64,000 nucleotides of DNA, taken from the NCBI RefSeq assembly GCF_000828675.1, contig NZ_AP014510.1:949413-1013412 (forward strand). The letters are read 5' to 3'. Shown piece by piece: positions 1-64,000 of the stretch. Position numbers and translations under genes: made by a program. The DNA is from Thermotoga profunda AZM34c06. Lineage in GTDB: Bacteria > Thermotogota > Thermotogae > Thermotogales > DSM-5069. The notes beneath the pieces are model-generated. The model saw only the letters and a list, made by a program, of their open reading frames with translations, had not been told where the DNA came from and ran no database searches. Every line of letters starts with the position of its first letter. The first letter of the stretch is position 1.

Positions 1-2195
1 TCTCTTTGCATAATATGATTCTTTTCGAGTAGATTTTCAATTCTCAACGAAACTTCGTCTTGTGATGTACCAAGTTTTTCGCAGATATTTTCTATTAGTT
101 GTTCTTTTGTTCTCAGATAATTCAATGCATTGAAACCCGTTGTTGCTTCTATACGTCTTGTACCAGCAGAGATCGCAGATTCAGAGATTATTTTGAACAA
201 ACCTATATTTCCGGTGTTTTTGACATGAGTTCCACCGCACAATTCCTCGCTGAAATTGGATATCTTGACGACTCTGACCACATCGCCGTATTTTTCTCCA
301 AACAATGCTATTGCACCTTCTGCCACAGCTTCTTTATAGGATTTTTCCTGCGTAACAACAGGTAATGCTTCAAAAATAGTGCTGTTGACAAGATTCTCTA
401 TCTGTTCAATTTCATCTTTTGTTAATGCCTGATAATGTGTGAAATCAAACCTGAGTCTGTCTGGTGCAACGAGTGAACCCGATTGTTTTACATGATTTCC
501 AAGTGCTTTTCTCAAAGCAGCATGTAAAAGATGCGTTGCGGTGTGATTTCTCGCTGTGGCATCTCTTTTCTCTTTATCTACTTGAAGTCTCACCCTCATG
601 CCTTGATGCAGTTCTCCATATTCAAGTCTAACCACATGAGCAATGATTCCCTCGATTGGGACGTAAACATGTTCTACAATAGCTGAGCCATTATCCCAAG
701 AAATCTTACCCGTATCGGCTACCTGGCCACCTCTTTCGGCGTAAAAACAGGTTTTATCAAAAACAACTTCTAATCTCGAGTCTTGCTTTTTTGTATAAAT
801 GACAGTCGCTTCACAATTTAGAGTTTCATAACCTACAAAAGCTGTTTTGATCGTCTTTGCAAGCCTGTTGTAATCTTCTGATGATTTAGCAAACTCAACT
901 TCAATCCTTGCGCTTCTTGCCTTTTCTCTTTGTAATTCCATGAGCCTTTCAAATTCATTTAGATCTACTTCAAGACCACGTTCTCTGGCAACATCAACGA
1001 CTATATCTGGTGGGAAACCATATGTATCATACAGTTTGAAAACATCTTCTCCACTGATTATCTTGTGGGATTTGGCGATGATATCATTGAGCATTTCGTT
1101 GCCTTGAACTATTGTCTTGAAAAACCTTTCTTCTTCAGTCTGAGTAACTTCAAGGATTAATTTTCTTCTTTCAACGAGTTCTGGGTAAGTTTTTCCCATT
1201 TTCTCTATAACTGCATCATTGATAAAGTGGAGAAATGGCTTTTTTGCACCAAGTAACACCCCGTGCCGAACGGCTCTTCTCAGGATCCTTCTCAGTACAT
1301 AGCCACGCTCTTCATTCGATGGGAAAACACCATCGGCTATCAAAAAGCTAACGGCTCTTGAATGATCGGCAATAACTCTTATAGAAATATCTTTTGAGTT
1401 GCTTTCTTTATACTTCACATTCAATACTTCTCCTATACGATTTATTATTGGCATGAACAAATCTGTTTCGAAGTTTCCGCCAACTTTTTGAATTACGGAA
1501 GCGATTCTTTCCAGACCAGCACCAGTATCTATGTTCTTTTTCGGAAGCGGATTGAGATTTCCATTTTCATCTTGATTGAATTCCGTGAAGACCAGATTCC
1601 ATATTTCCAAAAAGCGTTTATCTGAGTTGGCTGGTGTGCATTCTTCGTTCTTTGGGCAATCATCCATAACACCAGTGTCGTAATGAATCTCTGAACATGG
1701 TCCACATGGACCTGTTGGACCCGCAGGTCCCCAGAAATTCGTATCTTTACCCATACGAACTATCTTTTTCTCAGGAATTCCTACCAGATCTCTCCATATC
1801 TTGAAAGCTTCCTCATCGTCTTTGTATATCGTTACCCATAATTTCTCTTCGGGAAGTTTCAAGATCTTGGTGACAAACTCCCATGCCCAAGTGATCGCTT
1901 CTTTTTTGAAGTAGTCTCCAAAGGAAAAATTACCAAGCATCTCGAAAAAAGTTTGATGTCTTGGTGTTCTTCCTACGTTGTCTATATCATTTGTTCTCAA
2001 ACATTTTTGGCAAGTTGCAATTCTTGTGTAGACAGGTTCAACCTTGCCCCAGAAGATAGGCTTAAAAGGCACCATACCAGCAACTGTGAACAAAAGCTGG
2101 GGATCATTTGGTATCAAAGAAGCACTTGGTAATACCTTGTGACCTTTGGATTCAAAAAATCTCAAAAATTCTTGCCTAAGTTCATCACCAGTCAT
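1..2195 (-). CDS. alaS: Alanyl-tRNA synthetase, 3' end missing
   Basis: Attaches alanine to tRNA-Ala in the cytoplasm and hydrolyses mischarged Ser/Gly-tRNA-Ala. About 731 codons are visible; the family usually has about 860-880, so the C-terminal oligomerisation (C-Ala) region lies beyond the left edge. The N-terminal class II core starts [19 protein letters not shown], typical of AlaRS. Further in, the editing-domain zinc/catalytic pair HTATHLLH is read around residue 549 and SELCGGTH around residue 648. The ATG at 2193-2195 is preceded by a good SD (GGAGGTTGAAAG). The gene follows cdsA by 12 bases, so it is probably the last gene of the frr-uppS-cdsA-alaS run. Identification is from motifs and is secure; the missing end is only the window limit. 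Confidence 0.97.
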
Positions 2196-2207
2196 CTTTC
2201 AACCTCC

Positions 2208-3026
2208 TTAAAGGATGCCTATCGAAAAGAGAAAATAAGTCATCGGAGTTACGAACAAAAGACCATCGATCCTATCTAACATACCACCATGTCCTGGGAG
2301 AACATTTCCAGAATCTTTGAGACTGAAATGCCTTTTCAAGGCAGATTCAAACAAATCACCGAATGTGTCAAAGATTGCTATGCTTAAGGAAAAGATGACA
2401 AGAGACCTAAAAGACATTACATTTGCTTTGAAAATCCAGTCAAAAACCATTTTGTAGGCAAAACAGAAAGCCAAGCTTATAACAAATCCTCCAACTATAC
2501 CTTCAAGACTCTTCGAGGGGCTTATATGTTTAGCAATCTTTGTTTTACCATATCTAATACCAACAAAATAAGCACCAGTATCGTATAACCATACTGCCGT
2601 GAGATTCAACAAGGCATTAGCAGCTCCATATTCGAGGTAAATTGGAAAGAAAAAGGAAAGACAACCGGCGATATACAAAAGTGATAAAGTAGAAGCAAGT
2701 ACAGTATTAAAAACAGTTGAAATATCTTTAAGTGTCATGACAAAAACAATTCCATTGAGAATAAATGCAAGGCTCAGTAAAAGTATCCCATTCGTAGCTT
2801 TCATTATTCCATAGATTGTTGTGAATCCGACACTTAGTGCAACACCAAAATAGAGGAAAATCTTCTGTTCATAGTTTTTTATCGTCATGTTCAAAAGTTC
2901 ATACGATGCAAGTAGCACCACCGCAGCAACTAAGCCAATGAGACTCTTGTAGTTTATGAAACACAAAACAACAAAAGGAGCAACTATAGACGCAGTTATT
3001 ACTCTTGTTTTGGTCTCTGACATCAC
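2208..3026 (-). CDS. cdsA: Phosphatidate cytidylyltransferase
   Basis: Makes CDP-diacylglycerol from phosphatidic acid and CTP in the inner membrane, the branch point of phospholipid synthesis. The 272-residue product is hydrophobic with about seven to eight membrane segments. Near its C terminus (about residues 230-257) it carries the family signature, read as SALKRHFSLKDSG followed by LPGHGGMLDRID, with the Lys-Asp and His-Gly-Gly-x-x-Asp-Arg-x-Asp residues intact. Its start overlaps the stop of uppS by 4 bases, which suggests translational coupling. The uppS-cdsA order is the usual one in bacteria. Confidence 0.96.
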   Translation of the reverse strand: MMSETKTRVITASIVAPFVVLCFINYKSLIGLVAAVVLLASYELLNMTIKNYEQKIFLYFGVALSVGFTTIYGIMKATNGILLLSLAFILNGIVFVMTLKDISTVFNTVLASTLSLLYIAGCLSFFFPIYLEYGAANALLNLTAVWLYDTGAYFVGIRYGKTKIAKHISPSKSLEGIVGGFVISLAFCFAYKMVFDWIFKANVMSFRSLVIFSLSIAIFDTFGDLFESALKRHFSLKDSGNVLPGHGGMLDRIDGLLFVTPMTYFLFSIGIL

Positions 3027-3700
3027 AATCCCCCAAATCTTCTATGGCGATTTTCGAAGTTTTCAATGGCTTTCAAAAGATCTTCTTTTGAAAAATCTGG
3101 CCAGAGGACTTCTGTAAAATACAATTCGCTGTAGGCAATCTGCCACAGTAAAAAGTTGCTAATCCTCAATTCCCCAGAAGTTCTTATGACAAGATCTGGG
3201 TCTGGAACATCGGGAAGATAAAGATAATTACGAAATGTGTTTTCATCGATCTGGTTTATATTGTTTTGGATTACTTTATTAATGGCATCGATTATCTCTC
3301 GACGACCACCGTAGTTCAAGGCCAATATCGCTTGAATTTTCTGATTGTCCTTTGTTTTCTGTTCAAAATCCCTGCAAACATTGGCTATTTCCAATGGCAA
3401 TTGATTAACAAGTCCACAAAACCTTATTCTCACTCCCTGCTCCATCATTCTGTTGAATTTCTCGTGCAGCATTTGCACCAGGAGTGAAAAAAGAAACTTG
3501 ACCTCTTCCTCAGGTCTTTTCCAATTCTCGGTGGAAAAGGTATAAAGAGTTACATATTTTATACCCAACTCAGCGCACCATTCAACTATCTCCTCTGCTT
3601 TCTGTGCACCTCGTCTATGCCCTTCAATTCTGGGCAAGCCATTTCTCTGAGCCCATCTTCCATTACCATCCATTATGATTGCAAGATGTGCTATACTCAA
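3023..3700 (-). CDS. uppS: Undecaprenyl diphosphate synthase (cis-prenyltransferase)
   Basis: Condenses isopentenyl diphosphate onto farnesyl diphosphate to make the C55 lipid carrier for peptidoglycan and other envelope polymers. The N-terminal substrate-binding motif IMDGNGRWA (residues 9-17) with catalytic Asp is present, as are the [11 protein letters not shown] segment near residue 53 and the C-terminal [21 protein letters not shown] segment. At 225 residues it is slightly short for the family (about 240-250). The start is a TTG whose last bases overlap the frr stop codon (TTGA); no upstream in-frame ATG is better placed. The gene sits between frr and cdsA, overlapping both. Confidence 0.95.
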
Positions 3701-4254
3701 ACTTCCATTATCTCCTTTTCCTTCTTTTCAAAGAGTTTCTCCATTTCTTCAATCTTTTTATCTGTTAAATCCTGGATCTCTTTTTCAAGTCTCTTTTCAT
3801 CGTCTTCAGAGATTTTTCCATCTTTTTGCATGTCCTTAAGGTCTTTAAGAACATCTCTTCTGATATTTCTTATTGCAACTTTACCTTGTTCAACGACTTC
3901 TTTTGCCTTTTTTACCCATTTTTGCTTTTGCTCAGTAGTTGGAGTTGGAAAGATGAGCCTTATGATATTACCGTCGTTTTGTGGAGTTAGGCCGATATCA
4001 GAGGTGAAAATGGCTTTTTCTATGGCAGGAAGAACTGATTTGTCCCATGGTTTTATTATTAAAGCCCTGTCTTCAGAGATACTTACCGTGGCGAGTTGGT
4101 TAATCGGTGTTGGAGCACCATAGTAATCAACCTTTATCTCTTCAAGAATCGCCGGTGAAGGTCTACCAGTTCTCATTCTCCTGAGTTCTTCACCTATTTT
4201 TTCAATAGCTTTGTTCATCCTGTCTTCTGCATTTTTCACAAGAGGATGCTTCAT
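3697..4254 (-). CDS. frr: Ribosome recycling factor
   Basis: With EF-G, splits post-termination ribosomes. The 185-residue product has the full family length and typical sequence, including [19 protein letters not shown] in the first helix-loop and the C-terminal lysine/glutamate-rich long helix. The ATG at 4252-4254 has a strong SD (GGGAGGGAG) six to seven bases upstream. The gene has its own likely promoter in the 50-base gap behind the ABC ATPase gene, and it overlaps uppS by 4 bases downstream. In many bacteria frr is followed by uppS and cdsA, as here. Confidence 0.97.
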
Positions 4255-4292
4255 TTGGCTCCCTCCCCAATGAGTTTTATTGTACGCTGTTG

Positions 4293-4301
4293 ATTATATC
4301 A
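4293..4301 (-). promoter_or_regulatory. Extended -10 promoter for frr-uppS-cdsA-alaS
   Basis: The minus strand reads TGATATAAT, an extended -10 (TGnTATAAT). Initiation would give a leader of about 30 bases before frr. No convincing -35 box lies 17 bases further up, which is common for extended -10 promoters. It would let the frr run be transcribed independently of the ABC exporter genes upstream. Confidence 0.5.
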
Positions 4302-4304
4302 TGC

Positions 4305-5237
4305 CTAATGGGAGCCGTTGGTATAGGATATGAAGATCTTTTCAAAGTTAACCAGTTCTTTTTCTATACTCTCTATTTCAACCTGATTCAGCCTAAAATC
4401 TTCCATAACTTTGTATAGTTCCTTTGCTGAAGACAAGTTCAGATGAATCTCAATAATATTGCCATCTTTATTCCAACCAGATAAGCCAAGTTTTATGAGT
4501 TTTTCTTCAGTCGTTCCATTTGATAGGAGCCTTATCTTGTATCCGCGCGCTGTGAAAAGATCAATCAATTTTCTCTTTTCTTCGCATACAACGATCTTCC
4601 CATTGTTCATTATTGCAACTCTATCGGCTACAGCTTCGACCAGATTCATGTCGTGTGTTGAGAGAAGAATGGTCTTACCTTCTTTTTGTAGATCTTTTAA
4701 GATCGTACGAAACTCAACGGCTGAATTCACGTCCAAGCCGAGTGTTGGCTCATCTAAAAGGAGAATATCTGTACCAGCAGCAAGGCATACTGCTATCGCT
4801 GCTTTTTGTTGCATGCCTCTTGATAACTTATGTACGATTTCGTTTTTCTTTTCAGAAATTCCAAGTCTTTCAAGTATCTCTATTGCTTCACTTTTTCTCA
4901 AATTTTTCCCCCTGATACCACAAAAATATGCCATATTTTCAACAGGTGTCATTCTCCAATAGAGATTTCTGTTCCCTTCAAGTACAACACTGATGTGCTC
5001 AAGAGCCTTGTTACGATTCTTAAGAACACTTATACCCTTGATCTCAATCTCACCTGAATCTGGTATTATCAAACCGCAGATCGATTTTATAGTGGTTGTT
5101 TTTCCAGCACCATTTGGACCAAGAAGAGCCAGAATCTCTCCTTGTTTAAGTTCAAAGGATACACTATCTACAGCTCTGAGTCTTTCCTTTGAACCATGCC
5201 TCGGATAAGTTTTGATCAGATTTTTCACCTTTATCAT
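4305..5237 (-). CDS. ABC transporter ATP-binding protein (ABC-2 exporter type)
   Basis: ATPase subunit of an exporter, paired with the membrane protein encoded immediately upstream (10-base gap). The 310-residue product has Walker A GPNGAGKTTT (about residues 39-48), a signature-like LSRGMQQK, Walker B ILLLDEPTLGLD and the switch His in LLSTHD. The C-terminal extension beyond the nucleotide-binding domain (about residues 220-310) is typical of DrrA/NatA-type ATPases. Substrate cannot be read from sequence; drug, Na+ or polysaccharide export are all possible. The last codons overlap an inverted repeat whose other arm covers the frr SD (see findings). Confidence 0.9.
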   Translation of the reverse strand: MIKVKNLIKTYPRHGSKERLRAVDSVSFELKQGEILALLGPNGAGKTTTIKSICGLIIPDSGEIEIKGISVLKNRNKALEHISVVLEGNRNLYWRMTPVENMAYFCGIRGKNLRKSEAIEILERLGISEKKNEIVHKLSRGMQQKAAIAVCLAAGTDILLLDEPTLGLDVNSAVEFRTILKDLQKEGKTILLSTHDMNLVEAVADRVAIMNNGKIVVCEEKRKLIDLFTARGYKIRLLSNGTTEEKLIKLGLSGWNKDGNIIEIHLNLSSAKELYKVMEDFRLNQVEIESIEKELVNFEKIFISYTNGSH

Positions 5238-5247
5238 TCACATCACC

Positions 5248-6015
5248 TCAATACTGACCCAGTGTGCCAGTTATCATAGCTCGTCTCTCAAAACCACGGA
5301 AAACGACTATACCCAACAGCAAATATATAAATGCCACCAACCACAGGATCAAATGATCAAAGAATCCAAATTGATAGAATTTGATACCTTCTACTGCAAG
5401 CTTTCTCATCAAATAAGCTGCTTGAGACATGGGAAGAAATCTATACCAGAGTTTGGAAAGATCAAACATGGTGAACGCAAGAGAGCCAAAGGTGACTATC
5501 TGGATGAAAGAAGAAATTCTTTTAAAAACAAGTGCTATACCACCAAGCATCATTCCAATGCCCAAGGCAGATACAGTCCCTATAACAAGGAGATACAAAA
5601 GAGTTGGCAGATCAAAATTCAACCTTTTGCCTGTTGTGTAAGCGACGAGATACATCAATGGCACGGCAAACAAAACATTGAAAACAAAATCGCTTATCAT
5701 TCTAAAGAGCATTTGATATTCAAAAGCGATTGGAGAGACGAAAACTTGCTCTAAGGTACCTCTTTGAGCTTCATCAATGATACCCCATGCTACACCCTGA
5801 AAAGAAAAGATGAACATCAGCCACATGAAATATCCAACGATGATTCCTTCAAGAGTGTTACCAAAGTCCACAGTAGAACCACCAATGGCCTTCACTCCAA
5901 AGAAGATCAAATAGAAAAAGATCAAAACAGTGACAAGCCCCGATATGGTGTTGAAGTAATACCTTTTAAATTCTATCCATGACTTTTTAAAATTTGCAAG
6001 AAAAGCATTAAACAT
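5248..6015 (-). CDS. ABC-2 type transporter permease
   Basis: Membrane subunit of the exporter whose ATPase is encoded next. The 255-residue product has about six hydrophobic segments arranged as in the ABC-2 family, including a central GIIDEAQRGTLEQVFVSPI stretch, the amphipathic coupling region characteristic of these permeases. The ATG has a very strong SD (AGGAGGTG) and lies about 30 bases downstream of a well-formed promoter. The gene is first in a two-gene operon that may read through into frr. Transported substrate unknown. Confidence 0.88.
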   Translation of the reverse strand: MFNAFLANFKKSWIEFKRYYFNTISGLVTVLIFFYLIFFGVKAIGGSTVDFGNTLEGIIVGYFMWLMFIFSFQGVAWGIIDEAQRGTLEQVFVSPIAFEYQMLFRMISDFVFNVLFAVPLMYLVAYTTGKRLNFDLPTLLYLLVIGTVSALGIGMMLGGIALVFKRISSFIQIVTFGSLAFTMFDLSKLWYRFLPMSQAAYLMRKLAVEGIKFYQFGFFDHLILWLVAFIYLLLGIVVFRGFERRAMITGTLGQY

Positions 6016-6044
6016 ATTGACACCTCCTATCTCTTTTTGAAAAT

Positions 6045-6073
6045 ATTTTAGGGTATATTTTATTAATTGTCAA
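6045..6073 (-). promoter_or_regulatory. Sigma-70 type promoter of the ABC-2 exporter operon
   Basis: On the minus strand TTGACA (6068-6073) is followed after exactly 17 bases by TAAAAT (6045-6050). The distance to the permease start at 6015 leaves a leader of about 20-25 bases containing a strong SD. The rest of the 142-base gap (6016-6157) holds no gene that I can support. Confidence 0.75.
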
Positions 6074-6157
6074 GTATTGATTATAAAAATTGAAATTGGT
6101 GATGAGATGATCTGGCGAATCGGGAAAATTCAACAGATGGTATGCTGGATAGATTTC

Positions 6158-7828
6158 TCAACGATATTCTGGATGTGATTCGACGATCTGTGGATCTACA
6201 AAGATCGTTTCATAATTCGTATAAACCACAAAACCTGGTGGGGAGCCTTTGGGTTTGTGTACGTTCTTAACCAAAGTGTAATCAACAGGTACTTTGGACG
6301 AAAAACGGGCTTTAGAATGATATGCCGCTAAAGCCGCGGCGTATTTTAAAACATCTTCAGGGACAACTCTATTTGCAGTTCTTATAACGACATGTGCCCC
6401 TGGGATTTCGTGTACGTGCAGCCACAAATCTTTATCATTTGCCTGTTTCAAAAGCTTTTCATTTTGCTTGTTGTTTTTCCCGATCAATATCAAGAAATCT
6501 TGATACTCTATCTTTCTGAAATCACTTTCTCTTTGAATTTGCTGTTTTTCTTTTTTTATCATTCCTTGCTGAGCCATTTCTTGTTTGATCTCTTGTAGTA
6601 TTTCAAGATCATCTGCAGATTCTATTGTGTGTAAAAGCTGCTCAAGATAGTTCAAAAACTGCTTTGACTTTTCAACTCTCGTTCGCAAAACTCGACCTTT
6701 TTCTTTCAATTTTTTATAAAGGTCAAAATAATATTGGGAGCTCTGCCTTATATCCTTGCCCTTCACCAAAGGTATAGAGAGAGTCTTCCCCGTACTGTAA
6801 TCAAAAACGTTTACCAGATCACCACTCTGATTTTGATTTGATGCGTATTTGAGCAATTCACCATACTGCAAAAATGTATCGGATTTTTCACATTCTTTCA
6901 ATTCATCTTCTATCGCATCGAGCATTTTGATCTCCTTTTTCATATATTCTTTGACAACCTTGATGAGCTCTGTTTGCGTCTGTTTTAAGACTTGACGTCT
7001 GTGCAAAATGGCATATGCATGGTCAACGGCTTTAGATGGTGATTCAAACACTTCAACATTATGTGAAAGGTATTTAAGAGGTACTGTACTCAACACAAAA
7101 CGATCTTTTTTGTCATAAACATAAATACGACCCTTTTGGTAATCGTTGAAGATTGAAAAAAAGGCGTGTTTCAATGAATTTTTCTCAGAAGAATCAAGAT
7201 CACAGATCATTTTATCAACCAATTTTGCTCTTGTGAATAACTCGTCAATCATCAGCTTTGAAAACCCTGAAATCGTTTTTGATATGAATTGGGATACAGT
7301 TTGTTTTTCATCCTTCAAATTGAAAAAGTCATAAGAAATTTCAAAGGGATTGAGTTTTTGCGCTGGGAACTCATAGTGATGACCTTTTTCAATTGTGCGC
7401 AAGGAGGTTGAAGAATATTTAAAGGCATCGACTATCGTATTGTTTTCGACCAAAATCATATTGCAGTGTGTGCCAAAAAACTCAATATACAATCTGTACA
7501 GATGTCTATCACCTGTTTCATCGATCTTGTCAAATTCAAAAAATATGATCCTGTCAAATCCAACCTGTTCAACTTTCTTGAGTTTGGCATTTCTCAATCT
7601 TGCACGCATTAACATGACGAAATTAGAAGGGTGGTGATCTGAGAAATCTTCTTTTTCAGCTATACAGATATGAGCAAAAGTGGGATCAAGACATATTCTC
7701 ACGACATGATTTTGAAAATACAGATATATCGTCGATTTGCCAAATTGGTATATCTGTCTCAAGTTACTTTCTTTCAAAACTTGAAGTTCTTGAACAATAC
7801 TTCTGAGGAAAAAACTATCTATCAACAT
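6158..7828 (-). CDS. rqcH: NFACT-family ribosome quality control protein RqcH (Rqc2 homologue)
   Basis: Bacterial RqcH binds stalled 50S-peptidyl-tRNA complexes and adds C-terminal alanine tails that mark the nascent chain for proteolysis. The 556-residue product has the NFACT-N domain (1-about 180), a long charged coiled coil in the middle (about 270-430), and the C-terminal NFACT-R domain with DLWLHVHEIPGAHVVIRT near residue 470. The Asp-Arg pair needed for Ala-tRNA recruitment in this family appears in QVGFDRIIFFEF. Older annotations call this family fibronectin-binding protein, which is misleading in an organism like this. The gene overlaps nfo by 14 bases. Confidence 0.9.
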   Translation of the reverse strand: MLIDSFFLRSIVQELQVLKESNLRQIYQFGKSTIYLYFQNHVVRICLDPTFAHICIAEKEDFSDHHPSNFVMLMRARLRNAKLKKVEQVGFDRIIFFEFDKIDETGDRHLYRLYIEFFGTHCNMILVENNTIVDAFKYSSTSLRTIEKGHHYEFPAQKLNPFEISYDFFNLKDEKQTVSQFISKTISGFSKLMIDELFTRAKLVDKMICDLDSSEKNSLKHAFFSIFNDYQKGRIYVYDKKDRFVLSTVPLKYLSHNVEVFESPSKAVDHAYAILHRRQVLKQTQTELIKVVKEYMKKEIKMLDAIEDELKECEKSDTFLQYGELLKYASNQNQSGDLVNVFDYSTGKTLSIPLVKGKDIRQSSQYYFDLYKKLKEKGRVLRTRVEKSKQFLNYLEQLLHTIESADDLEILQEIKQEMAQQGMIKKEKQQIQRESDFRKIEYQDFLILIGKNNKQNEKLLKQANDKDLWLHVHEIPGAHVVIRTANRVVPEDVLKYAAALAAYHSKARFSSKVPVDYTLVKNVHKPKGSPPGFVVYTNYETIFVDPQIVESHPEYR

Positions 7829-8675
7829 TTATCAGTCCAATCAAAGATTTCACGTGTGCTATCTCTTTGGTGTAGAGATCCTCTTCATTTGGTGTCTCCA
7901 AGATCCACGGAATGTTTTGTATCTGTGGAAAACTCAAGAAGTTGCGAAAGCCCCTATCTCCAATAAAACCCTTGCCAATATTTTCATGCCTATCAAGGGG
8001 TTTACCAAGGGGAGCCTTTGAGTCATTCAAATGAATCATTTTAACTCGCCAAAGTCCAAGGAAACTTTCCATCTCGTCAAATAATTTTTCAACACTCTCC
8101 TTGTTAGTAATGTCATAACCAGCATCGAAGCCATGACATGTATCATAGGTAACACCAATTCGTTCTGGCTGGGCGACTAACTCTATGATTTTGGCAAGTT
8201 GTTCCATTTTATAACCTATATTGCCTCCTTTTGGTGAAACATTCTCAAGAAGAAGCACGATATCAGGAACTGTCTTGAGAAATTCATCGATTGCTTTCAC
8301 AATTCTGTCGATTCCTTCCTTTTCACCTGCACCGGTATGACTGCCAGGATGGATATTCAAATAAGGTATACCAAGTGATTGACATATTTTCCCTTCGATA
8401 ATGAGAAGTTCAACCGATTTTTGCCAGATGTCATCCTTGGGACTTGCAGGGTTGATCAGATACCCACAATGACAAAAAGCAGCTTCAAATGGAATTTCAT
8501 ATTTTTTCATTTGAACTTGAAATTCATCTGCGGCTTTTTTCGAAGGCAATGAAGCTTTCCACATCCTTGGGCTGTGAGGAAAGATTTGAAAGGTATTTCC
8601 ACCTGAATCTACTGTCAGCTGTGGTACTTTATCAAAACCATATGAAGTTGGCATATGTGCACCTATTCTTATCAT
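7815..8675 (-). CDS. nfo: Endonuclease IV (AP endonuclease)
   Basis: Cleaves DNA 5' of abasic sites in base excision repair. The 286-residue TIM barrel shows the full three-metal site in order: FCHCGYLIN (His), LNIHPGSH (His), LLENVSPKGG (Glu), TYDTCHGFD (Asp/His), HLNDSKAPLG then DRHENIG (His, Asp, His) and WILETP (Glu). I chose the ATG at 8673-8675 because GGTGA lies five bases upstream and the product then begins MIRIGAHMP, like the T. maritima enzyme; in-frame GTG codons just upstream have no SD. The gene is divergent from the DUF72 gene with a 36-base gap and runs into rqcH. Confidence 0.95.
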   Translation of the reverse strand: MIRIGAHMPTSYGFDKVPQLTVDSGGNTFQIFPHSPRMWKASLPSKKAADEFQVQMKKYEIPFEAAFCHCGYLINPASPKDDIWQKSVELLIIEGKICQSLGIPYLNIHPGSHTGAGEKEGIDRIVKAIDEFLKTVPDIVLLLENVSPKGGNIGYKMEQLAKIIELVAQPERIGVTYDTCHGFDAGYDITNKESVEKLFDEMESFLGLWRVKMIHLNDSKAPLGKPLDRHENIGKGFIGDRGFRNFLSFPQIQNIPWILETPNEEDLYTKEIAHVKSLIGLINVDR

Positions 8676-8711
8676 CACTATCACCAAAAAGATGATAACA
8701 TATCAAGGGGA

Positions 8712-9509
8712 ATGAATTTGTTATATATAGGAACAAGTGGGTATTATTTTTCTGACTGGATTGGTACAGTTTATCCAGAAGGATTGTCCAAAACACATTT
8801 ATTGAAATATTATGCAACTGTTTGGAATTTCAATGCAGTTGAACTCAATTTCACGTACTATACAATTCCCAATTACAAAACAATAGTATCTATGCTCAGA
8901 AAAACTCCTCAAACATTTGTTTTTTCTGTGAAATTACCCAACTCCGTAACTCATCAAGGCTGGAAGACTCTTTCATTGCCCGAACAAGACATCGAAAAAA
9001 CACTTTCCGCCTTAGAACCAATGATTTGCGAAGGAAGACTCAAGGTATTACTTGCACAGTTTCCTTATGCCTTTCGATATACCAAAGAAAATATGCAATA
9101 TATTCAAGAGTTGAGAGGTAAAATTGATCTACCCATCGCTATAGAATTTAGACATTGTTCGTGGGACAATGATCAGGTCTATGATTTTCTACGCACTCAT
9201 GAGTTATCTTTTGTCATCACAGATGAACCACGAATAAAAGATCTCTTCCCGTACAGGGTGATAAGAACATCGAGTATTTCATATTTCAGATATCACGGTA
9301 GAAATGAAAAATGGTTTGTCTCTGGAGCTGAGAGGTATAACTACGAGTATTCATTCGAACAGCTCAGAGAATTTGCCAAAGACATAGTCGATATAGCGAA
9401 AGAATCAGAGGATTTGTTTGTCTTTTTCAATAATTGTTATCGTGGTAAGGCTGTACAAAATGCCTTAACTCTGCATTCCATCCTTGAGAATACTTTTTTG
9501 GGTAGATAA
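8712..9509 (+). CDS. DUF72 family protein (YecE-like TIM barrel)
   Basis: The 265-residue product starts MNLLYIGTSGYYFSDW and contains the typical DUF72 features: an early GTSGY...W, FVFSVKLPNSVTH, LLAQFPYAFRYT, AIEFRHCSW and a late SYFRYHGRNE segment. The family folds as a TIM barrel; its biochemical role is unknown, and a link to DNA repair has been suggested only from gene neighbourhoods. The ATG at 8712 is preceded by AAGGGGA. A longer reading frame extends 57 bases upstream but would run back over the nfo start and has no SD. It is divergent from nfo, which fits a repair-linked context without proving it. Confidence 0.85.
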   Translation: MNLLYIGTSGYYFSDWIGTVYPEGLSKTHLLKYYATVWNFNAVELNFTYYTIPNYKTIVSMLRKTPQTFVFSVKLPNSVTHQGWKTLSLPEQDIEKTLSALEPMICEGRLKVLLAQFPYAFRYTKENMQYIQELRGKIDLPIAIEFRHCSWDNDQVYDFLRTHELSFVITDEPRIKDLFPYRVIRTSSISYFRYHGRNEKWFVSGAERYNYEYSFEQLREFAKDIVDIAKESEDLFVFFNNCYRGKAVQNALTLHSILENTFLGR

Positions 9510-9616
9510 TTTTGCAAATAAAAATAGTAATGATATGTACAAAAAGCCTTGGAAATCCAATTTTTTTCCACATGAATTTCTTTATCCTATAAATACAAAG
9601 AAAGAAAAAGATGAAT

Positions 9617-9645
9617 TTGACGTAACTAACTTTGCCTTGTATAAT
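9617..9645 (+). promoter_or_regulatory. Strong promoter of acpP
   Basis: TTGACG (9617-9622), a 17-base spacer and a perfect TATAAT (9640-9645). Start of transcription near 9652 would give a leader of about 28 bases with the SD GGGGAGG. This fits the high expression expected of acyl carrier protein. The remaining upstream gap (9510-9616) is AT-rich with no supported gene. Confidence 0.8.
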
Positions 9646-9679
9646 TTCATTCGAGTTATTTGAAAGGGGAGGTAAAAGC

Positions 9680-9919
9680 ATGGATAGAAAGACAGTTCTG
9701 AGTAAAGTAACCAAAATAGTATCTGAAAAACTTGGAGTGGATGAAAAGAAAATTACTGAAACGAGTAAACTCGTAGATGATCTGAATGCGGATTCTCTTG
9801 ATCTTGTTGACTTGGTTATGGCGGTAGAGGAAGAATTTGGTGTGAAAATCGCTGATTCTGATCTTGAAAAGATTTCAACGGTAAAAGATGTTGTCGATTA
9901 CATACTTTCAAGGTCATAA
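9680..9919 (+). CDS. acpP: Acyl carrier protein
   Basis: Carries growing acyl chains on a 4'-phosphopantetheine arm during fatty acid synthesis. The 79-residue acidic product has the attachment motif in DLNADSLDLVDLV, where Ser is modified by holo-ACP synthase, and the usual four-helix pattern. The start is the ATG at 9680, with GGGGAGG eight bases upstream; an in-frame ATG further up would add 16 residues not found in ACPs. It stands alone as a single-gene unit with its own promoter and terminator, unlike the fab-cluster position seen in many bacteria. Confidence 0.97.
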   Translation: MDRKTVLSKVTKIVSEKLGVDEKKITETSKLVDDLNADSLDLVDLVMAVEEEFGVKIADSDLEKISTVKDVVDYILSRS

Positions 9920-9945
9920 CCTCGGGACGTCGTGCCCCCGAGGTT
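9918..9945 (+). terminator. Intrinsic terminator after acpP
   Basis: Nine-base stem AACCTCGGG / CCCGAGGTT with a ten-base loop, starting at the acpP stop codon, followed by GATTTTG. The T-run is short, but the stem is strong and lies between convergent genes, so it may act in both directions. Confidence 0.7.
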
Positions 9946-9960
9946 GATTTTGAAGATTTC

Positions 9961-10977
9961 TCACATCAAACTCAGTATGTAAAGCTCACCGGAATCGGAA
10001 CAAAGAATGGCTATTTCGTATTGTGATATCTGTACCATGTCTATGGCGTAGTCACCTATCTCAACTGTCTGAACGTTACCATTCTTGGAATCATAAATGT
10101 ACACCTGACCAGGTAAGTGATTTAGAAAGATCAATCTGTCATCGATTTTGCAGACTTTGTGAGTAACGTTGGGTAAGGGTATTTTTCTAACAACTCTACC
10201 ATCGTAGGAAACAAATGTTGCTACGGAATCGAGTAGACTTGTGACCACAATGTAATCATCAGTCAAAACCATGTCTCTTGCAAAATCTGACAGATTCACA
10301 CGCCACATCTCTTTGTCATCTTTCAAGCACACAACAATACCATCGGTATATCCAAGAATATATGTGTAACCATCTTTCTCAAAATAACGAACGGGATTTC
10401 TCAAATTACCGATCTTGAAATTTGTGTTTTCTCGATCTTCTGTAACCACTTCGTAGGTTCTTTCGGTGTCAAAGTAGTAAAGAAAAACGAGTTTATTATC
10501 GAAGATTTCAAAATACAACGAAGCAGAATGAAAGGTATACTTTGCTTGTATCTCCAAAGAAACAGCATCTATTTTGTAGACAGAGCTGTCACCAGAGCAC
10601 ACTACATAGATTTTGTCTTTGTGGGATTTAATAATTGTCGGGTATGATCCGACAGTTATTTTTTTGAGGAGCCTACCAAAGATCGTATAAACGAGTACTG
10701 AAGATTTATAATAATCTGAAACAAAGATCATGCCTGATCTATGTATGGCATTCACTGGATAAGATAAACCAATACTTATGTCGCTAACGAATTTTCCATC
10801 TGAAGTCAGTACAAGCACAGAAGCGGGTTTAGATCTCACAAGGCAGATTATTCCATCGTTGAAAAAGATCCTCGAGTATCCTGAACCTATGTAAATGCTT
10901 CTTGTTTCATAAGCTTGAGCGGTAAAAGAAATGAACAAAAATAAGATAATTGATGAATGTATAACAAATCTCCTCAC
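9961..10977 (-). CDS. Secreted beta-propeller-like protein of unknown function
   Basis: I do not recognise a named family. The 338-residue product begins with a clear signal peptide (MRRFVIHSSIILFLFISF, cleavage probably after TAQA). The rest is a run of short beta-strand repeats with the rhythm of an NHL/YncE-like propeller (for example KIYVVCSGDSSVYKIDAV, DDYIVVTSLLDSVATFVSYD and RLIFLNHLPGQVYIYDSKNG), about six to seven blades. It lies five bases behind mraY on the same strand, so it is probably co-transcribed with the peptidoglycan genes. A role in the envelope is an inference from export and context only. Confidence 0.75.
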   Translation of the reverse strand: MRRFVIHSSIILFLFISFTAQAYETRSIYIGSGYSRIFFNDGIICLVRSKPASVLVLTSDGKFVSDISIGLSYPVNAIHRSGMIFVSDYYKSSVLVYTIFGRLLKKITVGSYPTIIKSHKDKIYVVCSGDSSVYKIDAVSLEIQAKYTFHSASLYFEIFDNKLVFLYYFDTERTYEVVTEDRENTNFKIGNLRNPVRYFEKDGYTYILGYTDGIVVCLKDDKEMWRVNLSDFARDMVLTDDYIVVTSLLDSVATFVSYDGRVVRKIPLPNVTHKVCKIDDRLIFLNHLPGQVYIYDSKNGNVQTVEIGDYAIDMVQISQYEIAILCSDSGELYILSLM

Positions 10978-10982
10978 ACCGA

Positions 10983-11885
10983 TTATGCCCCCAGCAAGGT
11001 GAATAGTGAGAGTACAAGATTGATCAAAGAAAACATCTGAACAATCCTTTCTTCTTTCCAGCCGAGTAATTCAAAGTGATGATGAATAGGTGACATCTTG
11101 AAAATTCTCTTCTTGAACAATTTAAAGCTACTCACTTGTAACATCACACTCAAAGCTTCCAATACAAAGATCGGTGCAAAACATATTAAAAAAACTTCGC
11201 TCGAAGTCTTCACAGCCACAGTTCCGAGTAAACCCCCGAGTGCGAGAGAACCCGTATCACCCATAAAGACCTTGGCGGGTTTTATGTTATAGAAAAGAAA
11301 AGCACTAACTGCAAGAGACATATACAATATCGAACCAGATCCTCTATTCAAAAAGATCCAGTAAGGTAATGCAGCTGTGAGAAAAACACTTCCTAAAAGA
11401 CCGTCAAGACCATCTGTAAGGTTAGCAGCATTGCTGAAACCAACTATGATCAGTACGGCAAAAATAGGGTGTAGATATCCTAAGTCTATAGCACTGCCTA
11501 AAAATGGTATGGAAACCTTCGTTTGTTGAGGATTTATTAGCATATACAGCAACGCTGAACAAATTACTTGAAGCGAGAATTTCTGCCACGCACGTATTCC
11601 AAGGGATTTTCTCCACTTCAACCCAGCATAATCATCCAAAAGACCAATTGAACCAAAAAGGACGACACTCAACGCCTCCACAATCTCATTCGATAACAAT
11701 GCGAAAGCAGCAGTCACTAAGACAAAAAGAATACCACCCATTGTTGGTGTGCCAGTTTTGTAACCATGAAGATCTGGTCCATCTTCGCGAACGAATTTTC
11801 CAATTTTCTTAGCTCTGAGAAATCGAATGAAAAAAGGATACAGTACAAGACAAATTGCAAAACTCAGAACCGCATACAAAGTCAT
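10983..11885 (-). CDS. mraY: Phospho-MurNAc-pentapeptide transferase
   Basis: Transfers phospho-MurNAc-pentapeptide from UDP to undecaprenyl phosphate to form lipid I in the inner membrane. The 300-residue product has about ten membrane segments and the conserved cytoplasmic loops: GLLDDYAGLKWRKSLG, ANLTDGLDGLLG, FMGDTGSLALGG and the HHHFELLGW loop near the C terminus. The catalytic aspartates are all present. The start overlaps murF by 4 bases. It forms a murE-murF-mraY operon, a part of the dcw cluster; ftsZ, murD and murG are not in this window. Confidence 0.97.
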   Translation of the reverse strand: MTLYAVLSFAICLVLYPFFIRFLRAKKIGKFVREDGPDLHGYKTGTPTMGGILFVLVTAAFALLSNEIVEALSVVLFGSIGLLDDYAGLKWRKSLGIRAWQKFSLQVICSALLYMLINPQQTKVSIPFLGSAIDLGYLHPIFAVLIIVGFSNAANLTDGLDGLLGSVFLTAALPYWIFLNRGSGSILYMSLAVSAFLFYNIKPAKVFMGDTGSLALGGLLGTVAVKTSSEVFLICFAPIFVLEALSVMLQVSSFKLFKKRIFKMSPIHHHFELLGWKEERIVQMFSLINLVLSLFTLLGA

Positions 11886-13144
11886 TGATCTCCCTCCAAA
11901 TATTTTGCAAGCACATTTTCCATCTGAACTGCCCTTGAGGCTTTGAACAAAATTGCATCTTGTGGCTTGATGGTTTTTCTCAAGAAAGAAACTATTTTTT
12001 CGATATCATTTGTTCTGAGAATCTCCTTTGAACAGACCATAGCATCGATTTCGGGTTCAGAATTGTAAACAATTACACCATCAGTACACTCCAGTATCTT
12101 ACCAAGTTCCTGATGAGTTTGATCTGAATAAATTCCTTGTTCTTTTATAGAACCTACAACCGCAAATGAACGTTTACCGAGTTTTCTAAGTGTTTCCACA
12201 GCTACTTTGAAAGATTCAAGGCTCGCATTGTAACAATCATCGATTATAAAGACATCTCTGTGTCTGAAAACTTTGAATCTTCCTTGTATGGGAGAAAAAT
12301 TCTCTATCAAATCTTTGCTGGGTTTGATTTTGATCAAATCAAGAACTGCCAGAACTGCTGCAATATTGGTTAACTGCCCTACATTCCAAATGGATCTGAA
12401 TTGAAACTGTACAATCTCGTTGATAGTTTTATAAGCTGCAATTGTACACAAGTCATCGTAAAAATAATTCATTAACTGGTAATCTCCTTTTTGGTAACCG
12501 AAAGTTACAAGAGATTTTGTAGAGATTCTTTGAAGAATTCTCTCGTCGTTTATAACAACAGCAGTACCATTTGGTTTCATCATTTCCACTATCTGGAGTT
12601 TTCCATCCAAGATTGCTTGGTCACTTCCCGCAACACCACGATGAGCCGTTCCAACATTCAGCAGAACAGAAATATCAGGTTGGGCTATCTGGCACAATCT
12701 TGCGATGTCGCCAAATTTGTTCATTGCCATCTCAAGGGCCAAATATCTTTCCCCTCTGTAATGATTGATAATCGACAATGGCAGGCCGATCTCAGTATTG
12801 AAGTTGCCAGGGTTGGAAAAACAGAGTTCTTTTCCGATCGACTGGTAAATCAATTCCTTTGTCGTTGTTTTTCCATTCGAACCGGTTATGCCTATGACGA
12901 ATGGCTCATATCTCTGAATTCTCTCCCACGCTGTATTTATGAGAAAGTCAACGGTACTATCGACTCTTATTAAGCACTCTTTTGGTGCATCAACTGGTTT
13001 TTCCACTACAGCATATTTGGCGCCCTTGGATAATGCATCTTTGACATATAGATGTCCATCTGTTTTTTCGCCTTTGATCGCGACAAAAATACAACCAGGT
13101 ATGACCTTTCGAGAATCTATAACAAAGCAAAATTCGTCATACAT
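11882..13144 (-). CDS. murF: UDP-MurNAc-tripeptide:D-Ala-D-Ala ligase
   Basis: Adds the D-alanyl-D-alanine dipeptide to UDP-MurNAc-tripeptide using ATP. The 420-residue product has the three Mur-ligase domains: an N-terminal UDP-binding domain (1-about 85), the central ATPase domain with GITGSNGKTTTKEL (about residue 83 on) and NPGNFNTEIGLPLSI, and a C-terminal domain with DDCYNASLESF. At 420 residues it is a little shorter than most MurF proteins (about 450). It overlaps murE upstream by 8 bases and mraY downstream by 4, consistent with one transcript from the murE promoter. Confidence 0.95.
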   Translation of the reverse strand: MYDEFCFVIDSRKVIPGCIFVAIKGEKTDGHLYVKDALSKGAKYAVVEKPVDAPKECLIRVDSTVDFLINTAWERIQRYEPFVIGITGSNGKTTTKELIYQSIGKELCFSNPGNFNTEIGLPLSIINHYRGERYLALEMAMNKFGDIARLCQIAQPDISVLLNVGTAHRGVAGSDQAILDGKLQIVEMMKPNGTAVVINDERILQRISTKSLVTFGYQKGDYQLMNYFYDDLCTIAAYKTINEIVQFQFRSIWNVGQLTNIAAVLAVLDLIKIKPSKDLIENFSPIQGRFKVFRHRDVFIIDDCYNASLESFKVAVETLRKLGKRSFAVVGSIKEQGIYSDQTHQELGKILECTDGVIVYNSEPEIDAMVCSKEILRTNDIEKIVSFLRKTIKPQDAILFKASRAVQMENVLAKYLEGDQ

Positions 13145-14618
13145 GTCTCTTATCCTTTTCGTATTCTCTCATGATTATCTTCCTGATTTCTTCTGCATCT
13201 TTGAATGGAATCTTTTTTTCATCGCTGAATATTTGATACTCTTCGTGGCCTCTACCGGCCACTACAACCATATCACCGCGATTGGCTAATGTTAATGCTG
13301 TTTCTATGGCTTCTCGCCTATCGGGTATCACCAAATATGGCATTCCCGCTGGTACACCTTTCTCAACCTCTGAGAGAATTTCTTCTGCATCTTCTCCTCT
13401 TGGATCATCGGTTGTTATTATACTCACATCAGAATATCTACAGACAACTTCAGCCATCATCGGTCTTTTACCTTTATCTGCTTGACCACCGGCACCGAAA
13501 ACCGTTATTATCCTGCCAGATGCCAATTTCTTGGCAGTTACCAGCGTTTTCTCGAGTGCATCTGGACTATGGGCGAAATCGACAACGATATCGATTCCAA
13601 GTAAAGCACCTTCTTTAATGAATTGAAACCTTCCATCTACACCTTCAAAAGTTTTTACTGCTTCTACTACTGATTGCGCATCATACCCAAGCTCAACAAG
13701 TCCTGCTATGACAAGCGTTGCGTTGTAGGCGTTGTGTACCCCAGGAACATTTATTTGACATTCAAAAGTACCGTATTTACAATGGAGCGAAAATCTCGTT
13801 CCGTGTCTTTGAACATCTATATCAGATATCTTGTAATCACTCTTTGGAGATATTCCATATACGACCTTTTTCACCTTTTTACTCAGAAGATGTTCATATT
13901 CATCGCTTACCAGTGCTATACCAGAATCCTTTAAAAGATCAAAAATGTGGAGTTTGGTTTTGGTATAGTCCTCAAAGGTTTGGTGAAAATCAAGGTGATC
14001 ACGTGTAATATTCGTAAGAGCTGCTATGTCAAATCTGATTCCTTCTACCCTCTTCATGGCTAATGAATGTGATGAAACTTCCATTGCAAAATGTGTGCCA
14101 TTCCTGTCAACAGTATTTCTCATAGCCTTCAAGATTTCTATAGCACCGGGGGTTGTGTTATCGTGGTGGAAACGAGCTTCGCCTATAATGTCATAATAAA
14201 CCGTACCAAGCATACTTCCTCGACTTCCGAGTGAGTTCAAAACATGATGGAACAGATGTACCGATGTTGTTTTACCATTTGTTCCTGTCACTCCAATGGT
14301 GATTAAATTATTAAAGGGATATCCATAGAAATGTGCAGCTAAGAGTGCTTCAGCAAGTCTACTATCACTCACCAGAACATGTGGAAAATCCAATTGAACA
14401 GGTCGTTCAACTACCAGAAAAGAAATGCCCTTTTTGATTATCTCTGGTACGATGTCGTGTGAGTCAAATCTGCTACCTTTATGACAGATGAAAAGGTGAC
14501 CTTTTCTTGCTTCCGTCGATTTGTTTGTCAATCCAGTAATCTCTAACTCACTCTGTCCATTTAAAGAGAAACTCAGAGAAATGTCATTGACCACTTTTAA
14601 GAGCTCTTTAACGAGCAT
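13137..14618 (-). CDS. murE: UDP-MurNAc-dipeptide:amino acid ligase, probably lysine-adding
   Basis: Adds the third residue of the peptidoglycan stem peptide. The 493-residue product has the ATPase motif GVTGTNGKTTS, the DHLDFHQTFEDYTKTK segment (carbamylated Lys region) and VDFAHSPDALEKTL. The specificity motif reads DDPRGEDAEEIL rather than the DNPR seen in diaminopimelate-adding enzymes; T. maritima MurE, known to use lysine, also has DDPR, so lysine is my prediction. The ATG at 14616-14618 has the SD GAGGTGG. A promoter just upstream shares its -35 region with the divergent hrcA promoter. Confidence 0.95.
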   Translation of the reverse strand: MLVKELLKVVNDISLSFSLNGQSELEITGLTNKSTEARKGHLFICHKGSRFDSHDIVPEIIKKGISFLVVERPVQLDFPHVLVSDSRLAEALLAAHFYGYPFNNLITIGVTGTNGKTTSVHLFHHVLNSLGSRGSMLGTVYYDIIGEARFHHDNTTPGAIEILKAMRNTVDRNGTHFAMEVSSHSLAMKRVEGIRFDIAALTNITRDHLDFHQTFEDYTKTKLHIFDLLKDSGIALVSDEYEHLLSKKVKKVVYGISPKSDYKISDIDVQRHGTRFSLHCKYGTFECQINVPGVHNAYNATLVIAGLVELGYDAQSVVEAVKTFEGVDGRFQFIKEGALLGIDIVVDFAHSPDALEKTLVTAKKLASGRIITVFGAGGQADKGKRPMMAEVVCRYSDVSIITTDDPRGEDAEEILSEVEKGVPAGMPYLVIPDRREAIETALTLANRGDMVVVAGRGHEEYQIFSDEKKIPFKDAEEIRKIIMREYEKDKRHV

Positions 14619-14641
14619 CGTACCACCTCTTTTTCATTGTT

Positions 14642-14670
14642 ATTCTAACATCCTCTATCAATCTTGACAA
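14642..14670 (-). promoter_or_regulatory. Promoter of murE-murF-mraY
   Basis: Minus strand: TTGTCA (14665-14670), 17-base spacer, TAGAAT (14642-14647). Transcription would begin about 15-20 bases before the murE start. The -35 box lies on the same base pairs as the hrcA -35 box of the other strand. Confidence 0.7.
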
Positions 14671-14692
14671 GGTTTACACTCTGTGCTATGCT
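14664..14692 (+). promoter_or_regulatory. Promoter of the hrcA-grpE-dnaJ heat-shock operon
   Basis: A perfect TTGACA (14664-14669), a 17-base spacer and TATGCT (14687-14692). It is a housekeeping-type promoter, as expected where heat-shock control is by the HrcA repressor. The CIRCE operator begins four bases after the -10 box and so covers the transcription start. Confidence 0.85.
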
Positions 14693-14696
14693 AAAA

Positions 14697-14723
14697 TTAG
14701 CACTCGATAATGGTGAGTGATAA
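14697..14723 (+). promoter_or_regulatory. CIRCE operator (HrcA binding site)
   Basis: Left arm TTAGCACTC, nine-base spacer GATAATGGT, right arm GAGTGATAA. This matches the CIRCE consensus (TTAGCACTC-N9-GAGTGCTAA) at all but one position, in the right arm. It overlaps the transcription start, and its right arm contains the hrcA SD (GGTGAG begins in the spacer). HrcA is therefore predicted to repress its own operon. Confidence 0.93.
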
Positions 14724-14724
14724 A

Positions 14725-15750
14725 ATGAAACGAGAAGCGAAGATAAATGAACGGCAGAAAAAAATTTTGTATTGTGTAGTTAGGGAATATATACTTACAA
14801 AGAAGCCTATCAGTTCGGAGCGTGTTCTTGAGGCTTCAGATGTTTCGTGCAGTAGTGCAACGGTGAGAAACGACTTGAGAAAACTCGAGTATCTTGGATA
14901 TCTCCATCAGCCTCATACTTCGGCTGGGCGAATACCGACAGACAAAGGTTATCGATTCTATGTAGATGAAACCCTTAGTTTAATAAGAGAGTATGCACAG
15001 CATTCGGCTTCTATTCATTCAAAATACCCCATGACCTTTGGAGATATGGAAAAAATCCTAACAGGCGCAGCAATAGCTCTTTCACGAATCACAAAAGGAG
15101 CAGTTGTCCTTGAAAAACCTGCTATAGACAAATTGAAAATACTCAGAATATCTATTGCACCGATAACCAAAACATACAATGTTGTCTCGTTAATAACCGA
15201 ACTTGGCTTGGTTAAATTCATACCATTTAGAACTTTTTACGAGATAGACTATCTTTCTTTGGAAAATCTGATGAATGAACTGTTGAGAGGATACACAATT
15301 GAAAGTGTAGGTGATAGAAAATTTGAAACCAATATCGATCAATACCTTTTGGATCTCTCGGAACATTTGGTAAATGCATTAAAAGAGGATTCGTCGAGTA
15401 ATCTTGTAAAGGTCGGAATAGATACATTGATAAATGCTGAGTACTTCAATATAGATGAGATAAGAAGGCTTTCGAATTTCTTCTCGGATGATTCATTATT
15501 GAAAAAAGTACTCCTGAAACTCGAACAACTTCCGAAGATTTTAATAGGTTCCGAGCATGGTATACAAGGCTTGGAGAACTTCGCTATCTTTGTTGATGGT
15601 TACAAAAAAGAGGAAAAACTAATGGGAAAAGTCATGGTGATAACGTCTAAGGTAGTCAAATACGAAGACGTTTCCAATTCATTGAGATATATGGTGAGTA
15701 GACTCACGGAGTATTTCACAGTTGCAACCAGAGAGGAGGGAAGAAGATGA
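14725..15750 (+). CDS. hrcA: Heat-inducible transcription repressor HrcA
   Basis: Represses heat-shock operons by binding CIRCE; its activity is normally tuned by the GroE chaperonin. The product (341 residues from the chosen start) has an N-terminal winged helix (ERQKKILYCVVREYI, then SSATVRNDLRKLEYLGYL), the family motif HTSAGRIPTDKGYRFYVD and a C-terminal GAF-like region. I place the start at ATG 14725 because GGTGAG lies seven bases upstream. An earlier in-frame ATG at 14710 falls inside the CIRCE spacer and has no SD. First gene of hrcA-grpE-dnaJ; overlaps grpE by 4 bases. Confidence 0.95.
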   Translation: MKREAKINERQKKILYCVVREYILTKKPISSERVLEASDVSCSSATVRNDLRKLEYLGYLHQPHTSAGRIPTDKGYRFYVDETLSLIREYAQHSASIHSKYPMTFGDMEKILTGAAIALSRITKGAVVLEKPAIDKLKILRISIAPITKTYNVVSLITELGLVKFIPFRTFYEIDYLSLENLMNELLRGYTIESVGDRKFETNIDQYLLDLSEHLVNALKEDSSSNLVKVGIDTLINAEYFNIDEIRRLSNFFSDDSLLKKVLLKLEQLPKILIGSEHGIQGLENFAIFVDGYKKEEKLMGKVMVITSKVVKYEDVSNSLRYMVSRLTEYFTVATREEGRR

Positions 15751-16262
15751 ACGACAATGAAAAACAGGTCACGCAGGAAAATCAACAAACAGTTGAAAAA
15801 CTCCAGCAAGAGAAAACAGAACTCCTTGGGTATTTGAAGGAGCTCAAAGCACAATTTGAGAATTACAAAAAGGACTCACTCAGAGAGAGAGAACAAATCA
15901 TAAAAAATGCGAACGAATATTTTCTCACAAAACTCATACCGATATTAGATGATATGGACAGAGCCTTTAAAGAAGTAGAACAATCGCATTCATATAAGAA
16001 TTTCTACAAAGGAGTAGAATTGATCTATAAGAAATTATGGAAAATCTTGAATGATGAAGGGTTCTTCAAAATAGAAGTAAAAGAAAAATTCGATCCATTT
16101 GAGCATGAAGCGGTGGAAAAAATCGAAACCAATGAACATGAGGAATATTCAATACTCAAGGTATTAGAGAACGGTTACAAATTCCACAGCAAAATAGTCA
16201 AACCAGTAAAGGTACAGGTCGCAATCAAACCAAGAGGTGGAGAAAGTGCCAAGACAGAGTAA
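15747..16262 (+). CDS. grpE: Nucleotide exchange factor GrpE
   Basis: Releases ADP from DnaK, resetting the chaperone cycle. The 171-residue product has the expected long N-terminal coiled coil (about residues 5-55, Gln/Glu/Lys-rich) and the C-terminal beta domain ending [22 protein letters not shown]... [10 protein letters not shown], which carries the family signature. It is translationally coupled to hrcA (4-base overlap) and overlaps dnaJ by 17 bases. The order hrcA-grpE-dnaJ without dnaK is the same as in T. maritima. Confidence 0.95.
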
Positions 16263-17352
16263 AGATTATTACGCAATATTAGGTGTTCCAAGGGACGCAT
16301 CACAAGAAGATATCAAAAAAGCTTACAAAAAACTGATCAAGCAATGGCATCCAGATTTACATCCAGAGAATAAAAAAGAAGCAGAGGAAAAATTCAAAGA
16401 AATACAAGAAGCTTATGAAGTGCTGAGCGATCCTCAGAAAAAGGCAATGTATGATCGTTTTGGCTATGTCGGAGAAACTGAATTTGCACAGCAGAGTTCT
16501 GGAAGTCCCTTTGAAGATGTATTTAGAGATTTCGAGAGTTTTTTTGGAAGGGATGTTTTCGACATATTTTTTGGGGAAAGAGGCACCGAAGAGAGACAGC
16601 AAACTCGTAGACGATCAGGCGAAGATATCTCGATAACGGTAGAGATAGACTTCACCGAATCTTTAGTGGGAAAACAAATCCCTGTGGAATATGACAGGTA
16701 TGAAAAATGTGACCACTGTGATGGTCAAGGAATTGAACCTGGCAGTGGTTATCAAACTTGTCCAAGATGCCATGGGACGGGTGTTATAAGAGAAGAAAGA
16801 CGAAGTGTTTTTGGAGTCTTTGTCAGTACAAAAACATGCGGTACTTGTGGAGGTACTGGTAAGGTAGTCAAAGAAAAATGTCACGTCTGTGGAGGTACTG
16901 GCAGGGTTAAGAAAAGAATTAGAACAACTGTGAATATACCAGCTGGGATTTCAGATGGAACGAGGTTGAGAATAGATGGAGCAGGTAATGCTGGATACGG
17001 TGGTGGGCCGTATGGAGATCTCTACATCGTAGTGCATGTCAAACCAGATAAGAGATTCCGAAGACAAGATGATGATATTTATGTAGATGTATCGATTGAC
17101 TACATTCAGGCGATATTGGGAGCAACAATAAAAATCGACCTTCCCACTGGTGGTTCAACCATGTTGAGAATACCTCCTGGGACACAACCTGGCAGCATCT
17201 TCCGGTTGAAAGGTGAAGGAGCACCTTCGGTTAGAACTGGAAAACGTGGTGATCTTTATGTTACCGTTAATGTCAAAATCCCAGATAGTGTGTCTTCTGA
17301 GGAAGCAAGGTTACTCAAGGAACTCGCGAAGATAAGAGGAACAAACATATAG
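16246..17352 (+). CDS. dnaJ: Chaperone DnaJ (Hsp40, type I)
   Basis: Delivers unfolded clients to DnaK and stimulates its ATPase. In order it has a J domain (1-about 70) with the essential His-Pro-Asp in [11 protein letters not shown], a short Phe/Gly-containing linker, a zinc domain with four CxxCxGxG repeats ([32 protein letters not shown]) and the two C-terminal substrate-binding beta domains. 368 residues, normal size. I favour GTG at 16246, which has AGGTGG five to six bases upstream; a GTG nine bases earlier overlaps that SD. Last gene of the heat-shock operon; only a weak four-base stem follows, so the terminator is unclear. Confidence 0.95.
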
Positions 17353-17437
17353 ACGAGATAATACCAGAATCTCCTGGCGTTTGACATTTATGTTCGATAT
17401 AATGTATTAAAAGCTTTTTTTCTTTCTTTTTCACCTA

Positions 17438-17466
17438 TTTACAACATTATGAGAACATGATAAAAT
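17438..17466 (+). promoter_or_regulatory. Promoter upstream of the DUF4912-GH57-por run
   Basis: TTTACA (17438-17443), 17-base spacer, TAAAAT (17461-17466), about 35 bases before the DUF4912 start. The rest of the 149-base gap after dnaJ holds a T-rich tract (17415-17431) and no gene. Confidence 0.6.
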
Positions 17467-17501
17467 ATAATGTAAACATTTTACAAAAGGGGGCGCCAAT
17501 T

Positions 17502-18176
17502 ATGAAGCGCCAGGAGATTTTTGATTTTCTCAACAACCAGCCTACCATTCAAGAAGCTAAAGCCCTTGCCAAGAAACTTGGACTGAAGATCAAAAAAAGG
17601 ATGAAAAAGAACGAAGTTTACAAAATACTCAGAGAACATGCCTTGAAATTAGAAGAACGATCTGAAGAAACCAAGCAAGTATTTACAGAAAAAATCGAAC
17701 AGATTCCCACTTCCTATCAATCCGACAAGTTTGTACTTCTTCCTGTGAATCCACATCTTGTTTACCTTTATTGGGATCTTTCACAACATTCATTTGAAAA
17801 AATGGCTAAAACAGGTAACACCGTTGTGAGATTGTACGATGTGACTTACATTATATTCAATGGAAAAAATGCTCATCGAATCTTCGAGGCGGGTATTGAT
17901 CTTGGAGTATGTCGAAATTATTATTTTCATGTCCCTTGTTCGAATGCCGACTACATTGCTGAGATTGGCTACAGAGAACAGGATAATTTTGTACCAGTTT
18001 TGAGGTCAAACCTCTGCAAAACACCACCTGATTCTCCATCTATGACGAGCAGGCAGAGATGGTTTATCAAAGGTAAAAAGCAAATTGTCACGATGGGAGA
18101 AGTGCTGATACAACCTGTTGAGCGAATGAACATCTTCAGTTTCACGAGTACAACTTCTGGTGGTGGTAAAAAATGA
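17502..18176 (+). CDS. DUF4912 domain protein
   Basis: Unknown biochemical role. The 224-residue product has an N-terminal helical segment resembling the Rho N-terminal/SAP type (about residues 1-45, EIFDFLNNQPTIQEAKALAK then GLKIKKRMKKNEVYKIL). The DUF4912 domain follows, with the typical opening FVLLPVNPHLVYLYWDLS and later YFHVPCSNADYIAEIGY. The ATG at 17502 follows a strong SD (AAAAGGGGG); an upstream in-frame ATG at 17457 overlaps the promoter. It overlaps the GH57 gene by 4 bases. This coupling suggests a job in glucan metabolism, perhaps glucan or protein binding, but that is inference. Confidence 0.85.
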   Translation: MKRQEIFDFLNNQPTIQEAKALAKKLGLKIKKRMKKNEVYKILREHALKLEERSEETKQVFTEKIEQIPTSYQSDKFVLLPVNPHLVYLYWDLSQHSFEKMAKTGNTVVRLYDVTYIIFNGKNAHRIFEAGIDLGVCRNYYFHVPCSNADYIAEIGYREQDNFVPVLRSNLCKTPPDSPSMTSRQRWFIKGKKQIVTMGEVLIQPVERMNIFSFTSTTSGGGKK

Positions 18177-19765
18177 TTGGATACTTTTGTCTGACTCTTC
18201 ATTCTCATCTCCCCTATGTTCATCATCCAGAACATGAAACTTTTCTCGAAGAGAGATGGTTTTTTGAAGCTTTGATAGAGAGTTATATCCCCTTGTTGAT
18301 GACCTTTGACAGACTCGCAAAAGACGGAATACCTTTTAGGATAACCGTTTCTCTCACACCACCGCTACTTGAGATGACAAAAACAAATGGACTCACGGAA
18401 AAATTCATTTCACACATGAATAAATTGATAGAACTTAGTAACAAAGAAATCTCACATGCACAGAATGAAGAAGAAAAAACTTTGGCAATATTCTACAGAG
18501 ATAGACTCACACAGGTCTTAGATTATTACAGAGATCTCAATTATGATATTGCCAGTGGATTTTTAAAATATGCTCAGGATGGTTATTTAGAACTCATTAC
18601 AAGCAATGCTACACATGCATTTTTACCTTTAATGCAGCATCAGCCAAATGCCGTTGAAGCTCAGATCAATATAGGTGTAAAGGCATTCCAAGAGAGATTG
18701 AAACTCACACCAAAGGGTATATGGCTTGCCGAGTGTGGATATTTTCAAGGGCTTGATGAATTTTTGAAAAAATATGGATTGGAATTCTTTTTTGCCGACT
18801 CTCATAGCCTATGGTATGCTGATGAAAAACCAAAATACGGTGTCTATAGACCTGTAGTGACTCCTTCGGGAGTTTTTGTTTTTGCAAGAGACCCAGAATC
18901 GAGTGAACAAGTTTGGAGCGCGACGATTGGATATCCCGGAGATTACAGATATAGAGAATTCTACAGAGATATAGGTTTTGATAGGGATTTTGATTATATA
19001 AAGCCTTACATTGATCCAAGTGGTGTGAGAGTTAATACGGGGATAAAGTACCACAAAATAACTTCAAAAGAAACACCATTGAATCAAAAGAAATTATATA
19101 ACCGTGAAGAAGCATTAAATGCCGCTAAAGAACATGCCGTGGATTTTCTCAACAAGAAACTATCACAGATGCAGAGATTATATGATATCTTTGAGCAACC
19201 TCCCGTGATAATTGCACCGTTCGACACGGAGCTCTTTGGACACTGGTGGTTTGAAGGACCTGAATTTATTGAATACTTTTTCAGAGAGGTTGCTAAGAGT
19301 AAATCTCTGAAGGCAGCAACGGCTTCAGAAATATTGGAAAAATTTGATGCATTCCAAGTACTCACACCAGCTTCCTCTTCGTGGGGATCTGGCGGGTATA
19401 ACGAAACTTGGCTGAACGGACAAAACGACTGGATATATCTTCACATGAATGAACTTCATGATCGCATGACAAAAATTGTTCAGGAGCATGAAAACGAAAC
19501 CAACCCATTAAAAATCAGAGTACTGAATCAAATGCTCAGAGAGCTTTTACTTTTGCAATCAAGTGATTGGGCTTTCATTTTAACTACAAGAACCAGTGTT
19601 GAGTATGCTGTTAACAGAATCAAAACGCATGTGAAAAGGTTTTTAGATCTTGAAAATCAGTTTTTGAGCAATAATATAGATGAAGAATATCTTTCCAAAG
19701 TCGAGCAAATGGATGCCATTTTTTCATGGCTTGATTATCGTGTGTATGTGCAGCAAAAACTTTGA
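18173..19765 (+). CDS. GH57 1,4-alpha-glucan branching enzyme / AmyC-type amylase
   Basis: Acts on alpha-1,4-glucans in the cytoplasm (no signal peptide). The 530-residue product begins with the GH57 motif HSHLPYVHHPE, has the nucleophile region GIWLAECGY (Glu about residue 186) and the acid/base region PFDTELFGHWWFEGPEF (Asp about residue 350), and ends with a helical domain. This matches the AmyC/branching-enzyme subgroup of Thermotogales in size and motifs. Whether the main reaction is branching or hydrolysis is not readable; the intact catalytic pair says it is active. Coupled to the DUF4912 gene upstream; porG follows after 13 bases. Confidence 0.9.
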   Translation: MIGYFCLTLHSHLPYVHHPEHETFLEERWFFEALIESYIPLLMTFDRLAKDGIPFRITVSLTPPLLEMTKTNGLTEKFISHMNKLIELSNKEISHAQNEEEKTLAIFYRDRLTQVLDYYRDLNYDIASGFLKYAQDGYLELITSNATHAFLPLMQHQPNAVEAQINIGVKAFQERLKLTPKGIWLAECGYFQGLDEFLKKYGLEFFFADSHSLWYADEKPKYGVYRPVVTPSGVFVFARDPESSEQVWSATIGYPGDYRYREFYRDIGFDRDFDYIKPYIDPSGVRVNTGIKYHKITSKETPLNQKKLYNREEALNAAKEHAVDFLNKKLSQMQRLYDIFEQPPVIIAPFDTELFGHWWFEGPEFIEYFFREVAKSKSLKAATASEILEKFDAFQVLTPASSSWGSGGYNETWLNGQNDWIYLHMNELHDRMTKIVQEHENETNPLKIRVLNQMLRELLLLQSSDWAFILTTRTSVEYAVNRIKTHVKRFLDLENQFLSNNIDEEYLSKVEQMDAIFSWLDYRVYVQQKL

Positions 19766-19778
19766 GAGGAGGGATACA

Positions 19779-20351
19779 GTGCCCGCCAAATACTATGAAA
19801 TCAGGTGGCACTCAAGAGCAGGACAAGGTGCAAAAAGTGCTTCTCAACTTTTTGCGGAAGCTATCTTGGACATGGGTAAATATGCCCAGGCTTTCCCAGA
19901 ATATGGTGCTGAAAGGTCGGGAGCTCCAATGAGAGCTTTCAACAGAATTAGCGATGAGAAGATAACGGTTCATTCTTCTGTTGAAAGACCCAATGTCGTT
20001 GTGGTCATAGACGATACACTTTTATCACCTGGTATTGTTGAAGGCTTAGATGAAAAAGGTGTGTTGATAGTTAACACAGCTCATCCAATTGAATACATAA
20101 GAAAAAAGACTGGATTCAATGGAAAAATATGCACAATAAAGGCAACAGACATAGCCCTTGAAGAGATCAAAAGGGGTATACCAAACACCGTAATGCTTGG
20201 AACAATTGCAAAAGTTACTGGATTGATTACACTCCAAGCGGCCGAACAAAAAATCCGTGGAATGTTTGAAAAGAAACTGTCTGCAGATATGCTTCAGGCT
20301 AATATCAGAGCACTGAAAAGAGGATACGAGGAGGTGAGCTGCAGTGGCTGA
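19779..20351 (+). CDS. porG: Pyruvate:ferredoxin oxidoreductase, gamma subunit
   Basis: Subunit of the four-part enzyme that oxidises pyruvate to acetyl-CoA and CO2 and reduces ferredoxin, central to fermentation here. The 190-residue product opens with the WHSRAGQGAKSASQLFAEA motif and has AFPEYGAERSGAPMRAFNRI, both typical of the gamma subunit. I chose the GTG at 19779 because GAGGAGGG lies just upstream and the product then matches the T. maritima PorG start; an upstream ATG would sit inside the GH57 gene. First of porG-porD-porA-porB; overlaps porD by 8 bases. Confidence 0.95.
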   Translation: MPAKYYEIRWHSRAGQGAKSASQLFAEAILDMGKYAQAFPEYGAERSGAPMRAFNRISDEKITVHSSVERPNVVVVIDDTLLSPGIVEGLDEKGVLIVNTAHPIEYIRKKTGFNGKICTIKATDIALEEIKRGIPNTVMLGTIAKVTGLITLQAAEQKIRGMFEKKLSADMLQANIRALKRGYEEVSCSG

Positions 20352-20646
20352 GCTCAAGAAATGGAATGAAATTCCCATTGGTGGAATCATTACAGAGCCT
20401 GGTACTGCTCGAAAGTACAGGACAGGCGATTGGCGTGTTAAAAGACCAATTTATGATAGATCAAAATGCATTGATTGTATGATGTGCTGGTTTTACTGCC
20501 CAGATCAAGCAATTATGCAGGAAAATTCTGTGATGAAAGGTATCAATTATTTCTATTGTAAAGGTTGTGGCATCTGCGCAAATGTCTGTCCAAAAAGTGC
20601 CATTGAAATGAGACCCGAAACAGAATTTGCACACAAGGAGGAGTGA
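20344..20646 (+). CDS. porD: Pyruvate:ferredoxin oxidoreductase, delta (ferredoxin) subunit
   Basis: Electron-transfer subunit with two [4Fe-4S] clusters. The 100-residue product has CIDCMMCWFYCPD and CKGCGICANVCP, each a complete CxxCxxCxxxCP cluster motif. It starts at a GTG overlapping the end of porG, with GAGGTGAG upstream. It passes electrons from the TPP site in PorB towards free ferredoxin. Confidence 0.95.
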   Translation: MAELKKWNEIPIGGIITEPGTARKYRTGDWRVKRPIYDRSKCIDCMMCWFYCPDQAIMQENSVMKGINYFYCKGCGICANVCPKSAIEMRPETEFAHKEE

Positions 20647-20648
20647 GC

Positions 20649-21824
20649 ATGACTAAGGTTCATAAAGAAGCAATTACAGGTGCTCAAGCGGCTGCATATG
20701 CTATGAAACAGATTGAACCAGATGTTGTGGCTGCTTATCCAATCACTCCACAAACTCCTATAGTCGAATATTTTGCAAAATATGTTGCCGACGGTGTTGT
20801 TAAAACAGAGATGGTTCCAGTTGAGAGCGAGCACAGTGCAATGAGTGCTGTTGTTGGTGCGGCAGCTGCAGGTGCAAGAGCCATGACTGCGACGAGTGCA
20901 AATGGTCTGGCTCTTATGCACGAAATTGTATATATCACGGCTTCAATGAGACTTCCAGTGGTAATGCCTGTTGTTAATAGAGCTTTGAGTGGTCCAATAA
21001 ACATTCACTGTGACCATAGTGACACAATGGCTGAGAGAGATTCTGGTTGGATACAACTGTTTTGTGAGGACGCACAAGAAGTCTATGACTTAACATTGAT
21101 GGCTGTTAGACTCGCAGAACATGAACAGGTGAGACTTCCTGTCATGGTCAATCAGGATGGTTTCATAATTTCTCATGGTGTCGAGCCCGTCGAACTCTTG
21201 CCTGACGAGGTTGCGAAAAAATTCGTTGGTGAACTAAAACCTTTGTATCCATTACTTGACACAGAACATCCTGTCACATATGGCCCACTCGATTTGTATG
21301 ACTACTATTTCGAACATAAAAGACAGCAAATTGAAGCAATGAAGAATGTATTCAAAGTCTTTCCCAGCATAGCAGAAGAATTTTACAATATCACTGGTAG
21401 AAGATACAACTTTGTAGAACCATACAAAATGGAAGATGCACAGTACGTCATGGTTGCCCTCGGTTCAACAAATGGAACTATCAAATACGTAGTTGACCAA
21501 TTGAGAGAAGAAGGTAAAAAAGTTGGTCTTTTGAAGATATGGATGTTCAGACCATTCCCAAAGGCTGAGATTCAACGTTTACTAACAGGTAGGAAAGCCG
21601 TTGTTGTACTGGATAGGTCAGCTTCTTTTGGAGCCGAGGCACCTCTTTATGAGGCAATTAAGTCCTCACTGTATGAAGTGGCATCAAAACCACTTCTTGG
21701 GTCTTTCGTCTATGGCCTTGGTGGAAGGGATATAAATCCAGAATTGGTAAGGTTCGCATTCGAGAAGGCAATGAAACATGAACTCGTTGTAGACCAGGAA
21801 CTCTATCTTGGTCTTAGAGAATGA
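20649..21824 (+). CDS. porA: Pyruvate:ferredoxin oxidoreductase, alpha subunit
   Basis: Contributes the pyrimidine-binding half of the TPP site. The 391-residue product has AAYPITPQTPIVEYFAK near the N terminus, a strongly conserved EMVPVESEHSAMSAVVGAAA stretch with the catalytic-type Glu, and CDHSDTMAERDSGWIQLF. Start taken at ATG 20649, with AAGGAGGAG five bases upstream; a GTG six bases earlier overlaps that SD. Sequence follows T. maritima PorA closely. Confidence 0.95.
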   Translation: MTKVHKEAITGAQAAAYAMKQIEPDVVAAYPITPQTPIVEYFAKYVADGVVKTEMVPVESEHSAMSAVVGAAAAGARAMTATSANGLALMHEIVYITASMRLPVVMPVVNRALSGPINIHCDHSDTMAERDSGWIQLFCEDAQEVYDLTLMAVRLAEHEQVRLPVMVNQDGFIISHGVEPVELLPDEVAKKFVGELKPLYPLLDTEHPVTYGPLDLYDYYFEHKRQQIEAMKNVFKVFPSIAEEFYNITGRRYNFVEPYKMEDAQYVMVALGSTNGTIKYVVDQLREEGKKVGLLKIWMFRPFPKAEIQRLLTGRKAVVVLDRSASFGAEAPLYEAIKSSLYEVASKPLLGSFVYGLGGRDINPELVRFAFEKAMKHELVVDQELYLGLRE

Positions 21825-21837
21825 GGAGGTGCATCAA

Positions 21838-22812
21838 ATGCCGTTAACAATGAAAAAGCTTGCTGAGATTTTCACGAATAAAGAGACAGGTTTGACACAA
21901 GGTCATAGAATGTGCCCGGGTTGTGGTGCGCCGATAACGGTGAAATTAGCCTTGATGACTGCGAAAGCCCTTGGATATGAGCCCGTTATTGGTTTTGCAA
22001 CTGGATGTATGGAAGTTTCTTCAACGATATATCCATTCACTTCTTGGAGTGTACCATACATACACAATGCCTTTGAAAATGTTGCAGCAACGATAAGTGG
22101 TGTTGAGACTGCTTACAGAGCTTTGAAAAAATCAGGAAAGATATCAGCTGACAAGAAGTATGCCTTTTTTGCATTTGGTGGTGATGGTGGTACATATGAT
22201 ATAGGTCTTCAGTCATTGTCAGGTGCCGTAGAAAGAGGCCACAAATTCATCTACATTCTCTATGACAATGAGGGATATATGAATACGGGAAACCAGAGAT
22301 CTGGTTCAACACCACCCGGTGCAGATACGACAACTGCCCCTGTTGGAAAGAAGATACCAGGAAAAGTTCAGCTGAAGAAAAACATAGTGGAGATAATAGC
22401 TGGGCATGAATACGTCTATGCCGCAACTGTGGCTTTTGGTGAACCTATGGACTTTATGAGCAAGATAGAAAAGGCTCTATCTTTTGATGGACCTTCCTTC
22501 ATAGCTGCTCTCAGCCCATGTGTGAGGTATTGGAGAGTGCCAGAGGATCAGACAGTAGATATCACAAAACTTGCAATTCAGACAAAATATTGGCCTCTCT
22601 ACGAAGTTGATCGTGGTGTGTACAAAGTCACAAGAAAACCGAGCACTTTCAAACCAGTATCTGAGTTCATAAAGACACAGGAAAGATTCAGATTGTTGTT
22701 GCAGAGGCCTGATGCTCAAGAGATAATTGACGAGATTCAACATTATGTAGATAGACGCTGGGAAAGATTGCTTGCCCTTGAAGAAGCCACAAAAGACAAA
22801 CCAATAAGATAA
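21838..22812 (+). CDS. porB: Pyruvate:ferredoxin oxidoreductase, beta subunit
   Basis: Binds TPP and the proximal [4Fe-4S] cluster. The 324-residue product has MCPGCGAPITVK (first cluster cysteines), a further CMEVSST cysteine, and the TPP/Mg motif FGGDGGTYDIGLQS with YDNEGYMNTGNQRSG. ATG at 21838 has the SD GAGGAGGTG; an upstream in-frame ATG at 21808 lies inside porA. Last por gene; the next gene begins 25 bases later on the same strand. Confidence 0.95.
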   Translation: MPLTMKKLAEIFTNKETGLTQGHRMCPGCGAPITVKLALMTAKALGYEPVIGFATGCMEVSSTIYPFTSWSVPYIHNAFENVAATISGVETAYRALKKSGKISADKKYAFFAFGGDGGTYDIGLQSLSGAVERGHKFIYILYDNEGYMNTGNQRSGSTPPGADTTTAPVGKKIPGKVQLKKNIVEIIAGHEYVYAATVAFGEPMDFMSKIEKALSFDGPSFIAALSPCVRYWRVPEDQTVDITKLAIQTKYWPLYEVDRGVYKVTRKPSTFKPVSEFIKTQERFRLLLQRPDAQEIIDEIQHYVDRRWERLLALEEATKDKPIR

Positions 22813-22837
22813 TGAGCGCCGATTTGGAGGTCTATAC

Positions 22838-23362
22838 ATGCGCGCTCTGATAGTTATAGATGTACAAAATGACTTTGTTCAGAAAAATGGTGCTCTTTAT
22901 TTCACGGGCGCAGAAAGGGTTGTTGCGCCCGTGGTTGGTTTGGTAGAGAAAGCGATTGAGGATCATAAAATCATAGTCACAACACAGGATTGGCACGATA
23001 TCGATGATGCTGAGTTTGCCATGTGGCCTGTACATTGTGTTAAAAATACTCCCGGAGCAGAGATAGTTGAACCCATCAAAAAGCAACTTGAAGGCTATGA
23101 AAGATATTTCAAAATTTATAAGACACGATACAGTGCATTCTATGGGACGAATTTGGATGAAATACTCAACAAATTTTCGATAACTGAAGTGGATGTGTGT
23201 GGTGTTGTTACTCATATATGTGTGTTTTTCACAGTTGAAGAGCTCAGAAACAGAGGCATAAAAGTAACTGTACATGAAAAAGCAACTGCTTCATATGATT
23301 CAGAACTACATAAATTTGCCATCAGAATGATGAGAGAGATCCTCGGTGCCGAGGTGATTTAA
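22838..23362 (+). CDS. pncA: Nicotinamidase (isochorismatase family)
   Basis: Hydrolyses nicotinamide to nicotinate for NAD recycling. The 174-residue product has the catalytic triad expected of the family: Asp in LIVIDVQNDFV (about residue 9), Lys in YKTRYSAFYG (about residue 90) and Cys in GVVTHICVFFT (about residue 130). The metal-site region reads TTQDWHDIDD. Pairing with the nicotinate phosphoribosyltransferase-like gene directly downstream (adjacent stop/start, TAATTG) supports nicotinamide over other amides. Confidence 0.88.
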   Translation: MRALIVIDVQNDFVQKNGALYFTGAERVVAPVVGLVEKAIEDHKIIVTTQDWHDIDDAEFAMWPVHCVKNTPGAEIVEPIKKQLEGYERYFKIYKTRYSAFYGTNLDEILNKFSITEVDVCGVVTHICVFFTVEELRNRGIKVTVHEKATASYDSELHKFAIRMMREILGAEVI

Positions 23363-24664
23363 TTGAGAGGAAAGAGATTAGACCCGAAGGTCTTTAAGGT
23401 ACCAATAGACAGAATCAGAAATAATTACTATTCAGATACATATTTCACAAGATATGTCAAAGTTTTAAAGAAAGACAAAAAACATCCATATGTTTTATAC
23501 CAGTTCTTCCCAAGAAAAGACTGTGTCGTGGTTGGAATAGATGAAGCACTCGCCATACTCAAGTTTGCAACTGGTTATTACAAAGATGAAGAAAAGGCAA
23601 CCGAGATCTTCAAGGAAACTTTGATGTTGGACAAAGCCATACAAGCTGCATCAGTTGATATGAAAACCGATCTCGTTTTAGATTATACAAGAAAAAAATG
23701 GGAATTGAGAATGAAATTGAACGATCTTTGGGTGGATAAGTGGGAAGAAATAGGAGTCAGGGCTCTATACGATGGTGAAGAAGCAAGAGAATGGGAACCG
23801 ATAATGACTATAGAAGGCGATCCAACTTATTTTGGATATCTTGAGACAATTCTTTTGGGAGTTATAGCGCGTGCAACGAGTACCGCAACTGCTGTGAAGA
23901 ATGTTGTGAAAGCTGCCAATGGCAAACCTGTTTTGTATTTCAGTGCGAGGTTTGATCATTACTGGGTCCAAACGACCGATGGTTATGCCGCTCTTTGTGC
24001 TGGTGCCTTTGGAGTTTCAACCGACGCAAATGCCGATTATTGGGGTGCAGAGTCGATGGGCACAATGCCTCATGCGTTGATAGCAGCTTATGATGGCAGT
24101 ACTGAAGCTGCCGCTTTGGCATTTGACAGACATATGCCTGAAAATGTGAACAGAATAGTTTTGGTTGATTGGGACAATGATGTGATTGGAACTACTTTTA
24201 GAGTTGTAAAAGCGACCTATGAGGAAATAATGAAAAAACCATTTGTTCTTGGGGTGACAGACCCATCGCCTATAATAGGTGAGGGTAAGGGAAAGATATG
24301 GGGTGTTCGTTTCGATACATCAGGTAATTTAAGAGATGTTTCCGTTGTCCCGAGAGATGAATCTTCTCTCGGTGTTTGTCCAGAACTCGTTTGGCGTGCA
24401 AGACAGGAATTCGATAAGGTCGGTTTGAAGAATTTGAAAATAGTCGTTTCAGGTGGATTTGATGCGGATAAGATATCACTTTTTGAGAAATTGAAAGTGC
24501 CGGTCGATGTCTATGCAGTTGGTTCGAAATTGTTGAGACATAAAGTCGATATAACTGCTGATATAGTTGAAGTGAATGGTAGACCATGTGCAAAGGTTGG
24601 TAGATCAAAGCAAGATCTTTCAAGACTTGAATTTGTTCCAAAGAGATATTGGGAGGAGGTGTGA
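23363..24664 (+). CDS. pncB: Nicotinate phosphoribosyltransferase-like protein
   Basis: Predicted to convert nicotinate and PRPP to nicotinate mononucleotide. The 433-residue product has family-type segments ARATSTATAVKNVVKAA, LYFSARFDHYWVQ, GAFGVSTDANADYWG, MPHALIAAYDG and a late VSGGFDADKI followed by VYAVGSKLL. The start is a TTG placed immediately after the pncA stop, with GAGGTGAT five bases upstream. The gene order nicotinamidase then phosphoribosyltransferase makes a two-step salvage unit. Sequence divergence from classical PncB is large, so substrate identity rests partly on context. Confidence 0.82.
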   Translation: MRGKRLDPKVFKVPIDRIRNNYYSDTYFTRYVKVLKKDKKHPYVLYQFFPRKDCVVVGIDEALAILKFATGYYKDEEKATEIFKETLMLDKAIQAASVDMKTDLVLDYTRKKWELRMKLNDLWVDKWEEIGVRALYDGEEAREWEPIMTIEGDPTYFGYLETILLGVIARATSTATAVKNVVKAANGKPVLYFSARFDHYWVQTTDGYAALCAGAFGVSTDANADYWGAESMGTMPHALIAAYDGSTEAAALAFDRHMPENVNRIVLVDWDNDVIGTTFRVVKATYEEIMKKPFVLGVTDPSPIIGEGKGKIWGVRFDTSGNLRDVSVVPRDESSLGVCPELVWRARQEFDKVGLKNLKIVVSGGFDADKISLFEKLKVPVDVYAVGSKLLRHKVDITADIVEVNGRPCAKVGRSKQDLSRLEFVPKRYWEEV

Positions 24665-24670
24665 ACAGTT

Positions 24671-25546
24671 ATGGAAAAAGGGACATGGACCGTAAAAACT
24701 GGATTTGCAGATATGTTTAAAGGTGGAGTCATAATGGATGTAACAACGGCAGAGCAAGCAAAGATCGCAGAAGAAGCCGGTGCTGTAGCTGTAATGGCAC
24801 TTGAGAGAGTCCCAGCAGATATAAGGAAGGCTGGCGGCGTAGCACGAATGGCGAGTATATCCAAGATAAAGGAAATCATGCAGGCTGTTTCAATACCTGT
24901 TATGGCAAAAGTCAGAATTGGTCACATCGCAGAAGCAAGAATCCTTGAAGCGCTCGGAGTGGATTTCATAGACGAGTCCGAGGTACTCACTCCAGCAGAT
25001 GATAGATTTCACATCAACAAGCACGAGTTCAAAGTTCCATTTGTTTGTGGCGCAAGAGATCTTGGTGAGGCTTTAAGAAGAATTGCTGAGGGTGCTGCTA
25101 TGATTAGAACCAAAGGTGAAGCCGGAACAGGGAATGTCGTTGAAGCAGTTAAACACATGAGAAAAGTCATGGACGATATAAGAAAGGTCACAACAATGCT
25201 TGACGATGAACTCGTCGCTTATGCAAAGGAAATAGGTGCACCTGTAGAATTAGTAAGAGAGGTTAAGAGACTTGGTAGGCTGCCTGTTGTGAATTTTGCA
25301 GCTGGTGGTGTAGCTACACCTGCCGACGCCGCTTTGATGATGATGCTCGGTGCCGATGGTGTTTTTGTGGGTTCTGGCATCTTTAAATCGAAAGATCCTG
25401 CAAAGATGGCAAGATCAATAGTTATGGCGGTTACTTATTGGAACGACCCCGAGATGTTGTTAAAGGTTTCTGAAGACATAGGAGAGCCGATGCCAGGTCT
25501 TGAAGTCGAAGAATTGGAAGTTCGAATGCAAGAGAGAGGATGGTAA
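24671..25546 (+). CDS. pdxS: Pyridoxal 5'-phosphate synthase, lyase subunit
   Basis: Forms PLP from ribose 5-phosphate, glyceraldehyde 3-phosphate and ammonia supplied by PdxT. The 291-residue TIM barrel has [42 protein letters not shown] (catalytic Lys) and [19 protein letters not shown]. Strong SD GGAGGAGGTG upstream. Overlaps pdxT by 7 bases. PLP supply beside two aminotransferase genes a few kb away is sensible but probably coincidental. Confidence 0.97.
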
Positions 25547-26136
25547 AATTGATCGTTGGAGTCTTGGGACTGCAGGGAGATTTCAGGGAGCATCTATGGG
25601 CTTTGCAAAAACTCCGAGTTGAAGCAATTGTAGTAAAGACCGTTGAAGATCTCAAAAGGGTGAAAGGGCTTATAATACCTGGTGGTGAATCTACAACGAT
25701 CGGAAGGCTTGCAAGATTAACGGGCATAGCCGATGAACTAAAAAAGAGAGCCATGGAAGGTATGCCTGTTTATGGTACTTGTGCAGGGATGATACTATTA
25801 GCAAAGCGAATAGCGAATTATCCAGATCAATACAGTTTCGGACTGATGGACATCACCGTTGAAAGGAACGCCTATGGAAGGCAAGTTGAGAGCTTTGAAG
25901 TTGACTTAGACATTAAAGCGATAGGGGATAAATTCAAGGCGATTTTTATCAGAGCACCCAAGATCGTTGAATGCGGTGAAAAAGTTGAGATTCTCGCGAA
26001 ATACGATGGTTCACCTGTTCTTGTTCAACAAGAAAATTTGTTGGCAGGTTCGTTTCATCCGGAACTCGGGACTGATTTACGGGTACACGAATACTTTTTG
26101 AGAATGGTGGGCGTGAAGTATGCGGGTGTATATTGA
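25540..26136 (+). CDS. pdxT: Pyridoxal 5'-phosphate synthase, glutaminase subunit
   Basis: Releases ammonia from glutamine and channels it to PdxS. The 198-residue class I-like amidotransferase shows [23 protein letters not shown], the nucleophile Cys in [12 protein letters not shown] (about residue 79) and the His/Glu pair in SFHPELGTD. Start ATG at 25540 overlaps the pdxS stop. Standard pdxS-pdxT pair. Confidence 0.96.
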
Positions 26137-26800
26137 TCTTTCCGATGAAGAAACTAAGCAAAATCTCCTTCAAGCAGTTAGTATGTGTTGTGGCTTAGCT
26201 GTAGCTGATGAAAAAGATGCAGATCTTTTTGTTGGTGAGAAAGTACATCCTTTGCTTGATACTGTAATTGTGAGCAAGTCTGTGCCCGAGAATCTGAATC
26301 AAGTTGTCGATGTTGTGTTGCCAAAACAATCGCTTGACTATTACATCATGAAATTCAAACTCCTGTATTGCTATGTAGTCACTCATTGCAGCGTAGAAGC
26401 ATTTTTAGATGAGGAAATCTACAAATCTCAGAGATATGATATTCCACTCTCTATAGCCATGGTAAGACTTGGCAAAGAAGATGAACTTGCCGTTAGAACA
26501 CTTTATAGTTGCGCAAAAAGACAGGCAAGAGCTTCTGACAAAGTAATGCTTTATGACAAAAACACCTTAATAACTTTCTTACCCTACACACAAATAGAAG
26601 GTGCAAGAATTTTTGTTGGTAGATTGTTGAGGCGTTCAAGGAGAATTAAACTTCCCAAATCTACGCACTTTCCTCAAGTTGTTTCTGCAATTTGTCAAGT
26701 AACCACACAAGTGGCTGATTCTTCGGAATTGATTTTGAAACTGGAAGATGCGCTTTCAAATGCTCTGATAAAGGCACAGCAGATTGTGGTGGTAGAATAA
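26120..26800 (+). CDS. Unknown protein with degenerate receiver-like and GGDEF-like regions
   Basis: Not a named family that I recognise. The 226-residue product has an N-terminal alpha/beta segment (about 1-70) reminiscent of a receiver domain but without its acidic pocket. Residues about 90-215 follow the layout of a diguanylate cyclase domain: SQRYDIPLSIAMVRL at the start, RQARASDKVMLYDKNTLITFLPYT where RSSD...RYGGDEF would be, and an ARIFVGRLLRR helix. The GGDEF signature itself is absent, so catalysis is unlikely. It overlaps pdxT by 17 bases and ends the long run at a strong terminator. A regulatory or binding role is inference. Confidence 0.7.
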   Translation: MRVYIDLSDEETKQNLLQAVSMCCGLAVADEKDADLFVGEKVHPLLDTVIVSKSVPENLNQVVDVVLPKQSLDYYIMKFKLLYCYVVTHCSVEAFLDEEIYKSQRYDIPLSIAMVRLGKEDELAVRTLYSCAKRQARASDKVMLYDKNTLITFLPYTQIEGARIFVGRLLRRSRRIKLPKSTHFPQVVSAICQVTTQVADSSELILKLEDALSNALIKAQQIVVVE

Positions 26801-26823
26801 AGGGCGGCTCAACCGCCCTTTTT
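26800..26823 (+). terminator. Bidirectional intrinsic terminator
   Basis: Eight-base stem AAGGGCGG / CCGCCCTT with a five-base loop CTCAA and a following T-run. It ends the plus-strand run from 17.5 kb. The opposite strand also has a TTTATT tail, and the stop codon of the convergent serA starts right at its edge, so it can serve both. Confidence 0.88.
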
Positions 26824-27733
26824 AAATCCCAAGTTCTTTAAAAATTCTTTCCACCATCTCTTTACCAACTCTTTCTTGCGCTTCGTATGTAGAAGCTCCT
26901 ATGTGTGGTGTGGCAACAATATTAGGAAGTCCAAGCAATTTCCTTCTAAGATCATCCTGAGGTGGCTCGACTTCAAAAACATCAAGGGCAGCTGCATAAA
27001 CTTTGCCACTAATGAGAGCTTCGTACAGAGCTTGTTCATCAATTACTCCTCCGCGAGATGCATTTACTATTATTACTCCATTCTTCATCTTATCAATAGC
27101 TCTGGCATCTATCATATGTTTTGTCTGTTCATTCAATGGAACGTGCAATGTTATGAAATCAGACAATTTGTAAAGCTCATCTAAGTTAACCATTCTCACA
27201 TTTTCAAAATCAGACACCAAGGGATCGTAAGCTATTACAGTCATTCCAAAGGACAAAGCCCTCTTTGCCACCTCTTTACCTATCATTCCAAGACCTATGA
27301 TACCAAGAGTTTTTCCAAAGAGCTCGTGTCCTTCAAGTTCTTTTTTAGTCCATAATCCGTCTTTGAGGTCCTTAGTTCCTCTTGCTATATGCCTTGCCGC
27401 ACTGAGCATCAAGCCAAATGTGAGTTCGGCAACAGATATTGCACTTGCTCCGGGTGTATTCAACACCTTCACACCTTTTTCTTTTGCGGCACTGACGTCG
27501 ATATTATCCAGACCAACACCAGCTCTGCCAATAATTTTGAGTTTTGTACCCTTTTCGATCAATTCTCTGGTCACTTTTGTGGCGCTTCTCACTATCAAAA
27601 CTTCAATATGAGGCATCAAATCAAGCAACTTGTCTTTTTCAAGGTGTTCACTGGTTACATCGAGTTGACTTTTAGATCTGAGCAAATTCATTGCCTCTTG
27701 ATCCAATGGATCGTTCACGTGAATTCTTATCAT
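26822..27733 (-). CDS. serA: D-3-phosphoglycerate dehydrogenase (short form)
   Basis: Oxidises 3-phosphoglycerate to 3-phosphohydroxypyruvate with NAD, the first step of serine synthesis. The 303-residue product has [19 protein letters not shown], the NAD-binding [14 protein letters not shown], the catalytic Arg in [10 protein letters not shown], Glu in DVFEVEPP and the His in ATPHIGAST. It lacks the C-terminal ACT regulatory domain found in long PGDHs, so serine feedback through that domain is not expected. Overlaps the class V aminotransferase gene by 4 bases, giving a two-gene serine operon. Confidence 0.92.
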
Positions 27734-28875
27734 CCGGCAACCCCCTCACGATGGAATATTTCCATCGCAGCCTTCACACCTTCACCAAATTTGACAGGAT
27801 ACCCAAGTTCGTGTAACGTGAACTCCAAAGCAGATATGGCAGTAATACTGTCAAACAAAGAAACATACCCAAGATGGGCTATTCTAAAGATCTTATTTGC
27901 CAAATGTTCTTGTCCACCCGCTATGGTTACTCCATATTTGTCACGCATGATCTTTGTTATTTTCTTACCATCTACACCTGCAGGTACTGTTACAGCGGTA
28001 CAGACATTACCTGGCCTTTTAGAGAACAACTCGAGTCCAAGTGCTTTTACTGCTGCTCTTGTAGCTTCTCCAAGTACCCTATGTCTATTCCAAATATTCT
28101 CTATGCCCTCCTCTTTGAGCATCTTCACACTCTGATTGAGCATGTATATCATATTAACTGCAGGTGTCCATGGATTATCAGGGTAGTTTTTGTCGTAGTA
28201 TCTCAAATCGTAGTAATATTTGGGACATTTGTTCTGCTCGACTAATGCCCAAGCCTTTTTGCTCAAGGTTATGAAACCTAAACCCGGTGGCATCATGATA
28301 CCTTTCTGCGAACCACTCACAACTACATCAACGCCCCATTCATCCATCTTCAATGGTTCGGCAAGTAAACCGCTTACCTCGTCGGTCACAAGGACACGAT
28401 CTGTATTTCTTGTGAGTTCTGCTATGGCTTTTAAATCCATAACTGTACCGGTAGAAGTTTCGCTGTGTGTGGTGAAGATAACCTTAGCATCGGGATTTTC
28501 TTTCATGGCTTTTTCTATTTGTTCTGGTGTAACTGCCTCACCCCATTCAAGTGCTATTTCGACTACATCGATACCAAATGCCTGACAGATTTCTTTCCAT
28601 CTTTCTCCAAATTTTCCAGAGACAACCACTATTGCCTTCTCGCCAGGATTGACCAGATTGGTTACAGCTGCTTCCATGGCTCCAGTTCCAGATGAAACAA
28701 AGACATAAACCCTGTTTGAGGTTTGAAAAAGGTATTTTGCCTCTTCGAGAGTTTTTTCGATGATCTCCAGGAACTGTGGTGTGCGATGATGGATCGTTTC
28801 TTTGGCTCCCGCGAGTAGAATGTCTATTGGAACAGGAGTTGGACCAGGTGCCATAATGTAGTTTTTCCTTAACAT
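27730..28875 (-). CDS. Class V aminotransferase (serine-pyruvate / phosphoserine type)
   Basis: PLP enzyme of the alanine-glyoxylate/serine-pyruvate aminotransferase group. The 381-residue product has the N-terminal MAPGPTPVP, the pocket [13 protein letters not shown], the ETSTGTV segment and the PLP lysine in [16 protein letters not shown]. Paired with serA, it most likely supplies the transamination step of serine synthesis, as proposed for the same pair in T. maritima. SD AGGAGGTG before the ATG. Strand and operon order put it first. Dedicated SerC function is inference from context. Confidence 0.88.
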
Positions 28876-28947
28876 AAGAACACCTCCTTAGAATGATTTC
28901 GATTGTAGTTTAGCATGACATAAGATGAGACTAAAAAAAATTTGATA

Positions 28948-28992
28948 TGCAATATATTGCATGCAAATTTTTGCTTAATGCAATGTATTGCA
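28948..28992. promoter_or_regulatory. Two tandem 14-base palindromes, probable operator
   Basis: A perfect palindrome TGCAATATATTGCA (28948-28961) and a near-perfect copy TGCAATGTATTGCA (28979-28992) are spaced 31 bases centre to centre, about three helical turns. They sit in the 202-base gap between the divergent serine operon and the aminotransferase-led operon. A dimeric regulator binding cooperatively on one face of the DNA is the simplest reading; the regulator is unknown. Confidence 0.65.
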
Positions 28993-29019
28993 CAAAACAG
29001 AAAGCAGCATTTAGAAATT

Positions 29020-29052
29020 AAAATCGTACTGCCATCATTTTGGCACGATTTT
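29020..29052. repeat. Interrupted inverted repeat before the aminotransferase gene
   Basis: AAAATCGT-act-GCCA (29020-29034) and TGGCACGATTTT (29041-29052) form 12 paired bases with a three-base bulge and a six-base loop. It lies directly upstream of a possible -10 box (TATAAA, 29055-29060), where a -35 element would be. It could be an operator or part of a leader hairpin. Confidence 0.4.
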
Positions 29053-29077
29053 GATATAAAAATAATGGGGTGATTCA

Positions 29078-30313
29078 ATGGAAAACTCTCGGTATCAGTT
29101 TTCAAAACTCGCAGGCAAACTAAAGTCATCGATGATACGTGAGCTACTCAAGTATGCAAACGTACCCGGTGCCATTTCATTTGGTGGGGGCACCCCAGAT
29201 CCAGAGACATTTCCAAGACATGAGCTCGCACAAATTGCTTCGGAGATCATTGAAAAGGAATACAAATACACCCTTCAATATTCAGTAACCGAAGGAGACC
29301 CAGAGCTCATAAAGCAGATACTTGTTCTGTTGAAAAGGGTTTATGGGATAGATGGCCTTTCCAATGAGAACATTCTCATAACAGTTGGATCCCAACAGGC
29401 ACTGGAGCTTGTTGGAAAGGTTCTACTTGATCCAGGCGATTATGTACTCGTTGGTGATCCAGAATATCTTGGTGCGCTGAGTGCTTTTAGAATGAGAGAT
29501 CCGCAGTTTTTAGTGGTGAAATTTGAAAACGATGGACCAGATATGAACATGGTCGAACAGAGGATAAGGGATCTCGAAGAATCTGGTCAAATAAGATATC
29601 TAAAGTTCATATATGTAGTTTCGAACTTTCAAAATCCATCGGGAATCACGACCAACCTTGAAAAGAGAAAAACCCTGGTTGAAATTGCAGAGAAATATGA
29701 TCTGTTGATCGTTGAAGATGATCCATACGGTGTACTGAGATTCAAAGGTGAATTTGTTCCTTCAATAATGAAAATTGGCGGAATTGAAAGAGTAATTCTT
29801 TTGAATACTTTCAGCAAAATTCTCTGTCCGGGTTTGAGAATTGGTATGGTCGTGGCTGATAAGTCTATCATCAGGAAGATGGTGCTTGCAAAACAAGGTA
29901 GTGATTTGTGCAGTCCCTCACTAACTATGAGACTTGCAGCGAGATATCTTGAAAAATATGATGTACTCGAGCAAATAAAACCCGCTATTGCATTGTATGA
30001 GAAGAAAAAGAACGCAATGGTGAAAGCCCTTGAGGAAAATTTTGGCGATCTTGAGGGAGCAAAATGGACTGATCCGGAAGGAGGACTCTTTGTTTGGTTT
30101 ACATTACCAGAGAAATACGATACGATGAAAATGTTTAGATTCGCAGAGCAAAATAAGGTTTTCTATATACCAGGTGAAGCATTCAGACCATACGATCAAC
30201 CTTCCTCCTCTATGAGAATGTCGTTTTGTTTACCCCCAGTAGAGGATATATACGAGGGTATAAAAAGACTGAGAGATGCATTTGAAAAATATAGAATTTC
30301 CGGGGAGTTGTGA
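29078..30313 (+). CDS. Class I/II aminotransferase (2-aminoadipate / branched-chain type)
   Basis: PLP-dependent aminotransferase of 411 residues. The N terminus SRYQFSKLAGKLKSSMIREL and FGGGTPDPETFP are typical of the LysN/2-aminoadipate aminotransferase group, which accepts several amino acids. The PLP pocket shows VGSQQALELVGKVL, VSNFQNPSGITT, EDDPYGVLRF and the Schiff-base Lys in LNTFSKILCPGLRIG. No HTH domain is attached. It heads the operon continuing into butyrate kinase and the 2-oxoacid oxidoreductase, so it probably makes the 2-oxoacids those enzymes use. SD GGGGTGA. Confidence 0.88.
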   Translation: MENSRYQFSKLAGKLKSSMIRELLKYANVPGAISFGGGTPDPETFPRHELAQIASEIIEKEYKYTLQYSVTEGDPELIKQILVLLKRVYGIDGLSNENILITVGSQQALELVGKVLLDPGDYVLVGDPEYLGALSAFRMRDPQFLVVKFENDGPDMNMVEQRIRDLEESGQIRYLKFIYVVSNFQNPSGITTNLEKRKTLVEIAEKYDLLIVEDDPYGVLRFKGEFVPSIMKIGGIERVILLNTFSKILCPGLRIGMVVADKSIIRKMVLAKQGSDLCSPSLTMRLAARYLEKYDVLEQIKPAIALYEKKKNAMVKALEENFGDLEGAKWTDPEGGLFVWFTLPEKYDTMKMFRFAEQNKVFYIPGEAFRPYDQPSSSMRMSFCLPPVEDIYEGIKRLRDAFEKYRISGEL

Positions 30314-30317
30314 TTTT

Positions 30318-31381
30318 ATGTACAGAATCTTGGTCATAAACCCTGGATCGACTTCAACAAAAATAGCAGTGTATGAGGATGAGAAGTGTGTTTTTCTTGA
30401 AAAAGTTGAACACAAGGTCCAAGACCTTGACAAACATCCAGATCTCATGGATCAACTTGAATTCAGGCGAAAAAATATAATCGACTGTCTTGAAAAACAT
30501 GGTTTTAAAAAATCTGATTTCTCAGCTATCGCAGCGCGTGGTGGCATACTACCACCGATTGAAAGTGGTACTTACCTTGTGAACGAAAAAATGGTCCACT
30601 ATTTGAGATACCTGTCACCTGTCAAACATGTTTCAAACCTTGCGGCAGTGATCGCATACGAACTTGCCGATGGTGAGATACCTGTTTACATAACAGATCC
30701 AGTTTCTGTTGATGAAATGATCCCAGAAGCAAGGTTTTCTGGCATACCTGAAATACAAAGAAAAAGTCTGCTACACACTCTGAACATAAAGGCTGTTTGC
30801 AGAAAAGTAGCTTTTGAATTCAACAAGACTTACGAAGAATTGAACTTGGTTGTAGCACATCTTGGTGGTGGAATTTCCATTGCAGCTATAAGAAAGGGCA
30901 GAATCATCGATGTAAACAATGCCAATGATGAAGGACCTTTCAGTCCAGAGAGAACTGGTGAATTACCAGTAGGCGATGTGGTAAGGATGTGTTTTTCAGG
31001 AAAGTACACAAAGGATGAGTTAAAAAAGATGTTCGTAGGAAAGGGAGGACTTGTAGCCTATCTTGGTACTAATGATCTAAGAGAAGCGCTGAAAATGGCA
31101 CAGATTGATAAAAAAGCCGATCTTATTATCGAAGCAATGGCATATCAGATAGCGAAGGAAATTGGTGGTATGTGTGCTGTTTTGTGTGGTGTTGTCGATG
31201 CAATAATCCTCACAGGTGGGATGGCATACAGTAATGATTTTGTAGACAGGATAAAAAGTTATGTGTACAAATTTGCCCCTATCTTTGTTGTACCAGGTGA
31301 ATTTGAGATGGAAGCCCTCGCATTAGGTGCTTTGAGAGTTCTCAGAGGTGAGGATTCTGCCAAAACTTGGGGTGATTTTCA

Positions 31382-31385
<4 letters not shown>
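30318..31385 (+). CDS. buk: Butyrate kinase (first copy)
   Basis: Converts butyryl- or isobutyryl-phosphate and ADP to the acid and ATP. The 355-residue acetokinase-family product has [15 protein letters not shown] at the N terminus, the middle AARGGILPPIESGTY, VVAHLGGGISIAAI and the C-terminal DAIILTGGMAYS. ATG at 30318 follows GGGGAG; a longer reading frame would run back into the aminotransferase gene. Overlaps ptb by 4 bases. A second copy lies downstream of ptb, and the two may differ in chain-length preference. Confidence 0.93.
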
Positions 31386-34008
<2,623 letters not shown>

Positions 34009-34012
<4 letters not shown>

Positions 34013-34239
34013 GAAGAGCATACATAGAGATCGATGCTGAAAGATGTAAAGGTTGTGGTTTGTGCATAAATGCCTGCCCACAAAAGATCATTAGATTTTC
34101 AGATAAGTTCAACACGAAGGGATATCACCCAGCAGAGCAGTATGATCCAGACGAAAAATGTCCAGGATGTGGTTTTTGCTATATGATGTGTCCAGATAGC
34201 TGTATAACCGTTTTCAAGGCGACGCAGCCTGTGAGGTGA
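34009..34239 (+). CDS. 2-Oxoacid:ferredoxin oxidoreductase, delta (ferredoxin) subunit
   Basis: Electron-transfer subunit of 76 residues with two [4Fe-4S] motifs: CKGCGLCINACP and CPGCGFCYMMCP. The TTG start at 34009 overlaps the stop of the previous gene and has AAGGAGGAG just upstream. Compared with PorD it is shorter at the N terminus, as is usual for KorD/VorD-type subunits. Confidence 0.9.
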
Positions 34240-34245
34240 TGTGAA

Positions 34246-35298
34246 ATGAAAAAGATCATGATGAAGGGTGTCGAAGCAATAGGTGAAGCTGCCATAAAAG
34301 CTGGGTGCAGAAATTACTTTGGTTATCCTATTACACCACAAAGTGAGTTAACAGAGTACATGGCTCGGCGTTTGCCAGAGGTTAATGGCAGTTTCTTGCA
34401 AGCCGAGAGTGAGGTTGCGGCTGTGAACATGATTTATGGTGCTTCGAGTGTTGGAAAACGTGTCATGACATCTACATCATCTCCTGGTTTTAGCTTGATG
34501 CAGGAAGGGATTTCCTATATTGCATGTGCTCAATTACCAGCTGTTTTTGTGAATGTAGTTCGCGGTGGACCCGGTCTGGGTGACATCCAACCATCTCAAG
34601 GAGATTACTTTCAAGCCACAAAAGGTGGTGGACATGGTGATTATAGATTAATTGTCCTTTCACCTTCGACCGTCCAAGAAGCTACAGAACTTACAATACT
34701 TGCCTTTGATTTGGCAGATAGGTACAGAAATCCCGTGTTGATCTTTGCGGACGGCCTACTTGGGCAGATGATGGAACCAGTTACTTTCGAAGAAAGAGAA
34801 ATAATCTACGATAATAGCAGTTGGGCATTGACTGGCGCAAAAAATAGATCGCCCAGACAGGTGACTTCGTTCAATATAGATCCATATGGCTTGGAAAAAA
34901 TGAATATAGAACTGCAGAAAAAATATCGACAAATAGAAGCAAACGAGGTTCGATACGAAGAATTTCTCACAGAAGATGCCGATATTCTGATCGTTGCACA
35001 TGGAACAGTTGGAAGAATCACTAAGAGTGTTGTGAAGATGGCAAGAGAAGAAGGCTTGAAGATTGGTTTATTTAGACCAATTACTTTATATCCCTATCCT
35101 TACGATGCCTTAGCGAGACTTGCTGAAAATATGTCTTTGATCATGACAGTAGAAATGAGTTCTGGTCAAATGCTTGAAGATGTTAAACTCGCAGTTTGTG
35201 GAAAAACCAAAGTCGAATTTTATGGGAGAATGGCAGGAGTCGTTCCAACACCTGAGGAAATTTTCACTCACCTAAAAAGTTTAATTAGGAGGCAATGA
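34246..35298 (+). CDS. 2-Oxoacid:ferredoxin oxidoreductase, alpha subunit
   Basis: The 350-residue product has YPITPQSELTEYMARRLPE, the Glu-containing QAESEVAAVNMIYGAS, RVMTSTSSPGFSLMQEG and GPGLGDIQPSQGDYFQ, typical of the KorA/VorB (2-oxoglutarate or branched-chain 2-oxoacid) group rather than PorA. Substrate between these two cannot be settled from sequence alone. Linkage to Ptb-Buk and an aminotransferase favours branched-chain 2-oxoacids (for example 2-oxoisovalerate to isobutyryl-CoA). SD GAGGTGATGTGA. Confidence 0.88.
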   Translation: MKKIMMKGVEAIGEAAIKAGCRNYFGYPITPQSELTEYMARRLPEVNGSFLQAESEVAAVNMIYGASSVGKRVMTSTSSPGFSLMQEGISYIACAQLPAVFVNVVRGGPGLGDIQPSQGDYFQATKGGGHGDYRLIVLSPSTVQEATELTILAFDLADRYRNPVLIFADGLLGQMMEPVTFEEREIIYDNSSWALTGAKNRSPRQVTSFNIDPYGLEKMNIELQKKYRQIEANEVRYEEFLTEDADILIVAHGTVGRITKSVVKMAREEGLKIGLFRPITLYPYPYDALARLAENMSLIMTVEMSSGQMLEDVKLAVCGKTKVEFYGRMAGVVPTPEEIFTHLKSLIRRQ

Positions 35299-35300
35299 AA

Positions 35301-36056
35301 ATGGAATTCACAGCTATTTACAAGATGCCTGATTCTTTGAGTAAGAAACCGTTTACATACTGTCCTGGTTGTCATCACGGAATTGTCCATAGATTGATCG
35401 CAGAGGTAATAGACGAATTGGGAATAAGGGAAAAGACGATAATCGTCGCTCCTGTGGGATGTTCTGTTTTTGCTTATGAGTTTTTCAACCTTGATGGGAC
35501 AGTTGCTCCACATGGTAGAGCGACTGCTGTAGCAACCGGAATGAAACGTGCAAGACCGGATCTTGTGGTTTTTACATATCAAGGCGATGGAGACCTGGCA
35601 GCCATTGGAACTGCAGAGACAATTCATACAGCAAATAGAGGAGAAAGGGTTACCACAATATTTATAAACAACGCAATATATGGTATGACAGGTGGACAAA
35701 TGGCTCCAACAACCTTGCTTGGTATGAAGACCACGACATCTCCGTATGGCAGATCACCAGAAAAAGAGGGTTATCCTGTACATATCTGTGAGATATTGAA
35801 AGAACTCAAAGGAGTAGCTTTCTTAGCACGTACAAAAGTTACAACGCCAAAGGATGTTTTGACAACAAAGAAGTATATTAAGAAAGCCTTCTTAGCTCAG
35901 ATAAAAGATATAGGCTATGGACTGGTCGAAGTTTTGTCAACCTGTCCAACAAACTGGGGTATGCCTCCTATAAAAGCCATGCAGTGGCTTGAACAAAATA
36001 TGGTGGTAGAATATCCTCTTGGTGTCTTCGTGGATAAGGTTGGTGAAGACAAATGA
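35301..36056 (+). CDS. 2-Oxoacid:ferredoxin oxidoreductase, beta subunit
   Basis: TPP-binding subunit of 251 residues. TYCPGCHHGIVHRLI carries the first cluster-type cysteines, APVGCSVFAYEF the next, and YQGDGDLAAIGTAETIH with FINNAIYGMTGGQMAPTT is the TPP/Mg motif. I use the ATG at 35301, eight bases after GGAGG; another ATG six bases earlier is only two bases from that SD. Follows the alpha subunit directly. Confidence 0.9.
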   Translation: MEFTAIYKMPDSLSKKPFTYCPGCHHGIVHRLIAEVIDELGIREKTIIVAPVGCSVFAYEFFNLDGTVAPHGRATAVATGMKRARPDLVVFTYQGDGDLAAIGTAETIHTANRGERVTTIFINNAIYGMTGGQMAPTTLLGMKTTTSPYGRSPEKEGYPVHICEILKELKGVAFLARTKVTTPKDVLTTKKYIKKAFLAQIKDIGYGLVEVLSTCPTNWGMPPIKAMQWLEQNMVVEYPLGVFVDKVGEDK

Positions 36057-36592
36057 CACACAGTATAATCTTTGCTGGTTTTGGAGGACAAGGAGTTATG
36101 CTCATGGGGCAGGTACTCGCCCAAGCGGGTATGAATGAGAATAAGTATGTAACATGGTTCCCATCTTATGGTCCAGAGATGCGTGGAGGAACGGCAAATT
36201 GTACAGTGGTTGTCAGTGAAGAACCTGTCGCCTCACCAGTTGTGGAGATGCCAACCGAAGTTGTGGCGATGAACATACCTTCGCTTTTGAAGTTCGAATC
36301 AAAAGTCAAGAAAAATGGTTGTCTGTTTATAAATATTTCAGTTGTTGATAGAAAACCTCAAAGATCTGACATCGAGGTTTATGAGGTGCCCGCGAATGAT
36401 ATCGCCGAAAGACTGGGAAACCTCAAAGTCGCAAATATGGTAATGCTTGGTAGCTTTGTTCAGGTAACAAAATGCGTTAGCATAGATTCTTTGATTGAAG
36501 CTGTGAAGTACAAACTTTCCTTAAGAAATTCCGAGATTATCGAACTTAATATCAAAGCGATCTTTGAAGGAGCAAAACACGTAGGCGGATAA
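36053..36592 (+). CDS. 2-Oxoacid:ferredoxin oxidoreductase, gamma subunit
   Basis: The 179-residue product begins with FAGFGGQGVMLMGQVLAQAG and has TWFPSYGPEMRGGTANCTVVVS, the gamma-subunit signature of the KorC/VorC group. Overlaps the beta subunit by 4 bases and ends the operon just before a strong terminator. Confidence 0.9.
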   Translation: MTHSIIFAGFGGQGVMLMGQVLAQAGMNENKYVTWFPSYGPEMRGGTANCTVVVSEEPVASPVVEMPTEVVAMNIPSLLKFESKVKKNGCLFINISVVDRKPQRSDIEVYEVPANDIAERLGNLKVANMVMLGSFVQVTKCVSIDSLIEAVKYKLSLRNSEIIELNIKAIFEGAKHVGG

Positions 36593-36609
36593 GATAGACC
36601 CACCCATTG

Positions 36610-36636
36610 GCCGGAGCGAAGCTCCGGCATTTTTTT
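36610..36636 (+). terminator. Intrinsic terminator of the fermentation operon
   Basis: Eight-base stem GCCGGAGC / GCTCCGGC with a GAA loop followed by ATTTTTTTA. It lies 18 bases after the gamma-subunit stop, with the stop codon of the convergent SDR gene at its right edge. Confidence 0.92.
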
Positions 36637-37405
36637 ATTCTTCGTAAATCATCTTTACTGTCATACCACCATCAACTGTAAAATTAACGCCCGTGATAAA
36701 ACCTGATTTCTCATCATCTGCGAGAAATAAACACAAGTTGGCTATATCCAAAGGATCGCCAACTCTTCCCGCTGGATGTTGTGAATGATCTATAGGTCTC
36801 AATTGTGGTTCTTTCCTTAATTGTCTCTTTTTCCATAGAGAGGTCTCTATCCAACCTGGACTTATGCATACCACTCTTATTCGATATCTTGCAAGGCTTA
36901 TGGCAAGTGAATGTGTTAAGGCAACGACACCACCTTTTGATGCAGAATATGGTTCAGTATCTGGTTCTGACTGAAATGCCCTCGTACTGGCTATATTGAT
37001 GATCACACCACCTGGATTTTTAATCATTTGCTGTGCGCAATATTTTGAACAAAGATATGGACCAGTCAAGTTCACCTGTATGACTCTATTCCATTCTTCA
37101 AATGTTCTCTCAAAGATACTCTTTGTTGAACTTATCGCAGCGTTGTTAACAAGAACATTTATCCTTCCATAAATCTGTACAGTCCTTTCAACCATTGATC
37201 TTACAGAATCTTCATTGGAAACATCAGTTCTCACAAAAATAGCATCAAAACCTTTTTCTTTGAGAATAGATTCTCTTTCCCGACCGGCTTCTTCATCGAG
37301 TTCTGCTATGATAACTTTCATTCCATTAGCACAAAAACTCTCGGCGATTGCCGCGCCTATTCCTTGACCACCACCGGTGATTACAGCTACCTTATCTTTG
37401 AGCAT
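36635..37405 (-). CDS. Short-chain dehydrogenase/reductase
   Basis: NAD(P)-dependent oxidoreductase of 256 residues with TGGGQGIG (cofactor loop, about residue 10), NNAA, the catalytic Ser in INIAST, and YSASKGG (Tyr/Lys pair). An acidic residue after the second strand (IIAELDEEAG) suggests NAD preference. ATG at 37405 follows AGAGGTG by six bases; a GTG nine bases earlier overlaps the SD. It is the second gene of a pair with an IolI-like isomerase, which points to a cyclitol or sugar substrate; the exact substrate is unknown. Confidence 0.85.
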   Translation of the reverse strand: MLKDKVAVITGGGQGIGAAIAESFCANGMKVIIAELDEEAGRERESILKEKGFDAIFVRTDVSNEDSVRSMVERTVQIYGRINVLVNNAAISSTKSIFERTFEEWNRVIQVNLTGPYLCSKYCAQQMIKNPGGVIINIASTRAFQSEPDTEPYSASKGGVVALTHSLAISLARYRIRVVCISPGWIETSLWKKRQLRKEPQLRPIDHSQHPAGRVGDPLDIANLCLFLADDEKSGFITGVNFTVDGGMTVKMIYEE

Positions 37406-37417
37406 GACGAACACCTC

Positions 37418-38224
37418 TCACAAGAGTTGTGATAGTTTCTCGTATGAAATTTGAGCTATTTGTCTTGCATCCAAATTCCAGTATTGTTCATTGAAAAGTT
37501 CCACGGATACTACTCCGCTGTATCCAATCTTTCTCAGTGTTTTGATGAAATCATTTAGCGGTAGTATTCCATCTGTTGGCATAACTCTATCTGAATCTTT
37601 GATTTCTCTACCTTCGATTTTTGGAAGGTCATTGATATGCACAATGAATATATCTTCGGGATCCGTTTGCTGCACATCTTCAAGGGTCGAGCTTCCCCCA
37701 AAAAGATGACAAGTATCAATTACAAGACCTACATTCTTTCGATCCACAGCTTTAACTATCTCTCTTGCAACACTCAACTTGTTTACAGAGCAATTCTGAA
37801 ATCCAAGAAATTCAAAGGCGAGTTTTACATCGTAATGATCTGCCAGTTTTGAGAGTTCCTTCAGAACACCGATGGTTTCTCTTTTTATCTCTTCTTCTGG
37901 CAATCTCTCTTGGATAAAACCCGGAACGACTATGAGAACTTTGGCTCGAACATCTTGGGCTAACGCGCAAAGCATTTCACATTCTTCGAGTTTTTCACCA
38001 AAATCCTTGCTAAAGGTTGCCTGTTCAAGTGAATTAATTGTATAAGGCTCAATGGCATTTTTCACAAAATCTTTGACGATATCCTCCACGCTGTGCCATT
38101 TCATGGCGTCAAATAACTTTGTTTTCCAGATCTCAAGCACATCGAACCCAGCGGCACTGGCTGAGGAAATATCACTAAATAGATCGTACTTCATGGAAGT
38201 AGCGCCGTTGAAACCTTTTAGCAT
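37418..38224 (-). CDS. IolI-like sugar/inosose isomerase (TIM barrel)
   Basis: The 268-residue product belongs to the AP-endonuclease-2 superfamily of xylose-isomerase-like barrels. Metal ligands are visible in LAFEFLGFQNC (Glu), VIDTCHLFGG (Asp/His), VHINDLP (His) and VSVELFNEQYW (Glu). The C-terminal stretch DRVMPTDGILPLNDF then VVSVELF closely resembles Bacillus IolI (2-keto-myo-inositol isomerase). ATG at 38224 follows GGGAGGTGA. It is upstream of the SDR gene by 12 bases. With the inositol genes starting a few kb away, a role in handling inositol isomers is a reasonable inference. Confidence 0.8.
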   Translation of the reverse strand: MLKGFNGATSMKYDLFSDISSASAAGFDVLEIWKTKLFDAMKWHSVEDIVKDFVKNAIEPYTINSLEQATFSKDFGEKLEECEMLCALAQDVRAKVLIVVPGFIQERLPEEEIKRETIGVLKELSKLADHYDVKLAFEFLGFQNCSVNKLSVAREIVKAVDRKNVGLVIDTCHLFGGSSTLEDVQQTDPEDIFIVHINDLPKIEGREIKDSDRVMPTDGILPLNDFIKTLRKIGYSGVVSVELFNEQYWNLDARQIAQISYEKLSQLL

Positions 38225-38332
38225 AGATTCACCTCCCCACCAATTAACTGTAAAATGTTGAGATTTTCTTGGTCTTAATATTAGCACAAATTGAAAATCT
38301 TTTCGAATATAATTTTGTAGGGAGGAAAATAT

Positions 38333-39085
38333 GTGAGAATAGTTTTTCTTGGCACAGCAGCTGCTGTTTCAACACCCAGTAGAGACAATACATCTCTTCT
38401 TGTGAACGATTTTCTCATAGATTGTTCTGGCAACTTGTTTGGAAAGATGAAAAAGGTCGGGTATGACCCTTTAAAACTCCAAGGCATAATCATAACCCAT
38501 GGACATGTTGATCATATCTATGGATTGCCTTCTCTGATAGAGATGTTAAGGCTTTCAGGGAGAAGAGACCCATTAAAGATTTATGTTGGAAGACATTTCT
38601 ATGAACTTACCGAAGTCTATCTTGAAATGCATGGACTTTTATACCAAGAAAAAGGTTTTGAGATAGAATTAAGAGCTGTTAATTACGAGAAACAGCTATT
38701 GATAAATGATTCGAAGATATCTATCGAGACATTTCCTGTAAAACATTCTGTTCCTAATATAGGTTTGAAAATCAGATCCAATGGAGTGACAGTTATATAC
38801 ACAAGCGATACTGAACTGTGTGAAGATATGATCGATCTTTTCAATGATGTAGATCTTTTGATACACGAATCAACTTGTAGTTATCTTTACTCGAAAAAAA
38901 CTGAAGGTCATACGTGTGCTGAAGATGCTGCGAGATTCGCGCAGTTGTCTAACGCGAAAGTACTCTGTCTTGTTCACATCGGACCAGAAATAGATGGTAA
39001 CGAAACAAAGTTAATCAATGAGCTCAAACAATATTTTCTCGGAAAGATATTAATACCCAATGATCTTGATAGAATAGTACTTTGA
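38333..39085 (+). CDS. Metallo-beta-lactamase-fold hydrolase
   Basis: The 250-residue product opens with IVFLGTAAAVSTPSRDNTSL and has the zinc motif THGHVDHIYGLP (HxHxDH), with later FPVKHSVPNIGLKI, YTSDTE and LVHIGPE providing the remaining ligands. Layout is like RNase Z, but the RNase Z exosite is missing and the motif is HGHVDH rather than HLHGDH, so a phosphodiesterase-like hydrolase of unknown substrate is a safer call. GTG start at 38333 with GGGAGG upstream, 108 bases from the divergent IolI-like gene. Confidence 0.8.
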   Translation: MRIVFLGTAAAVSTPSRDNTSLLVNDFLIDCSGNLFGKMKKVGYDPLKLQGIIITHGHVDHIYGLPSLIEMLRLSGRRDPLKIYVGRHFYELTEVYLEMHGLLYQEKGFEIELRAVNYEKQLLINDSKISIETFPVKHSVPNIGLKIRSNGVTVIYTSDTELCEDMIDLFNDVDLLIHESTCSYLYSKKTEGHTCAEDAARFAQLSNAKVLCLVHIGPEIDGNETKLINELKQYFLGKILIPNDLDRIVL

Positions 39086-39098
39086 AGGGGGAAAGGAA

Positions 39099-40358
39099 AT
39101 GACAAAGTTCAGCTATAAGAATGTCTTTTTGCTTGGTTTTGGTTTTTTTGGCATAAGCGTTCTTTGGCCTTTGTACAATGCCTATGTTCCAATTTTTCTG
39201 AAGGATTTTGCCCTATCTTCTTTCGTGATAGGTATAGTGATGACCATCGACAATCTTTTCGCAATCTTCATGCTCCCTTATATAGGTACACTGAGCGATC
39301 AAACTCGAACAAGATTTGGGAGGAGAAAGCCATACATCCTTTTTGGAGCACCGTTGGGAGCCTTGTTTTTCTGTTTGATACCTTTGATGCGTGATACAAA
39401 ATCTTTATTTTTGATGATGACAGTGATCGTGATCATGAATTTTTCAATGGCGCTTTTCCGATCACCTGTAATAGCTTTGATGCCAGACATCACTCCTTCT
39501 GCTTATAGAAGTCAGGCAAATGGGATCATCAATTTCATGGGAGGATTTGGGGCACTTTTGGCTTATTTTGCAGGTAAACCACTTTATGACGCACATTATT
39601 CATATCCATTCTTTGCCGGTGCTCTGTTGATGATTTTTGCAAACGTTCTTGTGATTGTATTCATAAGAGAGCCAAAAGAGTATACAATAACTCAAGATAA
39701 AGTGAGTGTTATCGAGACTGTGAAAAAAGGTAACAAAGAACTTCTGGACAATTTAAAGGACGTGTTTCACTCAAAAGAAAGAAGTCTATTGTTTATCTTG
39801 CTGTCTATACTGTTTTGGTTTATAGGATTTAATGCCTTAGAAACTTTTTTCACAAGTTATGCTAAGTTCTATCTGAATATATCTGAAAGTACAGGAGCAC
39901 TTGTCCTTGGTGTTTTTTCCTTGACTTTCATGCTATTTTCGATACCAGCGGGTTTGATTGGTTCAAGGATTGGGAGAAAGAAGACCATAAGTATTGGGCT
40001 TCTCATATTGATGCTATGCCTTTTAATAGTGGTTATTATATCCGCTTTTTCACAGAACAAATCCATTCTACTTTCAATGTTTTTCATGTTGTTCGCAATA
40101 AGTGGTATGGGTTGGGCATTGGTGAATGTCAATTCACTTCCAATGGTAGTGGACATGACCAAATCAGAAAAGGTCGGTGGATATACAGGTCTGTATTATT
40201 TCTTCTCCATGGCTGCGAATATTTTTGCACCACCTTTGGCAGGTGTTTTCATCGACACATTGGGTTATCAATCTTTGATGGTCTTTTCAATAATTTTTGT
40301 CACTTTGTCGTTCGTAACAATGAGATTTGTGAGAAGAGGTGAGGTCGAACAACATTGA
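39099..40358 (+). CDS. MFS transporter (SLC45/sugar-cation symporter-like)
   Basis: A 419-residue, 12-segment membrane protein. The loop between segments 2 and 3 reads GTLSDQTRTRFGRRKPYIL, resembling the RxGRRxPYI motif of SLC45/GPH-type sugar:cation symporters, and a second copy-like motif SRIGRKKTIS lies in the second half. It follows the metallo-hydrolase gene by 13 bases. Probable sugar, cyclitol or glycoside import; substrate unknown. Confidence 0.83.
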   Translation: MTKFSYKNVFLLGFGFFGISVLWPLYNAYVPIFLKDFALSSFVIGIVMTIDNLFAIFMLPYIGTLSDQTRTRFGRRKPYILFGAPLGALFFCLIPLMRDTKSLFLMMTVIVIMNFSMALFRSPVIALMPDITPSAYRSQANGIINFMGGFGALLAYFAGKPLYDAHYSYPFFAGALLMIFANVLVIVFIREPKEYTITQDKVSVIETVKKGNKELLDNLKDVFHSKERSLLFILLSILFWFIGFNALETFFTSYAKFYLNISESTGALVLGVFSLTFMLFSIPAGLIGSRIGRKKTISIGLLILMLCLLIVVIISAFSQNKSILLSMFFMLFAISGMGWALVNVNSLPMVVDMTKSEKVGGYTGLYYFFSMAANIFAPPLAGVFIDTLGYQSLMVFSIIFVTLSFVTMRFVRRGEVEQH

Positions 40359-40393
40359 ATGTGCATCTATCTGCGTGATCCTAAAAATTAAAG

Positions 40394-41434
40394 TCATTGT
40401 GAATAGACAAAAAAACTGTCTTTGTGTGCAATTATCTGTACTTGTTGATTTATGTCAAACGTTTCTTCACTGTTTATGAAAAGCATATCTTCTATACCTT
40501 CTATTTTAATTTCATAACGATGCTTAGAACCAAGGTACAGTTTTCCCACTATTGTGCCTTCGAACCTAAGATCACCTTCACCTACAGTAACGTTTTGCTG
40601 AATTGGCAAGACTTTAGCTTCTTCAGCCCTTATAACTATGTGTATTTCTCCTTGGTCAATTTGAAATTCAAAATTACCGATCTTTGTTGTTCCTTTAGCC
40701 AAAGGTGTTATTCTTAAAATGCTGTTTACACCTACAAAGTCGGCAACAAATAGATTAACAGGGCTTTTGTACACCTGCTGAGGTGTTCCAATCTGAAGCA
40801 CTTTTCCATTGTGCATTATGACTATTCTGTCAGCTATGCTGAGAGCCTCTTCTTGATCATGGGTCACATACAACGTAGGTATCTTCAACTTCTTTTGCAG
40901 GGCTTTCAACTCGAATCTTATTCTCATTCTGATCTTGGCATCAAGGTTTGACAGAGGCTCATCCAATAACAATACATCTGGTTCCACTACGATCGCTCTT
41001 GCCAATGCAACACGTTGTTGTTGACCTCCGGAGAGTTGATTTGGTTTTCTCTGAGCTAAGGGGGCTATATCCAAAAAGTTTAGTGCCCATTCTACTCTCT
41101 CTTGGATCGTTTTTTTATCGTACTTTCGTATCTTCAAACCATATGCGACATTCTCAAAGACTGTCATGTGCGGCCATAGAGCGTAATTTTGGAAAAACAT
41201 GGCTACATTTCTCTTCTCTGGTGGAAGGTTTGTAATGTCTTTCGATTTTACAAGTATCTTTCCAGAATCCAATTGCACAAAACCGGCTATGGATCTTAAA
41301 AGAGTGGTTTTTCCAGAACCACTTGGTCCTATGACTGCAAGCAGTTCTGCATCTTCTATTTCTATACTCACATCGTCAAGAGCTTTGACTTGACCATAGG
41401 ATTTGCACAAATTCTGTGCCTGCAAGATAGTCAT
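40394..41434 (-). CDS. ABC importer ATPase (third importer)
   Basis: The 346-residue ATPase of the PotA/FbpC/UgpC kind: Walker A GPSGSGKTTL, Q-loop FFQNYALWPHM, signature LSGGQQQRVALARA, Walker B VLLLDEPLSNLD, switch His VTHDQEEA, and a C-terminal TOBE-type beta domain (about 245-346) with LGSKHRYEI. It energises the two permeases encoded just upstream (4-base gap) and ends the 16 kb minus-strand run. Such ATPases are sometimes shared between importers. Confidence 0.9.
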   Translation of the reverse strand: MTILQAQNLCKSYGQVKALDDVSIEIEDAELLAVIGPSGSGKTTLLRSIAGFVQLDSGKILVKSKDITNLPPEKRNVAMFFQNYALWPHMTVFENVAYGLKIRKYDKKTIQERVEWALNFLDIAPLAQRKPNQLSGGQQQRVALARAIVVEPDVLLLDEPLSNLDAKIRMRIRFELKALQKKLKIPTLYVTHDQEEALSIADRIVIMHNGKVLQIGTPQQVYKSPVNLFVADFVGVNSILRITPLAKGTTKIGNFEFQIDQGEIHIVIRAEEAKVLPIQQNVTVGEGDLRFEGTIVGKLYLGSKHRYEIKIEGIEDMLFINSEETFDINQQVQIIAHKDSFFVYSQ

Positions 41435-41438
41435 GCAT

Positions 41439-42245
41439 TCAACCTCCCAAACCAGCTATATACTCGGCTTTCAAAAATCTCTCGATGAGTATCATGAAGA
41501 TCAACGAGGGTATCACCAGTATTATCGCAATCACGCTTGCTATTTGAAGGTTATATCCCATACTTGATGTGTACATCAAAACAGGAGCTGTTTGAATAAA
41601 CGGCGCACCTATGAAAAAGGCTGCTGTGAATTCCCCCATCGACCAAAGAAAGACATAGATTGCTCCGGCGATGATGCCTGGAATTGCCAATGGGAAAGTT
41701 ATGGTCCGGAAAACCTTGAATCTGCTCGCTCCGAGATTCTGTGCGGCCTGCTCAAATTCAACGGGTATAGATTTAAAGGTAGCAGTTATAATCCAAAGCG
41801 AGAAAACCAATGAAGCCATGGTGTGTGCAAGTATGATTCCCCAAATATTACCCCTGAGCCCTAAGCGTCCAAAGATACTGGCAAGGTTTATGAAAACAGG
41901 TAGCTGTGGAAAGGCTTGTGGCATCAAAAAAAGCAGAAGAAGAATCCTCTCAAATGGCAATCTGTATCTTGCAAAACCATATGCCGCTGGGATTGCGAGC
42001 AGGATAGAGAAAGCGACTGTTAACAAAGCAACAACTACACTTAAGACCAATGAATTTAAAACTCTTCCTTGTCTGAAGACCTCAGACCAGTACCTTAAAG
42101 TGAATTCCTGAGGCAATGGACTTGGCCAATACCAGATCTTAGCAAAACTCCAAATGACAATTCCAATTATGGGGCCTATCATAATCAATAGCATGAATAT
42201 GATAAAAACTATCCTTGCTGTTAATCGCCAGATGGAGAATCTCAC
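41439..42245 (-). CDS. ABC importer permease (third importer)
   Basis: A 268-residue, six-segment permease with the EAA coupling motif EQAAQNLGASRFKVF, pairing with the permease upstream. The start is a GTG that overlaps the preceding stop (GTGA), beginning VRFSIWRLTAR; a longer reading frame exists but runs 105 bases into the upstream gene without an SD. Confidence 0.87.
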   Translation of the reverse strand: MRFSIWRLTARIVFIIFMLLIMIGPIIGIVIWSFAKIWYWPSPLPQEFTLRYWSEVFRQGRVLNSLVLSVVVALLTVAFSILLAIPAAYGFARYRLPFERILLLLFLMPQAFPQLPVFINLASIFGRLGLRGNIWGIILAHTMASLVFSLWIITATFKSIPVEFEQAAQNLGASRFKVFRTITFPLAIPGIIAGAIYVFLWSMGEFTAAFFIGAPFIQTAPVLMYTSSMGYNLQIASVIAIILVIPSLIFMILIERFLKAEYIAGLGG

Positions 42246-43072
42246 CCTTTTATACCCCCTCGTTCCGCAGCCATAAACCTCAGATAATAAATTGCAAGGA
42301 CGATAACAATTAAATACGAAATCACACCCAAGGCATTTGCAACTCCCCAATCATTGAAAAAGTTGATTCTGAACATCATATCAACGGTTATCATATTTGG
42401 AGTATTTGGGCCAATCATAACTGGTATAGTTAAACTACTTATCGTTCTCACAAATGTGAGTATAGCTGCAACCATTATCGAAGGTTTGCACATAGGAATA
42501 ATCACAGTGAAAACGATTCTTGTTTTAGAAGCACCAAGATTTCTGGCAGCATCAATGTAGGAACTATCAAGAGCTCTAAAGGCTCCAAGGATTATTAAGG
42601 CAGCGTATGGAGTCATAACCCACACAAAAGTCCACAACAATCCTATCCAATTTCTCGAGAAACCTGGCAATTCCTCAATTCTGAGAATTCTTGTGAGAAG
42701 ACTATTCAGTGTACCATGTGGTGCGAGAAAAATTCTCATGGCATGACCAACTATCAAAAATGGAATGAACAGTGGCAGACGGTACATCACATCTAAAAAT
42801 CTCCATTCCTTGAATCTCAGATAACTCGCCAAAAGAACGCTCAAAATCAATACAACCAAAACTGTACCAACTGTCATAACAACTGAATAAAGAATATCTC
42901 GTGAATATATTTCAAAAACTTTCCCATAATTAGCCCAACTCAAATGACCATCTTTAATAAAACTGATCCAAACAGCACGAATCAAAGGATAGATATACAG
43001 AAATATCAGAACTAAAAAGGCAGGTAAGATCAGTAAGAAACCTATTAGGCGATTCCTAAGTTCTATTTTCAT
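42242..43072 (-). CDS. ABC importer permease (third importer)
   Basis: A 276-residue, six-segment permease with the EAA motif DAARNLGASKTRIVF. ATG at 43072 follows GGGTGAGA; a TTG further up lies in the terminator-like hairpin and is rejected. The gene is separated from its binding-protein gene by that hairpin, likely lowering expression relative to the binding protein. Confidence 0.87.
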   Translation of the reverse strand: MKIELRNRLIGFLLILPAFLVLIFLYIYPLIRAVWISFIKDGHLSWANYGKVFEIYSRDILYSVVMTVGTVLVVLILSVLLASYLRFKEWRFLDVMYRLPLFIPFLIVGHAMRIFLAPHGTLNSLLTRILRIEELPGFSRNWIGLLWTFVWVMTPYAALIILGAFRALDSSYIDAARNLGASKTRIVFTVIIPMCKPSIMVAAILTFVRTISSLTIPVMIGPNTPNMITVDMMFRINFFNDWGVANALGVISYLIVIVLAIYYLRFMAAERGGIKG

Positions 43073-43085
43073 AGATCTCACCCAC

Positions 43086-43110
43086 AAAAAGCAGAGCCTG
43101 CCGGCTCTGC
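43086..43110 (-). terminator. Terminator-like hairpin between binding protein and permeases (third importer)
   Basis: On the minus strand GCAGAGCC-GGCA-GGCTCTGC followed by TTTTTG. Eight-base GC-rich stem, four-base loop, immediately after the binding-protein stop and before the permease start. It fits partial termination or 3'-end protection within an operon. Confidence 0.8.
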
Positions 43111-43113
43111 CTG

Positions 43114-44265
43114 TTATTTTTCAACCCATTTTTCGTATGCTTCTTGCATATCTTGTTTGTATGGAAGTAATGGCATTGGCTTTCCATATTTGAGTAGCTC
43201 TGCTTGTTTAACATCTTTGTAGATTCTGTCAAGAACTTCTTTTGTCAAATAAGGTGTCATAAAATCATCGCCAATTGCAGGGTACCAATTGAATCTTTCA
43301 ACAATATACTTTGCTTGCATTTTTGGTGAAGAAACAAATTCGATGAGTTTCAATGCGTAATCAGCATTTGCGGCTTTTGTTGGTATAGCAAAGTGCATGG
43401 GTTGACCTGGCATACCAGGATCCAGCAATATAATCCTGATATTTGGGTCCATTCTGCCTTCGCGCATCCAAGTATAGAACATGTCAACCCAGACAGGACC
43501 CATCCAGATCTCACCACGATTGAGTGCATCTAATGTACCCGCATTTCCTGCAGTCATAGTGACGTATTTGTTAAACTCTTTTAATTCTGCATATATCTGT
43601 GGCCAGTCTTCTTCATATTTTTTATCGTATGGACCGTTGATCAGGATATCTGTATTTTTGGATTTCCAGTATACCCAACCAAACACGAATGCAACACCTG
43701 ACATGCCACCTTTGATACCGTTGTATCCAAATTTACCAGGATTCTTCTTGACCCATTCAACGAGTTCAGCATAAGACTTTGGCGGATCTTTGACAAACTT
43801 TGGGTTATAAGCGAGTGCAGTTTGGCTGTGAAACATTGGCATTACATAACCATCCACATTAACTCCAAGAGCCATTTCATCGGTATTTCTTATAGCAAGC
43901 CTTTTCGCGGTGAGAAAATCAGTGTACTGTCTTATCAAACCTCGTTCAATAGCCCATACAGCACCTGTTTCATGAATCACAACAACGTCTACTGCCCATT
44001 TTTCTTTGCCAGAATCTTTTTCAAGCTGCAGTTGCTGAATGATTTGTTGAGATCCGGCATCACCTGGACCAGTACCTACAACCTTGATTTTCACATTTGG
44101 ATAAAGCTTTTCAAATTCAGGTGCAATCTCGTATTGGAAGAAATCGACCATGTTCTGATCTCCAGCAACCATCATTGTGAGAGTAACCTTAACGGGAATA
44201 TCTGATTGCGCAAAGACAAAAATGGATACCAGAACAGTTGTTAAAATTACAAAGAACCTTTTCAT
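43114..44265 (-). CDS. Extracellular solute-binding protein (third importer)
   Basis: The 383-residue product has a signal peptide (MKRFFVILTTVLVSIFVFAQ) and the two-lobed type II layout of family 1/iron-type binding proteins: VTLTMMVAGDQNMVDFF, YPNVKIKVVG, a hinge-region YGVAFVF-like segment and a C-terminal helix with AYEKWVEK. No lipobox Cys, so it is probably soluble in the periplasm-like space. Substrate unknown; position beside iolO suggests a cyclitol derivative or sugar acid. Strong SD. Confidence 0.85.
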   Translation of the reverse strand: MKRFFVILTTVLVSIFVFAQSDIPVKVTLTMMVAGDQNMVDFFQYEIAPEFEKLYPNVKIKVVGTGPGDAGSQQIIQQLQLEKDSGKEKWAVDVVVIHETGAVWAIERGLIRQYTDFLTAKRLAIRNTDEMALGVNVDGYVMPMFHSQTALAYNPKFVKDPPKSYAELVEWVKKNPGKFGYNGIKGGMSGVAFVFGWVYWKSKNTDILINGPYDKKYEEDWPQIYAELKEFNKYVTMTAGNAGTLDALNRGEIWMGPVWVDMFYTWMREGRMDPNIRIILLDPGMPGQPMHFAIPTKAANADYALKLIEFVSSPKMQAKYIVERFNWYPAIGDDFMTPYLTKEVLDRIYKDVKQAELLKYGKPMPLLPYKQDMQEAYEKWVEK

Positions 44266-44304
44266 GAAACCACCTCCTCCAAGGATGGGTATAACGGGTG
44301 AATA

Positions 44305-45129
44305 TTAACCCCCCTCAAGATTTTCTAAATATTTTTTCACAGTTCTATAGGCAATCTTTGCAGCTTCCTCAGTGCCATTTGGTAAGGGTAGACATTCTAC
44401 AGAAATATATCCTTTGTAGTTTATTTCGTGCAGAGCTTTGAAGGTTGATTCAAAGTCATAATGCCCAGTTCCTGGTGCCCATCTGTTGCTATCTGCAACG
44501 TGAAAATGATAAAGTTTATCTGCTATGGAATGGATACTTTCCTCTATCTTTGCCTCTTCTATGTTCATGTGAAAAGTATCTGCAAGTATGCCTACGTTTG
44601 TTCTGCCAATCATCTGAACAACTTCATATGTTTCATGGAGCGTATTGAGAAAATCTATTTCATACCTGTTCAAGGGTTCTATCACAAGGACTACTTTCTT
44701 TGGAAATGCATAGTCGGCAAGAAATCTCATTTGTTCAACGAATATTTTTGTCACTTCCTGAACAGATCTCTGTTTTTTGTTACCTCTTATAAAGCCTATG
44801 ATCACCTTACATGAAAAATGTGAAGCAAAATCTATATGATTTTTTAATCTCTCTACGGTGTTCTTTCGAAGATTTTCATCAGGATCGATCAAATTCAAAG
44901 CCTCCGCCAAAAATGCTTGCCCTGTTCCCACCGCGGCAACGTCTATTCCAAGTTTTTTAGTAACTTTTACTATTTCATTCGCATCTACCTTTTTGGGATC
45001 TCTGATAGCGATTTCAACTGCATCATAGCCAATCTTCTTTGCCATCTCTAATCCTTTCACAAGATCTCCTTTGAAAGCGAGAGAATTAAATGCGGCATCA
45101 GAAGTACTTATTACAAGAGCTATTTTCAA
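44305..45129 (-). CDS. iolO: 5-Keto-L-gluconate epimerase
   Basis: Predicted to epimerise 5-keto-L-gluconate to D-tagaturonate, the fourth step of the Thermotoga inositol route. The 274-residue TIM barrel matches my recollection of T. maritima TM0416 closely: VISTSDAAFNSLAFKGDL at the start, VIEPLNRYEIDF (Glu ligand), ILADTFHMNIEE (Asp/His), HFHVADSNRWAPGTGHYDF (His/Arg) and SVECLPLP (Glu). I use TTG at 45129, five to six bases after GGGGGTGA, giving MKIALVIST as in TM0416; a GTG at 45138 overlaps the preceding stop and is the alternative. Confidence 0.88.
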   Translation of the reverse strand: MKIALVISTSDAAFNSLAFKGDLVKGLEMAKKIGYDAVEIAIRDPKKVDANEIVKVTKKLGIDVAAVGTGQAFLAEALNLIDPDENLRKNTVERLKNHIDFASHFSCKVIIGFIRGNKKQRSVQEVTKIFVEQMRFLADYAFPKKVVLVIEPLNRYEIDFLNTLHETYEVVQMIGRTNVGILADTFHMNIEEAKIEESIHSIADKLYHFHVADSNRWAPGTGHYDFESTFKALHEINYKGYISVECLPLPNGTEEAAKIAYRTVKKYLENLEGG

Positions 45130-45134
45130 GTAAT

Positions 45135-45929
45135 TCACCCCCGTTGTAGCAATTCATAAACCTTTTCTAAGGCTTCTTTTCCCATTTTATCTATGTACAA
45201 CTTTGCAGTTTTCTTGAGTTCATCCTTTGCATTGCCCACGGCTATACCGATACCTGCTGTCCTCAATATTTCAAGATCATTCATACTATCACCCATAGCA
45301 ACTACTTCATTTGTCGATATTCCCAACATTTTGCAAAGTTCCTTTAGAGCTTTCCCTTTGTTGACAGATTTAGGTAATATCTCTAATAAATCATCCTCTG
45401 ATCTGACGACATCGGCCTCTTGTCCAAAAACCCCCGGAAGTTCTATCTCAAGCTTGCTCAAATTGTGTGGATAGCTCGCAAAGACAATTTTTGTAACATC
45501 TACTTTCTTTACAAATTCAAGATCGCCGATCGATTTGTATACCAGAGCATCTCTTATCATGTAAGTTGCTGCATTTAAGCCTACATTGTAGGCATAAACT
45601 TCCTCACCCACAAAAAAGGCTGCCGTAAGACTTTTGCGTGAAAGGATTATTTCAGTTGCTAACTCAACTGCCTTCTTTGATAAAAGATGTTGTACTAAAT
45701 ATCTTTTTTCAAATGGATCGTATATCCTTGCGCCATTGAAGAGTATTACAGGTGTGGTAATATTGAGTCTCTCAATATAACTTTTTGCAGCAGTCAAAGC
45801 GCGACCTGTGGCTATTGAAAATAGAACACCAAGACTCCTTATCTTTTCAACCAACTCGATGGTTCCCTGTGAAATGGTGTGATCTTTTTCCAAAAGAGTG
45901 CCATCCAAATCTGAAATCAACAACTTCAT
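45135..45929 (-). CDS. HAD phosphatase, Cof/type IIB
   Basis: The 264-residue product has motif I ISDLDGTLLEKDH (Asp nucleophile and Asp+2), motif II IATGRA, and motifs III/IV KGKALKELCKMLGI and VAMGDSMNDLEILR, with a type IIB cap between. Such proteins dephosphorylate sugar or cyclitol phosphates. It overlaps the AfuC-like ATPase gene by 4 bases and runs into iolO, so it may remove phosphate from an imported phosphorylated compound (inference). Confidence 0.87.
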   Translation of the reverse strand: MKLLISDLDGTLLEKDHTISQGTIELVEKIRSLGVLFSIATGRALTAAKSYIERLNITTPVILFNGARIYDPFEKRYLVQHLLSKKAVELATEIILSRKSLTAAFFVGEEVYAYNVGLNAATYMIRDALVYKSIGDLEFVKKVDVTKIVFASYPHNLSKLEIELPGVFGQEADVVRSEDDLLEILPKSVNKGKALKELCKMLGISTNEVVAMGDSMNDLEILRTAGIGIAVGNAKDELKKTAKLYIDKMGKEALEKVYELLQRG

Positions 45930-47020
45930 TCGTATCTCACCACCGATAAAGTATTTTGGTCAAAATCAAGTCCCACAATTTCATTTTGTTCTGGAAGTTT
46001 TAAAGATGAAGGATTTTGAATCTCGATGGATAATATTCCATAATCTGTCTTAACCTCGAAAAATGCACTTGCACCAGTGTAGACCCTTGTTATAACGACT
46101 CCATCAATGATACCCTCTTTTGGTTTTACGAATCTTCCTCCCTCAGGTCTCAGAACAAGATAAACTTTTTCATTTACTTCATATTGGATTCCTTCCCTCA
46201 CATGAACCTCAATCTGGACATTGTTCATCGTACGAATTTTGCATTTATTTTCAGTACATTGAACAACAACTGCTTCGAGAAAATTTGCCTTTCCTATGAA
46301 GCCGGCAACGAATTTATTCACTGGGTATCTGTAGATCATCTGAGGTGGATCTTGTTGCATGATGATACCATCTTTCATCACAGTGATTACATCAGACAAT
46401 GTCATCGCTTCAAGTTGATCATGAGTGACATAAATGCTCGTTATACCGAGACTTGATTGGATTTTTTTCAGTTCAATTCTCATCTGTTCTCTGAGTTTTG
46501 CATCGAGGTTAGAAAGGGGTTCATCCAAGAGTAAGACTTTTGGCTGGATCACGAGTGCACGTGCAAGTGCAACTCGTTGCTGCTGACCACCCGAAAGTTG
46601 GCTGGGATATCTCTTTTCAAGGCCACTCAAACCAACTATATGAAGTATCTGTGAAACTCTGTTTTTGATTTCTTGAGAAGTCAGTTTTCTATTCTTCAAA
46701 CCATATGCGACATTTTCAAAGACATTCATATGTGGAAAAAGCGCATAACTTTGAAATACCATGGCCGTTGGTCTTTTATTTGGTGGTTGATCATTTACAA
46801 TACTACCATCTATCAAAACATCGCCTTTGGTAGCTATCTCAAATCCACCGATAAGTCTCAGGGTAGTCGTTTTACCACACCCAGAAGGTCCAAGCAGTGT
46901 CATTAACTGGCCTTTTTTGACACCGAAACTCACATCGTTAACAGCTTTTATGAAAGAACCAGTACTTGGATCTTTGAATTCTTTGGTGAGATTTCTTACC
47001 TCAACATAGTACTCTGTCAT
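45926..47020 (-). CDS. ABC importer ATPase (AfuC/FbpC-like, second importer)
   Basis: The 364-residue ATPase has Walker A GPSGCGKTTT, Q-loop VFQSYALFPHM, signature LSGGQQQRVALARA, Walker B VLLLDEPLSNLD and the VTHDQLEA switch, then a C-terminal TOBE-type domain. Overlaps both the permease gene upstream and the HAD gene downstream by 4 bases. Gene order binding protein, double permease, ATPase is that of AfuABC and FbpABC systems. Confidence 0.9.
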   Translation of the reverse strand: MTEYYVEVRNLTKEFKDPSTGSFIKAVNDVSFGVKKGQLMTLLGPSGCGKTTTLRLIGGFEIATKGDVLIDGSIVNDQPPNKRPTAMVFQSYALFPHMNVFENVAYGLKNRKLTSQEIKNRVSQILHIVGLSGLEKRYPSQLSGGQQQRVALARALVIQPKVLLLDEPLSNLDAKLREQMRIELKKIQSSLGITSIYVTHDQLEAMTLSDVITVMKDGIIMQQDPPQMIYRYPVNKFVAGFIGKANFLEAVVVQCTENKCKIRTMNNVQIEVHVREGIQYEVNEKVYLVLRPEGGRFVKPKEGIIDGVVITRVYTGASAFFEVKTDYGILSIEIQNPSSLKLPEQNEIVGLDFDQNTLSVVRYE

Positions 47021-48693
47021 GACATTGCCCTCCTGATTTTGGTTTGATAAGAGAAGTTTATTGTTATAAATCTGAGGAAGAACATAGCCATTAGGACGAT
47101 ACCTATGAGTACATAACTCAGAGCTGCCGCTTGAGCAAGATCACTGTTACCAACTGCTCCAAGTATTCTCACGGTTATCAAATTCCATTTTCCAGAGACG
47201 ACAAATATAACGGCACTTATCGCTGTCATACTTCTCACAAAAGCTGTAAAAAGGGCATTGAAAAAAGCGGGCATCAAAAGTGGCAAAGTGATCTTCCAAA
47301 AAGTTTTGTTGCTACTGCTTCCAAGATCTAAAGATGCCTCTTCTATAGAACGATCAATTTGATAAAGTGCTGCAACACCGTTTTGAACACCAACAGGTAA
47401 TTCTCTAAATATGAAAACCAGCACGATAATCATTGCAGTTCCGGTCAGTAAAAGTGGCCTTTGATTGAATGCCAACAGATAGCCTATACCGACAACTGTA
47501 CCTGGTACAGCAAAAGTCAACAGGGAAATGGCTTCCATAATCCTTCTACCGGGAAACTGTTTTCTTGCCACAAGATAGGCTATCATGATACCGAGGATAC
47601 CACACAATGGTGTTGCAATACAGGCTAAAAACAAAGTGTCTTTGATGTAATCCCAATTGTATGTAAATGCAAATCTATAATTCTCTAATGTGAGCTTGTG
47701 ATTAACACCCCAAAGTTTTGTAAATGAACCAAACAACACCGTCCCGTAGAATAGAAAGATCGAGAATACTAAAATTACACAGACAATGGTGAAGATGATC
47801 TTCACATATACGTTTGGTTCGAGTACCTTAGCCACTGATGGTTTACCTGTGACTGTGACATAAGATTTTTTTGAGAGCCAATATCTCTGAACAAAAAAGG
47901 CGATCAACGTTGGAATTAACAGCAAGATTGCCAATCCAGATCCATATGAAATTCTGTAGGAACCTGTTATTTCAAGATAAGCAGAAACACTCAACACATG
48001 GTACCTTCCTCCGAGAATCAATGGAGTTCCAAAATCTGCCATTGACTGAGAGAAAACCAAAAGCCATGCAGATAAAATACCTGGCATAGACAACGGAAAA
48101 GTTACTCGCCAAAAGGTGCGCCATTTACTCGAGCCAAGGCTCAGAGATGCTTCCTCAAGGTCTGAACTTATAGAGATCAATATCGCTTCTAAGGTCATAA
48201 ATGCCGTTGGAAAGTAAGCGAGTGTTTCAACTATAACAAGTCCCCAGAATCCATATATTTCAAAGGGCGGTGTGCCTCCAAACAAATTCTTCGTAATGAT
48301 CCCATTTCTTCCAAACAGGAGTATCGCCGCAAGTGCAATCACAAAAGGTGGTGAAATTATTGGAAAGGTTGCTACTGTCCTGAAAAATCCTTTGAGCGGT
48401 ATATTCACTTTGGCTATTGAATAAGCAAAGATGTAACCTATTAGAACACTTATTGAAGCCACAACAACTCCCAGTCTCAAAGTGTTTATTATTGGTGTCA
48501 CAAAGTATTTCTTACTAAAAAGTGTTTTGTAAACATCAAAACTGTACACACCACTTTTGGACTCGAAACTTTTCAGCCCAACCATCAATATTGGATAGAC
48601 AACAAAGACAATCAATAGTACCCAGACAAAGATAATCATTGCAAACAAAACAGGCTCATTTACCAATCTTTTTATCTGCTTAAACCAGTTCAT
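47017..48693 (-). CDS. Fused two-domain ABC permease (AfuB/FbpB-like, second importer)
   Basis: At 558 residues this is a tandem permease with two six-segment halves. Each half has its own EAA coupling motif: EEASLSLGSSKWRTF in the first and EEASLDLGSSSNKTF in the second. One gene therefore supplies the whole membrane pore, as in AfuB and FbpB. SD GAGGTGATTGA before the ATG. The binding-protein gene is 43 bases upstream across a terminator-like hairpin. Confidence 0.9.
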   Translation of the reverse strand: MNWFKQIKRLVNEPVLFAMIIFVWVLLIVFVVYPILMVGLKSFESKSGVYSFDVYKTLFSKKYFVTPIINTLRLGVVVASISVLIGYIFAYSIAKVNIPLKGFFRTVATFPIISPPFVIALAAILLFGRNGIITKNLFGGTPPFEIYGFWGLVIVETLAYFPTAFMTLEAILISISSDLEEASLSLGSSKWRTFWRVTFPLSMPGILSAWLLVFSQSMADFGTPLILGGRYHVLSVSAYLEITGSYRISYGSGLAILLLIPTLIAFFVQRYWLSKKSYVTVTGKPSVAKVLEPNVYVKIIFTIVCVILVFSIFLFYGTVLFGSFTKLWGVNHKLTLENYRFAFTYNWDYIKDTLFLACIATPLCGILGIMIAYLVARKQFPGRRIMEAISLLTFAVPGTVVGIGYLLAFNQRPLLLTGTAMIIVLVFIFRELPVGVQNGVAALYQIDRSIEEASLDLGSSSNKTFWKITLPLLMPAFFNALFTAFVRSMTAISAVIFVVSGKWNLITVRILGAVGNSDLAQAAALSYVLIGIVLMAMFFLRFITINFSYQTKIRRAMS

Positions 48694-48704
48694 TCAATCA
48701 CCTC

Positions 48705-48731
48705 AAAAGGGCGTGGCATGACACCACGCCC
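48705..48731 (-). terminator. Terminator-like hairpin between binding protein and permease (second importer)
   Basis: Arms GGGCGTGG (48709-48716) and CCACGCCC (48724-48731) with a seven-base loop; read on the minus strand it is followed by TTTTGAGG. It sits right after the binding-protein stop codon and six bases before the permease SD. Confidence 0.78.
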
Positions 48732-48736
48732 GTCAA

Positions 48737-49726
48737 TCACATACCGTACTCGATTTCTTCTTTCCATCTTTCAATGAGTCTGTCTTTTTGCTCACCAAAG
48801 TATTCAAAATCCATTGGAACAACGTTGACATCTTGCATTTTGACCGCTCCTGGAGCGACCTTTGCCTCTGGATTAATCGGTATTCTGTTCCATTTAACCA
48901 TCAAGCTCTGAGCTTCTGCGGAGAGCATCCAGTCGATGAATCTGGCTGCAAGGTCTGGTTCGGGTGCGCCCTTGATCATTGACATAGCACCGATTTCATA
49001 ACCAGTTGGTTCCTTTGGGAAAGTGAGGATCACTGGGTAACCTTTGTCAATGCCTTTTGTGATAATGTCATGTGCAAAGGCTATCCCAACGGTTATCTCA
49101 CCAAGCCCCGCTTGAGTTACACAGGCAGATCCAGAAGTGTTGTAATGGTGAATTTGCTTGTGTAGCTGTTTCCAATAATCAAAGGCTTTGTCCTCTCCCA
49201 TGATTGCAACAAGTGCTGCGAGAACTGTGTAGGCTGTACCAGAAGTGTATGGATACGCAAGTGAAATCCTTCCTTTGAACTGAGGCTTTAAGAGATCATA
49301 CCAAGAAGTGGGCGGTTCGACTCCAAGTTGTTTGAGTTGTTCGGTATTACTTCCAAAGCCAATCGCTCCAAAATAAATTCCTACCCAATAACCATCGGGA
49401 TCTTTAAAGGCAGCAGGTACCTTTTCTACAGCTTCTGATTTGTAAGGTGCAAGAAGTCCTTTTTTCTTTGCCGCGATTTGATCCAATGCCGGACCACCAA
49501 ACCAGACACTTGCCTGCGGATTTTTTGATTCAGCCTCTACTCTTGCCAAGAGTTCTCCCGAAGACATTCTCACAACCTGTACTTTGATTCCTGTAGCCTG
49601 CTCGAATGCCTTTACATAAATCGGCCACTCGTTTTCATCCAATGCTGTATAGATATGCAAAACTTGTTCCTTTGCAAAAACAAACACAATAATCAGAACA
49701 AGTACCAGCACCAAGAATCTTTTCAT
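48737..49726 (-). CDS. Extracellular solute-binding protein (AfuA/FbpA-like, second importer)
   Basis: The 329-residue product has a signal peptide (MKRFLVLVLVLIIVFVFA) and the layout of iron(III)/sugar-phosphate binding proteins: LHIYTALDENEWPIYVKAFEQ near the N terminus, VEAESKNPQASVWFGG, YPYTSGTAYTVLAAL and MSMIKGAPEPDLAARFIDWML. Iron-type members use a Tyr pair near the C terminus, while AfuA binds hexose phosphates; the relevant residues are not certain here. ATG at 49726 follows GGGGAGGTG by six bases. Confidence 0.86.
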   Translation of the reverse strand: MKRFLVLVLVLIIVFVFAKEQVLHIYTALDENEWPIYVKAFEQATGIKVQVVRMSSGELLARVEAESKNPQASVWFGGPALDQIAAKKKGLLAPYKSEAVEKVPAAFKDPDGYWVGIYFGAIGFGSNTEQLKQLGVEPPTSWYDLLKPQFKGRISLAYPYTSGTAYTVLAALVAIMGEDKAFDYWKQLHKQIHHYNTSGSACVTQAGLGEITVGIAFAHDIITKGIDKGYPVILTFPKEPTGYEIGAMSMIKGAPEPDLAARFIDWMLSAEAQSLMVKWNRIPINPEAKVAPGAVKMQDVNVVPMDFEYFGEQKDRLIERWKEEIEYGM

Positions 49727-49743
49727 TCTAAACACCTCCCCAA

Positions 49744-50568
49744 TCAGCCCTTGTATGGGCCAGGATATTGCATCTTTTTGGAAGTTACATCTGCCGCAAG
49801 CTGAACAGCCATCTTGAGATCATCGAGAACGGTGGTAAAGGTTGCTAAGCAGGTATCACCTCTACCAGTCCTACCCTCGAGTTTGTATGGTAAGAATTTT
49901 GCCTCATAAAACTTCACACCATCATATGCACAAACGCCATCTTTGTGAGTTGCGAGAACTATTTTTACACCCATCGAATGAATTTGTTCACAGGCTTTCT
50001 TGAGATCCCTTTCACCTGTGAGAATATATGCTTCGTTGTTATCTACCTTAAAAACATCAAAGAGTTTGAGATATCTATTTTTCTGTGGCCAATCTTGGTA
50101 TCTCAACTGTCCGTCATCGACCACGTTTCTGAGAAATCCCTGTGCATCACCAATCAAGATTTTTGCTTTATCCCTTAGAACAGGTATCAATTCTTCCACG
50201 AATTCTCCATGCCAGAGCGCACTCAGAACGATCTTTTCGCACGATAAGTCTTTGATATCCTCTTTCTGAAACCGATTTGCCAAAGAAAGAACTCGACTGA
50301 TCCTGTCATCTGGATTTTCAGTGGGATAAAAATTTTCAATAGCTGTGGTAGTTTCACTTTCGAGAAATGAAACTTGAGTGCCTATTTTAAGCATTTCATC
50401 GTACAAAAATCGATCTTGAATCGCACACTTTGTCACAACCCTACAATTTGCACCTATTCTTTGTGCAGCGATACTTCCGTAGAACACTCCTCCTCCAGGC
50501 ACAACAACTGTCTTATTTGGTGTTTTATTGATATCCTTTGCAACATGACCTATAAAAAGAATTTCCAT
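49744..50568 (-). CDS. iolK: PfkB-family carbohydrate kinase, probable inositol kinase
   Basis: The 274-residue ribokinase-fold product resembles T. maritima TM0415 (IolK) from the inositol cluster: early FIGHVAKDIN, GGGVFYGSIAAQRIGA, mid DAQGFLRNVV, VDNNEAYILTGERDL, and the catalytic Asp in LEGRTGRGDTC near the C terminus, ending PGPYKG. It probably phosphorylates myo-inositol or an intermediate; the exact acceptor is not settled by sequence. ATG at 50568 is chosen over an upstream in-frame start lying inside the ATPase gene. Confidence 0.85.
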   Translation of the reverse strand: MEILFIGHVAKDINKTPNKTVVVPGGGVFYGSIAAQRIGANCRVVTKCAIQDRFLYDEMLKIGTQVSFLESETTTAIENFYPTENPDDRISRVLSLANRFQKEDIKDLSCEKIVLSALWHGEFVEELIPVLRDKAKILIGDAQGFLRNVVDDGQLRYQDWPQKNRYLKLFDVFKVDNNEAYILTGERDLKKACEQIHSMGVKIVLATHKDGVCAYDGVKFYEAKFLPYKLEGRTGRGDTCLATFTTVLDDLKMAVQLAADVTSKKMQYPGPYKG

Positions 50569-50581
50569 CCAAATCACTCTT

Positions 50582-51328
50582 TCACTTGACCCCCGCAGCT
50601 GCCGCAATGACATCCATTATGTACTGAGGGGTCACGTCTTTTCTGAGATAGTCACCTATTTTTTCGCCGCGCTCGAGTAGAACCAATCTGTCAGCTACTT
50701 CATACACGTGGTAGATGTTGTGTGTGATAAATATCACAGAGATGCCTCTTTTCTTTGCTTCTTCAATGTGTTCGAGAACCCTCCTGGTTTCGCCAACTGA
50801 TAGAGCTGCCGTTGGCTCATCCAGTATCAAGAGTTTTGCACCAAAATGAATAGCCCTTGCGATAGCAATAGCTTGCCTTTCTCCACCAGACATGAAAGCG
50901 ACGGTTTCATCTGGATTTCTCACAGATATACCTACATCATTCATCGCATCTACGACGATCTTTCTCATTTTCCTTCGTTCTATCCAAGAAAAGGGACCTA
51001 TCCTCTTGACCATCTCCCTACCTAAGAAGAAATTTCTCCACAATGGCATGAGATTAACAAGGGCAAGATCCTGATAGACCGTCTCTATACCAAGGTGTCT
51101 TGATTGCCAAGGAGATTTGAAACTGACCTTATTACCTTCAAAGTATATTTCTCCTTCGTCTGGTTGATAATATCCAACGAGTATCTTTATGAGAGTAGAT
51201 TTGCCGGCACCATTATCACCAAGTAATCCCACTATTTCGTTTCTTGAAACATGGAAATCCACACCTTTAAGAGCTTGTACTCTACCAAATGATTTTTTGA
51301 TATTCTTCATTTCCACAAGCAAGTTCAT
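50582..51328 (-). CDS. ABC importer ATPase, single-domain (inositol/ribose type)
   Basis: The 248-residue ATPase has Walker A GDNGAGKSTL, QDLALVNLMPLWRN at the Q-loop, signature MSGGERQAIAIARA, Walker B LLILDEPTAALS and switch FITHNIYHVYE, all typical of ribose/xylose (CUT2) ATPases. Classical RbsA-type proteins have two such domains in about 500 residues; here there is only one, so two copies must dimerise as in FrcA/XylG-like short forms. Overlaps the permease gene by 4 bases. Confidence 0.9.
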   Translation of the reverse strand: MNLLVEMKNIKKSFGRVQALKGVDFHVSRNEIVGLLGDNGAGKSTLIKILVGYYQPDEGEIYFEGNKVSFKSPWQSRHLGIETVYQDLALVNLMPLWRNFFLGREMVKRIGPFSWIERRKMRKIVVDAMNDVGISVRNPDETVAFMSGGERQAIAIARAIHFGAKLLILDEPTAALSVGETRRVLEHIEEAKKRGISVIFITHNIYHVYEVADRLVLLERGEKIGDYLRKDVTPQYIMDVIAAAAGVK

Positions 51329-52287
51329 CCTGCCACCTTCTTTCGAATCCTTGCATTTATGATTGCTGCAATTATTAGAATGATTCCTATAAAGGCTCTA
51401 TACCAATAGGCAGGAGCTCCTGCGAGTACCAAACCATTTCTAACCATACTTATCATCGTTGCACCTATGAGTGTACCAATGACACTTCCATAGCCACCCG
51501 TTAGAAGTGTCCCTCCCATAACGGCTGAAGCTATTGCCTCCAACTCGAGTTCCTGACCAAGTGTGGGGTCAACTATTTTGAAACGTGCAAAAGTCGTCAA
51601 CCCAGCAAAACCAGCTAAGATACTACATATCACAAAATTAGTTATCTTCACTCGCTCTGATGGTATTCCAAGGGCTTTCGCAGCTCCAAGGTTACCTCCT
51701 GTAGCAAAAGTCCAGTTTCCATATCGAGTTCGTTCCAGAATGATCCAAAAGACAAAAGTCAAAACAATGAACCAGACTGCAGAGTATCTCAAGCCACCGG
51801 TTACACGACCGCCGAGATATTCAAGCATTTTGATCCGCCTTGAAAGAATTATTGGAAATCCACCCGTCACTGCCAACAAGATGCCGCGCCAGAACATCAT
51901 CATTCCAAGAGTGGTTATGAAAGAAGGTATACCCGTCTTCAAAGTGATAAAACCATTTGTGAATCCAATTCCTACAGCAATGAGTAAACATAGAAAAAGT
52001 GAAAGATATTCATTCATCTTGTGGTTTACCATTATCGCAAAGACCATTGGAACTACAGCAAAAACAGCACCAACAGATAAATCAAATTCACCACTAATCA
52101 TGAGCATACAAACACCAATGGCTATGATTCCAAGCTCAGCCGCCATTGTCAAAGTATTCATTAAGTTATCTAAGGTGGAAAATCGACTTGATAAAAAAGA
52201 AAAGATCACAAAAAACACAGCAATTCCAACAACTGCGCCAAATTCCTTTATTCTCAAAAAAGAAAGATAATCTTTCTTCCTTGTCAA
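51325..52287 (-). CDS. ABC importer permease (inositol/ribose type)
   Basis: A 320-residue RbsC-like permease with about nine to ten membrane segments and the family stretches LMISGEFDLSVGAVFAVVPM, GFITLKTGIPSFITTLGMMM, ATGGNLGAAKALGIPSERVK and GTLLTGGYGSVIGTLIGA. I place the start at TTG 52287, five bases after AAAGGGTGG; the open frame extends 132 bases further but would cover a terminator-like hairpin and the end of the binding-protein gene. Confidence 0.88.
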   Translation of the reverse strand: MTRKKDYLSFLRIKEFGAVVGIAVFFVIFSFLSSRFSTLDNLMNTLTMAAELGIIAIGVCMLMISGEFDLSVGAVFAVVPMVFAIMVNHKMNEYLSLFLCLLIAVGIGFTNGFITLKTGIPSFITTLGMMMFWRGILLAVTGGFPIILSRRIKMLEYLGGRVTGGLRYSAVWFIVLTFVFWIILERTRYGNWTFATGGNLGAAKALGIPSERVKITNFVICSILAGFAGLTTFARFKIVDPTLGQELELEAIASAVMGGTLLTGGYGSVIGTLIGATMISMVRNGLVLAGAPAYWYRAFIGIILIIAAIINARIRKKVAG

Positions 52288-52303
52288 AACGACCACCCTT
52301 TTC

Positions 52304-52328
52304 AAAGAGGGTGGCACCAGCCACCCTC
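52304..52328 (-). terminator. Terminator-like hairpin between binding protein and permease (first importer)
   Basis: Minus strand GAGGGTGG-CTGGTG-CCACCCTC followed by TTTG: an eight-base stem (52307-52314 with 52321-52328), six-base loop, a short T tail. It lies between the binding-protein stop and the permease SD. Confidence 0.75.
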
Positions 52329-52339
52329 TGGTAAATTCA

Positions 52340-53272
52340 TTAACGGTAACCCAATTGCACCGTCTTTTCGACGATTTCCACGTTACTCTTATCAACAATT
52401 GATGGTCCAGTGAGAACATCTTCGTGCGGAATCAAACCAAATTCTTTATACAAATACAAGAAAACGATTGGTAAATAACCTTGCAGATACTGTTGTTGGT
52501 CAATCGTGAAAACAACGACACCTCTTTTGATGGCATCGGTTATTTTCGTTGTCAAGTCAATAGCACCTATTTTCACTTTACCAACGAGATTTTCTTCTTC
52601 AACAAGTTGTATTGCGGGATGTGCACCAAGTGGTCCAAGAGTGAATATTGCGTTGGTATCAGGGTATTTTGTCAAATAGCTTTTGAGTAATGTCAAAGCC
52701 TTCGTCGGGTCTGTTGTGATATCGAGTTTTTCCACAGGTATCTTCTTTTCCGCTAAAACATCTGCTATACCTTTTGCCCTTGCTTCAAGCCCCACATGAC
52801 CTGGTTCGTGAATCGCCACAACGGCTCTTTTCGGTGTGAATTCCTGGAGCATCCTTCTTGCCGCATAAACTCCTGCAAGGTACTCATTCATACCTACATA
52901 ACACAGATATGGAATCTTCTCATCAGCAGATCTGTCATCTGGAACGTTGATCGCAACTACAGGAATACCCATTTCAATTGCTTTTCTGAGTGGCTCATCC
53001 AATGCCACAGGGTTCGTAATTGTGACAACAAGACCGTCTGGTCTTTTGACTATTGCTGAATTGACAAGATCGATGAATTCTTTGAGAGAGAATTTTTCTG
53101 GTCCGAGGTAAACCGCATCGACTCCGAATTTTGCCGCTGCATCTTTGACACCTTTCATGACAACTCCCCAGAATGGATCAGCCGGACCACCATGTGATAC
53201 GACATAGAATGTGTAACTAAAAACAGCGACAGACACCATGGCAACAATTAACAATGTTACCAGTCTTTTCAC
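52340..53272 (-). CDS. Sugar/inositol-binding protein (ribose type)
   Basis: The 310-residue product has a signal peptide (MKRLVTLLIVAMVSVAVFS) and the type I periplasmic-binding fold: FYVVSHGGPADPFWGVVMKG, ITNPVALDEPLRKAIEMGIPVVAINVPDD, YVGMNEYLAGVYAARRML and GAIDLTTKITDAIKRGVVVFTIDQQQYLQGYLP. T. maritima has a binding protein of this kind in its inositol cluster. GTG start at 53272 after GGGGGGAT. Flanked by a hairpin on each side, suggesting an mRNA segment of its own. Confidence 0.88.
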   Translation of the reverse strand: MKRLVTLLIVAMVSVAVFSYTFYVVSHGGPADPFWGVVMKGVKDAAAKFGVDAVYLGPEKFSLKEFIDLVNSAIVKRPDGLVVTITNPVALDEPLRKAIEMGIPVVAINVPDDRSADEKIPYLCYVGMNEYLAGVYAARRMLQEFTPKRAVVAIHEPGHVGLEARAKGIADVLAEKKIPVEKLDITTDPTKALTLLKSYLTKYPDTNAIFTLGPLGAHPAIQLVEEENLVGKVKIGAIDLTTKITDAIKRGVVVFTIDQQQYLQGYLPIVFLYLYKEFGLIPHEDVLTGPSIVDKSNVEIVEKTVQLGYR

Positions 53273-53290
53273 AAAGATCCCCCCTAATAT

Positions 53291-53311
53291 GAAGGCGCTC
53301 AAGGCGCCTTC
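53291..53311 (-). repeat. Intergenic hairpin upstream of the inositol-binding-protein gene
   Basis: Perfect eight-base arms GAAGGCGC (53291-53298) and GCGCCTTC (53304-53311) with a five-base loop, between iolN and the binding-protein gene. No T-run follows on the minus strand, so it looks like a processing or 5'-stabilising hairpin rather than a terminator. Confidence 0.6.
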
Positions 53312-53314
53312 AAA

Positions 53315-54283
53315 TCACCACATATTTCCCAAGCTGTATATGCTCCTCCAACCTGGTTCAAATGGTTTCTTCAGTGCGGCATCTAATTCCTCTTTAGGTC
53401 TCTGAGAAAGTTCATTGGCAGGTGGGAGCTTACCCACTGGATAGGTCTTCATGATGTCGTTGACGAGTTTTTCAAGATAATCGAGTAATGCCTCTACTCC
53501 CTCCTTGGCTTTTTCTGCACTTGCCTTAGTTGCCTTCCCAACGACACCTTCTGGATACGCAGCAACTTCAATCGGCCCACCACCAACGTGTCCATACCAC
53601 GCGATGGCCCTGTGCAGCAGATTACCCGCCTTGTCGATATGGCCTTCTGGCATATAACCACGTGGTGTTGTATCCACCGCCCATTCTTGATGACAAAACT
53701 CCGGGAACAAAGCAAGACTCCAAGAAGTTTCTACTTCATCAGCGTGGATGAAATTGGTCTCATACGGTCCACCGTCTTTTTTGAGTTTGAATTTATCCTG
53801 AATCGCATGATACCAATTTACGTTGAAGATCATCGCAGGTACTTGGAAGATCTTCGCAAATTTGTGTATTGCGACAGGTATGACAAACTCTTGCCCATGG
53901 CCATTTAATAAGATCTGCTTCCTAAATCCTGCATTCCAAAATCCAGCGATGACACTGACCAAAAGATCTATGAAGGCTTCATCTTTCACTGGTACTGTCC
54001 CAGGCATACCGATGTGGTGATATGGGTGAAAACCATACCAAATTGGTTCTGCCACAGTACAACCTGTCTTCAATGCAACTTGTTCTGCCATTCTCGTAAC
54101 TAAGAAAGTATCTTCACCAGTCGGTGCATTCGGGCCGTGATTTTCCGTACTTCCAACTGGAATAATTATTAAATCGCATTTTTTCAATCTTTCTTCTATT
54201 TCTTTCATAGTCATCGTCTGATAATAAACTCCAGATGGTTTCTCCATGTGACCTTCTTTCGGTGGTATTTCCCATTTTGGCAT
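53315..54283 (-). CDS. iolN: Creatininase-family hydrolase, probable IolN
   Basis: Predicted to hydrolyse the ring product formed by IolM to 5-keto-L-gluconate, step three of the Thermotoga inositol route. The 322-residue product has the creatininase-family metal sites: PVGSTENHGPNAPTGEDTF (Glu, His, Asp), PYHHIGMPGTVP, LLNGHGQEFVIP and FIHADEVETSWSLA (His, Glu). Creatinine metabolism is unlikely between iolG and the inositol transporter. ATG at 54283 follows GGAGGG by six bases; a TTG six bases earlier is less well spaced. Assignment rests on family and position. Confidence 0.83.
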   Translation of the reverse strand: MPKWEIPPKEGHMEKPSGVYYQTMTMKEIEERLKKCDLIIIPVGSTENHGPNAPTGEDTFLVTRMAEQVALKTGCTVAEPIWYGFHPYHHIGMPGTVPVKDEAFIDLLVSVIAGFWNAGFRKQILLNGHGQEFVIPVAIHKFAKIFQVPAMIFNVNWYHAIQDKFKLKKDGGPYETNFIHADEVETSWSLALFPEFCHQEWAVDTTPRGYMPEGHIDKAGNLLHRAIAWYGHVGGGPIEVAAYPEGVVGKATKASAEKAKEGVEALLDYLEKLVNDIMKTYPVGKLPPANELSQRPKEELDAALKKPFEPGWRSIYSLGNMW

Positions 54284-54285
54284 AT

Positions 54286-55272
54286 TCAACCCTCCAATCT
54301 CACATGTGCACTACCACTTTCGACGGCCTTGTAACATGCATCGATGATCTTTATCACTTTTACACCGTCACTCACAGTAACAGGGGGAGTCTTGTGTTCC
54401 TTAAGACAATCGATAAAAAGTCTGTTTTCGGTTATGTATCCCCATTTTTCTTTGAAATCTACTTTTGTGAAATCGTGGCTCTCAACTTCTTTTCCAAGGC
54501 CTTTGCAGAAATGTACTCTTTCCATTTCCTCATTTGTCATCATCATGTGCTCACCATAAACTTCAACTCTTTCAAAAGGTATCATCCAACTTGCATGAGC
54601 GCATGATGTGAAAGTACCTATGATTCCATTTTTCATCTTCATTGCAATCGACCAATCATCGATATCTGGGTAAACACTCTTTTTACCCAAGACATACATC
54701 TCTTCAATATCTCCAAAGAGCCACCGCGCCATATCAAAGAGATGCAAGGTACTCTCAAAGAGGAATCCTCCAGTGTATGACCTGTCTGATGTCCATGGTG
54801 GATTGAGTAATTCTCCTCTGTTCATTTTTATCTGGAATGAATAAGGTTTCACAGTCCCATTATCTATTCTCTCTTTCATGAAAGTATATACATGGGCAAA
54901 TCTTCTGTTGTGACCCACTTGAAAAATCGCACCTTTTTCTTTGACCTTCGATTCTAATGCTAAGGCATCTTTCAAAGAAATAGTCATCGGCTTTTCACAA
55001 AACACATTCAAGCCAGTTTCGAGTGCATTCATGGCATATTCAAAATGCGTTTTGTTTGGTGATGTGATATACACAGCATTTATACCGGCGTCTTTCATTT
55101 GTCTTAAATCGTCAAAAACTTTTGCCTTGAATCTTTCTGCAACTGATTTTGCTCTGTTTTTGTCTACATCCATCACACCAACAATCTCAACATCATCAAA
55201 GGTCGAAAGAATTTCCAAATGTACCTGACCTATGAATCCACTTCCAATGACTCCAACTCTAACCTTTTCCAT
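54286..55272 (-). CDS. iolG: myo-Inositol 2-dehydrogenase (Gfo/Idh/MocA family)
   Basis: Oxidises myo-inositol to 2-keto-myo-inositol with NAD. The 328-residue product has the Rossmann GVIGSGFIGQVH, the family motif VFCEKPMTIS with its catalytic Lys, and the C-terminal domain including NRGELLNPPWTSDRSYTGGFLFESTLHLFD (the His near residue 175 is the usual catalytic one). ATG at 55272 follows GAGGTGA. Neighbours IolM and IolN make the inositol assignment likely over other cyclitols or sugars. Confidence 0.88.
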   Translation of the reverse strand: MEKVRVGVIGSGFIGQVHLEILSTFDDVEIVGVMDVDKNRAKSVAERFKAKVFDDLRQMKDAGINAVYITSPNKTHFEYAMNALETGLNVFCEKPMTISLKDALALESKVKEKGAIFQVGHNRRFAHVYTFMKERIDNGTVKPYSFQIKMNRGELLNPPWTSDRSYTGGFLFESTLHLFDMARWLFGDIEEMYVLGKKSVYPDIDDWSIAMKMKNGIIGTFTSCAHASWMIPFERVEVYGEHMMMTNEEMERVHFCKGLGKEVESHDFTKVDFKEKWGYITENRLFIDCLKEHKTPPVTVSDGVKVIKIIDACYKAVESGSAHVRLEG

Positions 55273-55282
55273 AGAAGTCACC

Positions 55283-56470
55283 TCAAGGGTTGAGCATAGT
55301 TACCTTGATGAGTTCCTTGTCAGTTTGCAATTTCTTTATGTATTCAGGTATCTCCTCAAGCTTCACTGTTTTAGAGATCATCTTGGTCATATCCATTCCC
55401 GTTGCCATTAGGCTTATAACCCTTGGAAAATTACCATGTCCTGAGTGACCTTGCGAACCAACTATCTGGGCACGTCTTACTTGGAAGATCTCACCGGTTA
55501 CGGGGATCTTTGCATCTGCCCTTGCCACTATCACAACAGTTGCATTCACACCTCTTGCTCTCCAGATAGTTTCTTCAATGTCTTTCCAAACAATCTGGGG
55601 TAGACCTGTAGCCTCTAAATAGATTTTTGCGCCCATGCCATTGGTACTATCCAAAACCGCTTCAACGAAATTCTCTTTTGTTGGATCTATGACAACATCT
55701 GCACCCAACTCTTTTGCGAGTTTTCTTCTTGTTTCCGATGGTTCTGAAAGTATTACCTTAGCTCCACCTGCCCTTTTAAGCACAGCAACGGCTGCAAGTC
55801 CTATAGGTCCTCCGCCGAGAATCACCACATTGTCTCCTGGTCTTATACCTCCACCTCTTTCTATAACTGCGTTATAAGCAACGGAAGTTGGTTCAACAAG
55901 ACTACCAGCCAAGAACAATTTGTCACCTTGATAATTTTTTTCAAGTTCCCTTAAACTCCACAGATATTTCGCATCAGATATCACGTATTTTGCAAAAGCA
56001 CCATCGATATCAAATCCAATTTCATGGAGATTTTCGCAATGATTTGGATAACCATCTGCACATGGCCTGCAATGACCACACCAGAACATTTCTTCAGAAG
56101 TCACCGGTTCTCCAGGTTCAAATCTCTTATTTGTTCTTCTGTTTATTGCCTCTGGTCCAGCATCGACAACAATTCCTGAAAATTCGTGACCAAGCGTTGC
56201 AGGGAATCCCGTTAATCCGGGATAGAGCATATAACCATCCTGATCTGCCTGTGCCATGTGAACGTCACTTCCACAAATTCCACATGCTTTTACTTGAATC
56301 AGTACTTCTGTGGGCTTTTTGATCTTAGGTTCTGGAACTTCCTCTACAACAACCTGTGGATAGCGCCAAACCTTGCTACCAAGCCAACAAACCTTTCCTT
56401 CAATGTCCTTAGGGCCAAGTTTAAACCCCGGTCTTGGCTCCCATTTTGCATGCAGTCTTACTGCCTTCAT
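55283..56470 (-). CDS. iolM: Zinc-dependent dehydrogenase, probable IolM
   Basis: Medium-chain alcohol dehydrogenase of 395 residues, predicted to oxidise 2-keto-myo-inositol in the second step of the Thermotoga route. Catalytic zinc ligands in CGICGSDVHMAQ and TLGHEFSG, structural zinc cysteines in MFWCGHCRPCADGYPNHC, cofactor loop VVILGGGPIGLAAVAVL, followed by an acidic residue (LSEPSE) suggesting NAD. ATG at 56470 has GGAGGGGTGG upstream. It is the first gene of the 16 kb minus-strand run. Confidence 0.86.
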   Translation of the reverse strand: MKAVRLHAKWEPRPGFKLGPKDIEGKVCWLGSKVWRYPQVVVEEVPEPKIKKPTEVLIQVKACGICGSDVHMAQADQDGYMLYPGLTGFPATLGHEFSGIVVDAGPEAINRRTNKRFEPGEPVTSEEMFWCGHCRPCADGYPNHCENLHEIGFDIDGAFAKYVISDAKYLWSLRELEKNYQGDKLFLAGSLVEPTSVAYNAVIERGGGIRPGDNVVILGGGPIGLAAVAVLKRAGGAKVILSEPSETRRKLAKELGADVVIDPTKENFVEAVLDSTNGMGAKIYLEATGLPQIVWKDIEETIWRARGVNATVVIVARADAKIPVTGEIFQVRRAQIVGSQGHSGHGNFPRVISLMATGMDMTKMISKTVKLEEIPEYIKKLQTDKELIKVTMLNP

Positions 56471-56502
56471 TTCCACCCCTCCTAAGGTAGCCATTCGGCT
56501 CC

Positions 56503-56508
56503 ATTATA
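56503..56508 (-). promoter_or_regulatory. -10 box for the iolM-led operon
   Basis: The minus strand reads a perfect TATAAT here, about 33 bases before the iolM ATG. I see no convincing -35 hexamer at 16-18 bases, so activation or derepression by the divergent regulator is possible. Confidence 0.45.
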
Positions 56509-56538
56509 AGTCTACCTACAGTTAACAGAATTGACAAA

Positions 56539-56558
56539 TTTGAAAATCGTCGTTCAAA
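56539..56558. promoter_or_regulatory. Dyad and T-rich repeats, candidate operator region
   Basis: TTTGAA-N8-TTCAAA dyad (56539-56558) between the divergent iolM and DeoR-type regulator genes. To its right, 56570-56640 is a T-rich tract with repeated TTTTC/TTTCAT units, like the direct repeats bound by several DeoR-family repressors. No gene is seen in the 219-base gap (56471-56689). Confidence 0.4.
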
Positions 56559-56689
56559 AGGTTTTATAACGCTTTATCATTTTCTTGCTCTTTCTTTTTT
56601 GTGTTTTCTCATTATTTCATGTGATTTTGTATGATTTCGAATTTGACTTTCGTAACTCAAATTGGTAGGATTCAAATGGAGGGGTAATT

Positions 56690-57454
56690 TTGTTCACTGA
56701 AGAGAGGAGAAACGTGATTCTGGATCTTTTACGAAAGAAAGGGAAGGTAACTGTTAATGAATTAACCCGGCAGTTAAGGGTGAGTAGTGTGACAATAAGA
56801 AAGGATCTTGATTTTTTAGAAGCAAACGGATCAATTGTCAGGACTCATGGTGGTGCTATCCTTCCAGATCACTCGCGCTCTGAATGGAATTTTCTGAAAA
56901 AAATACACCAACGAGAAAACGAAAAGAAAAGAATAGCCAAGAAAATAGTATCATTAATCGAGGATGGAGATACAGTTATACTCGATAGTAGTAGTACCAA
57001 TTACTATGCAACATTTGAACTTAGAAAATCAGATCTTTCTATGATCACCGTTGTCACAAATAACGTCTTCATTGCAGGAAAGCTCATAGAATTGGGCATT
57101 GAAGTGCTCGTACTTGGTGGTGTAGTTAGAGAGAATAGCTTGTCGCTCGTAGGACCTTGGGCTCTAAGATTTTTGGAGGAAATCAATGTTGATAAGGCAT
57201 TCTTGGGTACAACAGGATTTTCCATTGATAAAGGCTTTATGACCCCGAGCGTTGTCGAAGCAGACGTAAAAAAAGCAATGATAAGAAGCGCTTCGAAAGT
57301 ATATATTGTGACAGATTCCACAAAATTCACACGCAGTGCTTTTGCTTCATTTGCCTTACCTGAAGAAGTTGACGGTGTCATAACAGATGAAAACATACCG
57401 AAAGAATTTGAAGCTTTCTTACTCGAAAAAGGCGTTCAAGTTTACAAAACATAA
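56690..57454 (+). CDS. DeoR-family transcriptional regulator
   Basis: The 254-residue product has the N-terminal winged HTH ERRNVILDLLRKKGKVTVNE with VTIRKDLDFLEANGSIVRTHGG, the DeoR signature. The C-terminal sugar-phosphate-sensing domain includes ILDSSSTNYYATFEL, VTNNVFIAGKLIELG, VLGGVVRENSLSLVGP and KAFLGTTGFS. Such regulators usually repress until a phosphorylated intermediate binds. Divergent from iolM and first in the uxaE operon, it is the obvious local regulator of both. TTG start, five bases after GGAGGGG. Confidence 0.88.
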   Translation: MFTEERRNVILDLLRKKGKVTVNELTRQLRVSSVTIRKDLDFLEANGSIVRTHGGAILPDHSRSEWNFLKKIHQRENEKKRIAKKIVSLIEDGDTVILDSSSTNYYATFELRKSDLSMITVVTNNVFIAGKLIELGIEVLVLGGVVRENSLSLVGPWALRFLEEINVDKAFLGTTGFSIDKGFMTPSVVEADVKKAMIRSASKVYIVTDSTKFTRSAFASFALPEEVDGVITDENIPKEFEAFLLEKGVQVYKT

Positions 57455-57468
57455 AGGGGGAGATCGCA

Positions 57469-58947
57469 TTGAAAAAACAAATTGGATATTTTCTCAAAGA
57501 ATTTGAGAAACTAACAACTGGCAAGTACCAAGTTTATCAAGATTCAATTCACCAGATAGACACTTCTATTTTCTTTATATGCAGGGACAAGGATAGAAAA
57601 CAACTCGTGATAATAGGAAAGAAAGGTATATGTGAGAGATTCGAAGCCAACAAGATTGGAGAAATTAATGATCTGGATGTAGTAATTTGCCAACTTTCTC
57701 ACAAAAACTGTGACACAATAAAAGATTTATTCAGTTTAAATCCAAAAAGATGTAATAAAAAAACTTCATTTGGTTTTGGTGATAGACTTGGGATTGCAAC
57801 TCCTGCACATGCTCAAGCCGCGAAAGATCATGATTTATTTCCAATCTTTGCTCAACAGTCTGTTAGGGAATTATCAAGAACACAGAGAACCTTCAAAGAT
57901 GCACTTGACAGTGCTGTGTGGGGTGTCTTTGAGAGTGGATATCACAAAGATTTTGGTGCTGATGCAGATCATGTGAAGCAAATCGATGATCTTTTGAACG
58001 CCGCACATGAAGGATACAGTATGTACACATTAGATCCATCGGATCATGTTAGAGATATCGATAAAATGAGTCAAAAAGAGATCGCTGAGTTTTATCAATC
58101 TCATCCAGAAAGAAGGGAACTTGAATCAAAATACGTTGGAAAAACTTTTAACCTATCAAAACAAAAACTCGTTATGGACGAAGAGAGTTTTGTAAAAATT
58201 TTTGTTACGTACATCGATGTGATAAAGCACGTCGTCAGATGTTATGATGCGCTCAAAAGCGTTAAAAGAGATTTTGATCTTGAAGTCTCGATAGATGAAA
58301 CTTCAACACCAACAACCCCACTGGCACATATATTCATTGCAGAAGAACTCAGAAGAAAAGGTGTGGATTTTCAAACCCTTGCACCAAGATTCATCGGACA
58401 ATGGCAAAAAGGGATAGATTACATAGGTGATCTTTCTATTCTTGAGAAAGAGATGACCATTCATGGTGAAATTGTCAAGATTCTCTCTGGATACAGACTT
58501 TCATTGCACTCGGGAAGTGATAAATTTAGTGTATATTCGATCTTTGCAAAATGTACTGAAGGTAATTTGCATATCAAGACTGCGGGGACAAGTTATTTAG
58601 AGGCAATCAAGGTAATAGCAGTAAAAGACGCTGTATTGTACAGAGACATACACAGATATGCCCTTGAACGCTTTGAAATAGATAGGGCATCATACCACGT
58701 GACAACAGATCTCAACAAGATACCTAATGTTGATAAGATGAGCGACACAGATCTTGTGAAACTCTTCGATATACCAGATGCTCGCCAATTGATCCATATA
58801 ACATACGGTTCAATTCTCACAGCAAAAGAGTCGGGACATTATCTTTTCAAAGATCGTATTTTCAAAGTATTATTTGATAACGAAAAATTGCACTACGAAT
58901 TCGTCAAAAATCACATGGAAAAACATCTCAATCTACTAAAAATTTGA
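57469..58947 (+). CDS. uxaE: Tagaturonate/fructuronate epimerase
   Basis: Converts D-tagaturonate to D-fructuronate, joining the inositol and galacturonate routes to fructuronate. The 492-residue product matches T. maritima UxaE (TM0440) as I recall it: SFGFGDRLGIATPAHAQA, FPIFAQQSVRELSRTQRTF, SGYHKDFGADADHVKQIDD, DPSDHVRDIDK, SIDETSTPTTPLAHIF, LHSGSDKFSVY and TAGTSYLEA. TTG start at 57469 after AAGGGGGAGAT. It takes up directly where IolO stops, although it is on the other strand. Confidence 0.9.
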   Translation: MKKQIGYFLKEFEKLTTGKYQVYQDSIHQIDTSIFFICRDKDRKQLVIIGKKGICERFEANKIGEINDLDVVICQLSHKNCDTIKDLFSLNPKRCNKKTSFGFGDRLGIATPAHAQAAKDHDLFPIFAQQSVRELSRTQRTFKDALDSAVWGVFESGYHKDFGADADHVKQIDDLLNAAHEGYSMYTLDPSDHVRDIDKMSQKEIAEFYQSHPERRELESKYVGKTFNLSKQKLVMDEESFVKIFVTYIDVIKHVVRCYDALKSVKRDFDLEVSIDETSTPTTPLAHIFIAEELRRKGVDFQTLAPRFIGQWQKGIDYIGDLSILEKEMTIHGEIVKILSGYRLSLHSGSDKFSVYSIFAKCTEGNLHIKTAGTSYLEAIKVIAVKDAVLYRDIHRYALERFEIDRASYHVTTDLNKIPNVDKMSDTDLVKLFDIPDARQLIHITYGSILTAKESGHYLFKDRIFKVLFDNEKLHYEFVKNHMEKHLNLLKI

Positions 58948-58961
58948 AAGGGGTGTTTAAG

Positions 58962-59786
58962 ATGAACGAGGCTTACAAATTGTTCAATCTGGAAGGGAAA
59001 GTCGTAGTAATAACAGGTGGTGCAGGTATACTCGGCTCGGCTATAGGTAGAGGTTTAGCAAAATTTGGAGCAAGGATTGCTGTTTGTGACATCAAGAACT
59101 TTGATGTCGTAGCAAGTGAGATGCAAAAGGCTGGTTTTGAAGCAAAGGGTTACTACATGGATGTTTTGAACATCGATGTGATCAAAAAAGCCTACGATGA
59201 GATTTTGAAAGACTTTGGTAAAGTAGATGTCTTGCTCAACGCCGCAGGAGGGAACATGCCTCAAGCAACAACATCGGCTGAATTGAGTTTTTTTGATCTT
59301 CCATTGGACGCCTTACAGAAAGTAGTTGCATTGAATTTGTTCGGTGGGGCAATATTACCTTCACAGGTCTTTGGTAAATTCATGGTTCAAAGGCCAGAAG
59401 GTGGATCAATAATCAATATTTCTTCAATGGCAGCATTCAGACCATTAACACGCACAATTGGATATTCTGCAGCAAAAGCCGCAGTGAGTAATTTCACTCA
59501 ATGGCTTGCCGTTCACCTTGCCATGGAATACAACAAGAATCTAAGGGTTAATGCAATTGCACCAGGCTTTTTCTTAACACAACAAAACAGATATTTGTTG
59601 CTCGATGAACAGGGAAATCTCACACCAAGGGGAAAGGCTATAATCGATCACACGCCAATGGGTAGGTTTGGAGATCCAGATGATCTCATTGGCGTATGTG
59701 TATGGTTATGCTCAGAAGCATCAAAGTTTGTAACAGGTGCTGTTATACCGATAGACGGTGGATTCAACGCATATTCTGGGGTATGA
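58962..59786 (+). CDS. uxuB: D-fructuronate reductase (D-mannonate oxidoreductase), SDR type
   Basis: Reduces D-fructuronate to D-mannonate with NAD(P)H. The 274-residue product has TGGAGILGSAIG, NAAGGNMPQATT (characteristic of YjmF/UxuB-type SDRs), INISSMAAF, and GYSAAKAAVSNFTQWLAVH (Tyr/Lys), then APGFFLTQQNRYLLLDEQGN and IPIDGGFNAYSGV at the end. ATG at 58962 follows AAAGGGGTG by six bases; an earlier ATG at 58944 overlaps uxaE. Directly downstream of uxaE, whose product is its substrate. Confidence 0.88.
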   Translation: MNEAYKLFNLEGKVVVITGGAGILGSAIGRGLAKFGARIAVCDIKNFDVVASEMQKAGFEAKGYYMDVLNIDVIKKAYDEILKDFGKVDVLLNAAGGNMPQATTSAELSFFDLPLDALQKVVALNLFGGAILPSQVFGKFMVQRPEGGSIINISSMAAFRPLTRTIGYSAAKAAVSNFTQWLAVHLAMEYNKNLRVNAIAPGFFLTQQNRYLLLDEQGNLTPRGKAIIDHTPMGRFGDPDDLIGVCVWLCSEASKFVTGAVIPIDGGFNAYSGV

Positions 59787-59799
59787 AGAAGGTGTAGTG

Positions 59800-61077
59800 A
59801 TGAGTTTCATAGAGAATCTTTCAGGTGAATTGAGCTCAAAAGAACTATCTGAACTAATCGAACGTGTATTACCAGATGAGAAACTTGAGAAAGTCCTTTT
59901 GATACACCCAGATTATACACGTCAAGATTTCTCAGATAGGTTAGTTCCTCTGGTGTACGAGCATTTGAAAAAAAGAGGTTTGAAGATTCTTCATACTTTG
60001 AATGCAAGTGGAACACACCGAGCAATGAGTGAGAAAGAAGTTCGAAAGAAACTCGGACTTTACAAAGAAGAGCTTGTCTTTTTCAACCATGAGTATGCCA
60101 ACCCGAATGCGTTGACAACTGTCGGAATTCTGAGCAAAGAATTCGTGAGTGAAAAAACCATGGGTGATCTTGAAGAGCCACTACCAGTGACATTGAACAA
60201 ATTGTTTTTTGAAAAATACGATTTGATAATTGTTTTAAGTGGTACTTCTCCTCATGAATCTACAGGCTTTTCTGGTGGTTTGAAGTCGATAATACCTGGT
60301 ATCGCTGGACCGGATGTTGTCGGTTTGTTTCACTGGGCTGCCGTTTTGATAGGTATTCCAAGAATCATTGGCTCAGAAAACAACCCTGCAAGAGAAGTGA
60401 TCAATGAAGCCTGTAAGATTGCCTTTGAAAAAGTGAATTCACCTGTTCTGTTTTTGAACATGGTGTATGAAGAGACAGATAATGGAATTCTTGCAAAAGG
60501 CCTCTACACAGGTTTTGACCTTGAAGGATCATTGAAAGCATACAAACAAGCGGTGAAAGCAAGTCAGCGGATTCATATAATCTACCTCGATAAACCTGTG
60601 AAGATAGCCGTACAGGTAATTGGAGAAAACTACGACGAAATCTGGACTGCAGGAAAAGGCTCATACAAACTTCAAAGACCAGGAGTCCTTGTATCCAATG
60701 GAGAAATCATAATTTATGCACCCCACATTGAAATCTTTCATTCAAACCCACAAATGGACAGATCTATACGTGAAATTGGATACCATTGCAAAGATTATGT
60801 CAAAGAATTTCTGAAAAAACATCCCAAATTTGATCTAAACGTAGCATCACATGTAATAAATGTGAGAGGAGATGGCACGTACGACCCAATATTGAAAAAG
60901 GAAGAATTTGCTTTCACGGTAACTCTTGCAACTTCTATACCCAAAGAAGAATGTGAAGCAGTTGGACTGGCTTATCGTGACCCAAGATCGATCAGAAAAG
61001 AAGATTTTCAATCAGATGACTGCCTCTGGATCGAACACGGTGGAAAATTTCTGTACGATCTAAAAAGGGAGGCATAA
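59800..61077 (+). CDS. LarA-family (DUF2088) nickel-pincer racemase/epimerase homologue
   Basis: The 425-residue product has the length of lactate racemase LarA and its active-site residues by spacing: Asp38/Arg41 in HPDYTRQD, His73 in ASGTHRAM, His152 in SGTSPHESTGFSGG, Lys162 in GGLKSIIPG (cofactor-tethering Lys) and His178 in VGLFHWA (Ni ligand). Spacing 152-162-178 equals that in LarA. Lactate is an unlikely substrate here; other LarA homologues epimerise C2 of hydroxy acids, including D-gluconate/D-mannonate. Being next to the mannonate-forming reductase, a mannonate/gluconate 2-epimerase is my leading guess. larB/C/E are not in the window. ATG at 59800 after AAGGTG. Confidence 0.85.
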   Translation: MSFIENLSGELSSKELSELIERVLPDEKLEKVLLIHPDYTRQDFSDRLVPLVYEHLKKRGLKILHTLNASGTHRAMSEKEVRKKLGLYKEELVFFNHEYANPNALTTVGILSKEFVSEKTMGDLEEPLPVTLNKLFFEKYDLIIVLSGTSPHESTGFSGGLKSIIPGIAGPDVVGLFHWAAVLIGIPRIIGSENNPAREVINEACKIAFEKVNSPVLFLNMVYEETDNGILAKGLYTGFDLEGSLKAYKQAVKASQRIHIIYLDKPVKIAVQVIGENYDEIWTAGKGSYKLQRPGVLVSNGEIIIYAPHIEIFHSNPQMDRSIREIGYHCKDYVKEFLKKHPKFDLNVASHVINVRGDGTYDPILKKEEFAFTVTLATSIPKEECEAVGLAYRDPRSIRKEDFQSDDCLWIEHGGKFLYDLKREA

Positions 61078-61080
61078 ACA

Positions 61081-62403
61081 ATGAAAAATGTCGTAATTGC
61101 ACAATCAGGAGGCCCAACCTCTGTTATCAACAACAGTTTGCGTGGGGCAATTGAAACATTCATGAACAGTGGCAAAGTTGGAAAGATCTATGGTGCAAAA
61201 ATGGGAATCTTGGGAGTTCTGAACGAAGAACTCGTAGATATAACAGCGCAAGATCCAAAGCAGATCAAACTGCTTGAGAAAACCCCATCGGCAGGGGTAA
61301 TAGGAAGTTGCAGATACAAGATCAAATCGCAAGAAGATTTGGAAAGAATTGTCGAAGTCTTCAAAGCACACGATGTTGGATATTTTCTTTATTGTGGCGG
61401 AGAAGATTCAATGGATACTGCAAATAAGGTGAGTTTACTTGCCCGTGAGAAAGGTCTTGAAGTTATCTGTGTTGGTATTCCAAAGACTATAGACAACGAC
61501 CTTGGTGGAAAGCTTCAAAGCGATGGAACTTTCGCCATATGCGACCACGACCCTGGATATGGCAGTGTGGCAAGAAATACAGCAATAAATGTTCTTGAAG
61601 CGAATGAAGAGAATAAAGCAAGTTATACATCTGATCCAGTACTTGTTATAGGTGTGATGGGCAGAAAGATGGGATTCATAACTGCTTCTGCAAGACTTGC
61701 AGATCCAAAAAGAGAAATGCCACTTCTGGTGATACTTCCTGAGGCGCTTTCACAAGATGATTACAAATCAAATCTTGAATACATCACCCAGAAAGTGAAT
61801 GAAACATTGAAAATTCACAAAAGATGTATTGTCGTAATTGGTGAAGGTGTGAATGTGGGAGATTTGGGAATACTCAAAGACAGTTTTGGACATGCTCAGT
61901 TCAGTGCAGCAGAAAAAAGTGCAGAACAAGTCCTTGCAAACTATTTGAATGGTCTTGACAGGAAAGATGAAAAAGGAAGGGCAAGGAGCAGACTGATCGT
62001 CCCCGGCATTGCAAGGTACGAAAAACCAGGGACAAGACAGAGAAGGGAAATCGCGTATGTTTCCAAAGTGGATTTGAAGGAAGCCTATGAAGTTGGTGCT
62101 TTTGCAGCAACACTCGCCTTAAACGGCGAGACAGGTTATATGGCAACGATTATAAGAGTGCCAGGAGAAAAATACGAAGTCCAATACTCAAAAATTCCAC
62201 TGAGTGTTGTCGCTAACTCTGCCAGAGAATTTCCAAAACAGTGGATCAGCGAAAACAAAGTCGACGTGACAGACGATTTTGTGAAGTGGGCAATGCCCTT
62301 GATAGGTGATCCACTACCTGAATTTGCAAACTTCAGAGAGATAATGGCACCCAAATTGTGTTCAACATATATTCCGGCAGGTTTGAGACAGCAAGGAGCG
62401 TGA
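61081..62403 (+). CDS. PPi-type 6-phosphofructokinase homologue
   Basis: The 440-residue phosphofructokinase-family product has the N-terminal AQSGGPTSVINNSLRG, the phosphoryl-donor motif CGGEDSMDT (residues 105-113) and PKTIDNDLGG (134-143). Lys in PKTIDND and a non-Gly after the acidic residue are hallmarks of pyrophosphate users; the ATP enzymes have GGDGS and PGTIDND. The usual PPi form is GGDDS or GGNDS, so the Glu here is unusual. Substrate-side segment VMGRKMGFITA is intact. In a sugar-acid operon it may act on fructose 6-phosphate or on a different acceptor. SD GGGAGG. Confidence 0.88.
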   Translation: MKNVVIAQSGGPTSVINNSLRGAIETFMNSGKVGKIYGAKMGILGVLNEELVDITAQDPKQIKLLEKTPSAGVIGSCRYKIKSQEDLERIVEVFKAHDVGYFLYCGGEDSMDTANKVSLLAREKGLEVICVGIPKTIDNDLGGKLQSDGTFAICDHDPGYGSVARNTAINVLEANEENKASYTSDPVLVIGVMGRKMGFITASARLADPKREMPLLVILPEALSQDDYKSNLEYITQKVNETLKIHKRCIVVIGEGVNVGDLGILKDSFGHAQFSAAEKSAEQVLANYLNGLDRKDEKGRARSRLIVPGIARYEKPGTRQRREIAYVSKVDLKEAYEVGAFAATLALNGETGYMATIIRVPGEKYEVQYSKIPLSVVANSAREFPKQWISENKVDVTDDFVKWAMPLIGDPLPEFANFREIMAPKLCSTYIPAGLRQQGA

Positions 62404-62410
62404 AAAAAAG

Positions 62411-63454
62411 ATGTATACCAGACTAACACACAAAGAGTTGAAAGAAAGACCAAGAGAGCAACTTTTGAATTTCAAAAGAACCAAGAAATTCCTTGTCGCA
62501 ATTGACACAGATGGATGCGTTACAGACAACATGAATGGAAAACAGATTTTGATCTTCCATCCGCATTTCATGGAATTCTACAATCTGTGGGAGATAGAAT
62601 CTTATTACAGAGAAATAGCGGAATACTACAATCTCTTCTCGGAGCACAGAGGATGTAATAGATTCATAGCAATCCAGCTCATTCTCCATGCTTTATATGA
62701 AAGAAATGATGTACAACAGATAGTAAAAGAAAAGAACATAAAGCTTCCAGATCTGAAAATCCTTGAAGATTTCATAGAATATACCAAGAAGAATAACTTA
62801 GGCCTTGGAAATCAGAGCTTGGAGAAATACATAAACGAAGAAAGACCAACGACTCTTGGCTTGTACAAATTGCTCGGTTGGAGTGAAGCAGTGAATAGAA
62901 CTTTTCCTCACATCTCAGCAGAAATACCTCCATTTGATGGTGTGGAAGAAGCTGTGAAACTCATGTCACAATATGCTGATATCATAGTTGTCTCACAAAC
63001 ACCCTATGATGATCTTGCAGATTACTGGGAAAAATACAGTCTTGCTCAGTACATATCTCTAATCGCTGGACAAGAGATGGGAACAAAAGCGCAACACATA
63101 GAATTTGCGAAAAAATCAGGTGGATATGCAGATGATGAAGTTTTGATGATAGGTGATGCGATAGGCGATTTGAAAGCTGTCAAATCGAACAACGGTTTGT
63201 TCTACCCAGTTGTCCCTGGAGAAGAAGAAAAATCGTGGCGTGAATTTGAGAAGGCATTTGAAAGATTCATTAAGCATGAATATGCAGGGAAATTTGAAGA
63301 AGACCTCTTGGATAAATTCAACAATGTGCTTTCACAAAAAGAGCCGTGGAATCAACCTAACTATGACCACATAGAACATTACAAGAAATACCAAAATCTG
63401 AGAGTGCAACTATACAAGAGATTCAATCCTACAGGAAGATTACTTGTAATATAA
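62411..63454 (+). CDS. Large HAD-superfamily protein of unknown function
   Basis: The 347-residue product has HAD motif I LVAIDTDGCVTDN (Asp32, Asp34), motif II VVSQTP, a Lys in GTKAQHIEF, and motif IV LMIGDAIGDLKA, so phosphatase chemistry is intact. Motif I reads DTDG rather than DxDGT. The 150-residue insertion after motif I, with FYNLWEIESYYREIAEYYN and AIQLILHALYER, is a helical cap unlike the usual type I or II caps. I do not know a named family. It follows the PFK homologue by 7 bases and ends at a terminator. Confidence 0.75.
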   Translation: MYTRLTHKELKERPREQLLNFKRTKKFLVAIDTDGCVTDNMNGKQILIFHPHFMEFYNLWEIESYYREIAEYYNLFSEHRGCNRFIAIQLILHALYERNDVQQIVKEKNIKLPDLKILEDFIEYTKKNNLGLGNQSLEKYINEERPTTLGLYKLLGWSEAVNRTFPHISAEIPPFDGVEEAVKLMSQYADIIVVSQTPYDDLADYWEKYSLAQYISLIAGQEMGTKAQHIEFAKKSGGYADDEVLMIGDAIGDLKAVKSNNGLFYPVVPGEEEKSWREFEKAFERFIKHEYAGKFEEDLLDKFNNVLSQKEPWNQPNYDHIEHYKKYQNLRVQLYKRFNPTGRLLVI

Positions 63455-63455
63455 G

Positions 63456-63476
63456 CCCCCAGAAATGGGGGTTTTT
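63456..63476 (+). terminator. Intrinsic terminator of the uxaE operon
   Basis: Six-base stem CCCCCA / TGGGGG with a GAAA tetraloop followed by TTTTTATAG, right after the HAD gene stop. The 123-base stretch after it (63455-63577) is AT-rich and contains no other supported feature. Confidence 0.9.
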
Positions 63477-63577
63477 ATAGAAAATTTTTAATTTTTTTCT
63501 AATTTCGACTTACTATCTTTTCTTATTGTGATGACCATCCTAAGGGGTGGAAATCTTTTAAAACGGGGGGATGAACA

Positions 63578-64000
63578 ATGGTTAAAAAGGCACTGGTGGT
63601 TTTATCCGTATTAGCCCTGATACTATTAACTACCGGAGCAACCTTCAAAAACAAAAGCTGGAATGGCTCTGACTTTCCCTACATTGGAGCCTTATTTTGT
63701 CACGATGGAGATTACGTAAAGTTCTGGTGTTCAGATCAAATGCACAGTTTTTACTTCATGACCTACAAAGATGCCAATGCCTACATCGAATTCTACATAG
63801 ACGGCAAAGGCCTTGGAACTGTGAATGAGATAAAGAACAAATGGAATGGAAAACATTTTGGCAATGAAAAAGTCAATTGGCAGAGATTTGATTTAGGATC
63901 AAGTTTTTGGAATCACTATGTGGAAATTCATCTTGTTGAAAACAGAACAGTCAATGGAAAATACTGTACCGAAAACGACATCATGATAAAACTCGAGGAT
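63578..64000 (+). CDS. Secreted protein of unknown function, 3' end missing
   Basis: 141 codons are visible and the frame is open to the right edge. The product begins with a signal peptide (MVKKALVVLSVLALILLTTGA). The mature part is rich in Trp, Tyr and Phe (SWNGSDFPYIGALF, YVKFWCSDQMHSFYFMTYKD) with alternating beta-type segments such as YIEFYIDGKGLG, which would suit a beta-sandwich or carbohydrate-binding-like domain; I do not recognise a named family. Start ATG at 63578; an ATG seven bases earlier hits a stop after four codons. SD ACGGGGGGATG. It is separated from the previous operon by a terminator. Confidence 0.75.
   Translation, partial: MVKKALVVLSVLALILLTTGATFKNKSWNGSDFPYIGALFCHDGDYVKFWCSDQMHSFYFMTYKDANAYIEFYIDGKGLGTVNEIKNKWNGKHFGNEKVNWQRFDLGSSFWNHYVEIHLVENRTVNGKYCTENDIMIKLED

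Follow-up and report, generated by a model that had tools for sequence, protein, structure and literature searches.

A predicted GntE-type epimerase of the LarA superfamily in Thermotoga profunda and the supply of its NPN cofactor

How does a genome without recognizable larB, larC and larE genes serve an apparently intact enzyme of the LarA superfamily? LarB, LarC and LarE are, to our knowledge, the only known way to NPN, the nickel-pincer nucleotide cofactor of these enzymes. The question is raised by a locus in Thermotoga profunda AZM34c06, which was examined within a window of 64,000 nucleotides (the whole stretch of DNA analyzed, to which all coordinates refer unless another locus is named), taken from a closed genome of 2,187,612 bases, rated 99.99% complete. 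The unexpected part is the missing cofactor genes, which are lacking in a whole family of bacteria, in several closed genomes, alongside intact LarA-type enzymes, and the inositol/uronate route encoded in the T. profunda genome appears to depend on one such enzyme. At issue is cofactor sharing versus a second biosynthetic route for NPN. The same operon also hints at a gluconokinase family, possibly new, that has the phosphofructokinase fold.

The gntE product and its relatives

The gntE open reading frame (positions 59800-61077, plus strand, 425 codons) starts with an ATG at 59800, 5' of which lies a purine-rich GAAGAAGG run; a longer frame begins at 59758 with a GTG. Residues of the product are numbered here from the ATG. 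The relationship to LarA is confirmed, and chance is excluded as its explanation: the Pfam model Lar_N matches with E=1.4e-22 (80.4 bits, cut-off 23.3), and the best solved relative is PDB chain 4nar_A, matched over residues 11-423 with 541.5 bits and E=1.1e-161. The 4NAR structure is that of T. maritima GntE2 (PMC7583248), with which our protein shares 56-58% identity (56% over 434 aligned columns).

The first-pass annotation of this locus had recognized a LarA-like active site with the LarA spacing of His152, Lys162 and His178, and these positions prove exact. In the alignment with GntE2, Asp38, Arg41, His73, His152, Lys162, His178 and Lys286 correspond, respectively, to Asp38, Arg41, His73, His154, Lys164, His180 and Lys287. 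By reference to the residues assigned in GntE2 (PMC7583248), both the NPN-binding set (R41, K162, H178) and the catalytic set (D38, H73, H152, K286) are complete. The substrate signature of GntE enzymes, defined in the same study as Glu-Ser, Gly and Asn (PMC7583248), is present as well, in the form of E153 and S154 after the catalytic His, G285 before the catalytic Lys, and N347 at the start of helix alpha-14. All residues of the three kinds are identical in the gntE product and GntE2, and the phylogenetic tree places the two in one clade together with all other Pseudothermotoga GntEs. Judged by sequence and tree, the gntE product is a full-length ortholog of T. maritima GntE2/LarAH20, and it is annotated, by homology, as a LarA-superfamily D-mannonate/D-gluconate 2-epimerase of that group.

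The closest curated model is NCBIfam NF052594 (NPN_18, putative hexonate epimerase), which scores 192 bits under a cut-off of 500. T. maritima GntE2 also falls far under this cut-off, with 194 bits; membership in group 18 was rejected on this account, and the like scores indicate that both proteins belong to a neighboring group without a model of its own. Identification as a lactate racemase or a malate racemase was likewise rejected, because the respective models score far below their cut-offs (67.5 bits for the LarA model, cut-off 460) and because the residues at the substrate positions match GntE2. Lactate racemase LarA of Lactobacillus plantarum belongs to the same superfamily, and its mechanism residues are conserved in the gntE product, but it has bulky hydrophobic substrate residues where the latter has E153, S154, G285 and N347. 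NPN-dependent 2-epimerization of D-gluconate is also catalyzed by Corynebacterium glutamicum GntE1/LarAH19 and by Phytophthora LarAH15 (PMC7583248, PMC11770544); these enzymes, however, come from other phylogenetic groups, and the KM of GntE1 for mannonate is very high.

Within the genus, the dN/dS of gntE is about 0.04-0.05 (with dS near saturation), similar to that of the operon neighbors. The gene is under strong purifying selection in the family, and the enzyme is not decayed.

Operon context and the route from mannonate

The operon is encoded on the plus strand and headed by a DeoR-family transcriptional regulator (56690-57454; Pfam DeoRC and HTH_DeoR), found at the same position in relatives. 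It continues with uxaE, for tagaturonate-fructuronate epimerase (57469-58947; Pfam UxaE, 644.8 bits), uxaD, for an SDR-family fructuronate reductase, or D-mannonate oxidoreductase (58944-59786; NCBIfam PRK08277, 357.7 bits, cut-off 281), gntE, and a gene for a PFK-family kinase, PFKx (61081-62403). The gaps on the two sides of gntE are 13 and 3 bases; its position between a fructuronate reductase and a kinase in one operon stands as first described. The core of uxaE, uxaD and gntE recurs in 16 related loci (in genome G047 uxaD lies apart), and this gene order is common to Thermotoga and Pseudothermotoga; in Aerophobetes, Atribacterota and Actinomycetota, gnd is found between uxaD and gntE.

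An inositol catabolic cluster on the minus strand diverges from this operon. It encodes IolM, scyllo-inosose 3-dehydrogenase (55283-56494; NF041097, 529 bits, over cut-off), an IolG-like inositol 2-dehydrogenase (54286-55281; TIGR04380, 189.5 bits, under cut-off, placed with iolM and iolN), IolN, 3-dehydro-scyllo-inosose hydrolase (53315-54289; NF041098, 544 bits, over cut-off), and an ABC transporter, probably for inositol (50582-53302), consisting of an ATPase (50582-51328), a permease (51325-52419) and a binding protein (52340-53302). The binding protein matches the rhizopine-binding model NF052284 with 238.6 bits, below cut-off, and the permease is of the ribose type; in relatives, the transporter genes are kept beside iolGMN. 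The cluster ends with a divergent PfkB-type kinase (49744-50613), barely above the Pfam cut-off.

T. maritima GntE2 epimerizes D-mannonate and D-gluconate with a measured kcat of 197 per s and a KM of 17 mM at 80-90 C (PMC7583248), and its gene also follows uxaE-uxaD. By analogy with this counterpart, the gntE product very probably converts mannonate to gluconate; orthology to an enzyme whose reaction was measured lends support to the sugar-acid epimerase suggested in the first-pass annotation. Given the high KM of GntE2 for mannonate, the true substrate could also be a different sugar acid. In the proposed route, inositol (via IolG, IolM and IolN) and hexuronates would lead to tagaturonate, which UxaE would convert to fructuronate, and UxaD would reduce the latter to D-mannonate. 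GntE would then invert C2 of D-mannonate by the LarA mechanism, in which one histidine would take the hydroxyl proton while a hydride would pass to the pyridinium-nickel cofactor and be returned on the other face. The resulting D-gluconate would be phosphorylated to 6-phosphogluconate, with the PFK-family protein encoded next to gntE as the probable kinase, and this product would enter the pentose phosphate pathway via Gnd.

Such a route would stand in for mannonate dehydratase, in agreement with the bypass proposed earlier for this locus. In a search that covered the UxuA type (PF03786), no mannonate dehydratase was found anywhere in the genome, and 6-phosphogluconate dehydrogenase is encoded in it, away from the gntE cluster; together, these observations make GntE look needed, as the apparent exit for mannonate. 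Taking these lines together, we consider it very likely that GntE is an NPN-dependent D-mannonate/D-gluconate 2-epimerase on a route to 6-phosphogluconate that takes the place of mannonate dehydratase.

The exit from mannonate had been thought to be new, and it is not: both the epimerase and the pathway step are known from T. maritima. An exit from mannonate to the pentose phosphate pathway was proposed by Rodionova et al. in 2012 from the T. maritima gnd-uxaE-uxaD-gntE-gntK cluster, as described in PMC6978723 and PMC3750489, and the reaction was shown by Desguin et al. in 2020 (PMC7583248). The two clusters differ in that the one in T. maritima contains an FGGY-family GntK and gnd, whereas T. 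profunda has the PFK-family kinase, with gnd elsewhere. In Lactobacillus suebicus, mannonate kinase and 6-phosphomannonate 2-epimerase likewise take uronate breakdown through mannonate to 6-phosphogluconate, but phosphorylation there precedes epimerization, and the epimerase gene is unidentified in that organism (PMC6978723).

LarA homologs in genomes without larB, larC and larE

We searched for the cofactor genes with models of LarC (PF01969), LarB (NF033503) and LarE (TIGR00268), with T. maritima as the positive control. There were no matches over cut-off in the closed T. profunda genome, and none in the other 10 genomes of the family (Pseudothermotoga and close genera), even though LarA homologs are carried by all 11. 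Identical searches found all three genes in the T. maritima control and in T. maritima-like genomes, where LarC was also confirmed by NCBIfam; in this respect the otherwise similar T. maritima system differs from that of T. profunda. Across the 61 Thermotogota genomes, a search with the gntE product found LarA homologs in 29; one or more of larB, larC and larE accompany them in 11 genomes, and 18, closed genomes included, have none. No Thermotogota genome among the 61 has any of the three genes without a LarA homolog. The absence is thus lineage-specific, and it is hard to ascribe to missing sequence. In the literature searched, which was not exhaustive, we found no report of LarA homologs in genomes devoid of larB, larC and larE.

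The weaker matches that were examined as hidden LarB or LarE genes were rejected. The weak LarB match, located at 606 kb, proves to be PurE (purE model, 197 bits), and three of the five weak LarE matches are NAD synthase (NadE), GMP synthase (GuaA) and an unnamed PP-loop protein. The latter, of 327 amino acids, has weak similarity to LarE and NAD synthase (locus L185, 683-1663, at about 1.651 Mb of the T. profunda genome); weak matches of similar size recur among many Thermotogota, and T. maritima has one in addition to its true LarE.

Without larB, larC and larE, the enzyme may be deprived of NPN in vivo, and the first-pass annotation had named such absence as grounds for giving up its epimerase proposal. 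No recognizable copies were indeed found; the GntE assignment is nonetheless retained, because residues, selection and operon context point to a working enzyme. Nor is GntE alone in this genome, as two further LarA homologs keep all NPN and catalytic residues. One of them (locus L133, 7958-9232, at about 498 kb of the genome) exceeds the cut-off of the NCBIfam model for LarAH6 malate racemase and adjoins genes for a dehydratase-like protein, malic enzyme and a TctABC-type tripartite carboxylate transporter. The other, a divergent one (locus L134, 5963-9395, at about 118 kb), is preceded by genes for a DUF362 protein and a 2-hydroxyacid dehydrogenase; after it comes a TctA-type transporter similar to that of L133. 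Loci L136, L137, L140 and L142, from genus g3, contain a LarA group with Arg in place of the equivalent of catalytic Lys298 and with the other NPN and catalytic residues kept.

Three intact LarA-type users of NPN with no recognizable maker suggest either import of the cofactor or an unfamiliar route to it. We put at about even the chance that NPN-dependent epimerases and racemases operate in Pseudothermotoga and several other Thermotogota in the absence of LarB, LarC and LarE, served by uptake of ready-made NPN from other microbes or by an undiscovered pathway; we infer a supply of this kind from the retained enzymes.

As a possible, if tentative, explanation, GntE would be kept by descent, and NPN, or a late precursor of it, would be imported from neighbors that have larB, larC and larE. 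The 18 Thermotogota genomes with orphan LarA homologs are in line with this, as are the NPN-contact residues, which are entirely conserved in every GntE and LarA homolog of the family that was aligned. Candidate makers exist: eight of the nine GntE genomes outside Thermotogota, mostly draft MAGs, have a LarC match (two only in pieces), and LarC is full or in large pieces in seven of the nine, with one more partial. On the other hand, we know of no NPN transporter, and the gene tree indicates that GntE was inherited across the whole family, as was the malate-racemase-like homolog, which is a long span for reliance on import. The chemistry is plausible, since LarA homologs in the apo form are activated in vitro by mere addition of NPN (PMC7583248).

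Rather unlikely, in our estimate, is that the family makes NPN with enzymes of little or no homology to LarB, LarC and LarE. Such a pathway would account for three LarA homologs in three operons of one genome, with NPN residues kept and purifying selection wherever tested, and for the one that exceeds the malate racemase cut-off and has genes for malic enzyme and a carboxylate transporter in its vicinity; against it, no candidate gene was found, the weak LarB match and the three named LarE matches being accounted for as above. That the LarA homologs of the family have abandoned NPN, either for a different function or to fall idle, would fit the loss of all three known biosynthesis genes, but it is improbable given the NPN-specific Lys and the Ni-ligand His, invariant in all 44 aligned LarA homologs, a dN/dS of about 0.05, the conserved operon, and the lack of an alternative UxuA in the genome.

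The kinase and the HAD-superfamily protein downstream of gntE

PFKx matches only models of PPi-dependent phosphofructokinases (PRK14072, 354 bits) and no known gluconokinase family. Its orthologs, 71-92% identical, follow gntE in other Pseudothermotoga, other Thermotogae, Aerophobetes and Atribacterota. They form a subfamily whose shared insertions, which follow the PKTIDND motif and surround the QR motif, are absent from the ordinary PPi-phosphofructokinases of related genomes; a single-sequence structure model of PFKx has a pLDDT of 36. An FGGY gluconokinase takes the place of PFKx in Thermotoga and in genome G015, and is encoded near the cluster in G047. In a search that covered the FGGY family, no protein of the T. 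profunda genome exceeds the gluconokinase cut-off, and the genome does encode other phosphofructokinases. The simplest reading of this gene context is that the PFKx subfamily phosphorylates gluconate, which makes PFKx a candidate gluconokinase.

Phosphorylation of sedoheptulose 7-phosphate or fructose 6-phosphate for the lower pentose phosphate route is a doubtful alternative. The closest relatives of characterized type are PPi-phosphofructokinases, a transketolase gene comes after the cluster in genome G055, and PFKx keeps the QR motif as well as an Arg that precedes it by nine positions; with some of the anion-binding Arg residues of the fold in place, a sugar phosphate could be the substrate. 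The adherence of the gene to gntE in three phyla, its replacement by FGGY or PfkB kinases in or near gntE clusters elsewhere, the other phosphofructokinases of a genome that lacks an FGGY gluconokinase over cut-off, and the subfamily-specific insertions all argue for the candidate gluconokinase instead. In genome G001 and the genomes of g3, gntE has no PFKx nearby; should the route operate in them, a different kinase must take on the phosphorylation.

In two Actinomycetota MAGs, a PfkB-family kinase is encoded between gnd and gntE (locus L177, 4860-5939, and locus L178, 8915-9994), and kinases next to gntE thus come from three folds (FGGY, PFK-A and PfkB) across lineages. In the T. profunda operon, PFKx is followed by a HAD-superfamily hydrolase, HADx (62411-63454, plus strand; Pfam HAD_2), which has no NCBIfam family. 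Its orthologs, 65-88% identical across three phyla, are always seen beside PFKx. The structure model of HADx has a HAD core, and Foldseek relates it to HAD phosphatases with E of about 5e-5, all of them generic relatives.
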